Both the position numbers and the translations under genes were made by a program. Positions 1-64,000 of a stretch of DNA of 64,000 nt are shown here, piece after piece. Under the pieces are notes generated by a model. The model searched no databases. It was not told the origin of the DNA and worked only from the letters and a program-made list of their open reading frames with translations. This DNA is from Parvibaculum sp. (GTDB taxonomy: Bacteria; Pseudomonadota; Alphaproteobacteria; Parvibaculales; Parvibaculaceae), in assembly GCA_019635965.1 (NCBI GenBank), contig JAHBYK010000001.1, positions 62,001 through 126,000 on the forward strand, in the 5' to 3' direction. Positions within the stretch are counted from its first letter, which is position 1. Each line of letters begins with the position of its first letter.

Positions 1-908
1 ACGCGCGCAAAATCGACCGGCTGCGGATTGAGTTTCAGGCCGTCGAGTTCGATACGCGAAAGGTCGAGAATGTCGTTCACCAGCGACAGAAGATGCGTGC
101 CCGCATGATGTATGTCATGGACATAGGATTCGTAGCGCGGATTGCCGATCGGCCCGAACAGCTTTTGTTCCATCGCTTCGGAGAAGCCGAGGATCGCATT
201 GAGAGGCGTCCTCAGCTCGTGGCTCATATTGGCGAGAAACTCGGTCTTTGCCTTGTTGTCGCGCTCGACGGAGGCATAGAGCTTCATCTTGGTGAGCGCC
301 TGTTCGAGCGCCCGTTCGCGCTCGCCGGCCTGGGCGCGCAGGCGGATCAGCTTGCGGTTCGATCGGAGGCGAAGCTCCATGGCGAAAAAGCCGATCAGAA
401 TGGCCTGAAGGTTCATCACCGCGAAATGCTCGATCATCGTCACGTTTTCGCTGATCGCGGCAGAGCACACGATCCAGACAGCGAAGTTGATGGCGAAGGC
501 GATGAGAAGATGGCGGCGCGACAGGAAGAACAGGCCAACCGCAACAAAGATCAGCGCGAAATTTGTCGACTGGTAGACATCTTTTGCAATCACCATGTGC
601 AGCGCGGAGTTCGCAAGCACGACGCCGAAGACGGCAAAGCCGACCTTGTAGGCATGTTGGGGTGCGACGAGATTCGCCCGGAGCGCCAAGGCGATGGCGA
701 TCAGCGTGGCCATGCCGGTCAGCGCGGCAATAGTCATGATGAGCCGCGCCGGATCCTTCAGAATGATCAGATGCAGAACGGCGAAAAGGGCATACATCGC
801 CGCCAGGAAAAGCGAAATCGGCAGAACGGATTCGCGGAAAAGCGAATTCAGCTCGCGCTGAACGTCGATGTCGCTTGTGCGATATTTGTCGCGTGAAGGG
901 GCGGACAA
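1..908 (-). CDS. Membrane sensor histidine kinase, N-terminal part (3' end off the window)
   Basis: This is a two-component sensor kinase that autophosphorylates a histidine and passes the phosphate to a response regulator not seen here. A hydrophobic N-terminal half (about residues 20-160, five or six membrane segments) is followed by a charged coiled stretch. A clear HisKA H-box, MSHELRTPLNAILGF, begins at about residue 228 (codon at 225-227), with the second dimerisation helix (HLLSLVNDILDLSRIE) behind it. The gene runs off the left edge before the ATPase domain. I chose a TTG start at 908 because GGAG lies 7 bases upstream and an in-frame stop sits at 975-977; a GTG at 944 is possible. 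The ligand cannot be inferred. The hydrophobic sensor region resembles multi-pass kinases rather than periplasmic-loop types. Confidence 0.85.
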   Translation of the reverse strand, partial: MSAPSRDKYRTSDIDVQRELNSLFRESVLPISLFLAAMYALFAVLHLIILKDPARLIMTIAALTGMATLIAIALALRANLVAPQHAYKVGFAVFGVVLANSALHMVIAKDVYQSTNFALIFVAVGLFFLSRRHLLIAFAINFAVWIVCSAAISENVTMIEHFAVMNLQAILIGFFAMELRLRSNRKLIRLRAQAGERERALEQALTKMKLYASVERDNKAKTEFLANMSHELRTPLNAILGFSEAMEQKLFGPIGNPRYESYVHDIHHAGTHLLSLVNDILDLSRIELDGLKLNPQPVDFAR

Positions 909-1017
909 GGTGACACTCCATCGACGAGCATGCTGGCCGCCCACCCATGACCATGCGTTTCGCCGGGCGCGAGACTAGCTGGCGCCTGTGAATAAAAATT
1001 TAATTTCCTTGGAGCTT

Positions 1018-1494
1018 TTAGCCGCGGCCGCGATAGGGCGCGACGCCCTGGTCTGGCACCCAGACGCCCGCGGGAAGCCGGCCTCTCTGCCAGAAAACGT
1101 CGATCGGGATGCCGCCGCGCGGATACCAGTAGCCGCCAACCCTGATCCATTTCGGTACGAGCGTTTCGGCAAGGCGCTTGCCGATCGCAACCGTGCAGTC
1201 TTCGTGGAAGGCGCCATGATTGCGGAACGACTGGAGATAGAGCTTCAGCGACTTAGACTCGACGAGCCATTTGCCAGGCACATAGTCGATGACGAGGTGG
1301 GCGAAGTCGGGCTGGCCGGTCACAGGGCAGATCGAAGTGAATTCCGGCACGGTGAAACGCGCTACATAATTCTCACCCTGATGCGGATTGGGGACGCGCT
1401 CAAGCACCGCCTTTTCAGGCGAGGCGGGCATTTTCACATCGGCGCCGAGTTGCGTCAGGCCCGTCGTGCTTTTCTTCCCGGCCGGCTTTTTCAT
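1018..1494 (-). CDS. queF: NADPH-dependent 7-cyano-7-deazaguanine reductase QueF
   Basis: QueF reduces preQ0 to preQ1 with NADPH, the last small-molecule step before queuosine is inserted into tRNA. The protein has 158 residues, the length of the single-domain (Bacillus-type) QueF rather than the longer E. coli type. The catalytic Cys56 lies in [12 protein letters not shown] and the catalytic Asp is D63, the same 7-residue spacing as Cys55/Asp62 of the Bacillus enzyme. The NADPH-binding QueF motif [16 protein letters not shown] and the following FHEDC are intact. It is the last gene of the queC-queE-queD-queF run, 9 bases after queD, so it is probably co-transcribed. Confidence 0.96.
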
Positions 1495-1503
1495 GTCCTG
1501 CTC

Positions 1504-1872
1504 CTATTCGGCTTCCGGGCCATCATAGACGCAGCCTTCGCGGCAGGAAGCGCGATGCACCTCGACGCGCGCGATCTCCGGCAACGGACCGGCCAGCGCC
1601 TTCCAGATCCAGGCGGCGATATGTTCGAGTGTCGGAAGCTCAAGACCTTCGATCTCGTTCAGCAAATGATGGTCGAGCTTCTCGCGTACCGCCATGACCT
1701 CGCGTTCGACATCCTCGAAATGGCGGACGAGACCCGTCGCGGGCGAGGGCTTGCCCGACAACCAGACGACGACGCGGAAGGAATGGCCGTGCATCCGCCG
1801 GTTCGGATGACCTTCATCCGCATAGGGCAGGAAATGCGCCGCGTCGAAAAAGAATTCCTTGTAGATCTTCAT
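1504..1872 (-). CDS. queD: 6-carboxytetrahydropterin synthase QueD, atypical active site
   Basis: QueD converts dihydroneopterin triphosphate to 6-carboxytetrahydropterin in preQ0 synthesis. The protein has 122 residues. The zinc ligands of the family are visible as H13 (DAAHFLP) and H28/H30 (RMHGHSF), as is the Asp-His pair D67/H68 (KLDHH). The position normally holding the nucleophile Cys, four residues before the first His of HGH, is Asn24 (EGHPNRRMHGH). The Glu before the C-terminal C-x3-C (ASCREGC) also appears to be Ala. I chose ATG at 1872 because it overlaps the queE stop by one base (TGATG) and matches family N-termini. A longer reading from 1935 would run into queE. Context strongly supports the pathway role; the chemistry is less certain. 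Confidence 0.9.
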   Translation of the reverse strand: MKIYKEFFFDAAHFLPYADEGHPNRRMHGHSFRVVVWLSGKPSPATGLVRHFEDVEREVMAVREKLDHHLLNEIEGLELPTLEHIAAWIWKALAGPLPEIARVEVHRASCREGCVYDGPEAE

Positions 1873-2504
1873 CACGGAATACCGATCAGCTTGTGGGTCT
1901 GGAGGCTGAGCCGCCATTTCGGATGCGCGAGACAATATTCCGTCGCCGCGCGCGTGTTCTCCTCCCGCATCGGCCCGTCCATCGGTTGCAGGAAGAAATG
2001 CCGGAAGGCAAGCGCCTCGAAACGGTCCGGCATGGCCTCTTTCTGCGGATAGACCAGCTTCAATTCATCTCCACGCGTCTGGACGAGCGGCGCATCGGCC
2101 TTGGGGCTGACGCAGATCCAGTCGATCCCATCCGGTGCGGCAAGCGTACCATTCGTCTCGATAGCGATTTCAAATCCCCGCGCGTGAAGGGCGCCGATCA
2201 GCGCCGGATCGAGCTGGAGCAGCGGTTCACCGCCGGTGCAGACGACATAGCGGTTTTCGGTCCCGCCCGTCACCCATGTCCTTTCGATCGCGTCTGCCAG
2301 CGCCGCCGCATGGCGGAATTTCCCGCCGCCTTCGCCATCCGTACCCACGAAATCCGTGTCGCAGAAAGTGCAGACCGCAATTGCGCGGTCCTCCTCGCGG
2401 CCGGACCAGAGGTTGCAGCCAGCGAAGCGGCAGAACACGGCAGGCCTGCCGGCCTGCGCGCCTTCGCCTTGCAGCGTGTAGAAGATTTCCTTCACCGAGT
2501 ACAT
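1872..2504 (-). CDS. queE: 7-carboxy-7-deazaguanine synthase QueE (radical SAM)
   Basis: QueE is the radical-SAM enzyme that rearranges carboxytetrahydropterin to 7-carboxy-7-deazaguanine. The 210-residue protein starts MYSVKEIFYTLQGEG, a QueE hallmark. It carries the expanded cluster motif C-x14-C-x2-C (C30, C45, C48), known from many proteobacterial QueE proteins, in place of the standard C-x3-C-x2-C. The SAM-binding TGGEPLLQ segment follows. The ATG at 2504 lies 4 bases after the queC stop, which fixes the start better than upstream ATG codons lying inside queC. It is translationally coupled to queD by a one-base overlap. Confidence 0.95.
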   Translation of the reverse strand: MYSVKEIFYTLQGEGAQAGRPAVFCRFAGCNLWSGREEDRAIAVCTFCDTDFVGTDGEGGGKFRHAAALADAIERTWVTGGTENRYVVCTGGEPLLQLDPALIGALHARGFEIAIETNGTLAAPDGIDWICVSPKADAPLVQTRGDELKLVYPQKEAMPDRFEALAFRHFFLQPMDGPMREENTRAATEYCLAHPKWRLSLQTHKLIGIP

Positions 2505-2508
2505 GGGC

Positions 2509-3219
2509 TCAGGCTCCCGCCACATAGGCAGCATGGCCGCGCGCCCGAAGCTCGCAGGCCGGGCAGGCGCCGCAGCCATAGCCCCAGTCGTAGCGGTGCG
2601 TACGGTCGCCCCGGTAGCAGCTATGGGTTTCTTCCACGATGAGATCGACCAGTGCCTTGCCGCCGAGTTCTGCCGCCAGTGCCCATGTCGCCGCCTTGTC
2701 GATCCACATCAGCGGCGTCTCGAGCGTGAAGGGCTTGGCCATGCCAAGCGAGATGGCCGCTTCCAGCGCCTTGATCGTGTCGGCCCGGCAATCGGGATAG
2801 CCGGAGTAATCCGTCTCGCACATGCCGCCGACCAGCACATGGGCGCCGCGTCGGTAGCCGAGGGCCGCGGCATAAGTGAAGAAGATCAGGTTCCGGCCCG
2901 GCACGAAGGTTGTCGGCAGGCCGTTCTCGCCCATCTCGATGGCAACGTCGCGGGTGAGGGCGGTCTCGCTGATCCGTCCAAGTTCGGGAAGACCGATCAT
3001 GTGATCGGCACCAAGCCGCGCGGCCCAGACAGGATCGAGCGCCGCGAGCCCGGCGCGCACCTTGTCGCGGCAGGCAAGTTCGATGGCGTGGGATTGGCCA
3101 TAGTCGAAGCCGACCGTCTCGACTTCGGCAAAACGCGCAAGCGCCCAGGCCAGGCAGACCGTCGAGTCCTGCCCGCCCGAGAACAGCACAAGTGCCTTTT
3201 TCCCTGCCGATTCAGTCAT
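2509..3219 (-). CDS. queC: 7-cyano-7-deazaguanine synthase QueC
   Basis: QueC is an ATP-dependent amidotransferase-like enzyme that makes preQ0 from 7-carboxy-7-deazaguanine and ammonia. The 236-residue protein has the PP-loop LFSGGQDST at residues 12-20 and a C-terminal zinc site with four cysteines (TCYRGD-type Cys, then [10 protein letters not shown]). It is the first gene of the que operon. GGAG lies 9 bases before the ATG. The roughly 65 bases between it and the upstream terminator hairpin (3286-3313) must hold the promoter. I looked for a preQ1 riboswitch there and found no convincing one. Confidence 0.95.
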
Positions 3220-3285
3220 TTGATAGAGCTCCGTTCGGGGGTGTTGAACAGGAGCGGCTCCCTGCCGTCAAGCGGACAAAAGGAA

Positions 3286-3313
3286 GCCCCGGAAAAGCGA
3301 GCTTTTCCGGGGC
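3286..3313 (-). terminator. Rho-independent terminator after the DUF1302 gene
   Basis: This is a perfect 13-base inverted repeat (GCCCCGGAAAAGC / GCTTTTCCGGGGC) with a 2-base centre. On the minus strand it is followed by TTCCTTTTG. It lies 25 bases past the DUF1302 stop and separates that gene from queC. Confidence 0.85.
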
Positions 3314-3338
3314 CTTGAACGTCGCCGTTAACTTCGGA

Positions 3339-5290
3339 TCAGAACGAGTAGGAAACGCTCGCCATGATGAAGTCGCGGTCGAAGGTGGGGTTGTCGAAGC
3401 CGGCACCGAAGATGTTGGTGTAGCTGACGCTGCCCCGCCAAGTGTTCTGGTAGTCGGCCGAAAGACCGAGCGACACCTGCTTCATGCCCTGAAGGTAATT
3501 GGCCGTGTTCGGGCCGGGCGAGTTGCCCTGAAGGTCATGACGCCAGGAGAGGCTCGGCGTCAGCGTGACGGCCGTGCCGAAGGCATTGGCATAGGACGGC
3601 GCGAAGACCAGACGATAGCCATAGGACATGTCGTCGGCGTACTTCACATTGGTCACGCCGCCGGTGAGCAGCGCCGCACCGAACGGATTGCGCAGGCCGC
3701 CTTCGGGGCCGACGCGATTGAGCGGATAGTCGCTCGCGTTCTGCACATAGACGAAGCCGGCATTGAACACGAAGGTCGCCGAGTCAGCGCGGAAGAGTTC
3801 CGTGATCGGGTCCGTGGTGCTCCAGAGCTTCACGGTACCGATCTGACCCTGAATGGCGTCAAGCTCGATCATGTGGACCGTGTCCTGGTTCGGACCGGCG
3901 GCCGGCAGCGAGCTGACCGGGCCGGGCGAACCCGTGAGCGGGCCGGACGCGCCGGTTCCGTCAAGCTGCGAGGCGTTCTGTTCGAGGTCGGACACGCCGA
4001 AGGGCATGTTAGGCGAGAAGGAGAGTTCGCCCGAAACGGCCGTGCCGCTGATCGTCGTGGCAAAGCTCGCACCCAGCGTCTCGATGGTCGGGAAGCTGTA
4101 GAAGTAGCGCAGCTGGTTGGCGGCATAGGCAAATGCAGCATTCAGCGATGCAGCCTGAACGGCGGGTATGGCGGATCCGCAATCCAGAGCGCCGCCCGTC
4201 GCGATCCCGACAAAGGCGCACGAGGACGCCAGATCATCGGGGCCGGTCGTGAAGCCGAGATAGGGCAGACGGCTCGTGTAGCGAACGGCGTAAGGCCGAA
4301 ATCGACGCCGTCACCGAGTTCCTCGGCATAGTAGCGAACGGCCATGCCGAACTGGTCGGTCTCGCTGGCGATGCGGTCGGCCGAACGGCGAACCGCGATC
4401 GGAACCAGTGCGCTGGGCGGGAAGCCGCCGGGTGCGCCCGCGAAATCGGGATTGTCGATGACCGGGTTGAGGAGGCCCGGCAGCGAACCGCGGCCCGTAA
4501 TGTCGTCGGTCGAGAAGAACGAGCCCGTGGGGTCGAGTTCGGTATATTCGTACTGGAACTGCCAGAAGGCTTCGACCGAGAGATTCGGCGTCAGCGTCGT
4601 CGAGGCGAACAGCATCGGCATCGGCGTCAGCGCGTCCTTGAGCTCCGCGCCGGGGGTGCGGATACGCGTAACGTCAACGGCCTGGAAGGCATTGATGCCA
4701 CCCTGGATGAACAGGCTTTCGCCCCAGTTCAGCACCTGCTTGCCGAAACGGACCGTGGTGTAGTGACCGTCGATGTCCCAGTTGCCGAAGACGAAGGCAT
4801 CGAGAACGTCGATGTCATAGGCGAGCTGGTCGCGGGCATCCGATTCGAGATTGCGGAAGCGCAGGTCATTCTCGGCATAGACGAAATCGTAGAAGGCCGT
4901 CGGGCGCACGAAGAAGCCGTAATTCTCCCATGTGCCCTGAATGTCCATCGTGGCCTGGACCGTCTGGTTCACGAAGTCCCAGCGGTCATAATTCAGGTTG
5001 CCGTTGTCCGAGTTCACGCTCGTCGTGCGGCCGTCTCCATTGGCGCAGCCGCCATTGAGGATCGAGACCTTGGTGCAATCCCGGCCGCTAGCGCGCAGCG
5101 TGGCGCCCGCCGACACGGTCGTATCGATCTGGACGTTGAGGTCGCCGAACACATAATTTGCAGCCGAGGCCGAGGTGGAAAAGAGAAAAGCCGAAGCGAA
5201 CGCTGCGGCAAGCGTGATTGCCCCCGAACGGCGATTGCGGAGCAATGCTCGTTCATTCGTGACAGAGCGATTTCCTGCCGATACTATCAT
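3339..5290 (-). pseudogene. DUF1302 family outer-membrane-type protein, interrupted by a frameshift
   Basis: DUF1302 proteins are secreted, beta-rich, about 600-650 residues, and often found in steroid, hydrocarbon or organic-acid degraders. Their biochemical role is not established. The N-terminal part (5290 down to about 4292) has a signal peptide ending STSASAANY and reads cleanly to DFGL. The next family residues, YAVRYTSRLPYLGF, continue only after a one-base shift at about 4292 (CTTAC, where CT-N-TAC is expected). From there the reading frame stays open to 3339 and ends ASVSYSF, a typical beta-barrel C-terminus with a terminal Phe. One added base would restore a roughly 650-residue protein. 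GGGAGG sits 8 bases before the ATG at 5290. It diverges from a padR gene. It may be a real mutation or a sequencing error. Confidence 0.85.
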
Positions 5291-5466
5291 TTTGAAGGTT
5301 CCTCCCGAGAGGTTGGATTCTGGTGTTGCCCCAGGAATGGCGGCGGAAGTGGAAACAATCGGCCGGTTCCGCCGGAACCGGCCAGAAGTTAGGTGAGGGA
5401 TGCTGACCTTTTGCGAGGATCGAGGAGGGATATTCGCGGTAGGACAGTCTGTTATGTGAGGGTGCG

Positions 5467-5489
5467 TAATAGGTAGAAGATACCTATTA
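5467..5489. promoter_or_regulatory. Perfect 9-5-9 palindrome, probable PadR operator
   Basis: TAATAGGTA-N5-TACCTATTA is a perfect 23-base palindrome in the 266-base divergent gap between the DUF1302 gene and padR. It sits 68 bases before the padR start and 177 bases before the DUF1302 start. Its position and symmetry fit an operator for the dimeric winged-helix PadR protein encoded next to it. That assignment is inference. Confidence 0.6.
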
Positions 5490-5556
5490 GTAAAGGGGAT
5501 ATATCAAGTCGGTACGTCGTTCAAGTACCGTAATCTGCTGTCGGGGAGGGCGCGGA

Positions 5557-7547
<1,991 letters not shown>

Positions 7548-7548
7548 C

Positions 7549-7568
7549 AGCCGGCGTTTCGACCGGCT
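7549..7568 (+). terminator. Short hairpin after eno
   Basis: AGCCGG / CCGGCT with an 8-base loop begins 2 bases after the eno stop and is followed by TTTCC. It is a weak terminator or an mRNA-stabilising stem. Confidence 0.5.
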
Positions 7569-7614
7569 TTCCGGTAAATGCCCTTGACCGTTGGAATCGC
7601 TGTATGATTCCATC

Positions 7615-7974
7615 ATGGACATGGAAAGCAACGTCGTGATTCGGACTTCGGAACCCCTGCGCCTCAGGCAGGCGCTGATCCCGTTCGTCTGTATCATCGT
7701 GCTCGGCTATTTCGCCTATCACGCGGTTTACGGCCGCCTCGGGTTCATTTCCTGGCTCGACATCCAGAATCGCATCGACCTGCTGGAGCACCAGCTCGCG
7801 GATGTGGAGCGCCAGCGCCAGCAGCTCGACCGGCAGGTCGCGCTTCTGCGCCCGGAAAGTCTCGACCCCGATTTGCTGGACGAGCGTGCCCGAGCGGCGC
7901 TCGGCTATGCGAATCCCGGGGAGATCGTGATTTTCCTCGATCCGCCGGCCGCGAGCCCGGCACCGGCGCGCTGA
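7615..7974 (+). CDS. Septum formation initiator FtsB/DivIC family
   Basis: This is a small bitopic divisome protein that partners FtsL and FtsQ at the division site. The 119 residues comprise a short cytoplasmic tail, one membrane segment (about 18-36, ALIPFVCIIVLGYFAYHAVYG), a periplasmic coiled coil (about 45-75, IQNRIDLLEHQLADVERQRQQL) and the family's C-terminal DLLDERARAALGYANPGE. ATG at 7615 was chosen over a TTG at 7591. Neither has a strong ribosome site. The eno-ftsB-pdhA order is conserved in alphaproteobacteria. I infer the symbol ftsB from context. Confidence 0.9.
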   Translation: MDMESNVVIRTSEPLRLRQALIPFVCIIVLGYFAYHAVYGRLGFISWLDIQNRIDLLEHQLADVERQRQQLDRQVALLRPESLDPDLLDERARAALGYANPGEIVIFLDPPAASPAPAR

Positions 7975-8001
7975 TCGGGGCGGGCCTGTCCGCAGCGGAA
8001 C

Positions 8002-8020
8002 TTAACCGAAATCCGGTTAA
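8002..8020. promoter_or_regulatory. Perfect 7-5-7 palindrome upstream of pdhA
   Basis: TTAACCG-N5-CGGTTAA lies between ftsB and pdhA, 119 bases before the pdhA start. A T6 run follows 7 bases later. It could be an operator for the PDH operon or a weak terminator for ftsB. The sequence alone does not decide. Confidence 0.4.
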
Positions 8021-8138
8021 TCCTGCGTTTTTTCATTGAAACCAAACCTTTATCATCCACTTCTAAAGTGTGTGAAGGCGCCTTTGCGCGCCGCCGCGCT
8101 TTCCGCGTGTCGTGAAATTCAGACGTCGAGGCCCCCGA

Positions 8139-9191
8139 ATGACGTCCAGATCAGCTACGAGATCCGCTGCCAAACCGGCTCAGAAAAAACCGGTGAGAAA
8201 GTCCGTGGACGGACCTATGCCCTTCACGAAGGAAGAGGACATAAAGGCCTATCGGGACATGCTGCTCATCCGGCGCTTCGAGGAGAAGGCCGGCCAGATG
8301 TATGGCATGGGCCTCATCGGCGGCTTCTGCCACCTCTATATCGGCCAGGAGGCCGTCGTCGTCGGTATGCAGATGGCGATCGAGGAGGGCGATCAGGTCA
8401 TCACCGGCTACCGCGATCACGGCCATATGCTTGCCTGCGGCATGGACCCGAAAGGCGTGATGGCAGAACTGACCGGACGCGAGGGCGGCTATTCGCGCGG
8501 CAAGGGCGGCTCCATGCACATGTTCAGCCGCGAACGGAATTTCTTTGGCGGCCACGGCATCGTGGGTGCGCAGGTACCGCTCGGCACCGGCCTCGCCTTT
8601 GCCAATCGCTATCGCGGCAACGACCGGGTGTGTCTCGCCTATTTCGGCGACGGCGCGGCCAATCAGGGCCAGGTCTATGAGAGTTTCAACATGGCGGAAC
8701 TCTGGCAGCTGCCGGTCGTCTATGTGATCGAGAACAATCAATACGCGATGGGCACCAGCGTGGCCCGCGCCAGCGCGCAGACGAACCTTTCGAAGCGCGG
8801 CGTGAGCTTCAACATTCCCGGCGAGCAGGTGGACGGCATGGATGTGCGCGCCGTGCGCGACGCAGGCGCACGCGCCGTTGCCTTCTGCCGGTCGGGCAAA
8901 GGCCCCTATATCCTCGAAATGATGACCTACCGCTATCGCGGCCATTCGATGTCGGACCCCGCGAAATATCGCGCCAAGGAAGAAGTGAACAAGATGCGCG
9001 CCGAGCACGACCCGATAGAGCAGGTGCGGGTGCGTCTCCTCGATACCAAGGCGCTGACGGAGGACGACCTCAAGGAGATCGACAAGGAGATCAAGGCCAT
9101 CGTCAACGAGTCCGCCGAATTCGCGCAGTCGAGCCCGGAGCCGGATCCGTCCGAACTCTGGACCGACGTGCTTGCCGATTTGGAGGCGTGA
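8139..9191 (+). CDS. pdhA: Pyruvate dehydrogenase E1 component, alpha subunit
   Basis: This is the thiamine-diphosphate-binding half of the E1 heterotetramer that decarboxylates pyruvate. It has 350 residues. The ThDP/Mg motif is [20 protein letters not shown] followed by [10 protein letters not shown]. The phosphorylation-loop region [15 protein letters not shown] is typical of E1-alpha. The first 30 residues are basic and Ala/Lys-rich, as in related alphaproteobacterial proteins. ATG at 8139 has GAGG upstream; a GTG at 8112 is less likely. pdhB follows after a single base. Confidence 0.97.
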
Positions 9192-9192
9192 C

Positions 9193-10557
9193 ATGACGAT
9201 CGAAGTGCTCATGCCCGCGCTCTCGCCGACCATGGAAGAGGGTACGCTCGCCAAATGGCATGTGAAGGTGGGCGACGAAGTGAAATCCGGCGACGTGATC
9301 GCGGAGATCGAAACCGACAAGGCGACCATGGAAGTGGAAGCCGCCGACGACGGCAAGGTTGCCAAACTTCTGGTCGAGGAAGGCACCGAGAATGTGAAGG
9401 TGAACCAGGTCATCGCCATTCTCGCGGATGATGGCGAGAGCATTCAGGACACCGAAGCGCCGAAGGAAACAAAAGCCGCCGCAAAAAAGAAAGCCGCCCC
9501 GGCGAAAGAGGAAAAGGCGGCAAGGGCGGCCAAGGTTGACGTGAAATCCGATCCGGAATTGCCGGCAGGTACGGAATTCGTGACGCAGACCGTGCGCGAG
9601 GCGCTGCGCGATGCGATGGCCGAGGAAATGCGCCGTGACGAAAGTGTTTTCGTCATGGGCGAGGAAGTCGCGCAATATCAGGGCGCCTACAAGGTGACGC
9701 AGGGCCTGCTCGACGAATTCGGCGGCAAGCGCGTTGTCGATACGCCGATCACCGAACATGGTTTTGCGGGTCTCGGCGTCGGCGCGGCGATGGCGGGGCT
9801 GCGCCCCATCGTCGAGTTCATGACCTTCAACTTCGCCATGCAGGCGATCGACCAGATCATCAATTCCGCCGCCAAGACGCGCTACATGTCGGGCGGGCAG
9901 ATGTCTTGTCCCATCGTCTTTCGCGGACCGAACGGGCCGGCTGCCCGCGTCGCCGCGCAGCACAGCCAGGACTACAGCTCCTGGTATGCGCATGTGCCGG
10001 GCCTCATCGTGATCGCGCCCTATTCGGCAGCGGATGCGAAGGGGCTTCTCAAGGCGGCGATCCGCGATCCGAACCCCGTCATCTTCCTCGAGAACGAAGT
10101 GCTTTACGGCAAGAGCTTCGAGGTGCCGAAGCATGACGACTTCGTGCTGCCCATCGGCAAGGCGAAGGTGATGAAGGAAGGCAGGGACGTGACGCTCGTG
10201 TCGCACAGCCACGGGCTCACCTATTGCCTCGAGGCGATGGCGAAGCTGGAAGAGGAGGGGATCGACGTCGAACTGATCGACCTGCGCACTCTCCGCCCGC
10301 TCGATATGGACACGGTGATCGCCTCCGTGAAAAAGACGAACCGTCTCGTCACCGTGGAAGAAACATGGCCGGTCTGCGGCATCGGCGCGGAGATTGCCGC
10401 ATCGGTGCAGGAAAAGGCATTCGACTGGCTCGACGCGCCGATCCTTCGCGTGACGCAGAAGGATGTGCCGATGCCCTATGCGGCCAATCTCGAAAAACTC
10501 GCGCTGCCCAGCGCCGCAGAAGTGGTGGAGGCGGTGAAAGCCGTCTGCTACCGCTGA
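9193..10557 (+). CDS. pdhB: Pyruvate dehydrogenase E1 beta subunit with N-terminal lipoyl domain
   Basis: This is E1-beta of pyruvate dehydrogenase, carrying an extra lipoyl domain as is typical for alphaproteobacteria. Residues 1-77 form the lipoyl domain with the modified lysine K43 ([10 protein letters not shown]). Residues 80-130 are an Ala/Lys-rich flexible linker. Residues 131-454 are the transketolase-like pyrimidine-binding and C-terminal domains ([32 protein letters not shown]). The lipoyl domain is nearly a copy of that in pdhC. The start at 9193 is one base after the pdhA stop, so the two E1 subunits are made together. Confidence 0.97.
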
Positions 10558-10567
10558 GGAGGCGCAG

Positions 10568-11839
10568 ATGCCGGTCAATATCCTGATGCCAGCCCTCTCG
10601 CCCACCATGGAGGAGGGCACGCTTGCCAAATGGCATGTGAAGAAGGGCGACAAGGTTAGTGCGGGCGATGTGATCGCCGAGATCGAAACCGACAAGGCGA
10701 CGATGGAAGTCGAAGCCGTGGATGAAGGCACGATCGGCGAAATCCGCGTGGCGGAAGGAACGGAGGGCGTTCCCGTCAACGAAGTGATTGCCGTACTGCT
10801 CGAAGAGGGTGAGGACGCGAGTGCGCTGAAGGACAAGGGCGCCGCAAGCAAGCCGGAATGGAAGGCGGAAGAGCCGAAGCCGGAGGAAGCGAAACGGCCG
10901 GAAGCGAAGACCGAGGCCAATCCGGCGCCGAAAGCCGGGCAGGGCGGGCGCATTTTCGCCTCGCCGCTTGCGCGCCGTCTCGCGGAGCAGCAAGGCGCCG
11001 ACCTTGCCGCGATTGCTGGTTCCGGCCCGCATGGCCGCATCGTGAAGGCGGACCTCGAAGGGGCGCCGAAGGCGGCACCGAAGAAGCAGCCGTCCGCAGG
11101 CACGGCACCGGCGCCAGTATCCAGCATCGACGCGCGCGCCTTCTACGAGAAGGGAAGCTACGAGGAAATTCCGCTCGATGGGATGCGCAAGACGATTGCG
11201 CGCCGCCTGACCCAGTCGATGCAGGAGATCCCGCATTTCTATCTCACCGTCGATTGCGAACTCGACGAATTGCTCATCGCGCGCAAGAAGCTCAACGAAG
11301 CCGCGGGCGAAGGCGTGAAGCTTTCCGTCAACGACTTTCTGATCCGCGCTGCGGCCCTTGCGCTCATCAAGGTGCCAGACGCAAATGTGAGCTTCGCGGG
11401 CGACGCGATACTGAAACACAGATCGGCGGATATAGGCATCGCGGTCGCGCTTGACGGCGGGCTCATCACGCCGATCATCCGCAATGCGGAGAAGAAGGGG
11501 CTTGCCGAAATTTCCGCGGAAGCAAAGTCGCTGGCGGAGCGGGCGAGAGACAAGAAGCTGAAGCCCGTCGAGTTCGAAGGCGGCAGCTTCTCGATTTCCA
11601 ATCTCGGCATGTTCGGCATCAAGCATTTCACGGCCGTGATCAATCCGCCCCAGGCGGCGATCCTTGCCGTCGGCAAGGGCGAGGAGCGGCCGGTGGTGAG
11701 GAATGGCAAGCTCGAAGTGGCGACCGTGATGACCGTGACGCTTTCCTGCGATCACCGCGCCATTGACGGGGCGCTTGGTGCGCGCTTCCTCGAGGCTTTC
11801 AAATCCTTTGTGGAATATCCGGCAAGGATGCTGCTCTGA
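10568..11839 (+). CDS. pdhC: Dihydrolipoamide acetyltransferase, E2 of pyruvate dehydrogenase
   Basis: E2 forms the complex core and transfers acetyl groups from lipoamide to CoA. The 423-residue protein has one lipoyl domain (1-80, K43 in [10 protein letters not shown]), a Pro/Ala/Lys linker, a peripheral-subunit-binding domain (about 138-172, ASPLARRLAEQQGADL then GPHGRIVKADLEG) and a catalytic domain (about 190-423) with the active-site CDHRAIDGALGARF. Its stop shares a base with the lpd ATG (TGATG at 11837-11841). Having one lipoyl domain here and another on E1-beta gives the complex two swinging-arm sources. Confidence 0.97.
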   Translation: MPVNILMPALSPTMEEGTLAKWHVKKGDKVSAGDVIAEIETDKATMEVEAVDEGTIGEIRVAEGTEGVPVNEVIAVLLEEGEDASALKDKGAASKPEWKAEEPKPEEAKRPEAKTEANPAPKAGQGGRIFASPLARRLAEQQGADLAAIAGSGPHGRIVKADLEGAPKAAPKKQPSAGTAPAPVSSIDARAFYEKGSYEEIPLDGMRKTIARRLTQSMQEIPHFYLTVDCELDELLIARKKLNEAAGEGVKLSVNDFLIRAAALALIKVPDANVSFAGDAILKHRSADIGIAVALDGGLITPIIRNAEKKGLAEISAEAKSLAERARDKKLKPVEFEGGSFSISNLGMFGIKHFTAVINPPQAAILAVGKGEERPVVRNGKLEVATVMTVTLSCDHRAIDGALGARFLEAFKSFVEYPARMLL

Positions 11840-13236
11840 TGGCGGATAATTACGATGTCGTGGTGATCGGTTCGGGCCCCGGCGGCTATGTCGCGGCGAT
11901 CCGTGCGTCGCAGCTCGGCCTCAAGGCGGCGATCGTCGAGCGCGATGCGCTGGGCGGCATCTGCCTCAACTGGGGCTGCATCCCGACCAAGGCATTGCTC
12001 CGCTCGGCTGAAGTCTATGAGACGATGCAGCACGCTGCCGATTATGGCCTCAAGGTGGAGAAAGCGGGGTTCGATGCCGATGCCATCGTGAAGCGCAGCC
12101 GCGATGTCGCCGCGCAGCTTTCGAACGGCGTCGCCTTCCTGATGAAGAAGAACCGGATCGACGTGATCCAGGGTAGCGGCAGCCTCGCCGGTGAAGGCAA
12201 GGTGGCGGTGAAGGACAAGGACGGCAAGACGCGCGAGATCGGCGCGGGGAACGTGATCCTGGCGACCGGCGCGCGCGCCCGCGTGATCGAGGGGCTGGAA
12301 CCCGACGGCGAGACGGTCTGGACCTACCGCGAGGCGATGGTGCCGAAAGCCATGCCGAAATCGCTGATCGTGATCGGCTCCGGCGCCATCGGCATCGAGT
12401 TCGCCAGTTTCTATCGCGCCTTCGGCGCCGAGGTGACGGTCGTTGAAGTGCTGGACCGCATTCTGCCGGTCGAGGACGAGGAAATTTCGAAGGAAGCGGC
12501 ACGCGCCTTCAAGAAGCGCGGCATCCGCATCCTCACCGGCGCGAAGATCGGAAAGACGGATATTTCCGGCAAGGGCGCGAAGATCGAGGTGACGGTTGGC
12601 GGCAAGAGCGAGATGCTTGAGGCGGAGAAGGTCATTTCCGCTGTCGGCATCGTCGGCAATGTCGAAAATCTCGGCCTCGAAAAGGCGGGTGTGAAGGTCG
12701 AGAAGAGCCATGTCGTCGTCAATGAATGGCTTGAGACGGGCGCGAAGGGCGTCTATGCGATCGGCGATCTTGCCGGTCCGCCCTGGCTTGCCCACAAGGC
12801 GAGCCATGAAGGCGTGATTGCGGCGGAGCGCATTGCGGGCGTGAAGGGCCTGCACCCCATGAATTCGGGCAGGATTCCCGGCTGCACCTATTCATCGCCG
12901 CAGATCGCAAGCGTCGGCATGACGGAAGCCAGGGCGAAGGAAAAGGGCCATGAGGTGAAGGTCGGCCGTTTTCCCTTCAAGGCAAATGGCAAGGCGATCG
13001 CGCTTGGCGAGACGGGCGGTTTCGTGAAAACCGTGTTCGACGCGAAGACCGGCGAGCTTCTGGGTGCGCACATGATCGGCCCGGAAGTGACGGAACTCAT
13101 TCAGGGCTATGGCATCGCCATGTCGCTCGAGACGACGGAAGCGGAGCTGATGCACACCATCTTCCCGCATCCGACGCTTTCCGAAGCCATGCATGAGGCG
13201 GTACTCGACGCCTATGGGCGCGTCCTCCATACTTGA
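11839..13236 (+). CDS. lpd: Dihydrolipoyl dehydrogenase, E3
   Basis: E3 reoxidises dihydrolipoamide with NAD+. It is a 465-residue FAD protein with GSGPGGYVAAIRASQLG (FAD site), the redox disulphide C42/C47 in GGICLNWGCIPTKALL, the NAD-binding VIGSGAIGIEFASFY and the C-terminal catalytic HTIFPHPTLSEAMHE. It is fused by overlap to pdhC, so it is the E3 dedicated to this complex. It may also serve others such as 2-oxoglutarate dehydrogenase. Confidence 0.97.
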   Translation: MADNYDVVVIGSGPGGYVAAIRASQLGLKAAIVERDALGGICLNWGCIPTKALLRSAEVYETMQHAADYGLKVEKAGFDADAIVKRSRDVAAQLSNGVAFLMKKNRIDVIQGSGSLAGEGKVAVKDKDGKTREIGAGNVILATGARARVIEGLEPDGETVWTYREAMVPKAMPKSLIVIGSGAIGIEFASFYRAFGAEVTVVEVLDRILPVEDEEISKEAARAFKKRGIRILTGAKIGKTDISGKGAKIEVTVGGKSEMLEAEKVISAVGIVGNVENLGLEKAGVKVEKSHVVVNEWLETGAKGVYAIGDLAGPPWLAHKASHEGVIAAERIAGVKGLHPMNSGRIPGCTYSSPQIASVGMTEARAKEKGHEVKVGRFPFKANGKAIALGETGGFVKTVFDAKTGELLGAHMIGPEVTELIQGYGIAMSLETTEAELMHTIFPHPTLSEAMHEAVLDAYGRVLHT

Positions 13237-13264
13237 TCCCAAGGGGTCATGAGGGAGGAATATC

Positions 13265-14800
13265 TTGGGCGCCGAGACACCGCCGGCCGCGCTGCGCGCG
13301 CCGAAGAATGCCATCGTCATTCTGCTCGACAGTCTCAACCGGCACATGCTGGGCGCCTATGGCGGGAGGGAGTTTGCAACGCCCAATCTCGACCGCTTCG
13401 CGGCTCGCGCGACGCGCTTCACGCGGCACTACACGGGTTCGCTGCCCTGCATGCCGGCGCGGCACGACATTCTCTGCGGCGCGCTCGACTTTCTGTGGCG
13501 GCCCTGGGGGTCGGTCGAAATCTGGGAAGATGCGATCACCTATGAGCTTCGCAAGAAGGGTGTGGTGACGCAGCTCATTTCCGATCATCCGCATCTCTTT
13601 GAGACGGGCGGCGAGAATTATCACGTCGATTTCACGGCATGGGACTATCAGCGCGGTCATGAAGGCGATCCGTGGAAGACGCGGCCCGATCCAAGCTGGG
13701 CGGGTGCGCCCAATTTCATGCGCAAGCACATGCCCTATGACGACTCGCGCGGCTATTTCCGCGGCGAGGAGGATTTTCCGGGTCCGCGCACCATGGGCGC
13801 CGCCGCGCGCTGGCTGGCCGACAATGCCGGGCACCATGGCCGCTTCATGCTCTTTGTCGACGAGTTCGATCCGCATGAACCGTTCGATACGCCGGAACCC
13901 TATGCCTCGATGTACGACCCGGACTGGGAGGGGCCGCATCTCATCTGGCCGCCCTATGTCGCAGGCGGTATCGAGAAGGGCGTGATCGACGCACGTCAGG
14001 CGCGCCAGATCCGCGCCTCCTATGGCGGCAAGCTGACCATGATCGACAAATGGTTCGGCCGCATCCTCGATGAGATCGACAGGCATGACTTGTGGGAGGA
14101 TACGCTCGTCATCCTCTGTACCGATCACGGTCACTATCTCGGCGAGAAGGACATCTGGGGAAAGCCGGGCGTGCCTGTCTATGAACCGCTCGGGCACATT
14201 CCGCTCATGATCGCGCATCCGGGCATTGCGCCCGGCACCTGCGATGCGCTGACGACGAGCGTCGATCTCTTCGCGACGCTTGCCGACCTGTTCGGTGTCG
14301 AAGTCCGCCAGCGCACGCACGGAAAATCCCTGCTGCCGCTGTTGCGCGGGGAGAAGGGCGCGGTGCGCGACTGGCTTCTGACCGGCGTCTGGGGCCGGGA
14401 AGTGCACTACATCGATGGGCGCTACAAATATGCGCGCGGACCGGCCGGCGACAATGCGCCGCTCAGCATGATGTCGAACCGCTGGTCCACCATGCCGACG
14501 CATTTTCTGACGCGGGAGCAGGAATTGCCCCTGCCGGATGAACGCGCCTTTCTCGACAGGATGCCGGGAAGCCGCATACCCGTCATTCACCAGCAATGGC
14601 AAAAGGGCGACATGGTGCCATATTGGGCGCTGACGAAATTCACCGGGCACCATCTCTATGATCTGGACAGCGACCCGGAAGAAACGCGGAATCTGGCGGG
14701 TTCGAGCCTCGAAACGGAGCTTGCCCGGCGCCTGCGCCTGGCCCTTGAAGAGCTGGACGCGCCCGCGAGCCAGTTCCAGCGTCTTGGCCTTCCAAGTTAG
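13265..14800 (+). CDS. Sulfatase family hydrolase (cysteine-type)
   Basis: This alkaline-phosphatase-superfamily sulfatase has 511 residues. The N-terminal metal site is IVILLDSLNRHMLGAYGG. The formylglycine signature C-x-P-x-R is present as C62-M-P-A-R66, so a formylglycine-generating enzyme would be needed to activate it. A second metal site is CTDHGHYLGEKDIWGKPG. There is no signal peptide, so a cytoplasmic location is likely. The TTG start at 13265 has GAGGGAGG upstream. The gene lies 28 bases after lpd and in the same direction. A sulfatase between lpd and lipA is not part of the usual lineage order, so it may be an insertion. Phosphonate monoesterase-type activity is an alternative; the substrate cannot be called. 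Confidence 0.88.
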   Translation: MGAETPPAALRAPKNAIVILLDSLNRHMLGAYGGREFATPNLDRFAARATRFTRHYTGSLPCMPARHDILCGALDFLWRPWGSVEIWEDAITYELRKKGVVTQLISDHPHLFETGGENYHVDFTAWDYQRGHEGDPWKTRPDPSWAGAPNFMRKHMPYDDSRGYFRGEEDFPGPRTMGAAARWLADNAGHHGRFMLFVDEFDPHEPFDTPEPYASMYDPDWEGPHLIWPPYVAGGIEKGVIDARQARQIRASYGGKLTMIDKWFGRILDEIDRHDLWEDTLVILCTDHGHYLGEKDIWGKPGVPVYEPLGHIPLMIAHPGIAPGTCDALTTSVDLFATLADLFGVEVRQRTHGKSLLPLLRGEKGAVRDWLLTGVWGREVHYIDGRYKYARGPAGDNAPLSMMSNRWSTMPTHFLTREQELPLPDERAFLDRMPGSRIPVIHQQWQKGDMVPYWALTKFTGHHLYDLDSDPEETRNLAGSSLETELARRLRLALEELDAPASQFQRLGLPS

Positions 14801-14853
14801 ATAGGGAATGTTTAACCGTCGGGGGCCTAGGCTTTGAGCTGGAGGAATGGCCG

Positions 14854-15357
14854 ATGGCGATGGAAACAAAAACGCCCGCCGCAGGAACCGGGATCGACTA
14901 TTCGGTGGTCGAGATCGATGAGCCCGCACATCCGCATTGCCGGACGCTTCTTGCCTATTGGAAAGCCCGGCTGCAGCCGGATGGAATGATGCTGCGCTCC
15001 GATTTCAACCCGCTCGACATGCCGCAGGCGATGGGCGGCATGTTCGTCGTCGAGCCGGTGGATGGCGGCACGGACATGCGCTACCGCCTTGTCGGCAGCG
15101 AGAACGAGCGCCGCCTTGGACGCAAGTTCACCGGCGAACTGTTCACTGACAGCTATTCGCCGGAAATGGCGGCCGAGCAGATTGCCTTCCACAACCGCAT
15201 CATCGAGACGAAAAGACCCGCCTGCCTGAGGGGACGTTTCATTGGCGTCGACCTTGAACATGTGCATTACGAGGCGATCTACCTGCCGGTGCGCACGGAA
15301 GCGGGCGGGGTGCAGGTTATTGGCGGCCTTTACGATCTGGCTGGCCACAAAGCCTGA
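14854..15357 (+). CDS. PAS_5 domain protein
   Basis: The 167-residue protein is built around one PAS-like domain of the alphaproteobacterial PAS_5 type: central FNPLDMPQAMGGMFVVEPVDGGTDMRYRLVGSENERRLGRKFTG, split here by rough motifs, with HYEAIYLPV near the end. Proteins of this kind have no catalytic domain, and their function is unknown in most genomes. The ATG at 14854 has GGAGG 8 bases upstream, so translation is probably efficient. It sits between the sulfatase and lipA in the same direction. Confidence 0.75.
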   Translation: MAMETKTPAAGTGIDYSVVEIDEPAHPHCRTLLAYWKARLQPDGMMLRSDFNPLDMPQAMGGMFVVEPVDGGTDMRYRLVGSENERRLGRKFTGELFTDSYSPEMAAEQIAFHNRIIETKRPACLRGRFIGVDLEHVHYEAIYLPVRTEAGGVQVIGGLYDLAGHKA

Positions 15358-15429
15358 AAAACTGCCGGATTTGCTTGAATCGGCCCGGCGTACTATCCAT
15401 GTCCTGACGGCAATGGCATATCCGATTTC

Positions 15430-16395
15430 ATGGTCACGATCGTAGACACGCTGAAGCCGGGCGCGGCGAAGCCCCGGCATCCCGAGAAGGCGAAGCGGCC
15501 CGACACGCCCATTCTGCGCAAGCCGGAATGGATCCGCGTGAAGGCGCCGGGCTCGCCCGTCTATGCCGAGACAAAGCAGGTCGTGCGCGAGAATGGCCTC
15601 GTGACGGTGTGCGAGGAAGCGGGCTGCCCGAATATCGGCGAATGCTGGACGCAGAAGCACGCGACCATGATGATCATGGGCGATACCTGCACACGCGCCT
15701 GCTCCTTCTGCAATGTCAAGACGGGGCTTCCCGCCCCGCTCGATGCGGAGGAACCGGAGAAGGTGGCGAATGCCGTCGCCAAGCTCGGCCTGCGCCATGT
15801 CGTCATTACATCGGTCGACCGCGACGACCTGGCCGATGGCGGTGCGCAGCATTTCGTGGAGGTGATCGAGGCGATCCGCCGCCGCTCTCCCGGAACGACG
15901 ATTGAAATTCTCACGCCCGACTTCCTGCGCAAGGAAGGCGCGCTGGAAAAGGTCGTGGCGGCGCGGCCGGACGTGTTCAATCACAATCTCGAAACCGTGC
16001 CGCGGCTCTACCTGACCATCCGCCCCGGCGCGCGCTATTTCCACTCGCTGCGGCTGCTGCAACGGGTGAAGGAACTCGACCCGACGATCTTCACCAAGTC
16101 CGGTATCATGGTGGGGCTCGGCGAAGCGCGCGAGGAAGTGTTGCAGGTAATGGACGACATGCGCTCCGCCGCCATCGACTTCCTCACCATCGGTCAATAT
16201 CTCCAGCCGACGCGCAAGCACGCGGCGATCGACCGCTTCGTGACGCCGGACGAGTTCAAGTCCTACGAGACGATCGCGCGCACCAAGGGCTTCCTGCTCG
16301 TATCGGCAAGCCCGCTGACGCGCTCGTCCTATCATGCCGATGAGGACTTCGAGCGGCTGCGCAATGCGCGCAATGCGGCGCTGGCGCGGGGATGA
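15430..16395 (+). CDS. lipA: Lipoyl synthase LipA
   Basis: LipA is a radical-SAM enzyme that inserts two sulfurs into octanoyl domains, making the lipoyl cofactor needed by PdhB, PdhC and other E2 proteins. The 321-residue protein has the auxiliary-cluster motif C-x4-C-x5-C ([14 protein letters not shown]), the radical-SAM motif C-x3-C-x2-C (CTRACSFC) and the C-terminal RSSYHA serine motif that ligates the auxiliary cluster. Its position right after the PDH genes matches its role. Confidence 0.97.
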
Positions 16396-16401
16396 TGGGC
16401 C

Positions 16402-16908
16402 ATGCCTGCGCATGAGCAGACCCGCGATGTGCCCTACGCGGCCGACGACATGTTCGCGCTTGTCGCCGCCATCGACCGCTACCCGGAATTTCTGCCCTGG
16501 TGCAGCGGCGCCCGCATCCGCCGCCGCGACCGCGAGGGCGAGAACGAGGTGCTGCTGGCGGACCTCATCGTTTCCTACAAGGTTTTCCGGGAGCAGTTCA
16601 CGAGCCGCGTCACGCTCGACCGGCAGGACCGCAAGATCGACGTTGCCTATGTGCAGGGGCCATTCAAATATCTGCACAACAAATGGTATTTCGAGGCCTT
16701 GCCCGAGGGCGGCACCCGCATCCATTTCTTCATCGATTTCGAATTCCGCAGCGCGACGCTTCAGAAAATGATCGGCGCAATGTTCTCGCGCGCATTTGCC
16801 AAGATGATGCAGGCCTTTATCGACCGGGCCGATGCGCTGCACGGGGAAAAGCGCCCCGCGAGCGGAGAAGGCCCGGCAATGGCTACATCATCCGCCGGAC
16901 AAGATTGA
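16402..16908 (+). CDS. Coq10/RatA family START-fold protein
   Basis: This is a polyketide-cyclase/START-fold protein of the Coq10-RatA family (168 residues), with VPYAADDMFALVAAIDRYPEFLPWC at the N-terminus and a characteristic FKYLHNKWYFEALPEGGTRIHFFIDFEF core. Family members bind ubiquinone or its intermediates and aid respiration. The RatA toxin label from E. coli need not apply here. It starts 6 bases after lipA. Its last 26 bases overlap the convergent cinA gene. Confidence 0.9.
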   Translation: MPAHEQTRDVPYAADDMFALVAAIDRYPEFLPWCSGARIRRRDREGENEVLLADLIVSYKVFREQFTSRVTLDRQDRKIDVAYVQGPFKYLHNKWYFEALPEGGTRIHFFIDFEFRSATLQKMIGAMFSRAFAKMMQAFIDRADALHGEKRPASGEGPAMATSSAGQD

Positions 16909-17377
16909 GCGCCGTCTCGATAGACTTCATCCGGATTTCCTCGCGCCCGATATCGCCGAAGAGCTGCATTTCATGAAGGATGCTGCGGCCGGTGCGCGCC
17001 GCGCCGAAATGGACGAGGCCGACCGGCTTCATCGGCGTGCCGCCGCCGGGGCCGGCAATGCCGGTGACGGAAATGGCAATATGCGCGCGTGAATTTTTCA
17101 GTGCACCTTCCGCCATCGCGCGTGCGACGGGCTCCGACACGGCGCCGAAATCGGCGATCATGTCGCCGGGTACACCCAGCATGTCGCGCTTTGCTTCATT
17201 CGAATAGACGACGAAACCACGCTCCACCACATCGGACGAACCTGCAATCTCGGTGAGCAGACCTGCAATGAGGCCGCCGGTGCAGCTCTCCGCCGTCACG
17301 AGCTTCAGCTTTGCTTCGCGCGCATCGGCAAGCGTCAGTTCCGCAAGATGAACGAGGCGGCGGGGAAAGATGCTCAT
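16883..17377 (-). CDS. CinA C-terminal-domain protein (nicotinamide-nucleotide amidohydrolase, PncC type)
   Basis: The 164-residue protein consists only of the CinA C-terminal domain: KLVTAESCTGGLIAGLLTEIAGSS, then VSVTGIAGPGGGTPMKPVGLV-like residues (ISVTGIAGPGGG). Stand-alone proteins of this type (PncC) deamidate nicotinamide mononucleotide in NAD salvage. The start at 17377 is set by the ATGA overlap with pgpA. An apparent longer N-terminal extension in this frame is pgpA read out of frame. It is the last gene of ispDF-pgpA-cinA. Confidence 0.93.
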   Translation of the reverse strand: MSIFPRRLVHLAELTLADAREAKLKLVTAESCTGGLIAGLLTEIAGSSDVVERGFVVYSNEAKRDMLGVPGDMIADFGAVSEPVARAMAEGALKNSRAHIAISVTGIAGPGGGTPMKPVGLVHFGAARTGRSILHEMQLFGDIGREEIRMKSIETALNLVRRMM

Positions 17378-17874
17378 GCGAGAACCGTCCAGGCAATGTC
17401 GAGAAGGATGAAGGTGAAGATCGCGAATATCGCGGCGACGGCATCGTCGATCATCACGCCGAAGCCGCCCTTGAAGCGCCGTTCGAAGGCGCGGATCGGC
17501 CAGGGCTTCAGAATGTCGAAGAAGCGGAACAGGACGAAACCCGCAAACCAGCCGAGTGGCGAGAGGGGCAGGGCCGCAAAGACAAGCCATATGGCGGCGG
17601 CTTCGTCGATGACGACCTCGGACGCATCTTCCTTTTCGGCGGAGCGGCAATAGGCTCCGGCCGTCCAGATGCCGAGCGCGAAAATTGCGATGGCGGATGC
17701 GAGGAGGAGAAGGCTGCCGCCGAGCCAGTGAATGAGGAGAGCGAAGGGCACGGCGGCAAGCGTTCCCCAGGTGCCCGGCGCGGGCTTCAAAAGTCCCGAG
17801 CCGAACCATGTCGCGGCGAGTACGGCAGGATCGTGAAAACGAAGGGAGGCGGGGAGGGGCGTCAGTCCGATCAT
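17374..17874 (-). CDS. pgpA: Phosphatidylglycerophosphatase A
   Basis: PgpA dephosphorylates phosphatidylglycerol phosphate at the inner membrane. The 166-residue protein has several hydrophobic helices and the family acidic motifs [19 protein letters not shown] and [12 protein letters not shown]. The ATG at 17874 overlaps the ispDF stop by 4 bases (ATGA), as does its own stop with cinA. The three genes therefore form a coupled operon joining isoprenoid, phospholipid and NAD metabolism. Confidence 0.94.
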
Positions 17875-19028
17875 GTCTGGCCGAACCTCAGCGTCGCAAT
17901 GGCCTGCGCCGCAATGCCTTCGCGGCGCCCTGTGAAGCCCAGTCCCTCGGTCGTCGTCGCCTTGACGCTGACGCGCGAGACATCGACGCCGATTATATCC
18001 GCGATGCGGGCGCGCATGGCTTCCGTATGCGGAGAGATTTTCGGCGCTTCGCAGATGAGCGTTACATCCGCGTTTGAAACCGCCGCGCCAGCGTCGCGCG
18101 CGAGCCGCGCCGCATGAGCAAGGAAACGGTCGGACGAGGCCCCCTTCCATTGCGGGTCGCTGGGCGGGAAATGCTTGCCGATGTCTCCCGCGCCGATGGC
18201 GCCGAGTATCGCGTCGGTAAGGGCGTGCAGTCCCACATCGGCATCGGAATGGCCTTCGAGCCCCGCAGTGTGCGGCACCTTCACGCCACAGAGCCAGACA
18301 TGATCGCCCGGTCCGAAGCGATGAACGTCATAGCCCATGCCGGTTCTGGTTTCGCCGCCACGCATCAGCATCCGTTCCGCCCGTTCGATATCCGCCGCAC
18401 TCGTGATCTTGAAATTGTCTTCATCGCCCGTGACCAGCGCGACGTCGATCCCCGCCATTGCCGCGACGGCCGCGTCATCGGTGAAGTCCTGCCCCGCCGC
18501 CGCGCGATGCGCCTCGAGAATAGACCGGAAACGGAAGGCTTGCGGGGTCTGCGCGCGCCACAGACCATCGCGCGGCACCGTCTCGCCGGCGAGCCCGCCG
18601 GTGCCACGGCGGATCGTGTCGGTCAGCGGCAGCGCGGCGAGTGCGCCGTCACGCGAGGCGAGCGCGGAAATGCAGTCGGAAATGAGCCGGTGGGAGACGA
18701 AGGGCCGCGCCCCGTCATGGATGAGCACGATTTCGGGTACATCGGCACCGGACAGTGCGTCGAGCCCCGCCATGACGGAAGCCTGCCGCGTCTGCCCGCC
18801 CGGAACGGCCGGGCGCAATTTGGCGATGCCCTGGGCGGCGGCTTCATAGGCCGCGGCGTCTTCGGGATGGATCACGGTCAGGATTGTGGAAATGGCCGAA
18901 TGACCGGCAAAAGCCGCGAGTGTCCGCCGAAGAACCGGCTCGCCGGCGACAAGGCGGTATTGTTTGGGCGCGCCCGGCCCCGCGCGGCTGCCGCGGCCGG
19001 CCGCCACGATGAGAGCGGCGACTTTCAT
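17871..19028 (-). CDS. ispDF: Bifunctional IspD/IspF (MEP isoprenoid pathway)
   Basis: This is a fusion of 4-diphosphocytidyl-2C-methyl-D-erythritol synthase (IspD, about residues 1-225) and 2C-methyl-D-erythritol 2,4-cyclodiphosphate synthase (IspF, about 228-385). IspD shows [13 protein letters not shown] and PKQYR plus the [10 protein letters not shown] segment. IspF shows the zinc-binding [14 protein letters not shown] and [18 protein letters not shown]. The fusion is common in alphaproteobacteria. ATG at 19028 fits IspD; an upstream ATG at 19064 adds 12 residues not typical of the family. It diverges from dusB with 73 bases between starts. Confidence 0.97.
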
Positions 19029-19101
19029 GTCTGCTCGTTTCGCACCCCGCATGAGCCGGCGCAAGCGATTTGCCTTGCTGAAACTTTAGGCAGGCGCTAA
19101 A

Positions 19102-20169
19102 TTGGACAAAATTTGTGCAGTTTTTAGCGGTGCCCAAAGTTTGACCATCTCGATCGGCCATCACAAGCTCCCCAACCCCGTCCTGCTGGCACCCATGGCC
19201 GGCGTGACGGATCTGCCTTTCCGGCGCGTGGCCAGCAGGCTCGGCGCCGGGCTTGTCGTTTCTGAAATGGTGGCGAGCGACGAACTGGTCCGGGCCCGGC
19301 CCGATGTCGTCCGCCGGGCGGCGGGGGCGGGCGAGTTCAAGCCGCTCTCGATACAGCTTGCCGGGCGCGAGGCGCGCTGGATGGCCGAAGGGGCAAGGGT
19401 GGCCGCGGCGGCCGGCGCCGACATCATCGACATCAACATGGGCTGCCCGGCGAAGCAGGTGACATCCGGCCTGTCCGGCTCGGCACTGATGCGCGACCTC
19501 GACCATGCGCTGAGCCTGATCGAAGCGACGGCCGGAGCGGTCGATCTGCCGGTAACGCTCAAGATGCGCACGGGCTGGGACGAGACGAAGCGCAATGCGC
19601 CGGAGCTTGCGGCCCGCGCGGAAGCGGCAGGCGTGAAAATGGTGACGGTTCATGGCCGCACGCGCTGCCAGTTCTACAAGGGCAGGGCGGACTGGAATTT
19701 CATCTCGGAAGTGAAGAAGGCGGTGTCGATCCCGGTCGTCGCCAATGGCGATGTGACGAGCGAGGAAGATGCACGCGCGATCCTCGATGCTTCGGGCGCC
19801 GACGCCGTGATGATCGGCCGCGGCGCGCAGGGGCGCCCCTGGTTCCTCGCCCAGGTCGCTCATTATCTGGAAACGGGCGAGAAGCTCGCGCCGCCTTCCT
19901 GGGAAGAGCAGGGCGAAATCGCCGCCGCGCATTACCGCGACATGATCGGCCATTACGGCGAGCGGCTGGGCCTGCGCGTCGCGCGCAAACATCTCGTCTG
20001 GTATCTCGAAGAGGCCTCCCGCCGCATCCCGGAAGAGGCAATGGAGGCGAAGCGCGAGATTGTGCGCATGGACGAACCCGATGCCGTGCTTCGCCGTCTT
20101 GCAGCCTTCTATGAGTTCGCCGCGAAAAACGCGCAGGAAAAGAATTCCGAAAACAAGGAGGCTGCCTGA
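19102..20169 (+). CDS. dusB: tRNA-dihydrouridine synthase DusB (NifR3)
   Basis: DusB is an FMN enzyme that reduces specific uridines in tRNA D-loops. Read from a TTG at 19102 it has 355 residues; an in-frame TTG at 19141 giving 342 residues fits family N-termini ([23 protein letters not shown]) better, so the start is uncertain. The catalytic Cys is in [10 protein letters not shown], and the FMN-binding [12 protein letters not shown] and NGDVTS are intact. Its stop shares one base with ntrB (TGATG). dusB (nifR3) heads the ntrBC operon in many alphaproteobacteria. Confidence 0.95.
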
Positions 20170-21332
20170 TGTCGCAGGCCGTTCGTGCATTTGGTGCGGG
20201 CGGACCGCCCGAGGCGAATGTCATTCTGAAGTCGATGCCGCATCCTGTCCTTCTGATCGACCGGGACAAGCGCATCGAATATGTGAATGACAGTGCGCAG
20301 GAGTTCTTCGCCGCTAGTTCGGCGATGCTGCTCGGCCATCCGCTGAGCGACATTGTTGCCTTCGGCAGCCCCGTTCTGGCGCTGATCGATCAGGTGTTCG
20401 AGCGCGGTGTCTCGGTCAACGAATACGGCGTCGAGATCGGCACGCCCCGCATCGGCGACCGGCAGGTCGATATTCAGGTAACGCCGCTCAACGAATATCC
20501 GGGCCATGTGCTGCTGCTGCTGCAGGCTCGCACCATGGCGCAGAAAATGGACCGGCAGCTGACGCATCGCGGCGCCGCCCGCTCCGTCACCGGCATGGCG
20601 GCGATCCTTGCTCATGAAATCAAGAATCCGCTTTCCGGTATTCGCGGCGCGGCGCAGCTGCTCGAGCTTTCGGGGTCGCCGGAGGACAAGACGCTGACGC
20701 GCCTCATCTGCGACGAGACGGACCGTATCTGCAAGCTCGTCGACAGGATGGAAGTCTTTTCCGACGAGCGCCCCGTGCCGCGCGAGCCGGTGAACATTCA
20801 TCTCGTGCTCGGCCATGTAAAGCAGCTCGCGGCAACCGGCTTTGCGAAGAACATTCGCATCGTTGAGGAATATGACCCGTCGCTGCCGCCCGTGCTCGGC
20901 GACAAGGACCAGCTCATTCAGGTGTTCCTCAATCTCGTGAAGAATGCCGCCGAAGCGATTGGGCAGGGAACGGATGGCGAAATCATCCTTACGACTGCCT
21001 ACCGGCCGGGCGTCCGGCTTTCCATGCCAGGCAGCCGCGACCGCGTGAGCCTGCCGCTCGAAATCTGCGTAATCGACAACGGTCCCGGTGTTCCGAGCGA
21101 CCTGATGGAACATCTCTTCGACCCGTTCGTCACAACCAAGACCTCCGGCACCGGCCTCGGCCTTGCGCTTGTCGCCAAGATCATCGGCGACCATGGCGGC
21201 ATCGTCGAATGCGAAAGCCTGCCCCGGAAAACCATATTCCGCGTCCTGTTGCCCATGCATACGGGCGCGTCCGTGATTCAGAACGACAAGGCGCGCAGCG
21301 CGCGTCTGGCAACAGGAGCGGCAGATGCCTAG
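20169..21332 (+). CDS. ntrB: Nitrogen regulation sensor kinase NtrB
   Basis: NtrB is a soluble kinase/phosphatase that controls NtrC in response to PII proteins. The 387-residue protein has a PAS domain (about 15-125), an H-box with phospho-His H149 ([22 protein letters not shown]) and HATPase boxes ([44 protein letters not shown]). There are no membrane segments. It overlaps dusB by one base and ntrC by 8 bases, so all three are coupled. Confidence 0.96.
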
Positions 21333-22767
21333 CGGAACCATTCTTCTTGCTGATGACGATGCGGCGATCCGAACGGTGCTCAATCAGGCACTCGGCCGGG
21401 TTGGCTACGAAGTGCGTTCGACGGGCAATGCGGCAACGCTGTGGCGCTGGGTGAGCCAGGGCGAGGGCGATCTCATCATCACGGACGTGGTGATGCCGGA
21501 TGAAAATGCCTTCGACCTGATCCCGCGTATCAAGCGGGCGCGGCCCGAACTTCCGATCGTGGTGATGAGCGCGCAGAACACGCTCAAGACCGCGATCACG
21601 GCAGCGGAACGCGGCGCCTATGAATATCTGCCCAAGCCGTTCGACCTCAACGAGCTGATCCGAGTGGTGGACCGCGCCATGACGGCACCGCGCGAGCCGG
21701 CCATCGCGCGCCAGCAGCCGGAAGAGGATGAGAAGATTCCGCTGATCGGCCGCTCGCCCGCGATGCAGGACATCTACCGTGTCCTCGCCCGTCTGATGCA
21801 GACCGATCTGACGGTCATGATTTCCGGCGAGAGCGGCACCGGCAAGGAACTCGTCGCCCGCGCGCTGCATGATTATGGCCGGCGGCGGAACGGTCCCTTC
21901 GTCGCCGTCAACATGGCGGCGATACCGCGCGAACTCATCGAAAGCGAGCTATTCGGACACGAGAAGGGCGCCTTTACCGGCGCGAGCCAGCGCGCCACCG
22001 GCCGCTTCGAACAGGCCGAGGGCGGCACGCTCTTTCTCGACGAAATCGGCGACATGCCGATGGAGGCGCAGACCCGGCTGCTCCGCGTGCTTCAGCAAGG
22101 CGAGTACACCACGGTGGGCGGCCGCACCCCGATCAAGACGGACGTGCGCATCGTCGCGGCGACGAACCGCGACCTGCGCCAGCTCATCAATCAGGGGCTG
22201 TTCCGCGAGGACCTGTTCTTCCGTTTGAACGTGGTGCCGATCCGCCTGCCGCCGCTCCGCGAGCGTTCGGAGGACATTCCCGATCTCGTGCGCCACTTTC
22301 TCGGTCAGGCGGAAGACGAGGGCCTGCCGCCCAAGACCATCGACGCGGAGGGCATGGAGCTCATCAAGCGGTATCGCTGGCCGGGCAATGTGCGTGAACT
22401 GGAAAACCTGGTCCGGCGGCTCGCGGCCCTCTACACGGAGGAAACCATCGGCGCAGCGATTCTGGAGGCCGAGCTTGCCGAGCCCGATTTCGGCAAGCCG
22501 GCGGAGCAGGCTGCTGCGGACGAGCCGCTGTCGGTTTCGGTGGAGCGCACGCTGAACCGCATCTTTGCAGCCCATGGCGACGATCTGCCGCCGCCCGGCC
22601 TTTATGACCGGCTGCTGCGCGAAGTGGAGAAGCCGCTGTTCAGCATGAGCCTCGCGGCGACGCGCGGGAACCAGATCAAGGCAGCCCATCTGCTCGGTAT
22701 CAACCGGAATACGCTCCGCAAGAAGATTCGGGAGCTGGATATCCAGGTAATCCGGGGCCTGAAATGA
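21325..22767 (+). CDS. ntrC: Nitrogen regulation response regulator NtrC (sigma-54 activator)
   Basis: NtrC activates sigma-54 promoters under nitrogen limitation. The 480-residue protein has a receiver domain (1-125, phosphorylated D54 in ITDVVMPDE), an AAA+ domain (about 145-370) with Walker A GESGTGKE, the sigma-54-contacting loop GAFTGA at residues 215-220, Walker [14 protein letters not shown], and a C-terminal Fis-type helix-turn-helix (about 440-480, [20 protein letters not shown]). All functional motifs are intact, in contrast to NtrX downstream. Confidence 0.97.
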
Positions 22768-22971
22768 GCCCTCAGGGCACAAAACAGGCCCCGCGTTTAC
22801 GCTTATGACAGTGATGTAAACAAGCAACATTGTTGTTGATCGGTATCGCCTACAGTTGCAAAATGCGCGCAGCCGAATAGGAGCGTGGCGCATGGGGCAC
22901 AGGCGGGGCAGGCGATTTCAGCCCTGAAGCCTGTCGAGACCCGGCATGGTTCCCGCCACGCAAGGACGGGC
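22768..22971 (+). other. ntrC-ntrY intergenic region with inverted repeats and a possible leader ORF
   Basis: The gap holds an inverted repeat GTTTAC-N15-GTAAAC (22795-22821), a small palindrome CAACA-T-TGTTG (22825-22835), and a 11-codon reading frame (22892-22927, MGHRRGRRFQP) with GGAG 8 bases before its ATG. It probably contains the ntrYX promoter. The leader peptide is only a possibility. Confidence 0.4.
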
Positions 22972-25329
22972 ATGGTACCGACAGATCAGGTGGAAGAAAT
23001 CCGGCCAGGCCGGGCAGCGCGCTGGGAAAGCCGGCTGTGGCAGATGTTCAGCCGCCGCCGCTATTCGGCCGCCTTTTCGCTTGGCCTCGTGGCCGTGGCG
23101 ATCTGCCTTGGCTCATTCACCTATATGCTGCTGACCGGCCTCACGCCTTTTTCGCCGACCCGCGGCCTCGTGATTTCGCTGCTGCTCGGCAATCTGCTGG
23201 TCGTGCTCATTCTGGCCGGACTGATTTTCTGGCGCGTGGTTCGGATCATCCTTGCCCGCGTGAGCGGCACCGCCGGGGCAAAGCTCCATGCCCGGCTCGT
23301 GACGCTGTTCGCCATCGTTGCCGTGATGCCGGCGATCATCGTTGCCGTGTTTGCGGCGGTGACGCTCAACCGCGGCCTCGACACATGGTTCGGCGAGCGG
23401 GCCCAGACCATCATTTCCAATGCCGAAACCGTGGCCGCTGCCTATCTCAACGAACACAGGCAGGTGCTGCGCGCCGACACGCTCGCCATGGCGAACGACA
23501 TAAATCGCGAGTCGGCGATGCTGGACAGCAATCCCCCCTATTTCATGTCGCTGTTCAATGGGCAGATGCAGGTGCGCGCGCTTCATGCTGCCTATCTGAT
23601 ACGCGCCGATGGGCGCGTCATTGCGAAGGCGCGGGGCAGCGTCGATGTCGGTATGCCCGAAGCGCGCTATTTCGATATCGCCCGCGCCAATGACGTGGCG
23701 CTCTTCGTGGTCGAGGACTACAACCAGATCCGGGCATTGGTGGCGCTGCCCGCCATGGAAGGCACCTTCCTTTATGTCGCCCGCCTCGTCGATGCGAGGG
23801 TGCTCGAGCATCTGGCGGAGACGCGTGCGGCCGTCAGCGAATATGAAAATCTGGAATCGCGCCGCAACCAGTTCCAGGTCACCTTTGCGCTGATCTATGT
23901 CACGGTTGCCCTGATCACATTGCTTGCGGCGATCTGGCTCGGACTGTGGGCTGCGAACCGTATCGTCGATCCGATCTCCCGGCTCGTTGGCGCCGCAGAG
24001 CGCGTGAGCCTTGGCGACCTGCGTGCCCGTGTGCCGGTGGGCGGCTCGGGCGACGAGCTCGATATGCTGAGCGGCGCCTTCAACCGAATGACAAGCCAGA
24101 TCGAAAGCCAGCGCAACGAGCTGATCGAGGCCAACCATCAGCTGGACGAGCGGCGCCAGTTCACGGAAGCGGTGCTTTCAGGTGTGAGCGCCGGCGTTCT
24201 CGGGCTGGACAATGAGGGGCGTATCACCCATGCGAACCGCGCGGCGCTGCGCTTTTTCCAGCGCACCGAGGCTGAGCTGCTCGGCCGCCTGCTCGAAACG
24301 GCGATCCCCGAAATGGCGGCGGCTGTGGCGGATGCGCGCGCCCATCCCGAGCGGACGGCCCAGGCACAGACCGTGATTTCCCAATCGGGCCAGGAGCGGA
24401 CGCTCAATCTGCGCGTGACGCGCGAGATGACGGATTCGGGGAAGGGCGGCTTCGTGCTGACCTTTGACGACATTACCGAACTCGTGCGGGCGCAACGCAC
24501 TTCCGCTTGGGCGGATGTGGCGCGGCGTATCGCTCACGAAATCAAGAATCCTCTGACGCCGATCCAGCTTTCGGCCGAACGCATCCGGCGCAAATATGGC
24601 AAGGAGATCGTCTCCGATCCCGATGTCTTCGAGCAATGCACGCAGACGATCATCCGCCAAGTGAACGACATTGGCCGCATGGTCGATGAATTCTCGTCCT
24701 TCGCGCGTATGCCGACCGCGACGATGAAACTGCTCGACATCAACGAGATCCTGAGGCAATCCGTATTCCTTCAGCGGGTTGGCCATCCGGACATCGAATA
24801 CAATCTCGTCATGCCGGACGAGGCCGTGATGCTTGAATGCGACGGAAGGCTCGTCAGTCAGGCATTGACGAATATTCTGAAGAACGCCGCCGAGGCCATT
24901 CGCGGTTCGGGTGAGGACGAAGCGGACGAAGACGGCTTGCCATCTGTTCACCGGCATGCGCCGAACGAAAAGATCGGCCGTATCAATGTCGCGCTCGTCG
25001 CAGACAGCAACACGGTCAGCATCGTCGTGACCGACTCCGGCTGCGGACTGCCGGATGCGGATCGTTCGAAACTGACGGAACCCTATATGACCACGCGCGC
25101 AAAGGGCACCGGCCTGGGCCTTGCCATCGTGAACAAGGTGATGGAAGACCATGGCGGCGATCTGCGCCTCGAGGATGCGCCTTCGAGCGAAGGCTGGGAG
25201 AGCGGCGCAAGGGTGACGCTCGTCTTTCCCCGGCAGCGTGTCCGCAAGGAAGCGAAGGGCGGCGAGGCGGCCGGTAGCAATGGGCGCGAGGCCATGAATA
25301 CAAGTAAAGAGGCTGTGAATGGCGTCTGA
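22972..25329 (+). CDS. ntrY: Membrane sensor kinase NtrY
   Basis: NtrY is the transmembrane kinase partner of NtrX, linked in this lineage to nitrogen, redox or envelope sensing. The 785-residue protein has three N-terminal hydrophobic segments, a periplasmic region, a further membrane segment at about 300-323 (FALIYVTVALITLLAAIWLGLW), HAMP, a PAS domain, the H-box with H522 ([26 protein letters not shown]) and HATPase boxes (LTNILKNAAEAIRG, TTRAKGTGLGLAIVNKVMEDHGG). ATG at 22972 has AAGGA upstream. A GTG at 22885 would add 29 residues, but its GGAG is too close. It overlaps ntrX by 11 bases. Confidence 0.95.
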   Translation: MVPTDQVEEIRPGRAARWESRLWQMFSRRRYSAAFSLGLVAVAICLGSFTYMLLTGLTPFSPTRGLVISLLLGNLLVVLILAGLIFWRVVRIILARVSGTAGAKLHARLVTLFAIVAVMPAIIVAVFAAVTLNRGLDTWFGERAQTIISNAETVAAAYLNEHRQVLRADTLAMANDINRESAMLDSNPPYFMSLFNGQMQVRALHAAYLIRADGRVIAKARGSVDVGMPEARYFDIARANDVALFVVEDYNQIRALVALPAMEGTFLYVARLVDARVLEHLAETRAAVSEYENLESRRNQFQVTFALIYVTVALITLLAAIWLGLWAANRIVDPISRLVGAAERVSLGDLRARVPVGGSGDELDMLSGAFNRMTSQIESQRNELIEANHQLDERRQFTEAVLSGVSAGVLGLDNEGRITHANRAALRFFQRTEAELLGRLLETAIPEMAAAVADARAHPERTAQAQTVISQSGQERTLNLRVTREMTDSGKGGFVLTFDDITELVRAQRTSAWADVARRIAHEIKNPLTPIQLSAERIRRKYGKEIVSDPDVFEQCTQTIIRQVNDIGRMVDEFSSFARMPTATMKLLDINEILRQSVFLQRVGHPDIEYNLVMPDEAVMLECDGRLVSQALTNILKNAAEAIRGSGEDEADEDGLPSVHRHAPNEKIGRINVALVADSNTVSIVVTDSGCGLPDADRSKLTEPYMTTRAKGTGLGLAIVNKVMEDHGGDLRLEDAPSSEGWESGARVTLVFPRQRVRKEAKGGEAAGSNGREAMNTSKEAVNGV

Positions 25330-26713
25330 TATTCTGATCGTCGACGACGAAGCCGACATCCGCGAGCTTGTCGCCGGCATATTGAACGATGAAGGCTATG
25401 ACACGCGCAGCGCCGGCGACAGCGACAAGGCGCTTGCCGCCATCGAGGCCCGGCGCCCCGGCCTGATCATTCTCGACATCTGGCTTCAGGGCAGCAAACT
25501 AGACGGACTCGAACTGCTCGACATCATCCGGGAACGGCACCCCGACCTGCCGGTGGTCGTGATCAGCGGGCATGGCAATATCGAAACCGCTGTCTCCGCC
25601 ATCAAGAAGGGCGCCTATGACTTCATCGAAAAGCCGTTCAAGACCGACCGGCTGATTCTCGTCGTGCGCCGCGCCATCGAGGCCTACAGGCTTCGCCGGG
25701 AGAACAGCGAGCTTCGTCTTCGTGCCGGCGACGACACGACGCTTGTGGGTGTTTCGCCCGCACTCTCGCAGGTGCGCCAGACCGTCGACAAGGTCGCGCC
25801 GACGAACAGCAGGGTTCTCATCCAGGGGCCGTCGGGCTCCGGCAAGGAAGTGGTTGCGCGCCTGCTTCACGAACGCTCGCGCCGGGCCGCCAATGCCTTT
25901 GTCGCGCTGAACGCGGCAAACATGGCGCCCGAGCGGATGGAGACCGAACTCTTCGGCACCGAGGAGAGCGCGGCGGGCCCTCGCAAGGTCGGTGTTTTCG
26001 AACAGGCGCATGGCGGCACGCTGTTTCTCGACGAAGTGGCCGAAATGCCGCTCGAAACGCAAAGCAAGATTCTCCGTGTGCTCGTGGACCAGACATTCGA
26101 GCGCGTCGGCGGCAGCGCGCGCGTGAAGGTCGATGTGCGCGTGGTCTCCTCGTCGAGCCGCGACCTGCTGGATGAAATCGCGAAAGGCCGTTTCCGCGAG
26201 GACCTCTATCACCGGCTCAACGTGGTGCCGATCCATGTGCCGCCGCTTGCCGCGCGGCGCGAGGATATTCCGCTGCTGGTCGAGCATTTCATGGCGCAGA
26301 TTTCGCGCTCGACGGGCCTGCCGCCGCGCCGCGTTTCCGACGACGCCATGGCGGCGCTTCAGGCGCATGACTGGCCGGGAAACGTGCGCCAGCTCCGCAA
26401 CAATATCGAGCGGCTGCTGATCCTCACTTCGGGCGATCCGTCCGCCGTCGTGACGGCGGACATGCTTCCGGCGGAAGTCGGCACGTCGGCACAGATGTCG
26501 GTCAATGGTTCCGGCGGCGAGCACATCATGGCGCTCCCTTTGCGCGAGGCGCGCGAGACCTTCGAGCGCGAATATCTGATGGCTCAGATCAGCCGTTTCG
26601 GCGGAAACATCTCGCGTACTGCCGCCTTTATCGGCATGGAACGCTCGGCACTTCACCGCAAGCTGAAGTCGCTCGGCGTTGCCGCCGCGAACCGGCCGGA
26701 CATGCCGGTCTGA
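25319..26713 (+). CDS. ntrX: Response regulator NtrX without the GAFTGA loop
   Basis: NtrX is the response regulator of the NtrYX pair (464 residues). The receiver domain has D53 (ILDIWLQGSKLDG). The AAA+ domain has Walker A as GPSGSGKE and Walker B as [13 protein letters not shown]. The C-terminal helix-turn-helix is GGNISRTAAFIGMERSALHRKL. Where NtrC has the sigma-54-contacting GAFTGA loop, this protein reads FGTEESAAGPRKVGVFEQA at about residues 212-230, three residues shorter. It is therefore unlikely to activate sigma-54 promoters and probably acts as a sigma-70 regulator, as reported for other alphaproteobacterial NtrX. AAAGAGG precedes the ATG, inside ntrY. Confidence 0.95.
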   Translation: MASDILIVDDEADIRELVAGILNDEGYDTRSAGDSDKALAAIEARRPGLIILDIWLQGSKLDGLELLDIIRERHPDLPVVVISGHGNIETAVSAIKKGAYDFIEKPFKTDRLILVVRRAIEAYRLRRENSELRLRAGDDTTLVGVSPALSQVRQTVDKVAPTNSRVLIQGPSGSGKEVVARLLHERSRRAANAFVALNAANMAPERMETELFGTEESAAGPRKVGVFEQAHGGTLFLDEVAEMPLETQSKILRVLVDQTFERVGGSARVKVDVRVVSSSSRDLLDEIAKGRFREDLYHRLNVVPIHVPPLAARREDIPLLVEHFMAQISRSTGLPPRRVSDDAMAALQAHDWPGNVRQLRNNIERLLILTSGDPSAVVTADMLPAEVGTSAQMSVNGSGGEHIMALPLREARETFEREYLMAQISRFGGNISRTAAFIGMERSALHRKLKSLGVAAANRPDMPV

Positions 26714-26741
26714 AGATGCCCAGAAACGGAAAGCGCGCATC

Positions 26742-28118
26742 ATGAAAGTCATCGTTTGCGGGGCCGGTCAGGTCGGATTCGGCATCGCGCGCCAGCTTGC
26801 TTCCGAGCAGAACGACGTCACCGTCATCGATCAGTCGCCGCAACTTGTGCAGCAGATTTCCGACTCGCTCGATGTGCGGGCACTTGTGGGGCATGGTGCC
26901 CATCCCGACGTGCTGGAACGCGCCGGCGCATCATCCGCCGATATGCTGATCGCCGTCACGTTTCACGACGAAGTGAACATGATTGCCTGTCAGGTGGCCC
27001 ATTCGCTTTTCAATGTACCCACCAAGATCGCCCGTATCCGCTCGCAATCCTATCTCCAGCCGGGCTTTCAGGACCTGTTCTCGCAGGATCATCTGCCGAT
27101 CGACGTCATCATTTCGCCGGAACTCGAAGTGGGCAAGGCGGTGCTCCGCCGCCTCGCGGTGCCGGGTGCGTTCGATATTCTGAACTTCGCCGATGGCAAG
27201 GTAAGCGTCGTGGGCGTATCGCTCGAGGAAGATTGCCCCATCGTCAACACGCCGCTGCGGCAGCTGACCGATCTTTTCCCGGACCTGAAATCCCGCGTTG
27301 TCGGCATCGTCCGCGATGACGAGCTGTTCGTTCCGCAGAGCGACGATCCGATGTTCGTCGGCGACGAAGCCTATTTTGCCGCCGATGTGCGCGACGTCCG
27401 GCGCACTCTGGGCATTTTCGGTCATGAAGAAGTTGCCGCGCGCCGCGTCATCATCGTCGGGGCCGGCAATATCGGTCTGCATGTCGCTCAGGAACTCGAG
27501 GCGAGCCATCCGGGCACGCGAGTCAAGCTGATCGAACGCGACCGCGACAAGGCGGTGCAGGCGGCCGACCGTCTCAAGCGTTCCATCGTTCTCCACGGCG
27601 ACGGGCTTGACCCCGAATTGCTGCAGGAAGCAGGGATTTCGGAAACGGAAACCCTCATTACGCTGACAAACAACGATCAGGCGAACATCCTCGCCTGTGT
27701 CGTCGCCAAGCGCGAGGGATGCCAGCGCACCATGGCGCTCATCAACAACAACACCTATGAACCTTTGATGCGCTCGCTCGGCATCGATGCCTTCATCAAT
27801 CCGCGCAGTGCGACGGTCTCGACCGTGCTTCAGCATGTCCGCCGGGGCCGCATCAGGGGGCTCCAGTCGGTACGCGATGGCGCGGCCGAAGTGATCGAGG
27901 CGGAGGCGCTCGAAACGTCCACCCTGGTCGGTAAGCCCCTGCGCGAAGTGGCGCTGCCAAGCGGTATTCTGGTCGGTGCGGTGATACGCGATGGCGAGGT
28001 CATCATTCCGCGCGGCAATACCGAAATTCGTGCAGGCGACCGCGTCGTCCTGTTCGTGCGCTCCGATCAGGTGAAGAAGGTGGAACAGATGTTCCGCGTC
28101 AGTCTCGAATTCTTCTGA
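26742..28118 (+). CDS. trkA: Trk potassium uptake regulator TrkA
   Basis: TrkA is the cytoplasmic NAD(H)-binding gate of Trk-type potassium channels. The 458-residue protein contains two RCK repeats, each with a Rossmann motif (CGAGQVGFGIARQLA at about residue 4 and VGAGNIGLHVAQELE at about 239) and a TrkA_C domain (second: LREVALPSGILVGAVIRDGEVIIPRG). ATG at 26742 has GGAAAG upstream. The partner TrkH is not in this window. Its place after ntrX is conserved in alphaproteobacteria. Confidence 0.96.
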   Translation: MKVIVCGAGQVGFGIARQLASEQNDVTVIDQSPQLVQQISDSLDVRALVGHGAHPDVLERAGASSADMLIAVTFHDEVNMIACQVAHSLFNVPTKIARIRSQSYLQPGFQDLFSQDHLPIDVIISPELEVGKAVLRRLAVPGAFDILNFADGKVSVVGVSLEEDCPIVNTPLRQLTDLFPDLKSRVVGIVRDDELFVPQSDDPMFVGDEAYFAADVRDVRRTLGIFGHEEVAARRVIIVGAGNIGLHVAQELEASHPGTRVKLIERDRDKAVQAADRLKRSIVLHGDGLDPELLQEAGISETETLITLTNNDQANILACVVAKREGCQRTMALINNNTYEPLMRSLGIDAFINPRSATVSTVLQHVRRGRIRGLQSVRDGAAEVIEAEALETSTLVGKPLREVALPSGILVGAVIRDGEVIIPRGNTEIRAGDRVVLFVRSDQVKKVEQMFRVSLEFF

Positions 28119-28134
28119 TCCGAAAGGCCGTTCC

Positions 28135-28992
28135 TTGTCCCGCATCGCTTATGTTAACGGCCGTTACATCCGTCACGACGAAGCTGCCATTCATATCGAG
28201 GACAGGGGATACCAGTTCTCGGACGGTGTGTATGAAGTTTGCGGCATCCGTGGGGGCAAGCTCATGGATGAAAGCCTGCACATGGATCGCCTTGAGCGGT
28301 CACTTGCCGAAATGCGGATTGGCGCCCCGATGAGCCGCGGCGCCTTGCGGCTCGTCATGCGCGAGGTGGTGCGGCGCAATCATGTTGTGGACGGGCTCGT
28401 CTATTTGCAGGTGACGCGTGGCGTCGCACCGCGCGACCATCCATTTCCGGCGATACCCGTTGCGCCCTCGATCGTCATCACAGCGAAACGGCTCAATGCC
28501 GCCAGGATCGCGGCTTCAGTCGAGAAAGGCGTCTCCGTCGTCACCTTGCCGGATATTCGCTGGGCCCGGCGCGACATCAAATCGGTGTCGCTATTGCCGA
28601 ACATCCTGGCCAAGCAGGCCGCCCGCGAGGCGGGCGCCTATGAGGCCTGGCTGGTGGACCGGGACGGCTTCGTGACCGAAGGCTCTTCGACCAATGCCTG
28701 GATCGTGGACAGGGAAGGGCGCCTCGTGACGCGGCCCGCCAGTACCGACATTCTGAACGGCGTCACGCGGCTGGTGCTTCTGAAAGCGGCGCGGGCTGAG
28801 GGGATGGAAGTGGTGGAGCGCGCTTTCACGCCGGAGGAAGCAAAGGGCGCCCGGGAGGCCTTTATCAGCGCCTCCTCGGCGATTCTCATTCCTGTGACGC
28901 GGATCGACGGCGCGCCGGTTGGAAATGGCGCGCCGGGCTCCCTTTCTTTGAGGCTCCGCGAGGCCTATTTCAAGCATTGCGAGTTGAGTTGA
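28135..28992 (+). CDS. Class IV aminotransferase, D-amino-acid transaminase-like
   Basis: This PLP-dependent fold-type-IV aminotransferase has 285 residues. It shows the N-terminal YVNGRYIRHDEAAIHIEDRG motif, the PLP lysine in WARRDIKSVSLLPN and the phosphate-binding EGSSTNAWIV. The pattern and length best match D-alanine transaminase, which supplies D-Ala and D-Glu for peptidoglycan. Branched-chain aminotransferase or aminodeoxychorismate lyase are less likely alternatives. The TTG start at 28135 has AAAGG 7 bases upstream. It follows trkA by 16 bases and precedes hfq. Confidence 0.85.
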   Translation: MSRIAYVNGRYIRHDEAAIHIEDRGYQFSDGVYEVCGIRGGKLMDESLHMDRLERSLAEMRIGAPMSRGALRLVMREVVRRNHVVDGLVYLQVTRGVAPRDHPFPAIPVAPSIVITAKRLNAARIAASVEKGVSVVTLPDIRWARRDIKSVSLLPNILAKQAAREAGAYEAWLVDRDGFVTEGSSTNAWIVDREGRLVTRPASTDILNGVTRLVLLKAARAEGMEVVERAFTPEEAKGAREAFISASSAILIPVTRIDGAPVGNGAPGSLSLRLREAYFKHCELS

Positions 28993-29152
28993 CGCCCTGC
29001 GGGGACAAAAACACAAAATAGGCGCAAAACACATGTAATTTGCACATGCGAATTGAATTTCGCACTTGCAGCATGATTTGAAACGCCGGACTGTATTACT
29101 TGAGAGCCGCAGCCAGCCTCCCGCCCAGCCGGGATGCCTGTGCAAAGAAAAA

Positions 29153-29201
29153 GCCGGACCCCTGCGGCGACGGTCCGGCCCCACGAACTTGAAAAATGGG
29201 G
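29153..29201 (+). promoter_or_regulatory. Stem-loops in the hfq leader
   Basis: The region just before hfq contains an 8-base stem (GCCGGACC / GGTCCGGC, 29153-29179). It is followed directly by CCCCA (29179-29183), which can pair with TGGGG (29197-29201), the only purine-rich ribosome-site candidate before the ATG at 29209. The structure could limit hfq translation. Hfq autorepression is known in other bacteria; here it is inference. Confidence 0.45.
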
Positions 29202-29208
29202 TTTACCC

Positions 29209-29454
29209 ATGGAAAAGACCCACAACCTTCAGGACACGTTCCTGAACCACGTTCGCAAGAACAAGACGAACCTCACGATCTTTCTGGTCAACGGCGTCAA
29301 ACTTCAGGGCGTGGTCACCTGGTTCGATAACTTTTGTGTTTTGTTGCGCCGGGACGGACATTCGCAGCTCGTGTATAAGCATGCGATCTCAACCATCATG
29401 CCGGCCCAGCCCGTTCAGCTCTTCGAACCCGAAGAAGGCGGGGGCGAGGCCTGA
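29209..29454 (+). CDS. hfq: RNA chaperone Hfq
   Basis: Hfq is the hexameric Sm-like protein that pairs small RNAs with mRNAs. The 81-residue protein has the Sm1 motif ([22 protein letters not shown]) and the Sm2 motif [10 protein letters not shown], with a short acidic C-tail (EPEEGGGEA) as usual in alphaproteobacteria. ATG at 29209 matches the family start [13 protein letters not shown]; an upstream ATG at 29134 lies in the structured leader. hflX follows after 10 bases, the classic hfq-hflX order. Confidence 0.98.
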
Positions 29455-29464
29455 GAGAGACTGA

Positions 29465-30874
29465 TTGACCGACGAAAACGAGAATGCCGGTAGCGCCCCG
29501 CGCGGTTCCGGCGCATTTCAGGTGATACCGAAAGAGCCCACACGCGCCTTCGTGCTCGTGCCCTGGCTGAAATCGGCGGACCTCAAGGCGCGGCGCGATG
29601 AGGTGAAACTACGCTCGCCGGAATCCCGTCTCGAAGAGGCGGTCGGGCTCGCCGCCGCCATTTCGCTCAACATCGTCGGAACCGCCGTGGTGCCGCTCGC
29701 CAACCCGCGCCCGGCAACGCTGCTCGGCGAGGGCAAGGTTGAGGAGCTGAAGGGGCAGATTGCCGAACTTCGCGCCGAACTCGTTATTGTCGACGGGCCA
29801 CTGAGCCCCGGCCAGCAGCGCAATCTCGAAAAGGAATGGAAGGTGAAGGTGCTCGACCGCACCGGCCTCATCCTCGAGATCTTCGGCGAGCGGGCGCATA
29901 CGCGCGAGGGCGCATTGCAGGTCGAGCTGGCGCATCTCAACTACCAGAAGACGCGGCTCGTGCGCAGCTGGACCCATCTGGAACGTCAGCGCGGCGGCTT
30001 CGGCTTCCTCGGCGGTCCTGGCGAAACCCAGATCGAAGCCGACAGGCGCATGATTCAGGAGCGCATCACAAAGATCGAGCGCCAGCTCGAAACCGTGACG
30101 CGCACCCGCGAACTGCACCGAAAGAAGCGGCGCGAAGCGCCTTACCCCATCGTTGCGCTGGTCGGCTATACAAACGCCGGCAAATCGACCTTGTTCAACC
30201 GGCTGACAGCCGCCGGTGTCTTTGCCGAAAACCTGCTCTTTGCAACGCTTGATCCGACCATGCGCGCGCTCGAACTGCCGAGCGGCCGGAAAGTGATCCT
30301 TTCCGATACGGTGGGTTTCATTTCCGACCTGCCGACGCATCTCGTCGCGGCCTTCCGCGCGACACTGGAAGAAGTGCTCGAGGCTGACGTCATTCTTCAT
30401 GTGCGCGATGCCGCGCATGAGGAAACGGCGATACAGAAGAAGGATGTCGAGGAGGTTCTGGCCTCGCTCGGCGTGACCAGGGAAAGCGCCGCCGAAAACG
30501 GCCAGCATGTCGTCGATGTGCTGAACAAGATCGACCTGCTGCCGGACGAAATGCGCGAAGCAGCCATCAATCTCGCAGCGCGCGAGGAGCTGACGGTTGC
30601 CGTCTCGGCCATGACGGGGGAGGGGACGGCGGAACTTCTCGCGCTTGTCGACCGTCTGATCGTCGATGAGGAGCGCACCGTGCATTTCGACCTGCCGGCG
30701 AAGGAAGGCGAGGCGATTGCCTGGCTTCATGCCAATGCCCATGTGCGCGCCCGAGAGGACGATGCCGAGGGCATGGTGCATCTCGATCTTGGCCTGACGC
30801 CGATCGTCGCCGGACGTTTCGAAAAAAGGTTCCCGGATCTTGCCCGCCGTCTCGGCACTGCGATGGCGCGATAG
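29465..30874 (+). CDS. hflX: Ribosome-associated GTPase HflX
   Basis: HflX binds and splits stalled ribosomes, notably after heat stress. The 469-residue protein has the N-terminal HflX domain, the Gly-rich linker HLERQRGGFGFLGGPGETQIE, and a G domain with G1 GYTNAGKSTLFN, G3 DTVGFISDLP and G4 NKIDLL. The TTG start at 29465 is preceded by GAGAGAG. It lies 10 bases after hfq. Confidence 0.96.
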   Translation: MTDENENAGSAPRGSGAFQVIPKEPTRAFVLVPWLKSADLKARRDEVKLRSPESRLEEAVGLAAAISLNIVGTAVVPLANPRPATLLGEGKVEELKGQIAELRAELVIVDGPLSPGQQRNLEKEWKVKVLDRTGLILEIFGERAHTREGALQVELAHLNYQKTRLVRSWTHLERQRGGFGFLGGPGETQIEADRRMIQERITKIERQLETVTRTRELHRKKRREAPYPIVALVGYTNAGKSTLFNRLTAAGVFAENLLFATLDPTMRALELPSGRKVILSDTVGFISDLPTHLVAAFRATLEEVLEADVILHVRDAAHEETAIQKKDVEEVLASLGVTRESAAENGQHVVDVLNKIDLLPDEMREAAINLAAREELTVAVSAMTGEGTAELLALVDRLIVDEERTVHFDLPAKEGEAIAWLHANAHVRAREDDAEGMVHLDLGLTPIVAGRFEKRFPDLARRLGTAMAR

Positions 30875-30876
30875 AA

Positions 30877-31707
30877 ATGGATCGCTTCGCCGAAGAAGTT
30901 GCTGCACTGATGCGCGAAGTCGCCGCGCAGGAGATCATGCCGCGCTTCCGTGCGCTCGCCGATCACGACGTCGAGGAAAAAGCGAAGGGCGACCTCGTGA
31001 CCATCGCCGACCGGGCGTCGGAAATCTGGCTGACGCCGCGCCTTGAGGCGCTTCTTGCCGGATCTCATGCCCTTGGCGAAGAGGCAGCTGCCGCCGACCC
31101 GTCGCTGATGTCCCGCATTGACCACGACACGCCGCTCTGGACCATCGATCCCGTGGACGGCACGGCGAATTTCGTCGCGGGCAAGGAGACTTTCGGCGTG
31201 ATGCTCTCGCTCATCGAAAGAGGCGAAGTCACGCGCGCCTGGATTTATCTGCCTGTGACCGATGAACTTGCCGTCGCGGCGCGGGGCGAGGGGGCATGGT
31301 GGCATGATGCATCGGGCGCGACCCGGCTCGATGCCGGGCGTTCGCCCGCCGACATGACGGCGCAAGGAGCGAGCTTCTATGTCCGCTTCATGCCGGAGGG
31401 CTGGAAGAGTGCTATCGCCGCTCATGCGGAAGGCATTGGCCGAACGTCATCCTTCCTCTGTTCCGCTGTCGACTACACGAATGTCGCCCGCGGCCATCAT
31501 GATTTCGTGACCTATCACCGGATGCTTCCCTGGGACCATGCGCCGGGTTCGCTCATTCTGCGCGAGGCAGGCGGCGTAATCCGGGACATGGAAACGGGTG
31601 AGGATTATGCGCCGCGAAACCTGAAAGGGCCGCATCTCATCGCGCGGGACGAGGAAAGCTGGCAACGCACCGCAGAGGCGATCCGCGCACTTCGCGGCCA
31701 TCTCTAG
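30877..31707 (+). CDS. Inositol-monophosphatase family phosphatase
   Basis: This Mg-dependent sugar-phosphate phosphatase has 276 residues, with the family motifs DLVTIADRASE, the metal site DPVDGTANF (about residue 90) and WDHAPGSLILREAGG. Members include SuhB, CysQ and HisN (histidinol phosphatase). The sequence does not decide among these, though the overall form resembles histidinol-phosphatase or general IMPase types. It begins 2 bases after hflX. Its stop overlaps that of convergent mazG by 4 bases. Confidence 0.88.
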   Translation: MDRFAEEVAALMREVAAQEIMPRFRALADHDVEEKAKGDLVTIADRASEIWLTPRLEALLAGSHALGEEAAAADPSLMSRIDHDTPLWTIDPVDGTANFVAGKETFGVMLSLIERGEVTRAWIYLPVTDELAVAARGEGAWWHDASGATRLDAGRSPADMTAQGASFYVRFMPEGWKSAIAAHAEGIGRTSSFLCSAVDYTNVARGHHDFVTYHRMLPWDHAPGSLILREAGGVIRDMETGEDYAPRNLKGPHLIARDEESWQRTAEAIRALRGHL

Positions 31708-32504
31708 CCGCCGCGCTCCTCGCGCTTTGCCTCGTTCCAGAGCGCATCCATCTCCTCAAGCGAGGAGTCTTCCGGCCTCTTGCCCATCGCCGCCAGCTTT
31801 TCCTCGATCCGGCCGAAGCGGCGGCGGAATTTCGCATTGGCACGGCGAAGCGCGGCCTCGGGGTCGACTTTCAGGTGACGCGCGAGATTGGCATAGACGA
31901 AAAGCAGATCGCCCATCTCGTCTTCGAGACGGTCCGGTTCGCCGCCCTTTGCAATCTCGGCCGAAAGCTCGAGCATTTCCTCATTGAGCTTGTCAACAAC
32001 GAGTGATGTATCCGGCCAGTCGAAGCCGACGCGCGCCGCGCGGTTCTGCAATTTGACGGCACGTGTGAGAGCGGGAAGGGCGAGCGGCACATCGTCGAGA
32101 ATACTTGCCGGCGCGGCTCCCTTGGCGGCCTTTTCTTCGGCCTTTATTTCTTCCCAGCGGGTTTTGACCTCGCCGGCGCTTCGTTCGCCCTCATCGCCAA
32201 AGACATGGGGATGGCGGCGGACCATCTTGCCGGAGATCGCCTCCGCCACGTCATCGAAGGCGAAGTGACCGGCTTCCTCGGCCATGCGCGAATGAAACAC
32301 GACCTGAAGCAACAGATCGCCCAGCTCATCCTTGAGATCGTCGAGATCGCCGCGTTCGATCGCATCGGCAACTTCATAGGCCTCCTCGATCGTATAGGGC
32401 GCGATGGAAGCAAAGTCCTGTTCGAGATCCCACGGGCAGCCGCCATTGGGGTCGCGCAGACGCGCCATGATCGCAAGCAGCCGGTCGATGGCGCGTTCGC
32501 TCAA
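31704..32504 (-). CDS. mazG: Nucleoside triphosphate pyrophosphohydrolase MazG
   Basis: MazG hydrolyses NTPs and dNTPs to monophosphates and cleans nucleotide pools. The 266-residue protein has two MazG repeats. The first carries GGCPWDLEQDF then the metal-binding EEAYEVADAIERGDLDDLKDELGDLLLQ in the usual ExxE...ExxD order. The second carries EEMLELSAEI and EDEMGDLLFVYANLAR. Length and N-terminus match E. coli MazG. It follows the GPH transporter by 11 bases, though no functional link is known. Confidence 0.95.
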   Translation of the reverse strand: MSERAIDRLLAIMARLRDPNGGCPWDLEQDFASIAPYTIEEAYEVADAIERGDLDDLKDELGDLLLQVVFHSRMAEEAGHFAFDDVAEAISGKMVRRHPHVFGDEGERSAGEVKTRWEEIKAEEKAAKGAAPASILDDVPLALPALTRAVKLQNRAARVGFDWPDTSLVVDKLNEEMLELSAEIAKGGEPDRLEDEMGDLLFVYANLARHLKVDPEAALRRANAKFRRRFGRIEEKLAAMGKRPEDSSLEEMDALWNEAKREERGG

Positions 32505-32515
32505 GCCCGTTCTCC

Positions 32516-33937
32516 CTAGTCGCCGGCGCGGTCGACAATGCCGCCCGCCGAACCGACCTGCACAACGGCCGCCGCCGCGTCCGCCGCATCATGCGGCTTA
32601 TGCTCGCCTTCAAGCGCGCGGATCTCGGCACGGAGCTTCTCCTGCGCTGCCTTGTCGAGCGGGAACCCCCACATGACGAAGGCGGCCGCCAGCATGGTGA
32701 TGGCGGGCAGGGTGACATACATCGCCATGAACTCGTTGAGCGTCTCCGGCGAATTGCCGCCGCCCGGCATAAAGCCGATATAGTCGAGGATCGGATATGT
32801 GATACCGACGGCGAGAGCTGCGCCGATTTTTGCCGTCATGGTGAGAAGCGAATAATAGAGGCCGGTGCGGCGCTGGCCCGACTTGAGATAATCGGTATCG
32901 ATCACATCGGCCATGATCGAGCGCAGCAGGAACGAGCCTGCGCCATAGGCAATGCCGTAAAGCGAATTGCCGAGGAAGAGCCACCAGAACTCGCCGCGCG
33001 GAAAGAAGACCACGAGCGGCAGCGAGATGGCGCCATAGACCATGGCGATGGCGAGCGTCTTGTGCTTGCCCGCCATGTGGCTCAGGCGAATCCAGAATGG
33101 GATGCCGACAAAGCCGAAGATGAAATAGACCAGCAGCAGCAGGCTCGCATGACGCGGCAGCTCCATCACATGGATCGCAAAGAAAATATATAGAGAGCCG
33201 GTGATGGCGGGCGCGATGTTGACGAGCAGGTCCGCGAGGAGCACGCGCTGCAAAAGCCGGTTGCGCGCGATGATCGCCCAAGCCTTTTGCCAGGGGATCT
33301 GGGCGTGCGGCACACTCTTGAACTCCGGTGCCTTCCAGACGGCAAGCGCCACGGTGATGGGCAGCAGGATGAGGATGAACCAGCCCATTGCCGCAACTTT
33401 TTCGCGGCCGCCGGCGCCTTCTTCGGCCACCATTTCGATGATCGCGGGTAGCGCGAGAACCGTGAACATGCCGAGGATGAGGAGAAATTCGCGCATCCCC
33501 TGAATGGTGGATCGCTCGTCATAATCCTCGGAAAGCTCCGCCCCCCAGGACATGTGCGAAATGGTGAGAAGCGTCCAGCCGATATAGAGAACGAACATCC
33601 AGACAGCGAGATAGACCCAGGTCACAGGCGGGTTTGGCATGAAAAGCATGTAGCCTGAGACCAGCAGGATCGGCGTCGAGAGCACGATCCAGTGGCGCCG
33701 CCGCCCCCAGCGGCTCGGGAAACGGTCGGACACCATGCCGAGAACCGGGTCGGTGAATACGTCCCAGAAGCGCGCGAGCATGAAGATTGTGCCGGCGACC
33801 GTCAGACCCAGCCCCATCTCATGCCCGTAAAAGGGCGGCAGGTAGACCACGATGGGCAGGCCGAGAGCCGACATGGGAATTGAGGGCAGGGCATAGGCGC
33901 CTATCTGCCATCGCGTGACACTTTTCTTCTGCTGCAT
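32516..33937 (-). CDS. GPH-family (MFS_2) sugar/cation symporter
   Basis: The 473-residue membrane protein has about twelve hydrophobic segments and the glycoside-pentoside-hexuronide signature region DVFTDPVLGMVSDRFPSRWGRRR between helices 2 and 3. The C-terminal tail is hydrophilic. GPH proteins import sugars or related compounds with H+ or Na+. The substrate cannot be told, and no catabolic gene sits beside it. ATG at 33937 has AGGGAAA 5 bases upstream and is preferred over the ATG at 33958. Confidence 0.88.
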   Translation of the reverse strand: MQQKKSVTRWQIGAYALPSIPMSALGLPIVVYLPPFYGHEMGLGLTVAGTIFMLARFWDVFTDPVLGMVSDRFPSRWGRRRHWIVLSTPILLVSGYMLFMPNPPVTWVYLAVWMFVLYIGWTLLTISHMSWGAELSEDYDERSTIQGMREFLLILGMFTVLALPAIIEMVAEEGAGGREKVAAMGWFILILLPITVALAVWKAPEFKSVPHAQIPWQKAWAIIARNRLLQRVLLADLLVNIAPAITGSLYIFFAIHVMELPRHASLLLLVYFIFGFVGIPFWIRLSHMAGKHKTLAIAMVYGAISLPLVVFFPRGEFWWLFLGNSLYGIAYGAGSFLLRSIMADVIDTDYLKSGQRRTGLYYSLLTMTAKIGAALAVGITYPILDYIGFMPGGGNSPETLNEFMAMYVTLPAITMLAAAFVMWGFPLDKAAQEKLRAEIRALEGEHKPHDAADAAAAVVQVGSAGGIVDRAGD

Positions 33938-34076
33938 TTCTTTCCCTGGACGCCGCAATGCGGTGTGTGACGCGCCCTTTGCGGGCGTCGTTATTGATTA
34001 TTTGTCAGTGACGCTAGGGAAGCAGATTGCCGGACGAATGTCCACGCATTTCGCAGGGGAAATTGGCCAATTTCCG

Positions 34077-34733
34077 TCAGGCGAAATTCTCGTCGGCAAC
34101 GAAGGGGTTGGTCCGGCGCTCGACGCCGAATGTCGAGAGCGGGCCGTGGCCCGGCACGAATGTCACGTCATCGCCCAGAGGCCAAAGCCGCTCGCGGATC
34201 GATTGGACAAGCGCGCCATGATCGCCGCGGGGAAAATCCGTCCGGCCGATCGAGCCCTGAAACAGCACGTCGCCGACAAGGGCGAGCCGTGACGGTTCGT
34301 GGAAGAAGACGACATGGCCGGGCGTATGGCCGGGACAATGGACGACATCGAGCGTGAGGCCCGCGACCTCGACCTTGTCGCCGTTCTTCAGCCAGCGGTC
34401 CGGCCGGAAACTGCCGACAGGACCGAAACCATATTTCGCAGCCTGATCGGGAAGGGCCTCGATGAGAAAGAGATCGTCCTCATGCGGGCCCTCGATGGGG
34501 ATGCCCAGTTCCTTCGCCAGATCGCCGGCCGCCGCCGCATGATCCAGATGACCGTGGGTCAGGAGGATCTTCTCAATGGTAACACCGAGTTCCGCCGCGG
34601 CCGCCTTGATCCGCCCGAGATCGCCGCCCGGGTCGCTGACCGCGCCGCGCATCGTCTCATCGTTCCAGATCAGGGTGCAGTTCTGCTGAAAGGGCGTAAC
34701 GGGAAGGATCGCGGCCTTGAGAGCCATCGGCAT
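34077..34733 (-). CDS. Metallo-beta-lactamase-fold hydrolase, glyoxalase II-like (YcbL type)
   Basis: This is a 218-residue single-domain hydrolase with the complete metal set: LTHGHLDHAAAAG, HCPGHTPGHVVFF, GDVLFQGSIGRTDFPRGDH and FVPGHGPLSTFGVERRTNPF. The short length without the C-terminal helical domain of glyoxalase II fits the YcbL/type-II-like group, which can hydrolyse S-lactoylglutathione or other thioesters. It probably stands alone; the adjacent small gene is on the same strand, 68 bases upstream. Confidence 0.88.
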   Translation of the reverse strand: MPMALKAAILPVTPFQQNCTLIWNDETMRGAVSDPGGDLGRIKAAAAELGVTIEKILLTHGHLDHAAAAGDLAKELGIPIEGPHEDDLFLIEALPDQAAKYGFGPVGSFRPDRWLKNGDKVEVAGLTLDVVHCPGHTPGHVVFFHEPSRLALVGDVLFQGSIGRTDFPRGDHGALVQSIRERLWPLGDDVTFVPGHGPLSTFGVERRTNPFVADENFA

Positions 34734-34801
34734 GCCTTTGGAATGTGAATTTCGATGACGGCGAACCTAGAGCAATTCGTCCGGCATGGGAACGCTGGCC
34801 A

Positions 34802-35002
34802 TCAGTTGAGACGGTCCGGCGAAGCGCCGTCCGCCGCATCGAAGGACCGCAGCCAGGCGATGATGTCGTCCCAGATCGCCAGCGCGGCAATATCGCCAGC
34901 GGCCGCATATTCCGCCGCGCGCATCATCGCAATCACTTCGGCATCGTCGCCATACTGTGCCATGAGGGCGAGTGCCGTATCGCGGGTATCTCTGTCAGGC
35001 AA
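34802..35002 (-). CDS. Small conserved-type hypothetical protein (66 residues)
   Basis: A 66-residue acidic, helical protein (DTALALMAQYGDDAEVIAMMRAAEYAAAGDIAALAIWDDIIAWLR across residues 7-51). I do not recognise a named domain, but the composition resembles small alphaproteobacterial proteins of unknown function. The TTG start at 35002 has GGAG 7 bases upstream, and the codon pattern matches neighbouring genes, so I consider it real. No membrane segment or signal peptide is visible. Confidence 0.6.
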   Translation of the reverse strand: MPDRDTRDTALALMAQYGDDAEVIAMMRAAEYAAAGDIAALAIWDDIIAWLRSFDAADGASPDRLN

Positions 35003-35384
35003 TTTTGATCTCCGGCGGCGTGAACGCTAGGGATGGTTATAGGGCGGGTGCGCCGGGCTTCCAGACCCGGAATCGAACGGAAAATCGGCATATGCGAATA
35101 ACCGATAATATATATTATGGAGAAAAATAAAGACAGAATTGCCGCTTTGACGCCTCAATAATGGACGAGGTTATCGTCATCCACCGTGCAGAAACCGGAA
35201 GAAAACCGACCGAAAAAAACGGCCTTTCGTGCGTATCGGCCAAAGACAAAGTGAAGTCGGATACCGTCAAATTGTCGCCTGATATTGGGTAATTCCGTGA
35301 ACGGGTTGACCCGCTGGCCATGAATACGCAGCCTTAGGCTCATCGGGGCGCTTTGGGGGCGCAGAATGATTTGGAGGACCAATC
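35003..35384. other. 382-base non-coding gap, AT-rich in places
   Basis: I see no convincing gene here. It contains a perfect 14-base AT palindrome (ATAATAT/ATATTAT, 35105-35118). It also contains a TTGACC box (35306-35311) that could be a -35 element for the secreted-protein gene at 35385, although no good -10 lies at the normal spacing. Short open frames on the minus strand (for example 35115-35321) lack ribosome sites and recognisable sequence. Confidence 0.5.
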
Positions 35385-35705
35385 ATGGCTCGTATCAAGC
35401 AGATCCTTCTCGCCGGTGTGGCCACCACGGTTTTGATGGCATCACCCGCGCTCGCCGCCGACATGTATGGCAGCGAACCGGCGGAACTGCCGATCGAGGG
35501 TGCGGTCGATCTGACGCCGGCCGGCGATCCCGAGGCCACCCTTCAGGCGCTCGGCTATAGCGACATCGAACCGGTCGAAGCCGAGGGCGATGCGGCGGCC
35601 GAAGGCACGCTCTACTTCAATGCCACGAATATTGATGGCGACCGCGTGATGGTCGAGTTCGATGCTCATTCGGCGACCGTTACCGGCGAGCAGCCGGCCT
35701 ACTGA
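35385..35705 (+). CDS. Small secreted hypothetical protein
   Basis: The 106-residue precursor has a clear signal peptide (residues 1-25, KQILLAGVATTVLMASPALAAD) and a short acidic mature domain of about 80 residues (Asp/Glu-rich, no Cys). The end resembles small PepSY-like alpha/beta modules (LYFNATNIDGDRVMVEFDAHSATV), but this is a loose impression. GGAGG lies 9 bases before the ATG. It is monocistronic, between a non-coding gap and a strong terminator. Its function is unknown. Confidence 0.8.
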   Translation: MARIKQILLAGVATTVLMASPALAADMYGSEPAELPIEGAVDLTPAGDPEATLQALGYSDIEPVEAEGDAAAEGTLYFNATNIDGDRVMVEFDAHSATVTGEQPAY

Positions 35706-35733
35706 TCGAGCTGGTGCCAATCTCCATGCGCGG

Positions 35734-35755
35734 CGCGGAGGCTCCGGCCTCCGCG
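35734..35755 (+). terminator. Terminator after the small secreted protein
   Basis: A perfect 9-base stem (CGCGGAGGC / GCCTCCGCG) with loop TCCG is followed by TCATTTATATTC. It lies 28 bases after the stop. Confidence 0.85.
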
Positions 35756-35820
35756 TCATTTATATTCAAGCTCAGCTGTTCGGTGTAAATGATTATGCAG
35801 AAACAATTATTTGCATCGAA

Positions 35821-36639
35821 TTAAAGCTCGAACTCAACAGTCATGCCGTCATAGGCTGGCTCGACGCCAGCCGGCAATTCGCGCTTGAGGCGGCCATAAT
35901 CGAGATCGACATGCATGTTGGTCAGGATGCCGCGTTTCACCCTCGCCCGCTTCAGCCAGTCCAGCGCCATATCGACATGCGCATGGGTCGGATGCGGCGC
36001 ATAGCGCAGCGCATCGACAATCCAGCAATCGATTCCTTCGATTAGCGAGAAACTTTCATCCGGAATACCAACCGCATCGGCGGAATAGGCAAAAGGCCCG
36101 AAGCGAAACCCGAGCGAACGGATATTGCCATGGTCCTGATCGAATGGCAGCGCGGTGATCGTGCCGCCAGGACCGTCGATGCGGATCGGCTTTCCGGGGC
36201 TCTCGATCATGTGATCATTGAGGATCGCCGGGTAGCCGGAGCCGGGCTTTTCGCGGAAGCAATAGCCGAAGCGCGTCAGCAGCGTTTCGGCGGTCGGGGC
36301 ATCCATCCAGCAATCGACCCGGCGCCGCTTGTTGATGGCAAGTATCCGAAGGTCGTCGAGGCCGTGGCACTGGTCGGCATGGTCATGGGTAAACAGGACA
36401 CCGTCGACCCAGCCGGTCTTTGCGTCGATCAGCTGTTCGCGCATATCGGGCGACGTATCAACCAGCACGACCGTCTTTTCGTTCGGATCCTTGTCCCATT
36501 GCTCGACCAGAAGCGAACAGCGCCGGCGCCGGTTCCTTGGTTCATCCGGGTCGCAGGCGCCCCAGAACGGTCCGCCGATGCCGGGCCGCGGAACGCCGCC
36601 CGAGGAACCGCAGCCAAGGATCGTCGCGCGCATCCTCAT
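35821..36639 (-). CDS. MBL-fold metal-dependent hydrolase, PhnP-like
   Basis: The 272-residue protein belongs to the PhnP-like group of the metallo-beta-lactamase fold (GCGSSGGVPRPGIGG at the N-terminus, VDTSPDMREQL, FTHDHADQCHGLDDLR, LPFDQDHGNIRSLGFRFG). The usual HxHxDH is HxHxDQ here, so one metal ligand is changed; alphaproteobacterial relatives may share this. Members cleave cyclic phosphodiesters, but this one has no phosphonate genes nearby. Its ATG overlaps the tatD stop by 4 bases (ATGA), so it is probably translated with tatD. Confidence 0.87.
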   Translation of the reverse strand: MRMRATILGCGSSGGVPRPGIGGPFWGACDPDEPRNRRRRCSLLVEQWDKDPNEKTVVLVDTSPDMREQLIDAKTGWVDGVLFTHDHADQCHGLDDLRILAINKRRRVDCWMDAPTAETLLTRFGYCFREKPGSGYPAILNDHMIESPGKPIRIDGPGGTITALPFDQDHGNIRSLGFRFGPFAYSADAVGIPDESFSLIEGIDCWIVDALRYAPHPTHAHVDMALDWLKRARVKRGILTNMHVDLDYGRLKRELPAGVEPAYDGMTVEFEL

Positions 36640-37442
36640 GTCCGGCGCACAGCCTCTGGCGGCACGCGGCTGAAAAGCCTGAGGAAATTGGCGGTCGTGG
36701 CTTCCGCGAGCGCGGCCGCACCGATGCCTTTCACTTCCGCGAGCTTTTCCGCCGTGTGGACAACGAAACTCGGTTCATTGCGCTTGCCGCGTTTCGGCAC
36801 CGGCGCGAGATATGGCGCGTCGGTTTCGACCAGCAGCCGGTCCAGCGGCACCCTGGCCGCTGTCTCGCGCAGTTCCACGGCATTCTTGAAGGTCAGGATA
36901 CCGGAAAGCGAAATATAAAGGCCGATTTCAAGAGCCTTTTCAGCAAGTTGGGGGCCTGAGCTGAAGCAATGAAGAAGCCCCGGAAAGGCACCCTTCCCCA
37001 TTTCCTCGGTCAGAATGGCAGCCGTGTCCTCATCTGCGTCGCGCGTATGCACAACCAGCGGCAGGCCCGTTTCGCGCGCGGCGGCGATATGAGCGCGGAA
37101 ATTGCGCTGCTGCGCTTCGCGGGGGCTGTGCTCATAGAAATAGTCGAGGCCCGTCTCACCGATGCCCACGACCTTCGGGTGTTTTGCCATTTCGACGAGG
37201 GTGGCCGTGTCGGTTTCGGGTTCGCTCGCGGCCTCATGCGGATGGATGCCGACCGTGCAATAGACATGGGGGAACCGCTCCGCCACCGCCCTCACCCGGT
37301 CGAACTCGCTGACCTTTGTGGAGATGGTGAGCATGAGCCCGACGCCAGCCCCATGCGCACGGGCGACAACCTCCTCCACTTCCGGGCCGAAATCCGGGAA
37401 GTCGAGATGGCAGTGGCTGTCGATGAGCACAGGGAGCGTCAT
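36636..37442 (-). CDS. tatD: TatD family metal-dependent deoxyribonuclease
   Basis: This 268-residue amidohydrolase-fold protein carries the TatD motifs LIDSHCHLDF (metal), CTVGIHPHEA, GIGETGLDYFYEHSP, LVVHTRDADEDT, LLHCFSSG and LLVETDAPYLAP. TatD proteins are 3'-5' nucleases involved in DNA repair or quality control; the often-quoted Tat export role is not required. ATG at 37442 shares one base with the metG stop. A much longer apparent N-terminus in this frame is metG read out of frame. Confidence 0.94.
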   Translation of the reverse strand: MTLPVLIDSHCHLDFPDFGPEVEEVVARAHGAGVGLMLTISTKVSEFDRVRAVAERFPHVYCTVGIHPHEAASEPETDTATLVEMAKHPKVVGIGETGLDYFYEHSPREAQQRNFRAHIAAARETGLPLVVHTRDADEDTAAILTEEMGKGAFPGLLHCFSSGPQLAEKALEIGLYISLSGILTFKNAVELRETAARVPLDRLLVETDAPYLAPVPKRGKRNEPSFVVHTAEKLAEVKGIGAAALAEATTANFLRLFSRVPPEAVRRT

Positions 37443-38998
37443 CAGGAAGCGGCCTCCGGCTCCACATAACGCGGGAACACGCCCTGAGGCGCGGGCAGCG
37501 GCGTGCCGGGCTTCAAGGCGCCTTGCGGGCCGAGCGCGGCAAAGCTCCGCTCGCCCGGACCAAGCGCCAGCTGGTCCAGCATCTTCGCCGCCGAGTCCGG
37601 CACCACGGGCTGCACGAGAATGGCGATATGGCGGATCGTCTCCGCAAGCACATAGAGCACCGTCGCCATGCGCTCGGGATCGGTCTTTTTGAGCGCCCAG
37701 GGAGCCTGCTCGTCGATATAGCGGTTGGCATCGCCACAGACTGACCAGATTGCCTCGAGCCCCTTGTGAAAGAGCTGCGCATCGAACTCGGCGCGCACCC
37801 GCTCGAGCAAGCCATGCGCCTTGCCGAGCAGCGCATTGTCCGCCTCGGTGAAAGCGCCGGGCTGCGGCACGGCCCCGCCGCAATTCTTGGCGATCATGGA
37901 CAGCGAACGCTGCGCCAGATTGCCCAGGTCGTTGGCCAGGTCGCCATTCGTCCGGTGGACGATCGCCTTGTGCGAAAAATCGCCATCGCCGCCGAAGGGC
38001 ACTTCGCGGAGCAGGAAATAGCGCGAGGCATCGAGGCCATAGGCCGAAACGAGATGATCCGGCGCGATGACATTGCCGAGCGACTTCGACATCTTCTGGC
38101 CTTCGACCGTCCACCAGCCATGCGCGAAGACGCGCTTCGGCGGTTCGAGGCCCGCGGCAAGCAGGAAGGCCGGCCAGTAAACGGCGTGAAAGCGCAGGAT
38201 GTCCTTGCCGATCATGTGCAGATCGGCCGGCCAGTACCGCTTGTAGGCCTCATTGCCCGTGTCGGGATAGCCGACCGCGGTGATGTAGTTCGTCAGCGCA
38301 TCGAGCCAGACATACATCACATGCTTTTCATCGCCCGGTACGGGCACACCCCAGTCGAAGGTGGTGCGGCTGATTGAAAGATCGTGGAGGCCGCCCTTCA
38401 CGAAGCTCACGACTTCATTGCGGCGCGAAGCCGGCGCGATGAAATCGGGATTTGCCTCATAGAATTTCAGCAGCGGTTCTGCCCAGGCCGACAGCTTGAA
38501 GAAATAGGAAGGCTCCTCGACCCATTCGACCTCGGCGCCTGTCGGCGCGATCTTCTTGCCATTCGGGCCGGTGGTCAGCTCGTCCTCGCCATAAAAAGCC
38601 TCGTCGCGCACGGCATACCAACCCGAATAGGAACCGAGATAGATGTTGCCGCTCTCTTCGAGCTTCTTCCAGATATGCTGGCACGCGGCTGCGTGGCGTG
38701 GCTCCGTCGTGCGGATGAACTGGTCGTTCGTGTAGTTCATCGTCTGGCAGAGATCGCGGAAATTCTGCGACACGCGGTCCGTGAAAGCCTGCGGCGTGAC
38801 ACCGGCAAGAGCCGCCGCCTTTTCCACTTTCTGCCCGTGCTCGTCGGTCCCCGTCAGGAACATCACGTCAAAGCCATCGAGCCGCTTGAAACGCGCCAGC
38901 ACATCGCAGGCAAGCGTCGTGTAGGCGTGGCCGATATGCGGGACGTCGTTCACATAGTAGATCGGTGTCGTGACGTAAAAGGCTTTGGGGGCCGTCAT
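37442..38998 (-). CDS. metG: Methionyl-tRNA synthetase
   Basis: MetG charges initiator and elongator tRNA-Met. The 518-residue protein has the class I HIGH motif as PHIGHAYTTLACDVLAR (about residue 21) and the KMSKS loop as GQKMSKSLGN (about 307). It lacks the C-terminal dimerisation domain of the long E. coli form, as usual in alphaproteobacteria. It sits between holB (34 bases upstream) and tatD (one-base overlap). Confidence 0.97.
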   Translation of the reverse strand: MTAPKAFYVTTPIYYVNDVPHIGHAYTTLACDVLARFKRLDGFDVMFLTGTDEHGQKVEKAAALAGVTPQAFTDRVSQNFRDLCQTMNYTNDQFIRTTEPRHAAACQHIWKKLEESGNIYLGSYSGWYAVRDEAFYGEDELTTGPNGKKIAPTGAEVEWVEEPSYFFKLSAWAEPLLKFYEANPDFIAPASRRNEVVSFVKGGLHDLSISRTTFDWGVPVPGDEKHVMYVWLDALTNYITAVGYPDTGNEAYKRYWPADLHMIGKDILRFHAVYWPAFLLAAGLEPPKRVFAHGWWTVEGQKMSKSLGNVIAPDHLVSAYGLDASRYFLLREVPFGGDGDFSHKAIVHRTNGDLANDLGNLAQRSLSMIAKNCGGAVPQPGAFTEADNALLGKAHGLLERVRAEFDAQLFHKGLEAIWSVCGDANRYIDEQAPWALKKTDPERMATVLYVLAETIRHIAILVQPVVPDSAAKMLDQLALGPGERSFAALGPQGALKPGTPLPAPQGVFPRYVEPEAAS

Positions 38999-39032
38999 TT
39001 ATTCATCCGCTCAGAAATAAAGAACGCCGGGC

Positions 39033-40184
39033 TCACGCTCCGGCGCGTTCGCTCGCGGCTGCTTCTAGCGTCGCAAAGGCATTCAGGATCACGAGCTTGC
39101 GATCCGTGTTCAAGGCTTCGCCGCGGGCCGTGGATTGGACGATCTTTTCCCATACCTCGACCCAGCGATCAAGGCTGCCAGGACCGGCAAGACGGGCCAT
39201 CGCCGCCCCCTCGCCCGGCACGATATCCTGCCCCGCATCGAGCCCGGCGCCGGCCCGGATCAGCCGCTGAAGCCAGAACGTGATGAGCTCGATCATGACT
39301 TCATAATCGCTGTCTGCGCCCTTGCGGCCCGCCTTGTCGGCCAGTGCATGAACGGCGGCCACATCGAGCCGGGGCAAGGCGGCCAGAAGCGCCGCCACAT
39401 CCTTGTAGAGATCGAGCCCGCCGCTTTCGGCAAGCGAGAGCGCCCTGCCCGCGCTGCCCTCGGCAAGTTGCGCAATCTGCCGCCGCTCTTCCCCGGCTGG
39501 TCCTGCCGCCTTGCGCTTCCTGTCCGCTTGGGGCAGTCCCGCAGCCGCCATCAGATCTTCGATCTCCTGTTCCTCCAGCGGCTTCATGCGCAGCGTCCGG
39601 CAGCGTGAACGTATCGTCGGCAACAAACGTCCCGGCTGGTGGGAAAGCACCAGAAACAGCCCGTTCGCGGGCGGTTCTTCAAGTGCTTTCAGAAGTGCAT
39701 TGGCGGCGCTTACATTCATCTCATCGGCGCTGTCGATGATGACAACACGCCATGCGCCGCGCTCCGTCGCCGTCAGGCCGAAGAAATGACCGATGCGGCG
39801 AACTTCATCGACGGTGATGACGGTCTTGAGTTTCTTCGCCTTGTCATCCCAGGGACGCCGCACCGTCAGCAGGTTCGGGTGACTGCCTGCGGCGACCTGA
39901 TGGAATACGGGTGATCCTTCCGGCACTGAGAGATCGTGAGCGCCCGCCGCCCGCGCTGCATCGGCCGTGCCGTAATGGAGGGCGAAGCGCGCCATGCGAT
40001 AGGCAAGCGTGGCCTTGCCGATGCCCTTGGGACCGGTGAGCAGCCAGGCATGTTGCATCCGGCCGCTCATGAAGGCATCGAACAGCGCCCTCTCGGCCTC
40101 GCCCTGCCCTGAAAGGCGGGCGACCTGCCGCGGATGCGGGAAATGCCCCAGCCGGTCGCTTTCGAGAATCTCTGACTCGCTCAT
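39033..40184 (-). CDS. holB: DNA polymerase III delta' subunit
   Basis: Delta' is a clamp-loader subunit. The 383-residue protein has a Walker A loop (LTGPKGIGKATLAYRMARF), the family segment VVIIDSADEMNVSAANALLKALEEPP, and the SRC-like arginine motif in TIRSRCRTLRMKPL. The start is ATG 40184 or GTG 40199; AAGGGG is close to the first. I prefer 40184 (MSESEILESD). The tmk-holB-metG-tatD order is conserved in the lineage, here with an M23-type gene inserted between tmk and holB. Confidence 0.94.
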   Translation of the reverse strand: MSESEILESDRLGHFPHPRQVARLSGQGEAERALFDAFMSGRMQHAWLLTGPKGIGKATLAYRMARFALHYGTADAARAAGAHDLSVPEGSPVFHQVAAGSHPNLLTVRRPWDDKAKKLKTVITVDEVRRIGHFFGLTATERGAWRVVIIDSADEMNVSAANALLKALEEPPANGLFLVLSHQPGRLLPTIRSRCRTLRMKPLEEQEIEDLMAAAGLPQADRKRKAAGPAGEERRQIAQLAEGSAGRALSLAESGGLDLYKDVAALLAALPRLDVAAVHALADKAGRKGADSDYEVMIELITFWLQRLIRAGAGLDAGQDIVPGEGAAMARLAGPGSLDRWVEVWEKIVQSTARGEALNTDRKLVILNAFATLEAAASERAGA

Positions 40185-40224
40185 GCCCCTTGGTAGCACG
40201 CCGGCGCCACCGACCGCGAGGCGC

Positions 40225-40899
40225 TTAGCGTGCCGCGGTGTTGTTCCGCCGCTCGGCGACCCGCCCGCTTGGGCGTTCGACCGAGGCGCTCAGCACATTG
40301 ACCTGTTCATTGAGGTCCGCGGCAAGCGGGTCGATATGCTCGTTGTTCACGACAACCTCGTAATAGAGGTGGTTGCCGGTCGCGAGGCCCGTCATGCCGA
40401 CATAGCCGATGACATCGCCTTTCTTGACGCCGGCTCCGGGACGGATGCCGGGCGCGAAACCCGAGAGATGCGCATAGAAGGTTTCGACATGATCGGAATG
40501 CTTGATCGTGACGAGCTTGCCGTAATTGCCGCGCCAGCCGGCCATGCCGACAATGCCGTCTTCGGTTGCATAGACAGGCGTGCCCTTCGGAGCGGCGAAA
40601 TCGACGCCGCGATGAAACCGCTTGTCCTTCAGAACCGGATGGACCCGCCAGCCGAAGCCGGAGGTCATGCGCGCTTTAGAAAGGTCGATGGGATCGCCGA
40701 AATGGAGTCCGCGGTCCGGATATTCGGCAACCTCGGGCTCAGGCTTGGTGAGCGGAACGATGTAGGTGACGGCGGCAAGATTGCGCGTCGCATCGCTGGC
40801 TTCGGCAGGAATTGAGGGGAGGATGAGCAAGGCGGCCAGAAGGAGGGCGGCCACCGGAATTCGGGCAGGGCCAAAAAGGTTCCGGTGTCGTCGTTTCAT
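40225..40899 (-). CDS. M23-type peptidase-fold protein, probably inactive
   Basis: The 224-residue exported protein has a signal peptide (about 1-34, ending IPAEASDA) and a LytM/M23 domain (about 75-195). The first metal motif HxxxD is intact (HRGVDFAAPKG). The second, normally HxH before YEV, reads GNHLYYEV (codons at 40363-40371), so the second His, a zinc ligand, is Tyr. Such degenerate M23 proteins (EnvC and NlpD types) usually activate amidases rather than cut peptidoglycan themselves. It lies among envelope genes (dacC, rlpA), between tmk and holB. Confidence 0.88.
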   Translation of the reverse strand: MKRRHRNLFGPARIPVAALLLAALLILPSIPAEASDATRNLAAVTYIVPLTKPEPEVAEYPDRGLHFGDPIDLSKARMTSGFGWRVHPVLKDKRFHRGVDFAAPKGTPVYATEDGIVGMAGWRGNYGKLVTIKHSDHVETFYAHLSGFAPGIRPGAGVKKGDVIGYVGMTGLATGNHLYYEVVVNNEHIDPLAADLNEQVNVLSASVERPSGRVAERRNNTAAR

Positions 40900-41047
40900 C
40901 GGCGATCCATTTTCTTCGGGCCCGGCGTCGGTGCGGGGCTATGTTCACGGGAGCAAAAATGACCGGGACTCTATAGTCGAGTAACGGCCCCAGGGCAAAT
41001 GGGATTAACCGTAATTTGCGAGGAAATTCCGTGAAACTTCGATGACA

Positions 41048-41680
41048 TCACGGGAGAAGCCGGGCCTTCACAATTTCCCAGATGTCTGCCGCTACAGCCT
41101 CTTCGCTCCGGGCCGCATCGACCACGAAGCATCGCATCGGCTCATTTTTGGCAATGTCGAGAAAGGCTTGACGCAGAGTCTGGTGAAATTCCAGGTCCAT
41201 GCGCTCATAGCGGTCCTCACCGGCGGTTGCCCGGCCGGCGGCACGGGCAAGCCCTGTTTCAGGCGGGAGGTCCAGGATGAGGGTAAGTGCAGGCATGTCG
41301 CTGCCCACAACGATCTCCCTCAGATTGTCGATAAATGCGGCGCCGAGACCCTGCCCGACACCCTGATAGGCCATGGTCGAATCGACGAAGCGGTCGGAGA
41401 TCACCCAATCGCCGCGCGCGATTGCGGGCCGGATCGTTCTGGCGAGATGTTCTTCGCGGGCCGCAAAATGAAGCAGCGCCTCGGTGCGCGGCGCCCATCT
41501 GCCCGTCTCGCCCTTTACGAGCAACTCGCGGATTACTTCGGCGCCGGGCGCACCGCCCGGTTCCCGCGTCACAACCGTTTTGATCCCTTGCGTCTCGAGA
41601 CGTGCCGCGAGGCGCCTTGCCTGTGTGGACTTGCCTGCCCCCTCGCCGCCTTCAAGCGTGATGAACTTCCCCCGCGCCAC
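41048..41680 (-). CDS. tmk: Thymidylate kinase
   Basis: Tmk phosphorylates dTMP to dTDP for DNA synthesis. The 210-residue protein has the P-loop LEGGEGAGKSTQ, the dTMP-binding TREPGGAPGAEVIR, SDRFVDSTMAYQG and a lid segment RAAGRATAGEDRYE. It is 4 bases from dacC, suggesting co-transcription dacC-tmk. Confidence 0.97.
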   Translation of the reverse strand: MARGKFITLEGGEGAGKSTQARRLAARLETQGIKTVVTREPGGAPGAEVIRELLVKGETGRWAPRTEALLHFAAREEHLARTIRPAIARGDWVISDRFVDSTMAYQGVGQGLGAAFIDNLREIVVGSDMPALTLILDLPPETGLARAAGRATAGEDRYERMDLEFHQTLRQAFLDIAKNEPMRCFVVDAARSEEAVAADIWEIVKARLLP

Positions 41681-41684
41681 GCCG

Positions 41685-42842
41685 TCAGCTGCCGAGGATC
41701 ATGTGCTTCAGCGCACCGATGGCACGGCCGAAAATGCCCTGCCGCTCCACCGCACCGCCCGCGACGAGCGGATATTCCTGCGCCGGGGCGCCCGGTACTT
41801 CGACCCGCAATTTGCCGATCTCCTGACCGAGAGCAACCGGCGCTGCGACGGGTGCCTGATAGACGACGGACACTTTCATGTCCTTGCGCTGCTGCGGAGA
41901 GATGATGACCTGGATGTCCGACGTGCTGACCAGCGGAACTTCGTCATAGGTGCCCTGCCAGACGGGCGCCGTATCGACAACGGCCCCGGCGTCGAAAAGC
42001 TTGTACTTCTTGAAGGAACGGAAGCCCCAGTCAATGAGCTTCACCGTTTCATCGGCGCGCGCCTTTTCGCTCGGAAGCCCGTTTATAACGAGAATGAGGC
42101 GCTGGTCGCCGCGCTTCGCCGAGGCGACAAGCCCATAACCCGCCGCTTGCGTATGCCCCGTCTTCAGGCCGTCGATCGTCGGATCGAGATAGAGTCCGGG
42201 ATTGCGGTTTGCCTGACGGATGCCGTTCCAGGTGAACTCCGTCTGCCGGAATATCGGGTAGTATTCCGGGAAGTCCTTGATGAGATGGCGCGCGAGAAGA
42301 CCGAGATCGTAAGGCGTCGTCACATGCTCGGGATGCGGCCACCCGGTTGAATTGACGAAATGCGAATTGTTCATGCCAAGCTCCTTGGCACGTTCGTTCA
42401 TCGCTTCGGCAAAGGCGCTTTCGGAACCTGACAGGGCTTCGGCGGTGGCGATACACGCATCGTTGCCCGACTGGATGATGATGCTGTGGAGGATCGCGTC
42501 CACGGGCACATTGGAGTTCAGGTCGGCGAACATGGTGGACGAGCCCGACGCCGCGCCGCCCACACGCCATGCATATTCGCTGATACGGAACTCGTCATCG
42601 AGCGAGACGGTACCTTCACGGATCGCATTGAACAGCATCTCGAGCGTCATGAGTTTGCTCATGCTCGAGGGATACATCTGTTCGTCGACGTTCTTGCCCC
42701 AGAGAACAGCGCCCGTATCGTAGTCCATCAGCATGGCGAACTCGGCCGATGTTTCCAGTGCCGCCGCTGGCCGCGGAAGGACCGCCATGCCCGCCAGCAG
42801 GAAAAACAAGACCGCAGATACGAATTTCACGCGGATCGTCAT
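41685..42842 (-). CDS. Serine-type D-Ala-D-Ala carboxypeptidase (PBP5/6 family)
   Basis: This is a low-molecular-mass penicillin-binding protein that trims pentapeptide stems. The 385-residue precursor has a signal peptide (1-28, ending RPAAALE), the SxxK motif as S60-M-S-K63, SGN in IIIQSGNDAC, KTG in GLKTGHTQAAGYG, and the C-terminal beta domain ending in an amphipathic helix (AIGALKHMILGS) that anchors to the membrane. The start at ATG 42842 is preferred; ATG 42854, with AAGGA almost touching it, is the alternative. It is dacC- or dacA-like in gene order. Confidence 0.94.
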   Translation of the reverse strand: MTIRVKFVSAVLFFLLAGMAVLPRPAAALETSAEFAMLMDYDTGAVLWGKNVDEQMYPSSMSKLMTLEMLFNAIREGTVSLDDEFRISEYAWRVGGAASGSSTMFADLNSNVPVDAILHSIIIQSGNDACIATAEALSGSESAFAEAMNERAKELGMNNSHFVNSTGWPHPEHVTTPYDLGLLARHLIKDFPEYYPIFRQTEFTWNGIRQANRNPGLYLDPTIDGLKTGHTQAAGYGLVASAKRGDQRLILVINGLPSEKARADETVKLIDWGFRSFKKYKLFDAGAVVDTAPVWQGTYDEVPLVSTSDIQVIISPQQRKDMKVSVVYQAPVAAPVALGQEIGKLRVEVPGAPAQEYPLVAGGAVERQGIFGRAIGALKHMILGS

Positions 42843-42878
42843 GATCTCTGGCATTTCCTTTTTTGAATTTTCCGGCCG

Positions 42879-43874
42879 TCAGTCGACGACGATGCGGGCG
42901 CTCCGATGCCCTTGTGCAATCACGGTCTGCAGAGAGCTGTCTGCAGCCGGTGCGTCGTTCAGAGGGCCGACACGTACCCGATAGAAGGGTGTGCCGTCCA
43001 CCATTGTCGTCTGAATCTCTACCCGGCCGACGCCGCTCAACTGCTGGCGAACCGATTCAGCATTCTGCAAGCTCTGGAAGGAACCGGCCTGTACATAAAT
43101 GTTGCCCGTTCCTGCATGTGCAACAAGCTCTGTGCGAGGCGCAGGGGCATCGGCGACAGGCTGCATGGCGGCGACGGGCTGAATCGTCGCGGCGGGCTGA
43201 GCGGCGGGCGGCGGCGCGAGTTCCGCCGTCGCAACGGTCGAAACGGCGGTAACAGGAGCTGTGCCTGCGACCCGGCGTTCTTCGGCTGGCGTTTCAACTT
43301 TCGGCGCGACGAAAGTCTCGGCAACTGCAGTTGCGTTGCCAATGCCGCCTTCGAGGGGCGCACGCCCGACATACTGGACCCGGACCCTGGCCGTGCCCTT
43401 TTCCTTGAAGCCCAGCACTTCGGCGGCCTTCTTGGAAAGGTCGATCTCGCGGCCGGCCGCGAAGGGGCCGCGATCATTGATCCTGAGAATGACGGACTTG
43501 CCGTTTTCAAGATTGGTTACGCGCGCGATGACCGGCATCGGCAATGTCGGATGCGCGGCGCTGATCTGGTTCTCGTCGAAAATCTCGCCGTTTGCCGTCT
43601 CCTTGCCGTGAAAGCCAGGGCCGTACCAGGACGCGATGCCGACGGAGTCGTAGTTTTCGTTTTCGGCCGGGTAATACCAAATGCCGTTGATCTGATAGGG
43701 ATTGCCGATCTTGTAATGACCGCCGCCCTGCCTGAACTGCCCTGTCGTCGAAGATGATTTGTCGGGCGCCGTGCTGCAGGCGGCAAGCGCCATCACCACA
43801 GGAAGCAAAACCGCAACGGCGAGGCCTCGTGACAGGCCGCGACGGCGATCAGAAGTTCTGAATCGATTGTGCAT
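42879..43874 (-). CDS. rlpA: RlpA-type septal lipoprotein with SPOR domain
   Basis: RlpA proteins are rare lipoproteins that cut or bind denuded glycan strands at the septum. The 331-residue precursor has a lipobox (LAAC, acylated C33), a double-psi beta-barrel (about 75-175: GIASWYGPGFHGKETANGE, RVTNLENGKSVILRINDRGPF, IDLSKKAAEVLGF), an Ala/Pro-rich linker (about 185-250) and a C-terminal SPOR domain (about 255-331, NIYVQAGSFQSLQNAESV...VRVGPL). The ATG at 43874 has GGGGA upstream; ATGs at 43907 and 43922 are less likely. Confidence 0.93.
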   Translation of the reverse strand: MHNRFRTSDRRRGLSRGLAVAVLLPVVMALAACSTAPDKSSSTTGQFRQGGGHYKIGNPYQINGIWYYPAENENYDSVGIASWYGPGFHGKETANGEIFDENQISAAHPTLPMPVIARVTNLENGKSVILRINDRGPFAAGREIDLSKKAAEVLGFKEKGTARVRVQYVGRAPLEGGIGNATAVAETFVAPKVETPAEERRVAGTAPVTAVSTVATAELAPPPAAQPAATIQPVAAMQPVADAPAPRTELVAHAGTGNIYVQAGSFQSLQNAESVRQQLSGVGRVEIQTTMVDGTPFYRVRVGPLNDAPAADSSLQTVIAQGHRSARIVVD

Positions 43875-44087
43875 CGGAAATCCCCGGTCCGTGGCCACTT
43901 CGCCCATTCCCGCGCGAATCACCCCGCGAACACCACTAAATCCTTATAATCAGCGGCGCTTTTCCGGGCAAGGCGTGGCGGCGGGCGCTATAGTCGGCGC
44001 CGCGGCAGGGCCATGTCCGGGGCGTCGCCGCTCCGGCCAGTCCAGCATGAAGCCGTGAAGATTCCCTATTCATCGAAGGCACTCGAC

Positions 44088-45431
44088 GTGAACGACCTTT
44101 CCTCCCCCAGCCTGACCGGCCTCTCACTGACCCAGCGGCTGGTCCGTATCATCCGGGAAAAACCCACGACATCCGCCGATTTCGAGGCTGCCGCCCTATT
44201 CACGCTCGACGCATTGGCGAATTGCGTGGCGGGCCGCAACGCCGCGCCGGGGCACATTTTGTCGCAGTGGTTCGGCGCCAATACCGGATCGAACGCGCTG
44301 CCTGACGCCGGGCGCGTCGCCTTCCTGCTCGGGGGGCTCTGCCACATTCTGGAAACTGACGACCTGCACCGGGAGTCCGTCGTGCATCCCGGCTGTGTCG
44401 TTGTGCCCGCGGCCTATGCGCTGGCGGAGAAACATGGTCGTGACGGGCGCGAATTGCTGACCGCGGTCCTGCATGGCTTTGAAGCGGCGACGCGTGTCGG
44501 CATGGCGGTGGGGCCGGCGCATTACCGGATCTGGCACAACACGGCGACCTGCGGCCCCTTCGGATCGGCGATGGCTGGGGCATCGCTCCTCGGTCTCGAT
44601 GACGAGGCGGCCACGAATGCGCTTGGCAACGCCGGCAGCCAATCCTCAGGGCTCTGGCAGTTCCTCGAAACAGGAGCCATGACAAAGCATCTTCACGCCG
44701 GCCATGCAGCGGAGGCAGGTGTGCGAGCGGCCGAACTTGCGGCGCTCGGCTTCACGGGCCCTGCGCGTATTCTCGAGGGCGAAAAGGGCTTCTTCCGGGC
44801 TACCTGCCCCGATGCCGATCCCGGCGCCGTGTTGCTGACACCGGATGCGCCCTGGCAGCTCGTGCGCACATCGATCAAGCCCTGGCCGTCCTGCCGTCAC
44901 ACCCATCCGACGATCGATGCAGGAGAGGAGCTTCGCGCGCGGCTTCTTGCCGAGGCTATTCCTCTCGATGCGATCGCCGCGATAGAGGTCGATACCTATC
45001 AGGCCGCACTCGATGTGTGCGACCGCCCCGTTGCCACCAGTGACTATGAAGCGAAATTCTCGCTCCAGCACTCGATTGCCGCCGCCCTCTCCTGTCCGCA
45101 GGTCGATTTCAGCGCCTTTGGCGATGCGGCGCGGCAAGCCTGCGCGCCGCTGGCGGAACGTGTGAAGGTCCGGCTGGCCGACCCGTGGGCGTCTGCCTAT
45201 CCGGCGTCATGGGGCGGGCGCGTGACCGTGCGTCTTGAATCGGGGGCGATCTACTCGGCCGAACGAAGCCATGCCAAGGGCGACCCGGAAGCTCCCCTCA
45301 GCCGGGATGAGATGATCGCCAAGGCAAAGATGCTGCTCGCGCATGGCGATGCGAAGGAGCCCGACCGCATTGTGGACGGGATCCTCGGCATGGCGGCGGG
45401 AGGCAAGCCCCCACAACTCGGCCTCTATTGA
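44088..45431 (+). CDS. MmgE/PrpD family protein
   Basis: The protein has about 447 residues and belongs to the MmgE/PrpD family, which includes 2-methylcitrate dehydratase, cis-aconitate decarboxylase and other lyases. Characteristic stretches are FTLDALANCVAGR, GGLCHILETDDLHRESVVHPGCVVVPAA, HNTATCGPFGSAMAGASLLGL and the conserved SIKPWPSCRHTHPTIDA. The true substrate is not predictable, since no prpB/prpC genes are nearby. The start is uncertain: GTG 44088 has GAAGG at 8 bases, while ATG 44013 and GTG 44055 are in frame upstream. Confidence 0.85.
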   Translation: MNDLSSPSLTGLSLTQRLVRIIREKPTTSADFEAAALFTLDALANCVAGRNAAPGHILSQWFGANTGSNALPDAGRVAFLLGGLCHILETDDLHRESVVHPGCVVVPAAYALAEKHGRDGRELLTAVLHGFEAATRVGMAVGPAHYRIWHNTATCGPFGSAMAGASLLGLDDEAATNALGNAGSQSSGLWQFLETGAMTKHLHAGHAAEAGVRAAELAALGFTGPARILEGEKGFFRATCPDADPGAVLLTPDAPWQLVRTSIKPWPSCRHTHPTIDAGEELRARLLAEAIPLDAIAAIEVDTYQAALDVCDRPVATSDYEAKFSLQHSIAAALSCPQVDFSAFGDAARQACAPLAERVKVRLADPWASAYPASWGGRVTVRLESGAIYSAERSHAKGDPEAPLSRDEMIAKAKMLLAHGDAKEPDRIVDGILGMAAGGKPPQLGLY

Positions 45432-45441
45432 GGGCAAGCGC

Positions 45442-45783
45442 CTACTGGCCGCCTGCCTCGATCATTGGCTTGAGATAGGTGAGGTAGGCCTGCCCGAAGA
45501 AACCGATCAGGAACGGCAGCCAGATCCAGGCGGTCCGCCAGCGCAGCTTGGCCTTCTTCTTCGGTTCCGGCGCGGGCGCAGCGGCTGCCGGTGCGGCGGC
45601 AGGAGCAGGCGCCGGATTTTCGGCGGGAGGTGGCGAGGCCGCAGCGGTTGCCGCGGCAGCGGCTTCAGCGAGGATCAGTTCTCGAGACTCCCGCCGCTCC
45701 TGAATGAATTGCGCGATCATGTAAAGACCGAGCAATCCAATGATGCCCACTGGAATCCAGATCGACGTCAAATCGAATGGCAC
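45442..45783 (-). CDS. Two-helix membrane protein with Ala/Pro linker, unknown function
   Basis: The 113-residue protein has one hydrophobic segment near each end (about 8-28, IWIPVGIIGLLGLYMIAQF, and about 88-108, TAWIWLPFLIGFFGQAYLTY). They are joined by an Ala/Pro/Glu-rich linker (about 40-80) ending in a KKKAK cluster. I do not recognise it. GTG at 45783 is chosen because GGGGGGAG lies 7 bases upstream; an ATG at 45846 has no clear ribosome site. It converges on the MmgE/PrpD gene 10 bases away. Confidence 0.65.
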   Translation of the reverse strand: MPFDLTSIWIPVGIIGLLGLYMIAQFIQERRESRELILAEAAAAATAAASPPPAENPAPAPAAAPAAAAPAPEPKKKAKLRWRTAWIWLPFLIGFFGQAYLTYLKPMIEAGGQ

Positions 45784-45974
45784 AACAGCACTCCCCCCAA
45801 ACAAATCCCCGCGGCCTTTTTGCCGTCGTTTGTCCCATTTTGGCAAGCCCTGCCCGACCTTGCAAAAGGGTTTTCGCGTTAACCATAAACGGAGGCCCGG
45901 GCAAATGACCTAAGCTGCGTCTTGTGGCAGACGCGCACCACTCCGCAGCCGCTCCGGCTCGCTGTGTGGCGGTT

Positions 45975-46409
45975 TCAGCCGTTCTTGCGAGGCCTGACCG
46001 ACAGCCACAGGAAAGCGGCAATCAGTGGCAGGGCGATGACACTTGCGTAGTGCTCGGGCGGATGATGGCCGGAAACGGCGCCCTTGAGGAACCAGCCATC
46101 CACTGCAATGAGCGTACGTTCGATGAAAAGCAGCACGAGGAAAAGCGGAACGAGCGGCCGGTAGCGTAACCCGACCAGAACCATCGCAATGCCATGAACA
46201 AGCTGCATGGCGCCCATCCAGGCAAAGACGGCGATGATCGTATCGCCGCGCTGCGAGAGATCCATGCCCGCGATCACGCCTGCGCCGCCATCCGGCAGGA
46301 AATAATGGATGGCACCCGGCACGATTGTCAGGAAACCGGCAAGGACGAGAAACCACGCCGCTGCCGGAGCGCCGCGATAAAGATCATTGGTGCTGGCGGG
46401 AATGAGCAT
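45975..46409 (-). CDS. Four-helix integral membrane protein, unknown function
   Basis: The 144-residue protein has four hydrophobic segments (about 17-37, 57-80, 84-103 and 122-140) and little else; a polar loop carries GHHPPEHY. I do not recognise the family; it loosely resembles small DoxX- or DUF4345-like membrane proteins. It begins 30 bases after the haloalkane dehalogenase stop on the same strand, so it is probably the third gene of that operon. Confidence 0.7.
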   Translation of the reverse strand: MLIPASTNDLYRGAPAAAWFLVLAGFLTIVPGAIHYFLPDGGAGVIAGMDLSQRGDTIIAVFAWMGAMQLVHGIAMVLVGLRYRPLVPLFLVLLFIERTLIAVDGWFLKGAVSGHHPPEHYASVIALPLIAAFLWLSVRPRKNG

Positions 46410-46439
46410 GTTGTGTCGCTTCCTTCCTTGTTGCCGCGC

Positions 46440-47342
46440 TCAGGCGTTTTTTCTCACAAAGGCCGAAATCGCAGCGACAAGTTCTTCGGGCGCGTCTTCC
46501 TGAATGAAATGATGGGCGTGCCCGATGATTGCGTGGTCCTGTCCCTTCGCGCCGGGAATTTCGGCCTGCGCCCTCTTTTCCCAGCCCTTTGAAACGGGAT
46601 CGAGCGCACCGAACACGGTGAGGAACGGCTTGTCGAACGTCTTGAGCCTTTCCCATGCCGCGCGATTGACCGGCGCGCCGGGGTTATCAGGCTGCACGGC
46701 GATCAGCACCGGAAACTTGATGATGCCGGCCTCGTATTCCGGCGAGGGGAATGGCGCGCGATAGGCCGCGACTTCCGCTTCCGAGAGACGCGCGCTCATG
46801 CCCTGCTCGAACATCTCCCACGGAAATCGCTCCGCCGCCTTCATCATGCCGACCCACATCTTCATGAATTCACTTTCGCCCTCGCCGAGCGGCAGGCCGG
46901 TGTTGGAAGCGATGACGCCTGAAAATCGTTCCGGGAATGCAGAGACAAGATAGAGACCGATCGTGCCGCCCCAGTCCTGACAGAAGAGCGTGATGTTCTT
47001 GAGATCGAGCGCGACCAGCCATTTCGACATCCAGTCGTAATGGCGTGCCAGCGTGTAATTGTCGCGCGAGGCCGGTTTGTCGGACCGCCCGCAGCCGACG
47101 AGATCGACCGCAATCACGCGCCTTCCCGTTTTCAGCAGACCAGGAATCATCTTTCGGTAGAGATAGGCCCAGGTCGGATTGCCATGCATCAGCACGATCG
47201 GCGGCGCATCGCGCGGCCCTTCATCGACATGATGGATGCGGATCGGCGTGCCATCCTCATCGCGGATCTCAGTGTAGTGCGGCGCGAAATCGTAGCCCGG
47301 CAGGCCAAGAAAACGGTCATCGGGAGTGCGCAGGATTTTCAT
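46440..47342 (-). CDS. Haloalkane dehalogenase, subfamily I (alpha/beta hydrolase)
   Basis: The 300-residue protein is an alpha/beta hydrolase with haloalkane dehalogenase features: N-terminus MKILRTPDDRFLGLPGYDFAPHYTE, oxyanion segment HGNPTWAYLYR, nucleophile D123 with the halide-binding Trp next to it (FCQDWGGTIGL), cap segment YRAPFPSPEYEAGIIKFP, acid D248 (GALDPVSKGW) and His278 (HAHHFIQEDAP). These enzymes hydrolyse a carbon-halogen bond to an alcohol plus halide. The start is ATG 47342 or ATG 47348, six bases upstream. It sits 25 bases after a membrane-anchored protein gene and 30 bases before another membrane protein gene. Confidence 0.9.
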   Translation of the reverse strand: MKILRTPDDRFLGLPGYDFAPHYTEIRDEDGTPIRIHHVDEGPRDAPPIVLMHGNPTWAYLYRKMIPGLLKTGRRVIAVDLVGCGRSDKPASRDNYTLARHYDWMSKWLVALDLKNITLFCQDWGGTIGLYLVSAFPERFSGVIASNTGLPLGEGESEFMKMWVGMMKAAERFPWEMFEQGMSARLSEAEVAAYRAPFPSPEYEAGIIKFPVLIAVQPDNPGAPVNRAAWERLKTFDKPFLTVFGALDPVSKGWEKRAQAEIPGAKGQDHAIIGHAHHFIQEDAPEELVAAISAFVRKNA

Positions 47343-47367
47343 CGACATGATTCCGGTGGAAATGCGC

Positions 47368-48006
47368 TCAGCTGGCGGACAGAAGAACGCCGAGATGCGA
47401 GAGCGCGGCAATCAGCATGAGAGCCAGCGGCACCCAGACGGCCGGTGATGGATAAAGCCTCAGGATCGGTTGCGTCGGGAAGGAGAAGGTTTCAGCCGTT
47501 GCCGCGAACTTGAAGGCATGCGAGGCCGTGAAGCGCGGATCGACCACAAGCTCGATCATGTCGCGGCGGCTGCGGTAGCGCATGAAACCGACAATGGTCC
47601 AGCCGGGATCGGGCGGGACGCGCCAGGCATCGACATAGCCGCCAACTTTCCGCGCAACGATGGCCGGGTGCCCTCCCCGCCGGATCAGCGCCCGCATGAA
47701 GGGTTGCGTGTAGCGTTGCAGCAGTTTGGCAGAGCGCGTGGGAATGCCCGTCTCGGGATCGGGCACCTCGCCCGGCGCCAGCCGCACGAGATTGAGCATC
47801 ACGAATTCGCACCCGTCATCTGCTTCGAGAAAGCGCCGCACGATACCGAGATCGTTATGTCCCTTCCCGCCATGAATCTCGATGGCTTTCGCCATGTAGC
47901 TCTCGATTTCCTCCGCCGTGAGCGGTCCCCGCCAGTTGCGATACCAGCCGAGGAAGATGATCGCCGCAAGAGCGGCAATGCCCCATATCCATATGCCTGT
48001 GATCAA
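47368..48006 (-). CDS. Membrane-anchored protein of unknown function, upstream of the dehalogenase
   Basis: The 212-residue protein has a hydrophobic segment at each end (about 3-21, IWIWGIAALAAIIFLGWY, and about 187-207) around a soluble domain of about 150 residues. The middle (EFVMLNLVRL, VGGYVDAWRV, WTIVGFMRYRSRRDMIELVVDPRF) resembles the dimeric ferredoxin-like alpha/beta-barrel fold of DUF1330-type proteins; this is a loose, by-eye resemblance. It is the first gene of a probable three-gene operon with the dehalogenase. A palindrome and a TTGACA box lie just upstream of its ATG. Confidence 0.75.
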   Translation of the reverse strand: MITGIWIWGIAALAAIIFLGWYRNWRGPLTAEEIESYMAKAIEIHGGKGHNDLGIVRRFLEADDGCEFVMLNLVRLAPGEVPDPETGIPTRSAKLLQRYTQPFMRALIRRGGHPAIVARKVGGYVDAWRVPPDPGWTIVGFMRYRSRRDMIELVVDPRFTASHAFKFAATAETFSFPTQPILRLYPSPAVWVPLALMLIAALSHLGVLLSAS

Positions 48007-48042
48007 TCGGTTCTCCCGGTCCGCCGATGCTTCGCAGCCAAT

Positions 48043-48064
48043 ATAGTGACACTATGAATGTCAA
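48043..48064 (-). promoter_or_regulatory. Promoter/operator candidate of the dehalogenase operon
   Basis: On the minus strand a perfect -35-like TTGACA (48059-48064) is followed at once by the palindrome ATAGTG-N1-CACTAT (48043-48055), 37 bases before the operon's first ATG. A TATATT just after it sits only 13 bases from TTGACA, shorter than the normal 17. An AT-rich palindrome inside a promoter fits a repressor site. No regulator gene is adjacent. Confidence 0.5.
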
Positions 48065-48146
48065 AATATCAAGGGGGTGAAACGAGCCCCTGTCCTTTGA
48101 GCGGTGGACGCCGCCGCCCAAACGGAAGCCGATTGAAATGCGTTGA

Positions 48147-48584
48147 TCAGAAGTCGGGATTGGAGAGTTTGCCAACGCGGCCTGCATGGCGGCCGCCCTC
48201 GAAATCCGCCGCGAGAAAAGCATCGAGGCAGGCCTTGGCCATGTCGGCTCCGGTGAGCCGCGCGCCGAGCGCGATCACATTTGCATCATTGTGCTCGCGC
48301 GCAAGCGCAGCCGAAAGCGGCTCCGAAACCAATGCGCACCGGCAGGCAGGATGGCGGTTGACCGCGATGGAAATGCCGATGCCCGAGCCGCATAGCGCGA
48401 CCCCGCGTTCGGCAATCCCTTCCGCGACGACGGACGCGAGCTTGTATCCGTAGTCGGGATAATCGACCCGGTCCGCACTGTCCGGTCCGAGATCGGCAAC
48501 TTCGTGGCCAAGTCCGATCAGATAGTCGCGCAGTTCGGCCTTGAGGTCGAAAGCGGCATGGTCGGATGCAATGGCGATGCGCAC
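48147..48584 (-). CDS. rpiB: Ribose-5-phosphate isomerase B
   Basis: RpiB interconverts ribose-5-phosphate and ribulose-5-phosphate. The 145-residue protein has the N-terminal RIAIASDHAAFDLK, YPDYGYKLA, the active-site Cys in GVALCGSGIGISIAVNRHP and CALVSEP...HNDANVIALGAR. The GTG start at 48584 has AGGA upstream; the longer reading from 48647 begins in the tRNA gene and is not plausible. Related RpiB/LacAB proteins can also act on allose phosphate. Confidence 0.94.
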   Translation of the reverse strand: MRIAIASDHAAFDLKAELRDYLIGLGHEVADLGPDSADRVDYPDYGYKLASVVAEGIAERGVALCGSGIGISIAVNRHPACRCALVSEPLSAALAREHNDANVIALGARLTGADMAKACLDAFLAADFEGGRHAGRVGKLSNPDF

Positions 48585-48619
48585 GGGCAAATGTTCCTGA
48601 GGCAGTGAACGAAGCAGGA

Positions 48620-48709
48620 TGGCGGAAGGGGTGGGATTCGAACCCACGGTGGGCGTGAACCCACGCCGGTTTTCAAGACCGGTGCCTTAAACCACTCGGC
48701 CACCCTTCC
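48620..48709 (-). tRNA. tRNA-Ser (anticodon UGA)
   Basis: A 90-base tRNA read on the minus strand. The 7-base acceptor stem is GGAAGGG / CCCTTCC with discriminator G and an encoded CCA. The D-arm is GGCCGAGTGGTTTAAGGC, the anticodon loop CTTGAAA gives UGA, and there is a long serine-type variable arm (CGTGGG..CCCACG) and a T-arm with GGTTCGAATCC. It lies just upstream of rpiB, 35 bases before its start. Confidence 0.97.
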
Positions 48710-48765
48710 CTATGCACTGACTATCGGCTGGCGCGGGCTTTCTCAACAGGAAAAGAAACTGCCGC

Positions 48766-49185
48766 TCAAACGCCGATCTTGAAGGTGGCGCTGCCCTTGG
48801 CGACGAGATCGCCGGCTTCGTTGCGCAGTTCGGCTTCGGCAAAGGCGATCGACTTGCCGCGATGGCGCACCCAGCCCTCGCCGATCAGCTTTCCCTGATC
48901 CGCCCGTCCGACAAAGCTGGTCTTCAGCTCGAGAGTGACTTGTGGCGTGCCGGGCTTCTCATGGGTGAGACGGACCGCATGGCCGCAAAGCCCGTCGAGC
49001 ATGGCACACAGGAAGCCGCCAAAGATACGGCCGCCGCGATTGACGAAATTGTCGCCGGCAATGAACGAGGCCTTGATGTAGCCCCGCTCCGCGTCCTTGA
49101 GCAGAACCTGTTTGCCGAGCGTCACCGCCGCAGGCGACTCCCAATCCGGGTCCAGAGCCGGGTTATCGCCGCCTGCAGCACTCAT
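48766..49185 (-). CDS. Hotdog-fold thioesterase, PaaI type
   Basis: The 139-residue protein has the PaaI/YbgC-like core: NRGGRIFGGFLCAMLDGLCGHA with the helix-start Gly, then VTLELKTSFVGRADQGKLIGEGWVRHRGKSIAFAEAEL. These enzymes hydrolyse acyl- or aryl-CoA thioesters. The substrate is unknown; the right part of the window has several CoA enzymes but none adjacent. ATG at 49185 has AGGGAAA 7 bases upstream; ATGs further up lack support. Confidence 0.85.
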   Translation of the reverse strand: MSAAGGDNPALDPDWESPAAVTLGKQVLLKDAERGYIKASFIAGDNFVNRGGRIFGGFLCAMLDGLCGHAVRLTHEKPGTPQVTLELKTSFVGRADQGKLIGEGWVRHRGKSIAFAEAELRNEAGDLVAKGSATFKIGV

Positions 49186-49228
49186 AGTCGCTTTCCCTTT
49201 CGCGGACGGACGCATGCCGCCCGCCGGC

Positions 49229-49639
49229 TCAACTCGTCGGGCCGGGAAAGGGCGGAACGAACGTCTTCTTGAACCGTTCCTTGCAGGCCACATGCTCTTC
49301 GCTCAGAATCGCATAGCCCTGCTCCTCACAGGACTTGTTGGCCCTGTATTCCGCAACGCCCTTGTTGGTGCAGCCTCGCAGATCGGGCTCCCACAGGAAG
49401 ATGCAGACCATCGGAATATATCGCTCCTGACAGGGCAGTTCGCGAATATATTTCTTCTGCTCTTCCGTGCGCCGGTTCCACCAGGCAAGCGCATCGGCCG
49501 GACGAGTCGGGAAAGTGTCGCTGTTGGTGCAGTCGGGAATGACTTCCGCCCCGGCCTGGGCCGGGGAAGGCCCGGCCGTTGCCGTCATGATCAGCATACC
49601 GACTCCGAGCAGCAGGCATGCCTGAACGAGAAACTTCAT
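49229..49639 (-). CDS. Secreted six-cysteine protein, copy 2 of a tandem pair
   Basis: The 136-residue precursor has a signal peptide (1-29, ending SPAQAGA) and a mature part of about 107 residues with six cysteines (DC, PC, VC, GC, SC, AC) at the same spacing as in the neighbouring copy. The core AWWNRRTEEQKKYIRELPC, IPMVCIFLWEPDLRGC and TNKGVAEYRANKSC is conserved between the two copies, about three quarters identical by eye. I do not recognise the family. Three disulphides are plausible, so the protein is probably periplasmic or extracellular. It starts 18 bases after copy 1 stops. Confidence 0.85.
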   Translation of the reverse strand: MKFLVQACLLLGVGMLIMTATAGPSPAQAGAEVIPDCTNSDTFPTRPADALAWWNRRTEEQKKYIRELPCQERYIPMVCIFLWEPDLRGCTNKGVAEYRANKSCEEQGYAILSEEHVACKERFKKTFVPPFPGPTS

Positions 49640-49657
49640 GTTTCGTGCTCCTTCCGC

Positions 49658-50044
49658 TCAGCCGGGAAAGGGAGGCGTGAAGCTTTTCTTGAAGTCCTGT
49701 TTGCAGGCCTCATGCGCCTCGGTGAGAATCGCATGGCCCTTTGCCGTGCACTCCTTGTCGGCGCGATATTCGGCGACGCCCTTGTTCGTGCAGCCGCGCA
49801 GATCCGGATCCCAGAGGAAGATGCAGACCATGGGAATGAAGCGCTGCTCGCAGGGCAATTCGCTGATGTATTTCTTCTGTTCGGGGGTTCGCCGGTTCCA
49901 CCAGGCGGCAGTTGCCTGCGGATTGCCGGTTTTGTCGCTGTCGATGCATTCGGGGACCGCCTGCGCGTGGGCACGCTCCGCCGCGAAACCCATCCCCAAT
50001 ATGCCAATACCAAGCAGCAGGCACAGTTGAACCAGATACTTCAT
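49658..50044 (-). CDS. Secreted six-cysteine protein, copy 1 of a tandem pair
   Basis: The 128-residue precursor has a signal peptide (1-27, ending AERAHAQA) and a mature domain with six cysteines (EC, PC, VC, GC, EC, AC) aligned with those of the next gene. Both copies end KxFxPPFPG. ATG at 50044 has GGGAGGAG 5 bases upstream; a longer reading to 50128 lacks this. It is the promoter-proximal gene of a two-gene operon with a palindrome over the putative promoter. Function unknown; the paired copies and rich aromatic/basic core suggest a folded binding or inhibitor module, but that is a guess. Confidence 0.85.
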   Translation of the reverse strand: MKYLVQLCLLLGIGILGMGFAAERAHAQAVPECIDSDKTGNPQATAAWWNRRTPEQKKYISELPCEQRFIPMVCIFLWDPDLRGCTNKGVAEYRADKECTAKGHAILTEAHEACKQDFKKSFTPPFPG

Positions 50045-50072
50045 GATGACTCCTCCCACGATGTCCCCCGAC

Positions 50073-50124
50073 AATAGTAATATCCTTTTACTATTCTGGC
50101 AGAATTGTGGCGGTTCGCAAGAGA
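50073..50124 (-). promoter_or_regulatory. Promoter with palindromic operator before the six-cysteine pair
   Basis: On the minus strand, TTGCGA and, 17 bases later, AGAATA form a plausible -35/-10 pair. The -10 side overlaps a perfect palindrome AATAGTAA-N7-TTACTATT (50073-50095), 29 bases before the ATG. The overlap fits repression by a dimeric regulator. The promoter assignment is by eye. Confidence 0.5.
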
Positions 50125-50135
50125 ACAAAAATATT

Positions 50136-50165
50136 CCGGGCGGGCTGCCTGCGGCGCCCGCCCGG
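50136..50165 (-). terminator. Terminator after the glutathione transferase gene
   Basis: A perfect 10-base stem (CCGGGCGGGC / GCCCGCCCGG) with a 10-base loop is followed on the minus strand by AATATTTTTG. It separates the glutathione transferase gene from the six-cysteine operon. Confidence 0.85.
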
Positions 50166-50176
50166 AGATAGTGAGG

Positions 50177-50794
50177 TCAGGCAGAAGCTGCCGCCGACGG
50201 GCGCGCCTTCATGCGCTCGAACCAGGCGACGACATTCTTGTTCTCAGGATTGACCGGCTGGCCGACGGCGGTGCCGAAATCGAGGAAGCCGAACAGGAGA
50301 ATGTCGGCGAGCGTCATGCGCTTGCCTGCGAGATATTCCTTGCCGGCAAGCAGCTTGTCGATCCAGGCGATCTTGTCCTGCGCAATGGCCTTGAGCCCGG
50401 CAGCGGCCTCAGGCAGACAGCGCATCCGGTTCTGGAAGAGCGGCAGACCTTCGGAGAAACGGAATCCGTTTGCCAGAGGCTCACAGACATTGAGATCGAC
50501 GCGGCGCGTCCACATGCGCGTTTCGGCGCGTTCCTCCGGCGTCGTGCCGATCAGCGAACCGCCGGGAAATTTCTCATCGAGATATTCGCAGATCGCCGTG
50601 ATCTCGGCGATAACGCTGCCATCGTCAAGTTCGAGCGCCGGGAGCTGGCCCGCCGGGTTCTTGGCGAGGAACGGCTCCTTGCGGTTCTCGCCCTGCATCA
50701 GATCGACCTCCACAAAGGGGAGCGTGATGCCCTTTTCATGCATGAACATTTTGACGACGCGGGGGTTCGGCCCGATCGAATTGTAGAATTTCAT
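50177..50794 (-). CDS. Glutathione S-transferase family protein
   Basis: The 205-residue cytosolic protein has an N-terminal thioredoxin-like domain (1-80; NSIGPNPRVVKMFMHEKG, cis-Pro region NPAGQLPALELDDG, then EITAICEYLDE) and an all-helical C-terminal domain with the conserved LAGKRMTLADILLFGFLDF. Glutathione transferases conjugate or reduce electrophiles. The substrate is not predictable. GGGAGA lies 6 bases before the ATG. It diverges from an MFS gene across 165 bases. Confidence 0.92.
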   Translation of the reverse strand: MKFYNSIGPNPRVVKMFMHEKGITLPFVEVDLMQGENRKEPFLAKNPAGQLPALELDDGSVIAEITAICEYLDEKFPGGSLIGTTPEERAETRMWTRRVDLNVCEPLANGFRFSEGLPLFQNRMRCLPEAAAGLKAIAQDKIAWIDKLLAGKEYLAGKRMTLADILLFGFLDFGTAVGQPVNPENKNVVAWFERMKARPSAAASA

Positions 50795-50959
50795 GGATTG
50801 TCTCCCTGTAGCCCCGGTCTGTTTTCAAATGCCGGAATGGCACCATGATTAGCCGAATGACGCGGTCCGCGCCACCTTCCGCCCTTTTCCTTGTTGGCTG
50901 GGCGTACTTCCATGATTATCTAGACCGAAACCGGCGCAGACCGGGAAAGGGAGGCGGCA

Positions 50960-52246
50960 ATGAGCGCGGAACGCGCCACGGAGAAAGACGGCCCGGATGA
51001 ACCGGGCCCGGGCGTGTTCTACGGCTGGTATGTCGTGGGTGCTGTTCTCGTCATCATGACGGTGACCGCCGGCCTTGGCTTTTACAACCTGTCCGTCTAT
51101 CTCAAGGCCTTCGTTGCGCAAGGTGGTTTCTCGGTCGCCGCAACGTCCGGCGCGACGGCCTGTTTTTTCATTTCTTCCGGCATTGCGGGCCTCGGCGTTG
51201 CGGCGCTGATCGAGCGGTACGATCCGCGTTGGGTCATTACCGGCGGCGCCATCGTCTGCTCGATTGCGACGCTCGGCGCTGGCTATGTGGCAGAGCTTTG
51301 GCAGCTCTACCTTTTCTACATCCTGTTCGGCGCGGGCTATGCCGGCGCCGCACTCATCCCCGGCACGACACTCGTTGCGCGCTGGTTCGCGCGCCGCCGC
51401 TCTGTCGCGTTGTCCATCGCATCGACCGGACTTTCGCTCGGCGGCATTCTGCTGACGCCGGTCGCCGCGAGCCTCATCGACCGCTGGGGGCTTCAGGCGG
51501 CAACACCCTGGCTCGCGCTCGGTTTCGTGATCGGAATCATTCCCATTGCCTGGCTTCTGATCCGGCCCTCGCCGCAGGCCATCGGCCTTGGCCCCGACGG
51601 TGATCCGATCAAGCGTGACGAAAGCGGTGCCGTTCTGCCCGCGGACGGAATCGACTTTCAGGAAGCGATCCGCAGCCGCTTCTTCATCCTCTCAACATCC
51701 GCCTTCATTTTCGCCATGATGGCGCAGGTCGGCGTGATCGCCCATCAGTTCCGCCTCGTGGCGCTGCGAAGCGGCAACGACGAAACGGCGGCACTCGCTG
51801 TTGCCACCATGGCCTTTGCAAGCATTGCCGGACGGCTCGCGGGCGGGTGGGCGCTGAGCTTCATTCCCTCGCGCCGCTTCGTCTTTGCGCTGGTCGTCGG
51901 ACAGGGGCTTGCCCTGGCCTTCTATTCCTTTGCGGAAACGCCCTTCGCGCTTTTCTGTGCCACCATTCTTTTCGGAGTCACCGTCGGCAACCTGCTGATG
52001 ATGCAGCCGCTGATGCTTGCCGAAGCCTTCGGCCTCAAGGCCTATGGCCGGATCTATTCGCTCAGCCAGCTTTTCATGACGGCGGGCGTTGCGACCGGCC
52101 CCGCCGCCGTTGGGTTCCTCTATGAGTGGCTCAACGGCTATGGCGTCGCCTTTCTCGTCATGGCGGCAGCGTCGCTGCTCGCCTTTCTGTTCATACTTGC
52201 GGGCGGACCTGTCCGCGCCATGATCGAAAGAAAGACACATGCGTAA
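50960..52246 (+). CDS. MFS transporter, monocarboxylate/oxalate-formate-like, copy A
   Basis: The 428-residue permease has about twelve membrane segments, starting GVFYGWYVVGAVLVIMTVTAGLGFYNLSVYLK, with a central loop (about residues 205-225) rich in Asp/Pro. The MFS loop after helix 2 is IERYDPRWV. Similar proteins in this subgroup carry carboxylates. It is clearly paralogous to the gene at 52900. GGGAGG is 5 bases before the ATG. The next gene begins inside its last 8 bases. Confidence 0.88.
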   Translation: MSAERATEKDGPDEPGPGVFYGWYVVGAVLVIMTVTAGLGFYNLSVYLKAFVAQGGFSVAATSGATACFFISSGIAGLGVAALIERYDPRWVITGGAIVCSIATLGAGYVAELWQLYLFYILFGAGYAGAALIPGTTLVARWFARRRSVALSIASTGLSLGGILLTPVAASLIDRWGLQAATPWLALGFVIGIIPIAWLLIRPSPQAIGLGPDGDPIKRDESGAVLPADGIDFQEAIRSRFFILSTSAFIFAMMAQVGVIAHQFRLVALRSGNDETAALAVATMAFASIAGRLAGGWALSFIPSRRFVFALVVGQGLALAFYSFAETPFALFCATILFGVTVGNLLMMQPLMLAEAFGLKAYGRIYSLSQLFMTAGVATGPAAVGFLYEWLNGYGVAFLVMAAASLLAFLFILAGGPVRAMIERKTHA

Positions 52247-52808
52247 TTTCGGCCCCGGCGTCACGCTTGAAAATCCCGCCTTCATTCATGAGACGGCACT
52301 CGTCTATGGCAAGGTCTTCATCGGCGAAGGCGCGTCTCTTTGGCCCTATGTCGTGATCCGCAGCGAGATGCACGAAGTCAGGATCGGCAAGCGCACGAAC
52401 ATTCAGGATTTCGTCATGATCCATGTCGGCAATACGACACCGACCATCATCGGCGAAAACTGCTCGATCACGCATCACTGCACCATCCACGGCGCTGAGA
52501 TCGGAGACAACTGCCTCATCGGTATCAATTCGACGCTGATGGACGGATCGAAGATCGGCCGAAACTCGATCGTCGCGGGGCACTCTATCGTTACGGAGGG
52601 AACGGTAATCCCGGAAAATTCCATCGTTGCCGGCGCCCCTGCCCGCGTCATCAAGACCCGCGACAATGGGGTCGCAAACGCGATGAACGCACGCTTCTAC
52701 TATGAAAATGCGCTCGCCTATGCGAAAGGCGATCACCGGGTCACGGAGAGAGAGGCCTTCAAGAAGGCGATGGCCGAGGAAATGAAGGCGCTGACGGCGG
52801 CAGACTGA
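52239..52808 (+). CDS. Gamma-carbonic-anhydrase-fold protein (left-handed beta-helix)
   Basis: The 189-residue protein has hexapeptide repeats forming a left-handed beta-helix (VFIGEGASLWPYVVIRSE, RIGKRTNIQDFVMIHVG, IGENCSITHHCTIHG) and a C-terminal helix. Three histidines at H62, H79 and H84 match the zinc-site spacing of gamma-carbonic anhydrases, and the Arg of the VVRGD motif is kept as VIRSE. It could be a carbonic anhydrase or a PaaY-like thioesterase. It overlaps the upstream transporter gene by 8 bases, so the two are co-translated. Confidence 0.87.
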   Translation: MRNFGPGVTLENPAFIHETALVYGKVFIGEGASLWPYVVIRSEMHEVRIGKRTNIQDFVMIHVGNTTPTIIGENCSITHHCTIHGAEIGDNCLIGINSTLMDGSKIGRNSIVAGHSIVTEGTVIPENSIVAGAPARVIKTRDNGVANAMNARFYYENALAYAKGDHRVTEREAFKKAMAEEMKALTAAD

Positions 52809-52899
52809 CACGCCTGCAAGATTCCGCTTGGGCGGCCCGACCGGAGAGGCTATTTAGGGCGCAATTCGCTATTCGCCAACCGGCTATCGGAGCCCCGAA

Positions 52900-54192
52900 A
52901 TGGATGCTGGCCCGGCGCCAGAAACGCCGCGCGCTTCGCCGCGCGGACCGGTCTTTTACGGCTGGTACGTCGTTGCCGCCGTCTTCGTCATCCATACCGT
53001 TGCGTGCGGCCTGATCTTCTACAACCTGTCGATCTTTCTGAAGGCCTTTGTGGCTGAGGGCGGATTCACGGTCTCGGCTGCATCGAACGCAACCGCGCTC
53101 TTCTTCGTCTCGTCGGGTATCGCCGGTCTCGCGGTCGGCTGGCTGCTCGACCGTTACGATCCGCGCTGGGTCGTGACGTCCGGTGCGCTGCTTTCCGGCG
53201 CCGTTCTCGCCAGCGCCGGGCATGTCACGGCAATGTGGCAGCTCTATGCCTTCTATATCCTTTTCGGAATCGGCAATGCGGCTGTCGCCGTCATCCCCGG
53301 TATGACGATTGTCGCCCGCTGGTTCACCCGGCAACGCTCAAAAGCCATTGCCTATGCCTCCACAGGCCTGTCGCTGGGCGGCATCGTCTTCACGCCGGTA
53401 TCGGCCGGACTGATCGAACGCTACGGATTGATGGATGCGGCCTACTGGCTGGGTCTTGTCCTTGTTATCGGCGTCATTCCGGTCGCCCTGATCGTTCTTC
53501 GGGCGAGCCCGGAGGCCATTGGACAGGCGCCGGATGGCGATCCGCCGCGCCGCAGCGCGGATGGCACCCTGCTGCCGCCGGATGGTGTCTCTTTCGAACA
53601 AGCAATCCGAAGCCGCTTCTTCATCCTCTGCACCACGGCTTTCGTCTTTTCCATGATGGCGCAGGTGGGTTCGCTGGCGCACCAGTTCCGGCTTGTCTCG
53701 ACGCGCACCGGCGATGACCAGATGGCCGCGCTTGCCGTCGCCGTCATGGCGGCCGCGAGCATCGCCGGCCGGCTTGTCGGCGGCGCCGTGCTTTCGCATG
53801 TCGCCTCCAAGACCTACCTCTACGCAATCTATGTGCTTCAGGCCCTGTCCTTCATCCTGTTCGCCTTTGTGCAGGGCCCTGCGGGCCTGTTCATTGCGTC
53901 GGCCGTCTTCGGATCGACCGTCGGCAACATGCAGATGATGCAGCCGCTCATTGTCGCCGAAGCCTTCGGCCTGAAATCCTATGCGCGCATCCTCTCCGTC
54001 TCGCAGATGATCACGACATGCGCGAATGCCGCGGGCCCCGCCCTGCTCGGCTTCCTCTATGTCGCCGCTGGCGGGTATGAACTTGCCTATCTCGCCATCA
54101 CGGTCTCGTCCGCACTTGGCTTTGCAAGCCTTTATGCGGCAGGGCCCGTGAGGGCTCTGCTCGATGCGCAGGAAAAGACAGTACAGGGCTGA
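52900..54192 (+). CDS. MFS transporter, monocarboxylate/oxalate-formate-like, copy B
   Basis: This 430-residue permease closely parallels the gene at 50960: GPVFYGWYVVAAVFVIHTVACGLIFYNLSIFLKAF at the start, LDRYDPRWVVTSGAL after helix 2, GDPPRRSADGTLLPPDGVSFEQAIRSRFF in the middle loop, and SVFGSTVGNMQMMQPLIVAEAFGL-like residues late on. The order MFS-LbetaH-MFS suggests duplication of the transporter around the carbonic-anhydrase-like gene. Substrates are unknown but probably carboxylates. A malyl-CoA-lyase-like gene follows. Confidence 0.88.
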   Translation: MDAGPAPETPRASPRGPVFYGWYVVAAVFVIHTVACGLIFYNLSIFLKAFVAEGGFTVSAASNATALFFVSSGIAGLAVGWLLDRYDPRWVVTSGALLSGAVLASAGHVTAMWQLYAFYILFGIGNAAVAVIPGMTIVARWFTRQRSKAIAYASTGLSLGGIVFTPVSAGLIERYGLMDAAYWLGLVLVIGVIPVALIVLRASPEAIGQAPDGDPPRRSADGTLLPPDGVSFEQAIRSRFFILCTTAFVFSMMAQVGSLAHQFRLVSTRTGDDQMAALAVAVMAAASIAGRLVGGAVLSHVASKTYLYAIYVLQALSFILFAFVQGPAGLFIASAVFGSTVGNMQMMQPLIVAEAFGLKSYARILSVSQMITTCANAAGPALLGFLYVAAGGYELAYLAITVSSALGFASLYAAGPVRALLDAQEKTVQG

Positions 54193-54263
54193 AATCGCTC
54201 GTGGATTTGGGCGGGTGCCGCCGCTAGACTGCGCCCGTTCCGCCCCTGCCCGATTGGATTGCC

Positions 54264-55307
54264 ATGAAACTGCCGACGAATTTCTACAAGCCGCTCGCGA
54301 TCGGCGCGCCCGCGCCCTACCGGGAACTGCCCGTGGCGCTGGAGCGCATGATCCATTTCTTCCCCGGCCACAATGAAAAGGTCCGCGCGAAAATCGGCGA
54401 TGTCATCCCGCAGGTCGACGTGCTTCTCGGCAATCTCGAAGATGCCATTCCTGCCGATGCGAAGGATGCCGCACGGCGCGGCGTGATCGAGGTCGGCAAG
54501 ACCCATGATTTCGGTTCCACCGGCTTCTGGGTGCGCATCAATCCGCTGAACAGTCCCTGGATGCTCGACGATGTGATGGAGCTCGTGGCCGAGATCGGCG
54601 ACAAGCTCGACGTCATCATGCTGCCCAAGGTCGAAGGCGCGTGGGACATCCATTATCTCGACCAGCTTCTGGCGCAACTCGAGGCGAAGCACGGGCTGAA
54701 GAAGCCGCTGCTCATTCACGCCATTCTGGAAACGGCACAGGGCGTGAAGAATGTCGAGGAAATCGCCAGCGCCTCTCCGCGTATGCACGGGATGAGCCTT
54801 GGACCGGCTGATCTTGCGGCCTCGCGCAAGATGAAGACGACCCGTGTTGGCGGCGGCCACCCCTTCTACCGTGTGCTGGAAGATCCGAAGGAAGATGGCA
54901 GCCCGCGCATCGCCGCGCAGCAGGACCTCTGGCACTATACCTTCGCCAAGATGGTGGATGCCTGCGTGGCAAACGACATCCGCCCCTTCTATGGCCCCTT
55001 CGGCGACATTCAGGATCTCGATGCCTGCGAACAGCAGTTCCGCAACGCCTTCCTCATGGGCTGTGTCGGCGCCTGGTCACTGCACCCGAACCAGATCGCC
55101 ATTGCCAAGCGCGTTTTCAGTCCTGCCCCCGATGAAGTGATCTTCGCACGGAAGATTCTCGATGCGATGCCAGACGGCACCGGCGTCGCCATGATCGACG
55201 GCAAGATGCAGGACGACGCCACCTGGAAACAGGCAAAGGTGATCGTGGATCTGGCGAGGAAGGTGGCCGAAAAGGACCCCGACCTCGCCAAAGCCTATGG
55301 TTTCTGA
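54264..55307 (+). CDS. HpcH/HpaI (CitE-like) lyase, malyl-CoA/beta-methylmalyl-CoA lyase type
   Basis: The 347-residue TIM-barrel protein has CitE-family motifs: [19 protein letters not shown] (metal-binding Glu/Asp), [32 protein letters not shown] and [12 protein letters not shown]. The C-terminal half ([38 protein letters not shown]) resembles malyl-CoA lyases of alphaproteobacteria, which cleave malyl- or methylmalyl-CoA to glyoxylate and an acyl-CoA. The ribosome site is weak. It converges on the OYE gene, with only 6 bases between stops. Confidence 0.85.
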
Positions 55308-55313
55308 CCTCGC

Positions 55314-56417
55314 TCAGGAGAGCGTGGCGAGCGCTTCCGCGCGGAACGGCATGAGCTGATCGAAAGCGCCGGTATGGACCTTGCGGGCCCAGGCCGGATC
55401 GACGAGCAGCGCACGGCCGACGCCGACGAGATCGAACTCGCCCTTCTCCAGCCGTTCCAGAAGCTCGTCGATGCCTGTTGCTTCGGAGGACTCGCCCGCG
55501 AAGGAGGCGATGAACTCGCCGGACAGACTGACGCTGCCGACCGTAATGCTCGGCTTGCCGGTGAGCTTCTTCGTCCAGCCCGCGAGATTGAGATCGGAGC
55601 CTTCGAACTCCGGTTCCCAGAAGCGGCGCTGCGAGCAATGAAACACGTCGACACCGGCGTCCGACAGCGGCTTCAGGAAGGCGCCAAGCTCTTCCGGCGT
55701 CTGCGCGAGCTTCACCGTGTAGTCCTGCTGCTTCCACTGAGAGAAACGCAGGATCAGCGGATAGTCCTTGCCCGCATGGCGGCGGATCGACTCGATGATC
55801 TCGACGGCAAAGCGCGTGCGGCCGACCAGATCGCCACCATATTCATCGTCGCGTTCATTGGTGCCGGCCCAGAAGAACTGGTCGATCAGATAGCCATGCG
55901 CACCGTGAATCTCGACGCCATCGAAACCGATTTCGCGCGCATCGGCGGCGGCCTGTCCGAAAGCCTCGATCGTGTCCTTGATTTCCTGACGGGTCATCGG
56001 CTCCGAACGCTTCTTGCCCGGCACGGCCAGGCCCGAGGGGCCATGGCTCGGCAGATGCGAATTGGTCGATTTCGCCGGATTGCGCGTCATGCCGGTATGC
56101 CAGAGCTGGGGCATGATCTTGCCGCCCACGCCGTGAACTTCCTCGACCACCCGCTTCCAGCCTTTCAGCGCATCCTCGCCCCAGAACTGGGGCACGTTCG
56201 GGTCGCTGGTCGCCACCGGCGTGTTGACCGTCGTGCCTTCGGTGATGATGAGGCCACATTCGGCTTCGGCCCGGCGGCGGTAATAGGCCGCGACATCGGC
56301 ACCCGGCACGCCGCCCGGCGATTTCGACCGCGTCATGGGCGCCATCACGATACGATTTGGAAGGGTCAGGCCGTTGAATGTAAAAGGCTCGAACAAGGGC
56401 GTTACCGGCCTGCTCAT
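55314..56417 (-). CDS. Old Yellow Enzyme family NADH:flavin oxidoreductase
   Basis: The 367-residue FMN TIM-barrel enzyme has TLPNRIVMAPMTRSKSPGG, the substrate-side PQLWHTGM, the catalytic HGAHGYLIDQFFW, and VGVGRALLVDPAWARK near the end. OYE enzymes reduce activated alkenes, nitro groups or similar electrophiles with NAD(P)H. ATG at 56417 has GGAGA upstream; apparent extension beyond it overlaps hspQ on the other strand and is not real. Confidence 0.92.
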   Translation of the reverse strand: MSRPVTPLFEPFTFNGLTLPNRIVMAPMTRSKSPGGVPGADVAAYYRRRAEAECGLIITEGTTVNTPVATSDPNVPQFWGEDALKGWKRVVEEVHGVGGKIMPQLWHTGMTRNPAKSTNSHLPSHGPSGLAVPGKKRSEPMTRQEIKDTIEAFGQAAADAREIGFDGVEIHGAHGYLIDQFFWAGTNERDDEYGGDLVGRTRFAVEIIESIRRHAGKDYPLILRFSQWKQQDYTVKLAQTPEELGAFLKPLSDAGVDVFHCSQRRFWEPEFEGSDLNLAGWTKKLTGKPSITVGSVSLSGEFIASFAGESSEATGIDELLERLEKGEFDLVGVGRALLVDPAWARKVHTGAFDQLMPFRAEALATLS

Positions 56418-56552
56418 AAGGTCTCTCCTGTCGGTTGAAAAATTGCGATGGCCGCCATATTGGATGTCCCGGCGCGAATGGCAATCCCGAAACAATGCCC
56501 CTTGGCACGGAATGGATTTCAGCCGCTGTTTCAGCCTGTTAGAGTGAGTTGA

Positions 56553-56909
56553 ATGAAGAAAGGCGAAAAACGCGAAATGGAAGTCAACAGGGCAGCCAAA
56601 TTCAGGATCGGGCAGGTTGTCCGACACCGGTTCTACCCCTTCCGGGGCGTCATCTTCGACGTCGACCCCACCTTCAACAATACGGAGGAGTGGTGGCTGT
56701 CGATCCCGGAGGAAGTGCGGCCGCGCAAGGACCAGCCCTATTACCACCTGCTCGCCGAAAATTCGGAAACGGAATATGTCGCCTATGTCTCGGAGCAGAA
56801 CCTGCTGCCGGACGAATCCGGTGAGCCGGTCCGCCATCCGCAGGTCGCCGAGCTTTTCGGCCCGCTTAAAAACGGCTTCTATGCCCTGCGGACAAATTCA
56901 GCGCATTGA
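56553..56909 (+). CDS. hspQ: HspQ / YccV-like hemimethylated-DNA-binding family protein
   Basis: The protein has up to 118 residues with the HspQ/YccV domain: AKFRIGQVVRHRFYPFRGVIFDVDP then YHLLAENSETEYVAYVSEQNLLPD. In E. coli it is a small heat-shock-induced factor that affects Lon and DnaA stability. Start at ATG 56553 is used; ATG 56577, preceded by AAAGG, would be 8 residues shorter. A hairpin at 56914-56940 closes the unit. Confidence 0.88.
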   Translation: MKKGEKREMEVNRAAKFRIGQVVRHRFYPFRGVIFDVDPTFNNTEEWWLSIPEEVRPRKDQPYYHLLAENSETEYVAYVSEQNLLPDESGEPVRHPQVAELFGPLKNGFYALRTNSAH

Positions 56910-56913
56910 GACT

Positions 56914-56940
56914 GCGCACCTCGCCTGACCGCAGGTGCGC
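56914..56940 (+). terminator. Hairpin after hspQ
   Basis: GCGCACCT / AGGTGCGC, an 8-base inverted repeat with an 11-base loop, starts 5 bases after the hspQ stop. There is no T-run, so it may be a weak terminator. It overlaps a possible GTG start (56935) of the next gene, which argues for the downstream ATG there. Confidence 0.5.
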
Positions 56941-56961
56941 GACGATGAGAGGCCGGGAGCC

Positions 56962-57684
56962 ATGCGGCGGGATCAGCGACCCTACTTCATCCGCCGGATA
57001 CAGGACGGCCTGAACAAGTTCTATGTGAACAGGTTCATTGCCCCTGCCTTCGACGCGCTTGGCACCCACCCGGACATAACAAGTCCGCGCAATGTCGAGA
57101 TCTGGGGCGGCGGCATCTCGGCCGGTGCCAACCTCCATCTCCATGCCTCGAAGGGGAATATGGTCCGGCTGGCAACCTGGCGCAGCGGCGACCGCGAAGG
57201 ACGCATCGAGATAGGCGACCATGTCCTCATCAGCCCCGGTACGCATATCGTGGCGTCCGAACGGATCGTTATCGGCAGCAACACGATGATCGCGAGCGGC
57301 TGCTACATCTCCGATTCAGACTGGCACGACACCTATGACCGGACGGCGGAGCTTGAAAAACACCGGCCGATTCACATCGGTGAAAATGTCTGGCTGGGGG
57401 TTCGTGTGATCGTCGGCAAGGGCGTTACCATCGGGGAGAACAGCATCGTCGGTGCCGGCTCGGTTGTCGTTTCCGACATTCCGCCAAATTGCATCGCCGC
57501 TGGAAATCCGGCCCGCGTCGTCCGTGAGCTCGACATGTCGCGCGAATTCAGGAAGCGCTCTGCCCTGTTCGCGGATCCCGACAGGCTTGAGCGCGATATG
57601 GACAATCTCATGCGCTATATCCTGCGGGAAAACACACTTCTGAGCTGGCTCCGAAGCGTGTTTTCGCCAACGCGATCGGACTGA
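56962..57684 (+). CDS. Hexapeptide-repeat acyltransferase
   Basis: The 240-residue O-acyltransferase of the left-handed beta-helix type has repeats IEIGDHVLISPGTHIVAS, IGSNTMIASGCYISDSDWHDT (with the conserved DxDWH/H region), IGENVWLGVRVIVGKGVTIGENSIVGAGSVV, and a terminal helix. It resembles acetyltransferases that modify sugars or lipids; no pathway neighbours are seen. ATG 56962 is chosen over GTG 56935 because the latter sits in the hairpin. Confidence 0.85.
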   Translation: MRRDQRPYFIRRIQDGLNKFYVNRFIAPAFDALGTHPDITSPRNVEIWGGGISAGANLHLHASKGNMVRLATWRSGDREGRIEIGDHVLISPGTHIVASERIVIGSNTMIASGCYISDSDWHDTYDRTAELEKHRPIHIGENVWLGVRVIVGKGVTIGENSIVGAGSVVVSDIPPNCIAAGNPARVVRELDMSREFRKRSALFADPDRLERDMDNLMRYILRENTLLSWLRSVFSPTRSD

Positions 57685-57690
57685 ACAGGC

Positions 57691-58248
57691 TCAGGTCTTG
57701 GGCTTCGGCAGCGAGTCGATCGCCTTGCTGACGCCGTCGAGTTTCACCGGGATTTTGACTTCGCCGCGCGTGACCAGCCGGAAAGCCACTTCCATCTCCG
57801 ATCCGGCCTTGATTGCCTTGACGCGCTCTTCGGTCAGAAGAATTTCGGTCTGGCAGCCGCCCGGCAGGCAATAGAGGAACTGCTGGTTGAAGCCGTTCTT
57901 GCCGTCGATTTGCCACGCGATACCGGAAGGCAGGAGCGTTCCGAGCGGCGTGATCGCAAACATGAAGAGATCGTTCTTGCCGTCATTATCGGTATCGCGC
58001 TTGCCATAGCCGATACCGAGATAGAGAACGCGTTGCTGCTGGCCGCTCTCGTCATTGACGCCGATTGCCGTAAAGGCGTGACATTGCTCGACGCCCGCAT
58101 TGGTCTTTTCGCAGCGCGAACTCCAAGTGCCGAATTTCTGGACTTTGGCGCCTTCGCCGGCGGCTTCCTGAGCCTGTGCGGGCGAAAATGCAGTGATGGC
58201 AATGGCGGCGGCAAGCGAAACGCCGGAAAACGCTCGGCGGAGTGACAT
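57691..58248 (-). CDS. Invasion-associated locus B (IalB) family protein
   Basis: The 185-residue secreted protein has a signal peptide (1-26, ending SPAQAQE) and the IalB core: KFGTWSSRCEKTNAGVEQCHAF, LPSGIAWQIDG, FLYCLPGGCQTEILLTEE. Four Cys are conserved. IalB proteins are periplasmic or surface proteins widespread in alphaproteobacteria. The invasion label comes from Bartonella and does not imply pathogenicity here. It converges on the acyltransferase gene, 6 bases away. Confidence 0.92.
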   Translation of the reverse strand: MSLRRAFSGVSLAAAIAITAFSPAQAQEAAGEGAKVQKFGTWSSRCEKTNAGVEQCHAFTAIGVNDESGQQQRVLYLGIGYGKRDTDNDGKNDLFMFAITPLGTLLPSGIAWQIDGKNGFNQQFLYCLPGGCQTEILLTEERVKAIKAGSEMEVAFRLVTRGEVKIPVKLDGVSKAIDSLPKPKT

Positions 58249-58470
58249 GATCGAGACCCTCTCGAAATCGTCGGTTAACGGGAATCTGCCCGCTCTTCAG
58301 CAACAGGGCCAGGCGGGCATGAGCCGACCTGGCGCGTTGATCTGTGCCTAATCTTGCATTTCGGCATAAAGAAGGCATCGGGAAACTTTGAAAAAACTCC
58401 CAAAATGCTTAACCCTTGGGGCGATTCATCGTCGTGTTGGCGGGAGCCGCGCTCCGGGAAGGTATCGATA

Positions 58471-60282
58471 GTGCTTGGGATTCGCGCTTTCCGGCTGGCC
58501 GTAATCTGCCTTTGCCTGCTTCCGGCCCTCGCCCTGCCCGGCATGGCCAGTGCCGCCGGAGCACGCCACGCTATCGCCATGCATGGTGAGCCGCTTTATC
58601 CGGCCGGATTTACCCATTTTCGCTATGCGAACCCGGATGCACCAAAGGGGGGCGCGATCACCTACGGCGCGACAGGCTCCTTCGACAGCCTCAACCCCTT
58701 CATCGTCCGCGGTACATCGGCGCTCGGGTTGAGGGAGCATGTATTCGAAAGCCTGCTCGCCCGCGGCTACGATGAGCCTTTCACCCTTTATGGACTTATC
58801 GCCGAAACGGTGGAAGTGCCCGCCGACCGGAGCTGGATTGCCTTCACGCTGAACGCGAAGGCCCGCTTTTCCGATGGTGTGCCGGTGACGGTGGACGACA
58901 TCGTCTATTCGCTCGAGACACTGCGCGACAAGGGCCGCCCCAACTTCAAGACCTACTATTCGAAAGTCGAACGCGTCGAGCGGATCGGGGCGCGCACGAT
59001 CAAGTTTCATTTTACACCGGACGGCGATCGGGAAATTTCACTCATCATCGGCCTGATGCCGATCATCCCCAAGCATATCTATGAGCAGCGGGATTTCGGC
59101 GCCGCCAATTTTGACGTGCCGGTTGGCAGCGGCCCCTATGTCGTCGATCGCACGGTTCCCGGCAAGCGCATCATCTATCGCCGCGATCCGGACTATTGGG
59201 GAAAGGATCTGCCGGTCAATGCCGGGCACTACAATATCGATCTCATTACCTACGAATATTTCCGCGACACGAATGCTTCGTTCGAAGCTTTCAAGACCGG
59301 TATCTACGATGCGCGCCCTGAAGACGACCCTGTCCGATGGACGACGGGCTACGACTTCCCGGCCCTGCGCAATGGCAAGGTGCGGAAGGCGGCGTTCGCA
59401 ACTGGCCTGCCCTCCGGCATGTACGGCCTCGTATTCAATACGCGCCGGCCTGTGCTTGAGGACAGGAATGTCCGCGAGGCGCTGATCCATCTTTTCAATT
59501 TCGAATGGATTAACGAAAATCTCTACTTCGGATCATATGTTCGTACCCGGAGTTTCTTCGACAATTCTGAGCTTGCCTCAAGCGGAAGGCGGGCCGGCGA
59601 GCGGGAACGAAAACTTCTCGCTCCGTTTCCCGGCGCCGTTTCGCCGGAGGTAATGGAGCATGGCTGGCGGGCACCGGCCGGCGACCCGAAGGGCCAGGAC
59701 CGGGCGAACCGCGCACGCGCCATTGCGCTATTGCGGGAGGCGGGGTTCGAGCTGAGAAATGGCGTCATGACCAGCCGGGCAACAGGCCAGCCTTTGCGCC
59801 TCGAGATATTGGTCGCGACGCCGGCAGAAGAACGGCTTGCCCTCACCTATACGCGCATGACCAGCCGTATCGGCATCTCGATTGCCGTCCGCAATGTCGA
59901 CCCAAGCCAGTATCAGGAGCGCCGCAACAATTACGACTTCGATATGATCTTCAACAGCTGGTTCTCATCGCTCTCACCGGGCAACGAGCAGAGCTTCTAT
60001 TGGGGGTCTGCCGCCGCCGATGTGCCTGGCACACGCAACTATATGGGTGTGAAAGACCCGGCGATCGACGCGATGATCGAAGCGATGCTTGCGGCAGAGA
60101 CGCGTGAGGATTTCACCGCTGCCGTGCGGGCAATGGACCGTGTTCTCATGTCGGGCGCCTACATGATTCCGCTTTTTCACCAGCCGGAGCAATGGCTCGC
60201 CCTATGGAACAAGGTGAAGGTGCCGGAGACAACATCGCTCTACGGCTACCGCAGCAGCACATGGTGGATTGACGGGAAATAG
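58471..60282 (+). CDS. Family 5 extracellular solute-binding protein, YejA-like, orphan
   Basis: The 603-residue periplasmic peptide-type binding protein has a signal peptide (residues 1-30, ending GMASAAGA) and an N-terminal lobe with ITYGATGSFDSLNPFIVRGTSA, and TVDDIVYSLETLRDKGRPNF. The MHGEPLYPAGFTHFRYANPDAPKGG opening resembles YejA, the binding protein for microcin C and oligopeptides. GTG at 58471 has GGAAGG 8 bases upstream. No permease or ATPase genes are adjacent, so its transporter must lie elsewhere. Confidence 0.9.
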   Translation: MLGIRAFRLAVICLCLLPALALPGMASAAGARHAIAMHGEPLYPAGFTHFRYANPDAPKGGAITYGATGSFDSLNPFIVRGTSALGLREHVFESLLARGYDEPFTLYGLIAETVEVPADRSWIAFTLNAKARFSDGVPVTVDDIVYSLETLRDKGRPNFKTYYSKVERVERIGARTIKFHFTPDGDREISLIIGLMPIIPKHIYEQRDFGAANFDVPVGSGPYVVDRTVPGKRIIYRRDPDYWGKDLPVNAGHYNIDLITYEYFRDTNASFEAFKTGIYDARPEDDPVRWTTGYDFPALRNGKVRKAAFATGLPSGMYGLVFNTRRPVLEDRNVREALIHLFNFEWINENLYFGSYVRTRSFFDNSELASSGRRAGERERKLLAPFPGAVSPEVMEHGWRAPAGDPKGQDRANRARAIALLREAGFELRNGVMTSRATGQPLRLEILVATPAEERLALTYTRMTSRIGISIAVRNVDPSQYQERRNNYDFDMIFNSWFSSLSPGNEQSFYWGSAAADVPGTRNYMGVKDPAIDAMIEAMLAAETREDFTAAVRAMDRVLMSGAYMIPLFHQPEQWLALWNKVKVPETTSLYGYRSSTWWIDGK

Positions 60283-60357
60283 AAGCCTCAAAAGCTCGCA
60301 TCCCTGCCCCTCTTGTTGTTATCCTTTGGAAAAGAAATTCGAGGGGGAGAGAAATTC

Positions 60358-61281
60358 ATGAGAGACCGGATCGGGCAGTGGCGCGAGCGCCTGTCGCTGC
60401 CGCTTGTTGCCGCGCCGATGTTCCTGATTTCCGGGCCGGAGCTTGTGCTGGCGGCCTGCCGCAACGGTGTGATCGGCAGTTTCCCGACGCCTAACGCGCG
60501 GACCGTTGCCGATCTCGATCAATGGCTCGACAGGATCACGACCGGCCTCACCCAGAAGGATGCACCCTGGGCCGCGAATGTCGTCGTTCACCGTTCCAAT
60601 TCGCGGCTGGACGAGGATCTCGATCTCGTCATGCGCTACAAGGCGCCGCTCGTCATCACGGCGCTCGGCAGCCCACGCGCCATTGTGGAGCGGGTGCATG
60701 ACTATGGCGGGCTCGTTTTTGCCGATGTGAACTCGGTGCCCTTCGCGCGTAAGGCCGTGGAGGCGGGCGTCGATGGCCTCGTTCTCGTCGCCGCGGGCGC
60801 TGGCGGGCACACCGGTAACATGACCGGCTTTTCCTTCGTGCCGGCAGTACGGGCGTTTTTCGACGGGCCGCTCATCCTCGGCGGCGGCATCACGGATGGT
60901 GCAGGTATTCGCGCAGCGGAAGTGCTGGGTGCCGACCTTGCCTATATGGGCACGCGCTTCATTGCATGTGAAGAGAGCCTCGCCGCGCCCGAGTATCGGG
61001 AAATGCTGGTGAGCTCAACGGTGGACGATCTCATTCTCACTCGCGCGATCACCGGCGTCGCCGCGAACTGGCTGAAGCCGAGCATCCTTCGGGCAGGTTA
61101 CGACCTCGACGCGATGGAAAAGAACCCGGATATCGACTTCACCGATCCGCAATCGGGCGCCAAACGCTGGGCCCATGTCTGGTCTGCGGGCCATGGCGTC
61201 GGCCTCGTTGACCGGACGGAGCCGGTGGCGAGTCTCGTGGCGCGGCTGAAGGCGGAATACGAGGAAGCACGCAAGAGATAA
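60358..61281 (+). CDS. Nitronate monooxygenase-like flavin oxidoreductase
   Basis: The 307-residue FMN TIM-barrel protein is of the 2-nitropropane-dioxygenase family: LPLVAAPMFLISGPELVLAACRNGVIGSFPTPNARTV, then VLVAAGAGGHTG and GGGITDGAGIRAAEVLGADLAYMGTRFIACEES. Family members include nitronate monooxygenase and FabK-like enoyl reductases; the exact activity is open. ATG at 60358 has GAGGGGGAGAG upstream. It precedes the acyl-CoA synthetase gene by 43 bases. Confidence 0.88.
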   Translation: MRDRIGQWRERLSLPLVAAPMFLISGPELVLAACRNGVIGSFPTPNARTVADLDQWLDRITTGLTQKDAPWAANVVVHRSNSRLDEDLDLVMRYKAPLVITALGSPRAIVERVHDYGGLVFADVNSVPFARKAVEAGVDGLVLVAAGAGGHTGNMTGFSFVPAVRAFFDGPLILGGGITDGAGIRAAEVLGADLAYMGTRFIACEESLAAPEYREMLVSSTVDDLILTRAITGVAANWLKPSILRAGYDLDAMEKNPDIDFTDPQSGAKRWAHVWSAGHGVGLVDRTEPVASLVARLKAEYEEARKR

Positions 61282-61324
61282 GCGGGAACCACAGTTCCGG
61301 CATGAAGCTTTGGGAGGAGCGCTC

Positions 61325-62986
61325 ATGATACTGGCATCGAAAGCGGATATAGCAGCCCACACCGCGGCTGGCTGGTGGGGCACGGAAACTGTGAGCAGCC
61401 GCTTCCGCGCCAATGCGGCCGCGACGCCGGACCGCCTCGCCGTCGCCGATCCGCCGAACCGCGAGGAAATCGACGGCATCGCGCCGAAGCGTCTCACCTA
61501 TGCCGAATTGCGGGAACTTTCGGATTCCGTAGCGACCGGCTTCCTAACCGCCGGATTGAAAAAGGGCGATGTCGTTGCGGTTCAGCTGCCCAACACCGCC
61601 GATCTCGTCGCAACCTATCTCGCCGCCTGGCGCATCGGCCTCATCGTCACACCCTTCCCCGTGCAATGGCGTGCGCATGAACTGGGCGATGTGCTGAATT
61701 TCGTCGGCGCGAAAGCCGTCGTCACTGCGCGCTCGATCCGTGGCCACGATCACGGCGCTATGTTCGGCGATCTGAAATCGAAATGCCCTGCTCTCGCCCA
61801 TGTCTTCATCGCGGGCGAAACCGCATGGCCCGCCGCCGATGTGAAGCGCCTCAATGCGCTGCCGAAGGCGGATGCCAATGAAGCCGCGACGATCTGCTGG
61901 ACCTCCGGCACGGAGGCGCGGCCCAAGGGTGTGCCGCGCAGCCACAATCACTGGATGATCGCGGGCGTTGCCTGCGCTGATGCCGCGCAGTTGCAGCCGG
62001 GCGATGCGGTGCTCAATCCCTTCCCGCTCGTCAACATGGCGGCCATCGGCGGCTGCTTCATGCCGTGGCTGCTGACCGGCGGCACGCTGGTGCAGCACCA
62101 CCCGTTCGATCTGCCGGTCTTCCTGCGCCAGCTCGTCGGCGAGAAGATCGCCTATACGGTCGCGCCGCCTGCCGTGCTGACCATGCTTCTCAAGGAGGAG
62201 AAGCTCATGGCGAGCCTCGACTTCTCACACATCCGCAGCATCGGTTCGGGTTCCGCACCGCTCTCGCCCTGGATGGTAAAGACATGGCAGGAGCAATATG
62301 GCCTCCCCATCGTCAACATCTTCGGCTCGAACGAAGGCACTTGTCTCATTTCCGGCGCGGGCGACGTGCCGGATCCCGAAGAGCGTGCACAGTTTTTCCC
62401 CCGCTTCGGCGTGAAGGGTCTTCAATGGCCCGCAAAGATTGCGGGCGCCGTAGAGACGAAACTGATCGACCTTCAAACGGGTGAGGAAATCACCGAACCC
62501 GGCAAGCCCGGCGAACTTCTTATCAAGGGCGCTACGCTTTTCGCCGGCTATTTCCGGGCGGGCGACGGCGGCGGCCCCGTCGATGCCATCGACAAGGACG
62601 GCTTCTTCCGCACCGGCGACGTCTTTGAAATCGCCGGTCCGGGTAATCGCTATTACCGCTTTGTGGAACGCGCGAAGGACATCATCATTCGCGGCGGCAT
62701 GAACATTTCGCCAGGTGAGATCGACGGCCTGCTCGCAGGCCTTCCCAAGATCAAGGAAGCCGCCGTCGTCGGCTATGCGGACCCGGTAATGGGCGAACGC
62801 ATCTGCGCCGTCGCCGTCCCCGCCGATGGCGAGACGGTGACGCTCGACGACATCCGCAATCATCTGGCGAAGGCCGACATCGCGGCCTACAAGATGCCCG
62901 AACGCCTCGAACTCGCCCCTGCCCTGCCGCGCAACCCGCTCGGGAAGGTCTTGAGACGCGAACTCAGAGCGATGATCGGAGGATAG
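61325..62986 (+). CDS. Acyl-CoA synthetase (AMP-binding, ANL family)
   Basis: The 553-residue adenylating enzyme activates a carboxylic acid to its CoA ester. It has the Ala-Thr-Ser-rich binding motif (TICWTSGTEARPKGVPRSHNHW), the later YRTGDV-like FFRTGDVFEIAG, the hinge KDIIIRGGMNISPGEIDGLL, and the C-terminal catalytic Lys in LPRNPLGKVLRREL. GGGAGGAG lies 5 bases before the ATG. The acid is not predictable. With the next-strand CaiB gene it suggests a CoA-ester pathway. Confidence 0.92.
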   Translation: MILASKADIAAHTAAGWWGTETVSSRFRANAAATPDRLAVADPPNREEIDGIAPKRLTYAELRELSDSVATGFLTAGLKKGDVVAVQLPNTADLVATYLAAWRIGLIVTPFPVQWRAHELGDVLNFVGAKAVVTARSIRGHDHGAMFGDLKSKCPALAHVFIAGETAWPAADVKRLNALPKADANEAATICWTSGTEARPKGVPRSHNHWMIAGVACADAAQLQPGDAVLNPFPLVNMAAIGGCFMPWLLTGGTLVQHHPFDLPVFLRQLVGEKIAYTVAPPAVLTMLLKEEKLMASLDFSHIRSIGSGSAPLSPWMVKTWQEQYGLPIVNIFGSNEGTCLISGAGDVPDPEERAQFFPRFGVKGLQWPAKIAGAVETKLIDLQTGEEITEPGKPGELLIKGATLFAGYFRAGDGGGPVDAIDKDGFFRTGDVFEIAGPGNRYYRFVERAKDIIIRGGMNISPGEIDGLLAGLPKIKEAAVVGYADPVMGERICAVAVPADGETVTLDDIRNHLAKADIAAYKMPERLELAPALPRNPLGKVLRRELRAMIGG

Positions 62987-63745
62987 TCAGCGCGGATCTT
63001 TCGAGAAGATCGCCTCGAGGCTCGTCATGTTCATGCCGTGCTTGACGTAGTTATACGGCGTCACATTGACGGATTTGATGATTGCGCGCTGGATCTCGGT
63101 GCCGATGCTGCCGTCGGCGGCCGGCACCATGTCGAAGTCGATCACGTTGATGCAGGCCGGGTCCTGCTCGAAGGCGCGCACAGCAGACAGTGCGCGGCTG
63201 AGCGAACAGCCCGTTGCCGCCCAGCCGAGCAGCAGCCGGTTGATGCCTTCATGCGCGGCAATGAGCATGGTATGCCAGCCGGGCTCGGCGAGCAGCCGCT
63301 CGACCGAGCGGACGGCACGTCGCAGCGCATCCTCGAAAACCTCACCACCATCGAGCATGGTCGCGCCGGGTTCGCCCGCCATGTCGAAATGATAGGCCAT
63401 CCTGGCCGCGAGCTCCGCCCGGCTCGACACCTTGCCGAAACTGCCGCCATGTATCTCGACGAGATCCGGCTCCTCCTCGAGGAAGGGTGCCTTGCCCTGC
63501 TGTCCGGCGAGCACGAACTCCGCCGTCTGCCGCGTTCGCGGCACACCGGAACAGACCGCGCGGTCGAGCGTCACATGCGAGAGCGCGACGCCTGCGGCCT
63601 TTGCCTGTTCCTGGCCGAGCGGCGTCAGCGGCACCACTTTTGTGTCGCCGCCAGCCGCCATGATCTCCGGTCCGAAATAGTCGACATGGCCGTGACGCAT
63701 CAGATAGATGCGTCGGCGGCCAGTCGTGCCGGGAAGTGCGCTCAA
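62987..63745 (-). CDS. Histidine phosphatase (phosphoglycerate-mutase-like) family protein
   Basis: The 252-residue protein has the catalytic RHG motif YLMRHGHVDYFGP, CSGVPRTRQTAEFVLAG, and the second His in LIAAHEGINRLLLG. It belongs to the branch that includes cobalamin and sugar phosphatases; function is unassigned. The TTG start at 63745 overlaps the CaiB stop as TTGA and has a GGCGGAAG upstream. An in-frame ATG at 63700 is possible. It is translated with the CaiB gene. Its stop abuts that of the convergent acyl-CoA synthetase. Confidence 0.85.
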   Translation of the reverse strand: MSALPGTTGRRRIYLMRHGHVDYFGPEIMAAGGDTKVVPLTPLGQEQAKAAGVALSHVTLDRAVCSGVPRTRQTAEFVLAGQQGKAPFLEEEPDLVEIHGGSFGKVSSRAELAARMAYHFDMAGEPGATMLDGGEVFEDALRRAVRSVERLLAEPGWHTMLIAAHEGINRLLLGWAATGCSLSRALSAVRAFEQDPACINVIDFDMVPAADGSIGTEIQRAIIKSVNVTPYNYVKHGMNMTSLEAIFSKDPR

Positions 63746-64000
63746 ATCGCTTCCGCCTTCTTCAGTCCGGCGACATCGGCGTCGGAGAAGCCCCAGTCCT
63801 TCAGCGCGCTTTCCGTGTGCTCGCCGATCGTGGGCGCGGGGCCCTGGATCTTCGATTGCGTGCGCGAGAAGCGCGGCGCGACATTGGGCTGAGCCACGCC
63901 ATCGATCTCGACAATGGTCTCACGCGCCTTGTTATGCGGATGGTTGATCGCTTCCTTGATCGAGAGAACCGGTGCGAAGCAGATGTCCGTGCCTTCCATG
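63742..64000 (-). CDS. CaiB/BaiF-type CoA transferase, C-terminal fragment
   Basis: The visible 85 codons are the C-terminal end of a class III CoA-transferase (alpha-methylacyl-CoA racemase type): CFAPVLSIKEAINHPHNKAR, then APRFSRTQSKIQGPAPTIGEHTE and KDWGFSDADVAGLKKA. The gene continues off the right edge; the Met at 63999 is likely internal. It precedes the histidine phosphatase gene with a 4-base TTGA overlap. Confidence 0.88.
   Translation of the reverse strand, partial: MEGTDICFAPVLSIKEAINHPHNKARETIVEIDGVAQPNVAPRFSRTQSKIQGPAPTIGEHTESALKDWGFSDADVAGLKKAEAI

What the first reader, a model, noticed from the sequence alone, without database searches (positions are those of the whole stretch)
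49229..50044. Tandem pair of secreted six-cysteine proteins of unknown family
Two adjacent genes encode signal-peptide proteins with a mature domain of about 100 residues and six cysteines at matching positions, about three quarters identical by eye over the last 82 residues. The conserved AWWNRRT..QKKYI..LPC, IPMVCIFLW.PDLRGC and PPFPG blocks fit no family I recognise. The tandem duplication and own promoter suggest selection for dosage or diversification, as in inhibitors, adhesins or stress proteins.
Basis: partly seen in the sequence, partly recalled or inferred. Interest (0 to 1): 0.6.

Follow-up and report, generated by a model that had tools for sequence, protein, structure and literature searches.

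The report
Co-regulated pair of secreted six-cysteine proteins
Two neighbouring genes make small exported proteins pinned by six cysteines that belong to no described family; they sit behind a DNA switch shared with a MarR-type regulator and envelope transporters, so they probably help these bacteria move or tolerate oily or detergent-like compounds.

Summary
Two minus-strand genes (A 49658-50044, B 49229-49639) encode signal-peptide proteins with six matching mature cysteines, 63 of 82 identical residues at the C-terminus. They match no Pfam, NCBIfam, PHROG, PADLOC or PDB family. All six cysteines are invariant in 38 homologues from Parvibaculum and one sister genus; two remote homologues lie in another alphaproteobacterial order. 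A and B are 18 bp apart and share one promoter. It is present at 29 of 30 homologous loci. Genome scans place it mainly at three other promoters: a MarR regulator diverging from an ExbB-ExbD-ExbD-TonB-like operon (18/18 genomes), a GPH-type transporter, and DUF1329, usually beside an RND pump. Twelve of 12 MarR orthologues found independently of the site carry it. The pair is very likely part of a small MarR-repressed envelope-transport regulon; the proteins are most likely periplasmic accessories handling amphiphilic compounds (inferred). The duplication is not under diversifying selection (orthologue dN/dS about 0.02-0.15), and tandem copies were repeatedly lost or fused. New family, new regulon; molecular function unproven.

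The parts
49658..50044 (-). gene A, 128 aa, signal peptide + 100-aa mature six-cysteine domain (first gene of the unit)
   Evidence: ORF; homologues at 82-84% identity in the nearest relatives; purifying selection
49229..49639 (-). gene B, 136 aa, paralogue of A (second gene of the unit)
   Evidence: ORF; 63% identical to A; orthologous B copies in G002, G011, G008, G024
49961..50044 (-). signal peptide of A (MKYLVQLCLLLGIGILGMGFAAERAHAQ), cleavage site inferred by eye
   Evidence: sequence; no signal-peptide predictor was available
49640..49657 (-). 18-bp gap between the stop of A and the start of B: probable single transcription unit
50074..50094 (.). operator palindrome (- strand ATAGTAAAAGGATATTACTAT; consensus TTAGTAA-N7-TTACTAA)
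   Evidence: conserved upstream of 29 of 30 homologous loci; same motif at MarR/Exb, GPH and DUF1329 promoters; the only site with 2 or fewer mismatches in the 64-kb window, permuted half-sites average 0.1
50092..50120 (-). inferred promoter: -35 TTGCGA (50115-50120), 17-bp spacer, -10 AGAATA (50092-50097) overlapping the operator
   Evidence: read from sequence and conserved in close relatives; the consensus scan at its threshold did not report it
50127..50166 (-). probable intrinsic terminator of the upstream GST gene, isolating the A-B unit
   Evidence: GC-rich stem followed by ATTTTTG; an 80-nt stretch holding it folds at -33.2 kcal/mol

Best explanation
A and B are co-transcribed, exported, disulphide-stabilised small helical proteins restricted mainly to Parvibaculaceae. 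Their promoter is repressed by a MarR-family regulator that binds TTAGTAA-N7-TTACTAA over the -10/start region. The regulator gene (own genome: G000 contig 51) also represses itself and the divergent exbB-exbD-exbD-tonB-like operon and, through the same site, a GPH-type inner-membrane transporter and a DUF1329 periplasmic protein that is usually beside an HAE3-type RND pump. When the regulator meets its ligand, probably an amphiphilic or aromatic compound, the set is induced together. The six-cysteine proteins then act in the periplasm as accessory factors of this energised envelope-transport machinery, binding or shielding the substrate or bridging to the TonB-like protein. Shown by sequence: family, cysteines, operator and its targets. 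Inferred: MarR as the cognate binder (strong), repression (from operator position), amphiphile ligand and accessory role (weak to moderate).
For: Operator upstream of 29/30 homologous loci in two genera. Pattern scan of 18 genomes with at most 1 mismatch: 44 distinct sites, of which 18 (one per genome) lie in the MarR/Exb intergenic region, 9 at the six-cysteine gene, 8 at GPH, 5 at DUF1329, 2 at DUF1302/PadR (one of these assigned only by its identical site sequence) and 2 unassigned; forward hits 39 against 11 for the reversed control. MarR orthologues fetched by protein alone carry the site in 12/12 loci across four genera, two of which lack the six-cysteine gene. Base frequencies agree across the four promoter classes. 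Pfam/NCBIfam: MarR, ExbB, DUF1329, MMPL/HAE3-like, GPH. A DUF1302-DUF1329-HAE3 set (AmeABCD) is up-regulated on monoterpenes, AmeB (DUF1329) is needed for growth on them, and the set is proposed as a monoterpene efflux system in Castellaniella (PMC6394551). Remote order: six-cysteine gene and TonB-like gene are both present in G384 and G092, both absent in G213 and G308, and lie 4.4 kb apart in G092.
Against: No expression or binding data. Sites were found by sequence pattern. In the AT-richer sister genus the site counts do not exceed reversed controls, so there only position argues for them. One divergent homologue (G018) and the two loci with a decayed A copy (G025, G005) lack the site. TonB-like and MarR genes exist in genera without the six-cysteine gene, so the machinery does not need it. 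Substrate and interaction partner are unknown.
Confidence: 0.5

Rival explanations
1. Same regulon, but the proteins are protective: secreted envelope-stress or detergent-tolerance factors that stabilise the outer membrane or chaperone damaged proteins when an amphiphile enters, with no direct part in transport.
For: Co-regulation with efflux-like components (DUF1329, HAE3-type RND) suits a tolerance response; the proteins are small, soluble-looking and roughly charge-balanced.
Against: GPH importer and ExbBD-TonB-like operon in the same regulon suggest transport rather than pure protection.
Confidence: 0.25
2. Inhibitor, adhesin or interbacterial factor under diversifying selection.
For: Small secreted disulphide-rich proteins often are such; tandem duplication.
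Against: dN/dS far below 1; duplicates repeatedly lost or fused; no defence, phage or plasmid match; shared operator with transport genes.
Confidence: 0.08
3. Thiol-based sensor or metal-binding protein: cysteines are kept reduced or bind metal rather than forming structural disulphides.
For: Six invariant cysteines; very weak fold hits to copper-storage proteins (E 6.6-8.7).
Against: Exported, so likely oxidised; no CXXC or histidine-rich metal motif; in G092 cysteine 2 is replaced while an extra cysteine appears near cysteine 1, as expected if 1 and 2 pair.
Confidence: 0.1

Closest known systems
AmeABCD (DUF1302, DUF1329, AmeC, HAE3 RND pump) of Castellaniella defragrans (PMC6394551)
   Same: DUF1329 and an HAE3-type RND permease share the operator-bearing region of this regulon; proposed to handle hydrophobic compounds
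   Different: No six-cysteine protein, ExbBD, GPH transporter or shared palindrome is mentioned in the passages read; the six-cysteine proteins match none of these families in the profile searches made here
MarR-family autoregulated regulons
   Same: Regulator gene divergent from a target operon with a palindrome in between; the same palindrome at remote targets
   Different: Closest named MarR models (Sta1, SlyA, HpaR) score far below cut-off; ligand unknown
ExbB-ExbD-TonB energy-transducing systems
   Same: The co-regulated operon has ExbB, two ExbD-like ORFs and a TonB-like protein with a proline/glutamate-rich stalk
   Different: The TonB-like protein's C-terminal domain (with conserved cysteines) matched no Pfam TonB C-terminal model

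Membership tests
Any described protein family (Pfam, NCBIfam, PHROGs, PADLOC) | Profile match above curated cut-off | tested here: not met
   No match for A or B, nor for 27 family members against Pfam
Any family with a solved structure | Sequence-profile match to a PDB chain | tested here: not met
   0 matches up to E = 10
Known fold | Confident structural match of the predicted model | tested here: inconclusive
   Helical models, pLDDT 77 and 86; Foldseek best E about 1-2, VIA Z at most 4.9 (2.7 A over 70); shallow alignments, and only one of five models of the second job was confident
MarR regulon as defined here | Operator TTAGTAA-N7-TTACTAA overlapping the promoter | tested here: met
   2 of 14 positions differ at 50074-50094; conserved in 29/30 homologous loci
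MarR regulon as defined here | Regulator binds this operator and controls the genes | not testable with these tools
   Inferred from 12/12 linkage of the site to marR orthologues
Lysozyme inhibitor LprI / DUF1311 | Pfam LprI match | tested here: not met
   No Pfam match up to E = 10
Copper storage proteins (Csp) | Four-helix bundle lined with about 13 or more cysteines (recalled, not read here) | tested here: not met
   Only six cysteines in the mature protein; structural hits at E 6.6-8.7 are noise level
AmeABCD-type system | Being one of the DUF1302, DUF1329, AmeC or HAE3 proteins | tested here: not met
   No profile match for A or B; A/B are only linked to DUF1329 by the shared operator

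The most novel reading that the evidence does not exclude
A and B are a new class of periplasmic accessory protein for a non-canonical ExbB-ExbD-TonB-like machine (the TonB-like protein has a cysteine-bearing C-terminal domain instead of a recognised TonB domain), which with a GPH importer and DUF1329/RND parts forms an undescribed MarR-controlled system that moves amphiphiles across the envelope of Parvibaculaceae.
Probability: 0.25. Interest if true: 0.65.

Novelty: new variant of a known kind. Interest (0 to 1): 0.45.

Why it matters
A family with no name and no recognised domain acquires a regulatory context: one operator, one likely regulator and a defined set of partner genes that can be tested in a cultured surfactant degrader (Parvibaculum lavamentivorans). 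How these bacteria get long-chain surfactants and hydrocarbons across their envelope is, to my knowledge, poorly understood; the regulon names candidate parts, including an unusual TonB-like protein.

Tried and rejected
Sequence searches of Pfam, NCBIfam, PHROGs, PADLOC and PDB gave nothing. Plasmid, phage and IMG/VR searches gave no relatives, so it is not a visible mobile-element gene. Fold searches of two models gave only noise-level hits (pyridoxal kinase, Rubisco accumulation factor, CSP3). A weak same-genome hit (G000:C25, E 0.02) lies where no matching secreted six-cysteine ORF is seen and was dropped. A phylum-wide draw of 398 genomes with the wider profile found no relatives outside the own genome. 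A marginal hit in G238 (E 0.0055) was not a matching secreted protein. The sigma-70 consensus scan found no promoter; the promoter given here is read from conservation. Literature searches found no paper linking DUF1329 with a Parvibaculum MarR or naming these proteins.

Full report
OBSERVATION. The interval 49229-50044 holds two ORFs on the minus strand: A (49658-50044, 128 aa) and, 18 bp further downstream, B (49229-49639, 136 aa). They are 63% identical over 133 residues and 76.8% over the last 82, with six matching cysteines in the mature part.

FAMILY. Neither protein matches Pfam, NCBIfam, PHROGs, PADLOC or a PDB sequence, and scanning 27 members against Pfam gave only sub-threshold noise. 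The window lies in a 75%-complete genome of the Parvibaculum group. Homologues occur in 26 of 27 genomes of this genus (the exception is 57% complete) and in 6 of 7 of one sister genus, and were not found in three other genera of the family. Two remote homologues lie in another alphaproteobacterial order: G384 (37% identical to A in the alignment), directly beside a CitE-like lyase whose orthologue lies about 4 kb from the pair in the window, and G092 (33% over 84 residues). No relatives appeared in phages, plasmids, viral contigs or a phylum-wide sample.

ANATOMY. In 38 sequences the invariant positions are the six cysteines plus WW, R, L, P, L, A and G. AlphaFold2 gives a helical mature domain (pLDDT 77 for A full length, 86 for mature B, though only one of the five B models was confident) and no convincing fold match. 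Spacing along the helices suggests pairs C1-C2, C3-C4, C5-C6. In G092 C2 is replaced while a new cysteine appears near C1, which is what a C1-C2 pair would predict; this is inference.

EVOLUTION. Orthologue pairs have dN/dS between about 0.02 and 0.15 (where dS could be computed), and A versus B about 0.22: purifying, not diversifying, selection. The tree indicates at least two separate duplications, one giving A/B of the window's relatives and another, deeper one in the G003/G004/G007/G015 group. Two copies are intact in 9 genomes. In G025 and G005 the upstream copy is decayed. G023 and G009 carry one gene that reads A-like at the start and B-like at the end, as left by recombination between tandem copies. 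The duplication is unstable and not needed by most species. The locus is otherwise fixed: GST upstream and a thioesterase downstream in every locus of both genera that was read.

OPERATOR. Aligning upstream regions revealed a palindrome overlapping the likely -10 region, consensus TTAGTAA-N7-TTACTAA. It is present with at most 4 mismatches in 29 of 30 loci whose first gene is intact (shuffle frequencies of a match as good or better 0 to 0.043). In the window it is 50074-50094, the only place in 64 kb with 2 or fewer mismatches. A scan of 12 genomes for the exact core gave, besides the six-cysteine locus, four sites, all upstream of the same GPH-type transporter. Allowing one mismatch in 18 genomes gave 44 distinct sites: 18 in the intergenic region between a MarR gene and the exb operon (one in each genome), 9 at the six-cysteine genes, 8 at GPH, 5 at DUF1329 (beside an HAE3-like RND permease in those read in full), 2 at a DUF1302/PadR region, 2 unassigned. 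Forward hits were 39 against 11 for the reversed pattern. In the sister genus sites at MarR/Exb and DUF1329 recur in orthologous positions, but overall counts there do not exceed the reversed control, so only position argues for them.

REGULATOR. Because those sites were found by pattern, an independent test was made: MarR orthologues were fetched by protein search alone. All 12 fetched loci, from four genera, carry the site upstream of marR (1 to 3 mismatches of 14), including two genera without the six-cysteine gene. This is the expected picture of an autoregulated MarR repressor whose regulon gained, or elsewhere lost, the six-cysteine gene. The neighbouring operon encodes ExbB, two ExbD-like ORFs and a TonB-like protein whose C-terminal domain matches no TonB domain in Pfam.

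LINK TO THE TONB-LIKE PROTEIN. In the remote order, the two genomes with a six-cysteine gene also have the TonB-like protein and the two without lack it; in G092 the two genes are about 4.4 kb apart, though without ExbB in the stretch read. The numbers are small, but they point the same way as the shared operator. The operator itself was not found at those two remote loci.

FUNCTION. DUF1329 and HAE3 proteins belong to a proposed monoterpene efflux system in Castellaniella (PMC6394551), and MarR regulators typically sense small lipophilic or aromatic ligands (general knowledge). The best-supported reading is that A and B are periplasmic accessories of a MarR-controlled, energised envelope-transport response to an amphiphilic compound. 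Family, operator and targets are shown by sequence; the identity of the binder is a strong inference; the ligand and the molecular act are hypotheses.

VERDICT. Real, lineage-restricted, undescribed secreted family with a newly found regulatory context.

Noticed in passing
L137:5714-6562 (G000 contig 51) and orthologues: TonB-like protein with proline/glutamate-rich stalk whose C-terminal domain carries four conserved-looking cysteines and matches no Pfam TonB domain; preceded by ExbB and two ExbD-like ORFs. A distant homologue occurs in G092.
   Followed up: partly
window 5487-5507: A weaker copy of the palindrome (TTAGTAAAGGGGATATATCAA, 3 mismatches) between a DUF1302-family gene and a PadR regulator; the orthologous region in G024 (L149) has a site with 2 mismatches. 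It may be PadR's own site or a further regulon member.
   Followed up: partly
window 50960-52246 and 52900-54192: Two related MFS transporter genes in tandem around a gamma-carbonic-anhydrase-like gene, conserved next to the six-cysteine locus in most Parvibaculum genomes.
   Followed up: no
window 48620-48709: tRNA-Ser (TGA) gene just downstream of the thioesterase, between it and an RpiB-like gene.
   Followed up: no
L044 (G025) and L045 (G005): Upstream six-cysteine copy decayed (stop codon or frameshift) and the operator is missing there too, so the remaining B copy may have changed regulation.
   Followed up: partly
L043 (G018): The single, most divergent Parvibaculum homologue lacks the operator although the genome keeps it at marR/exbB.
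   Followed up: no
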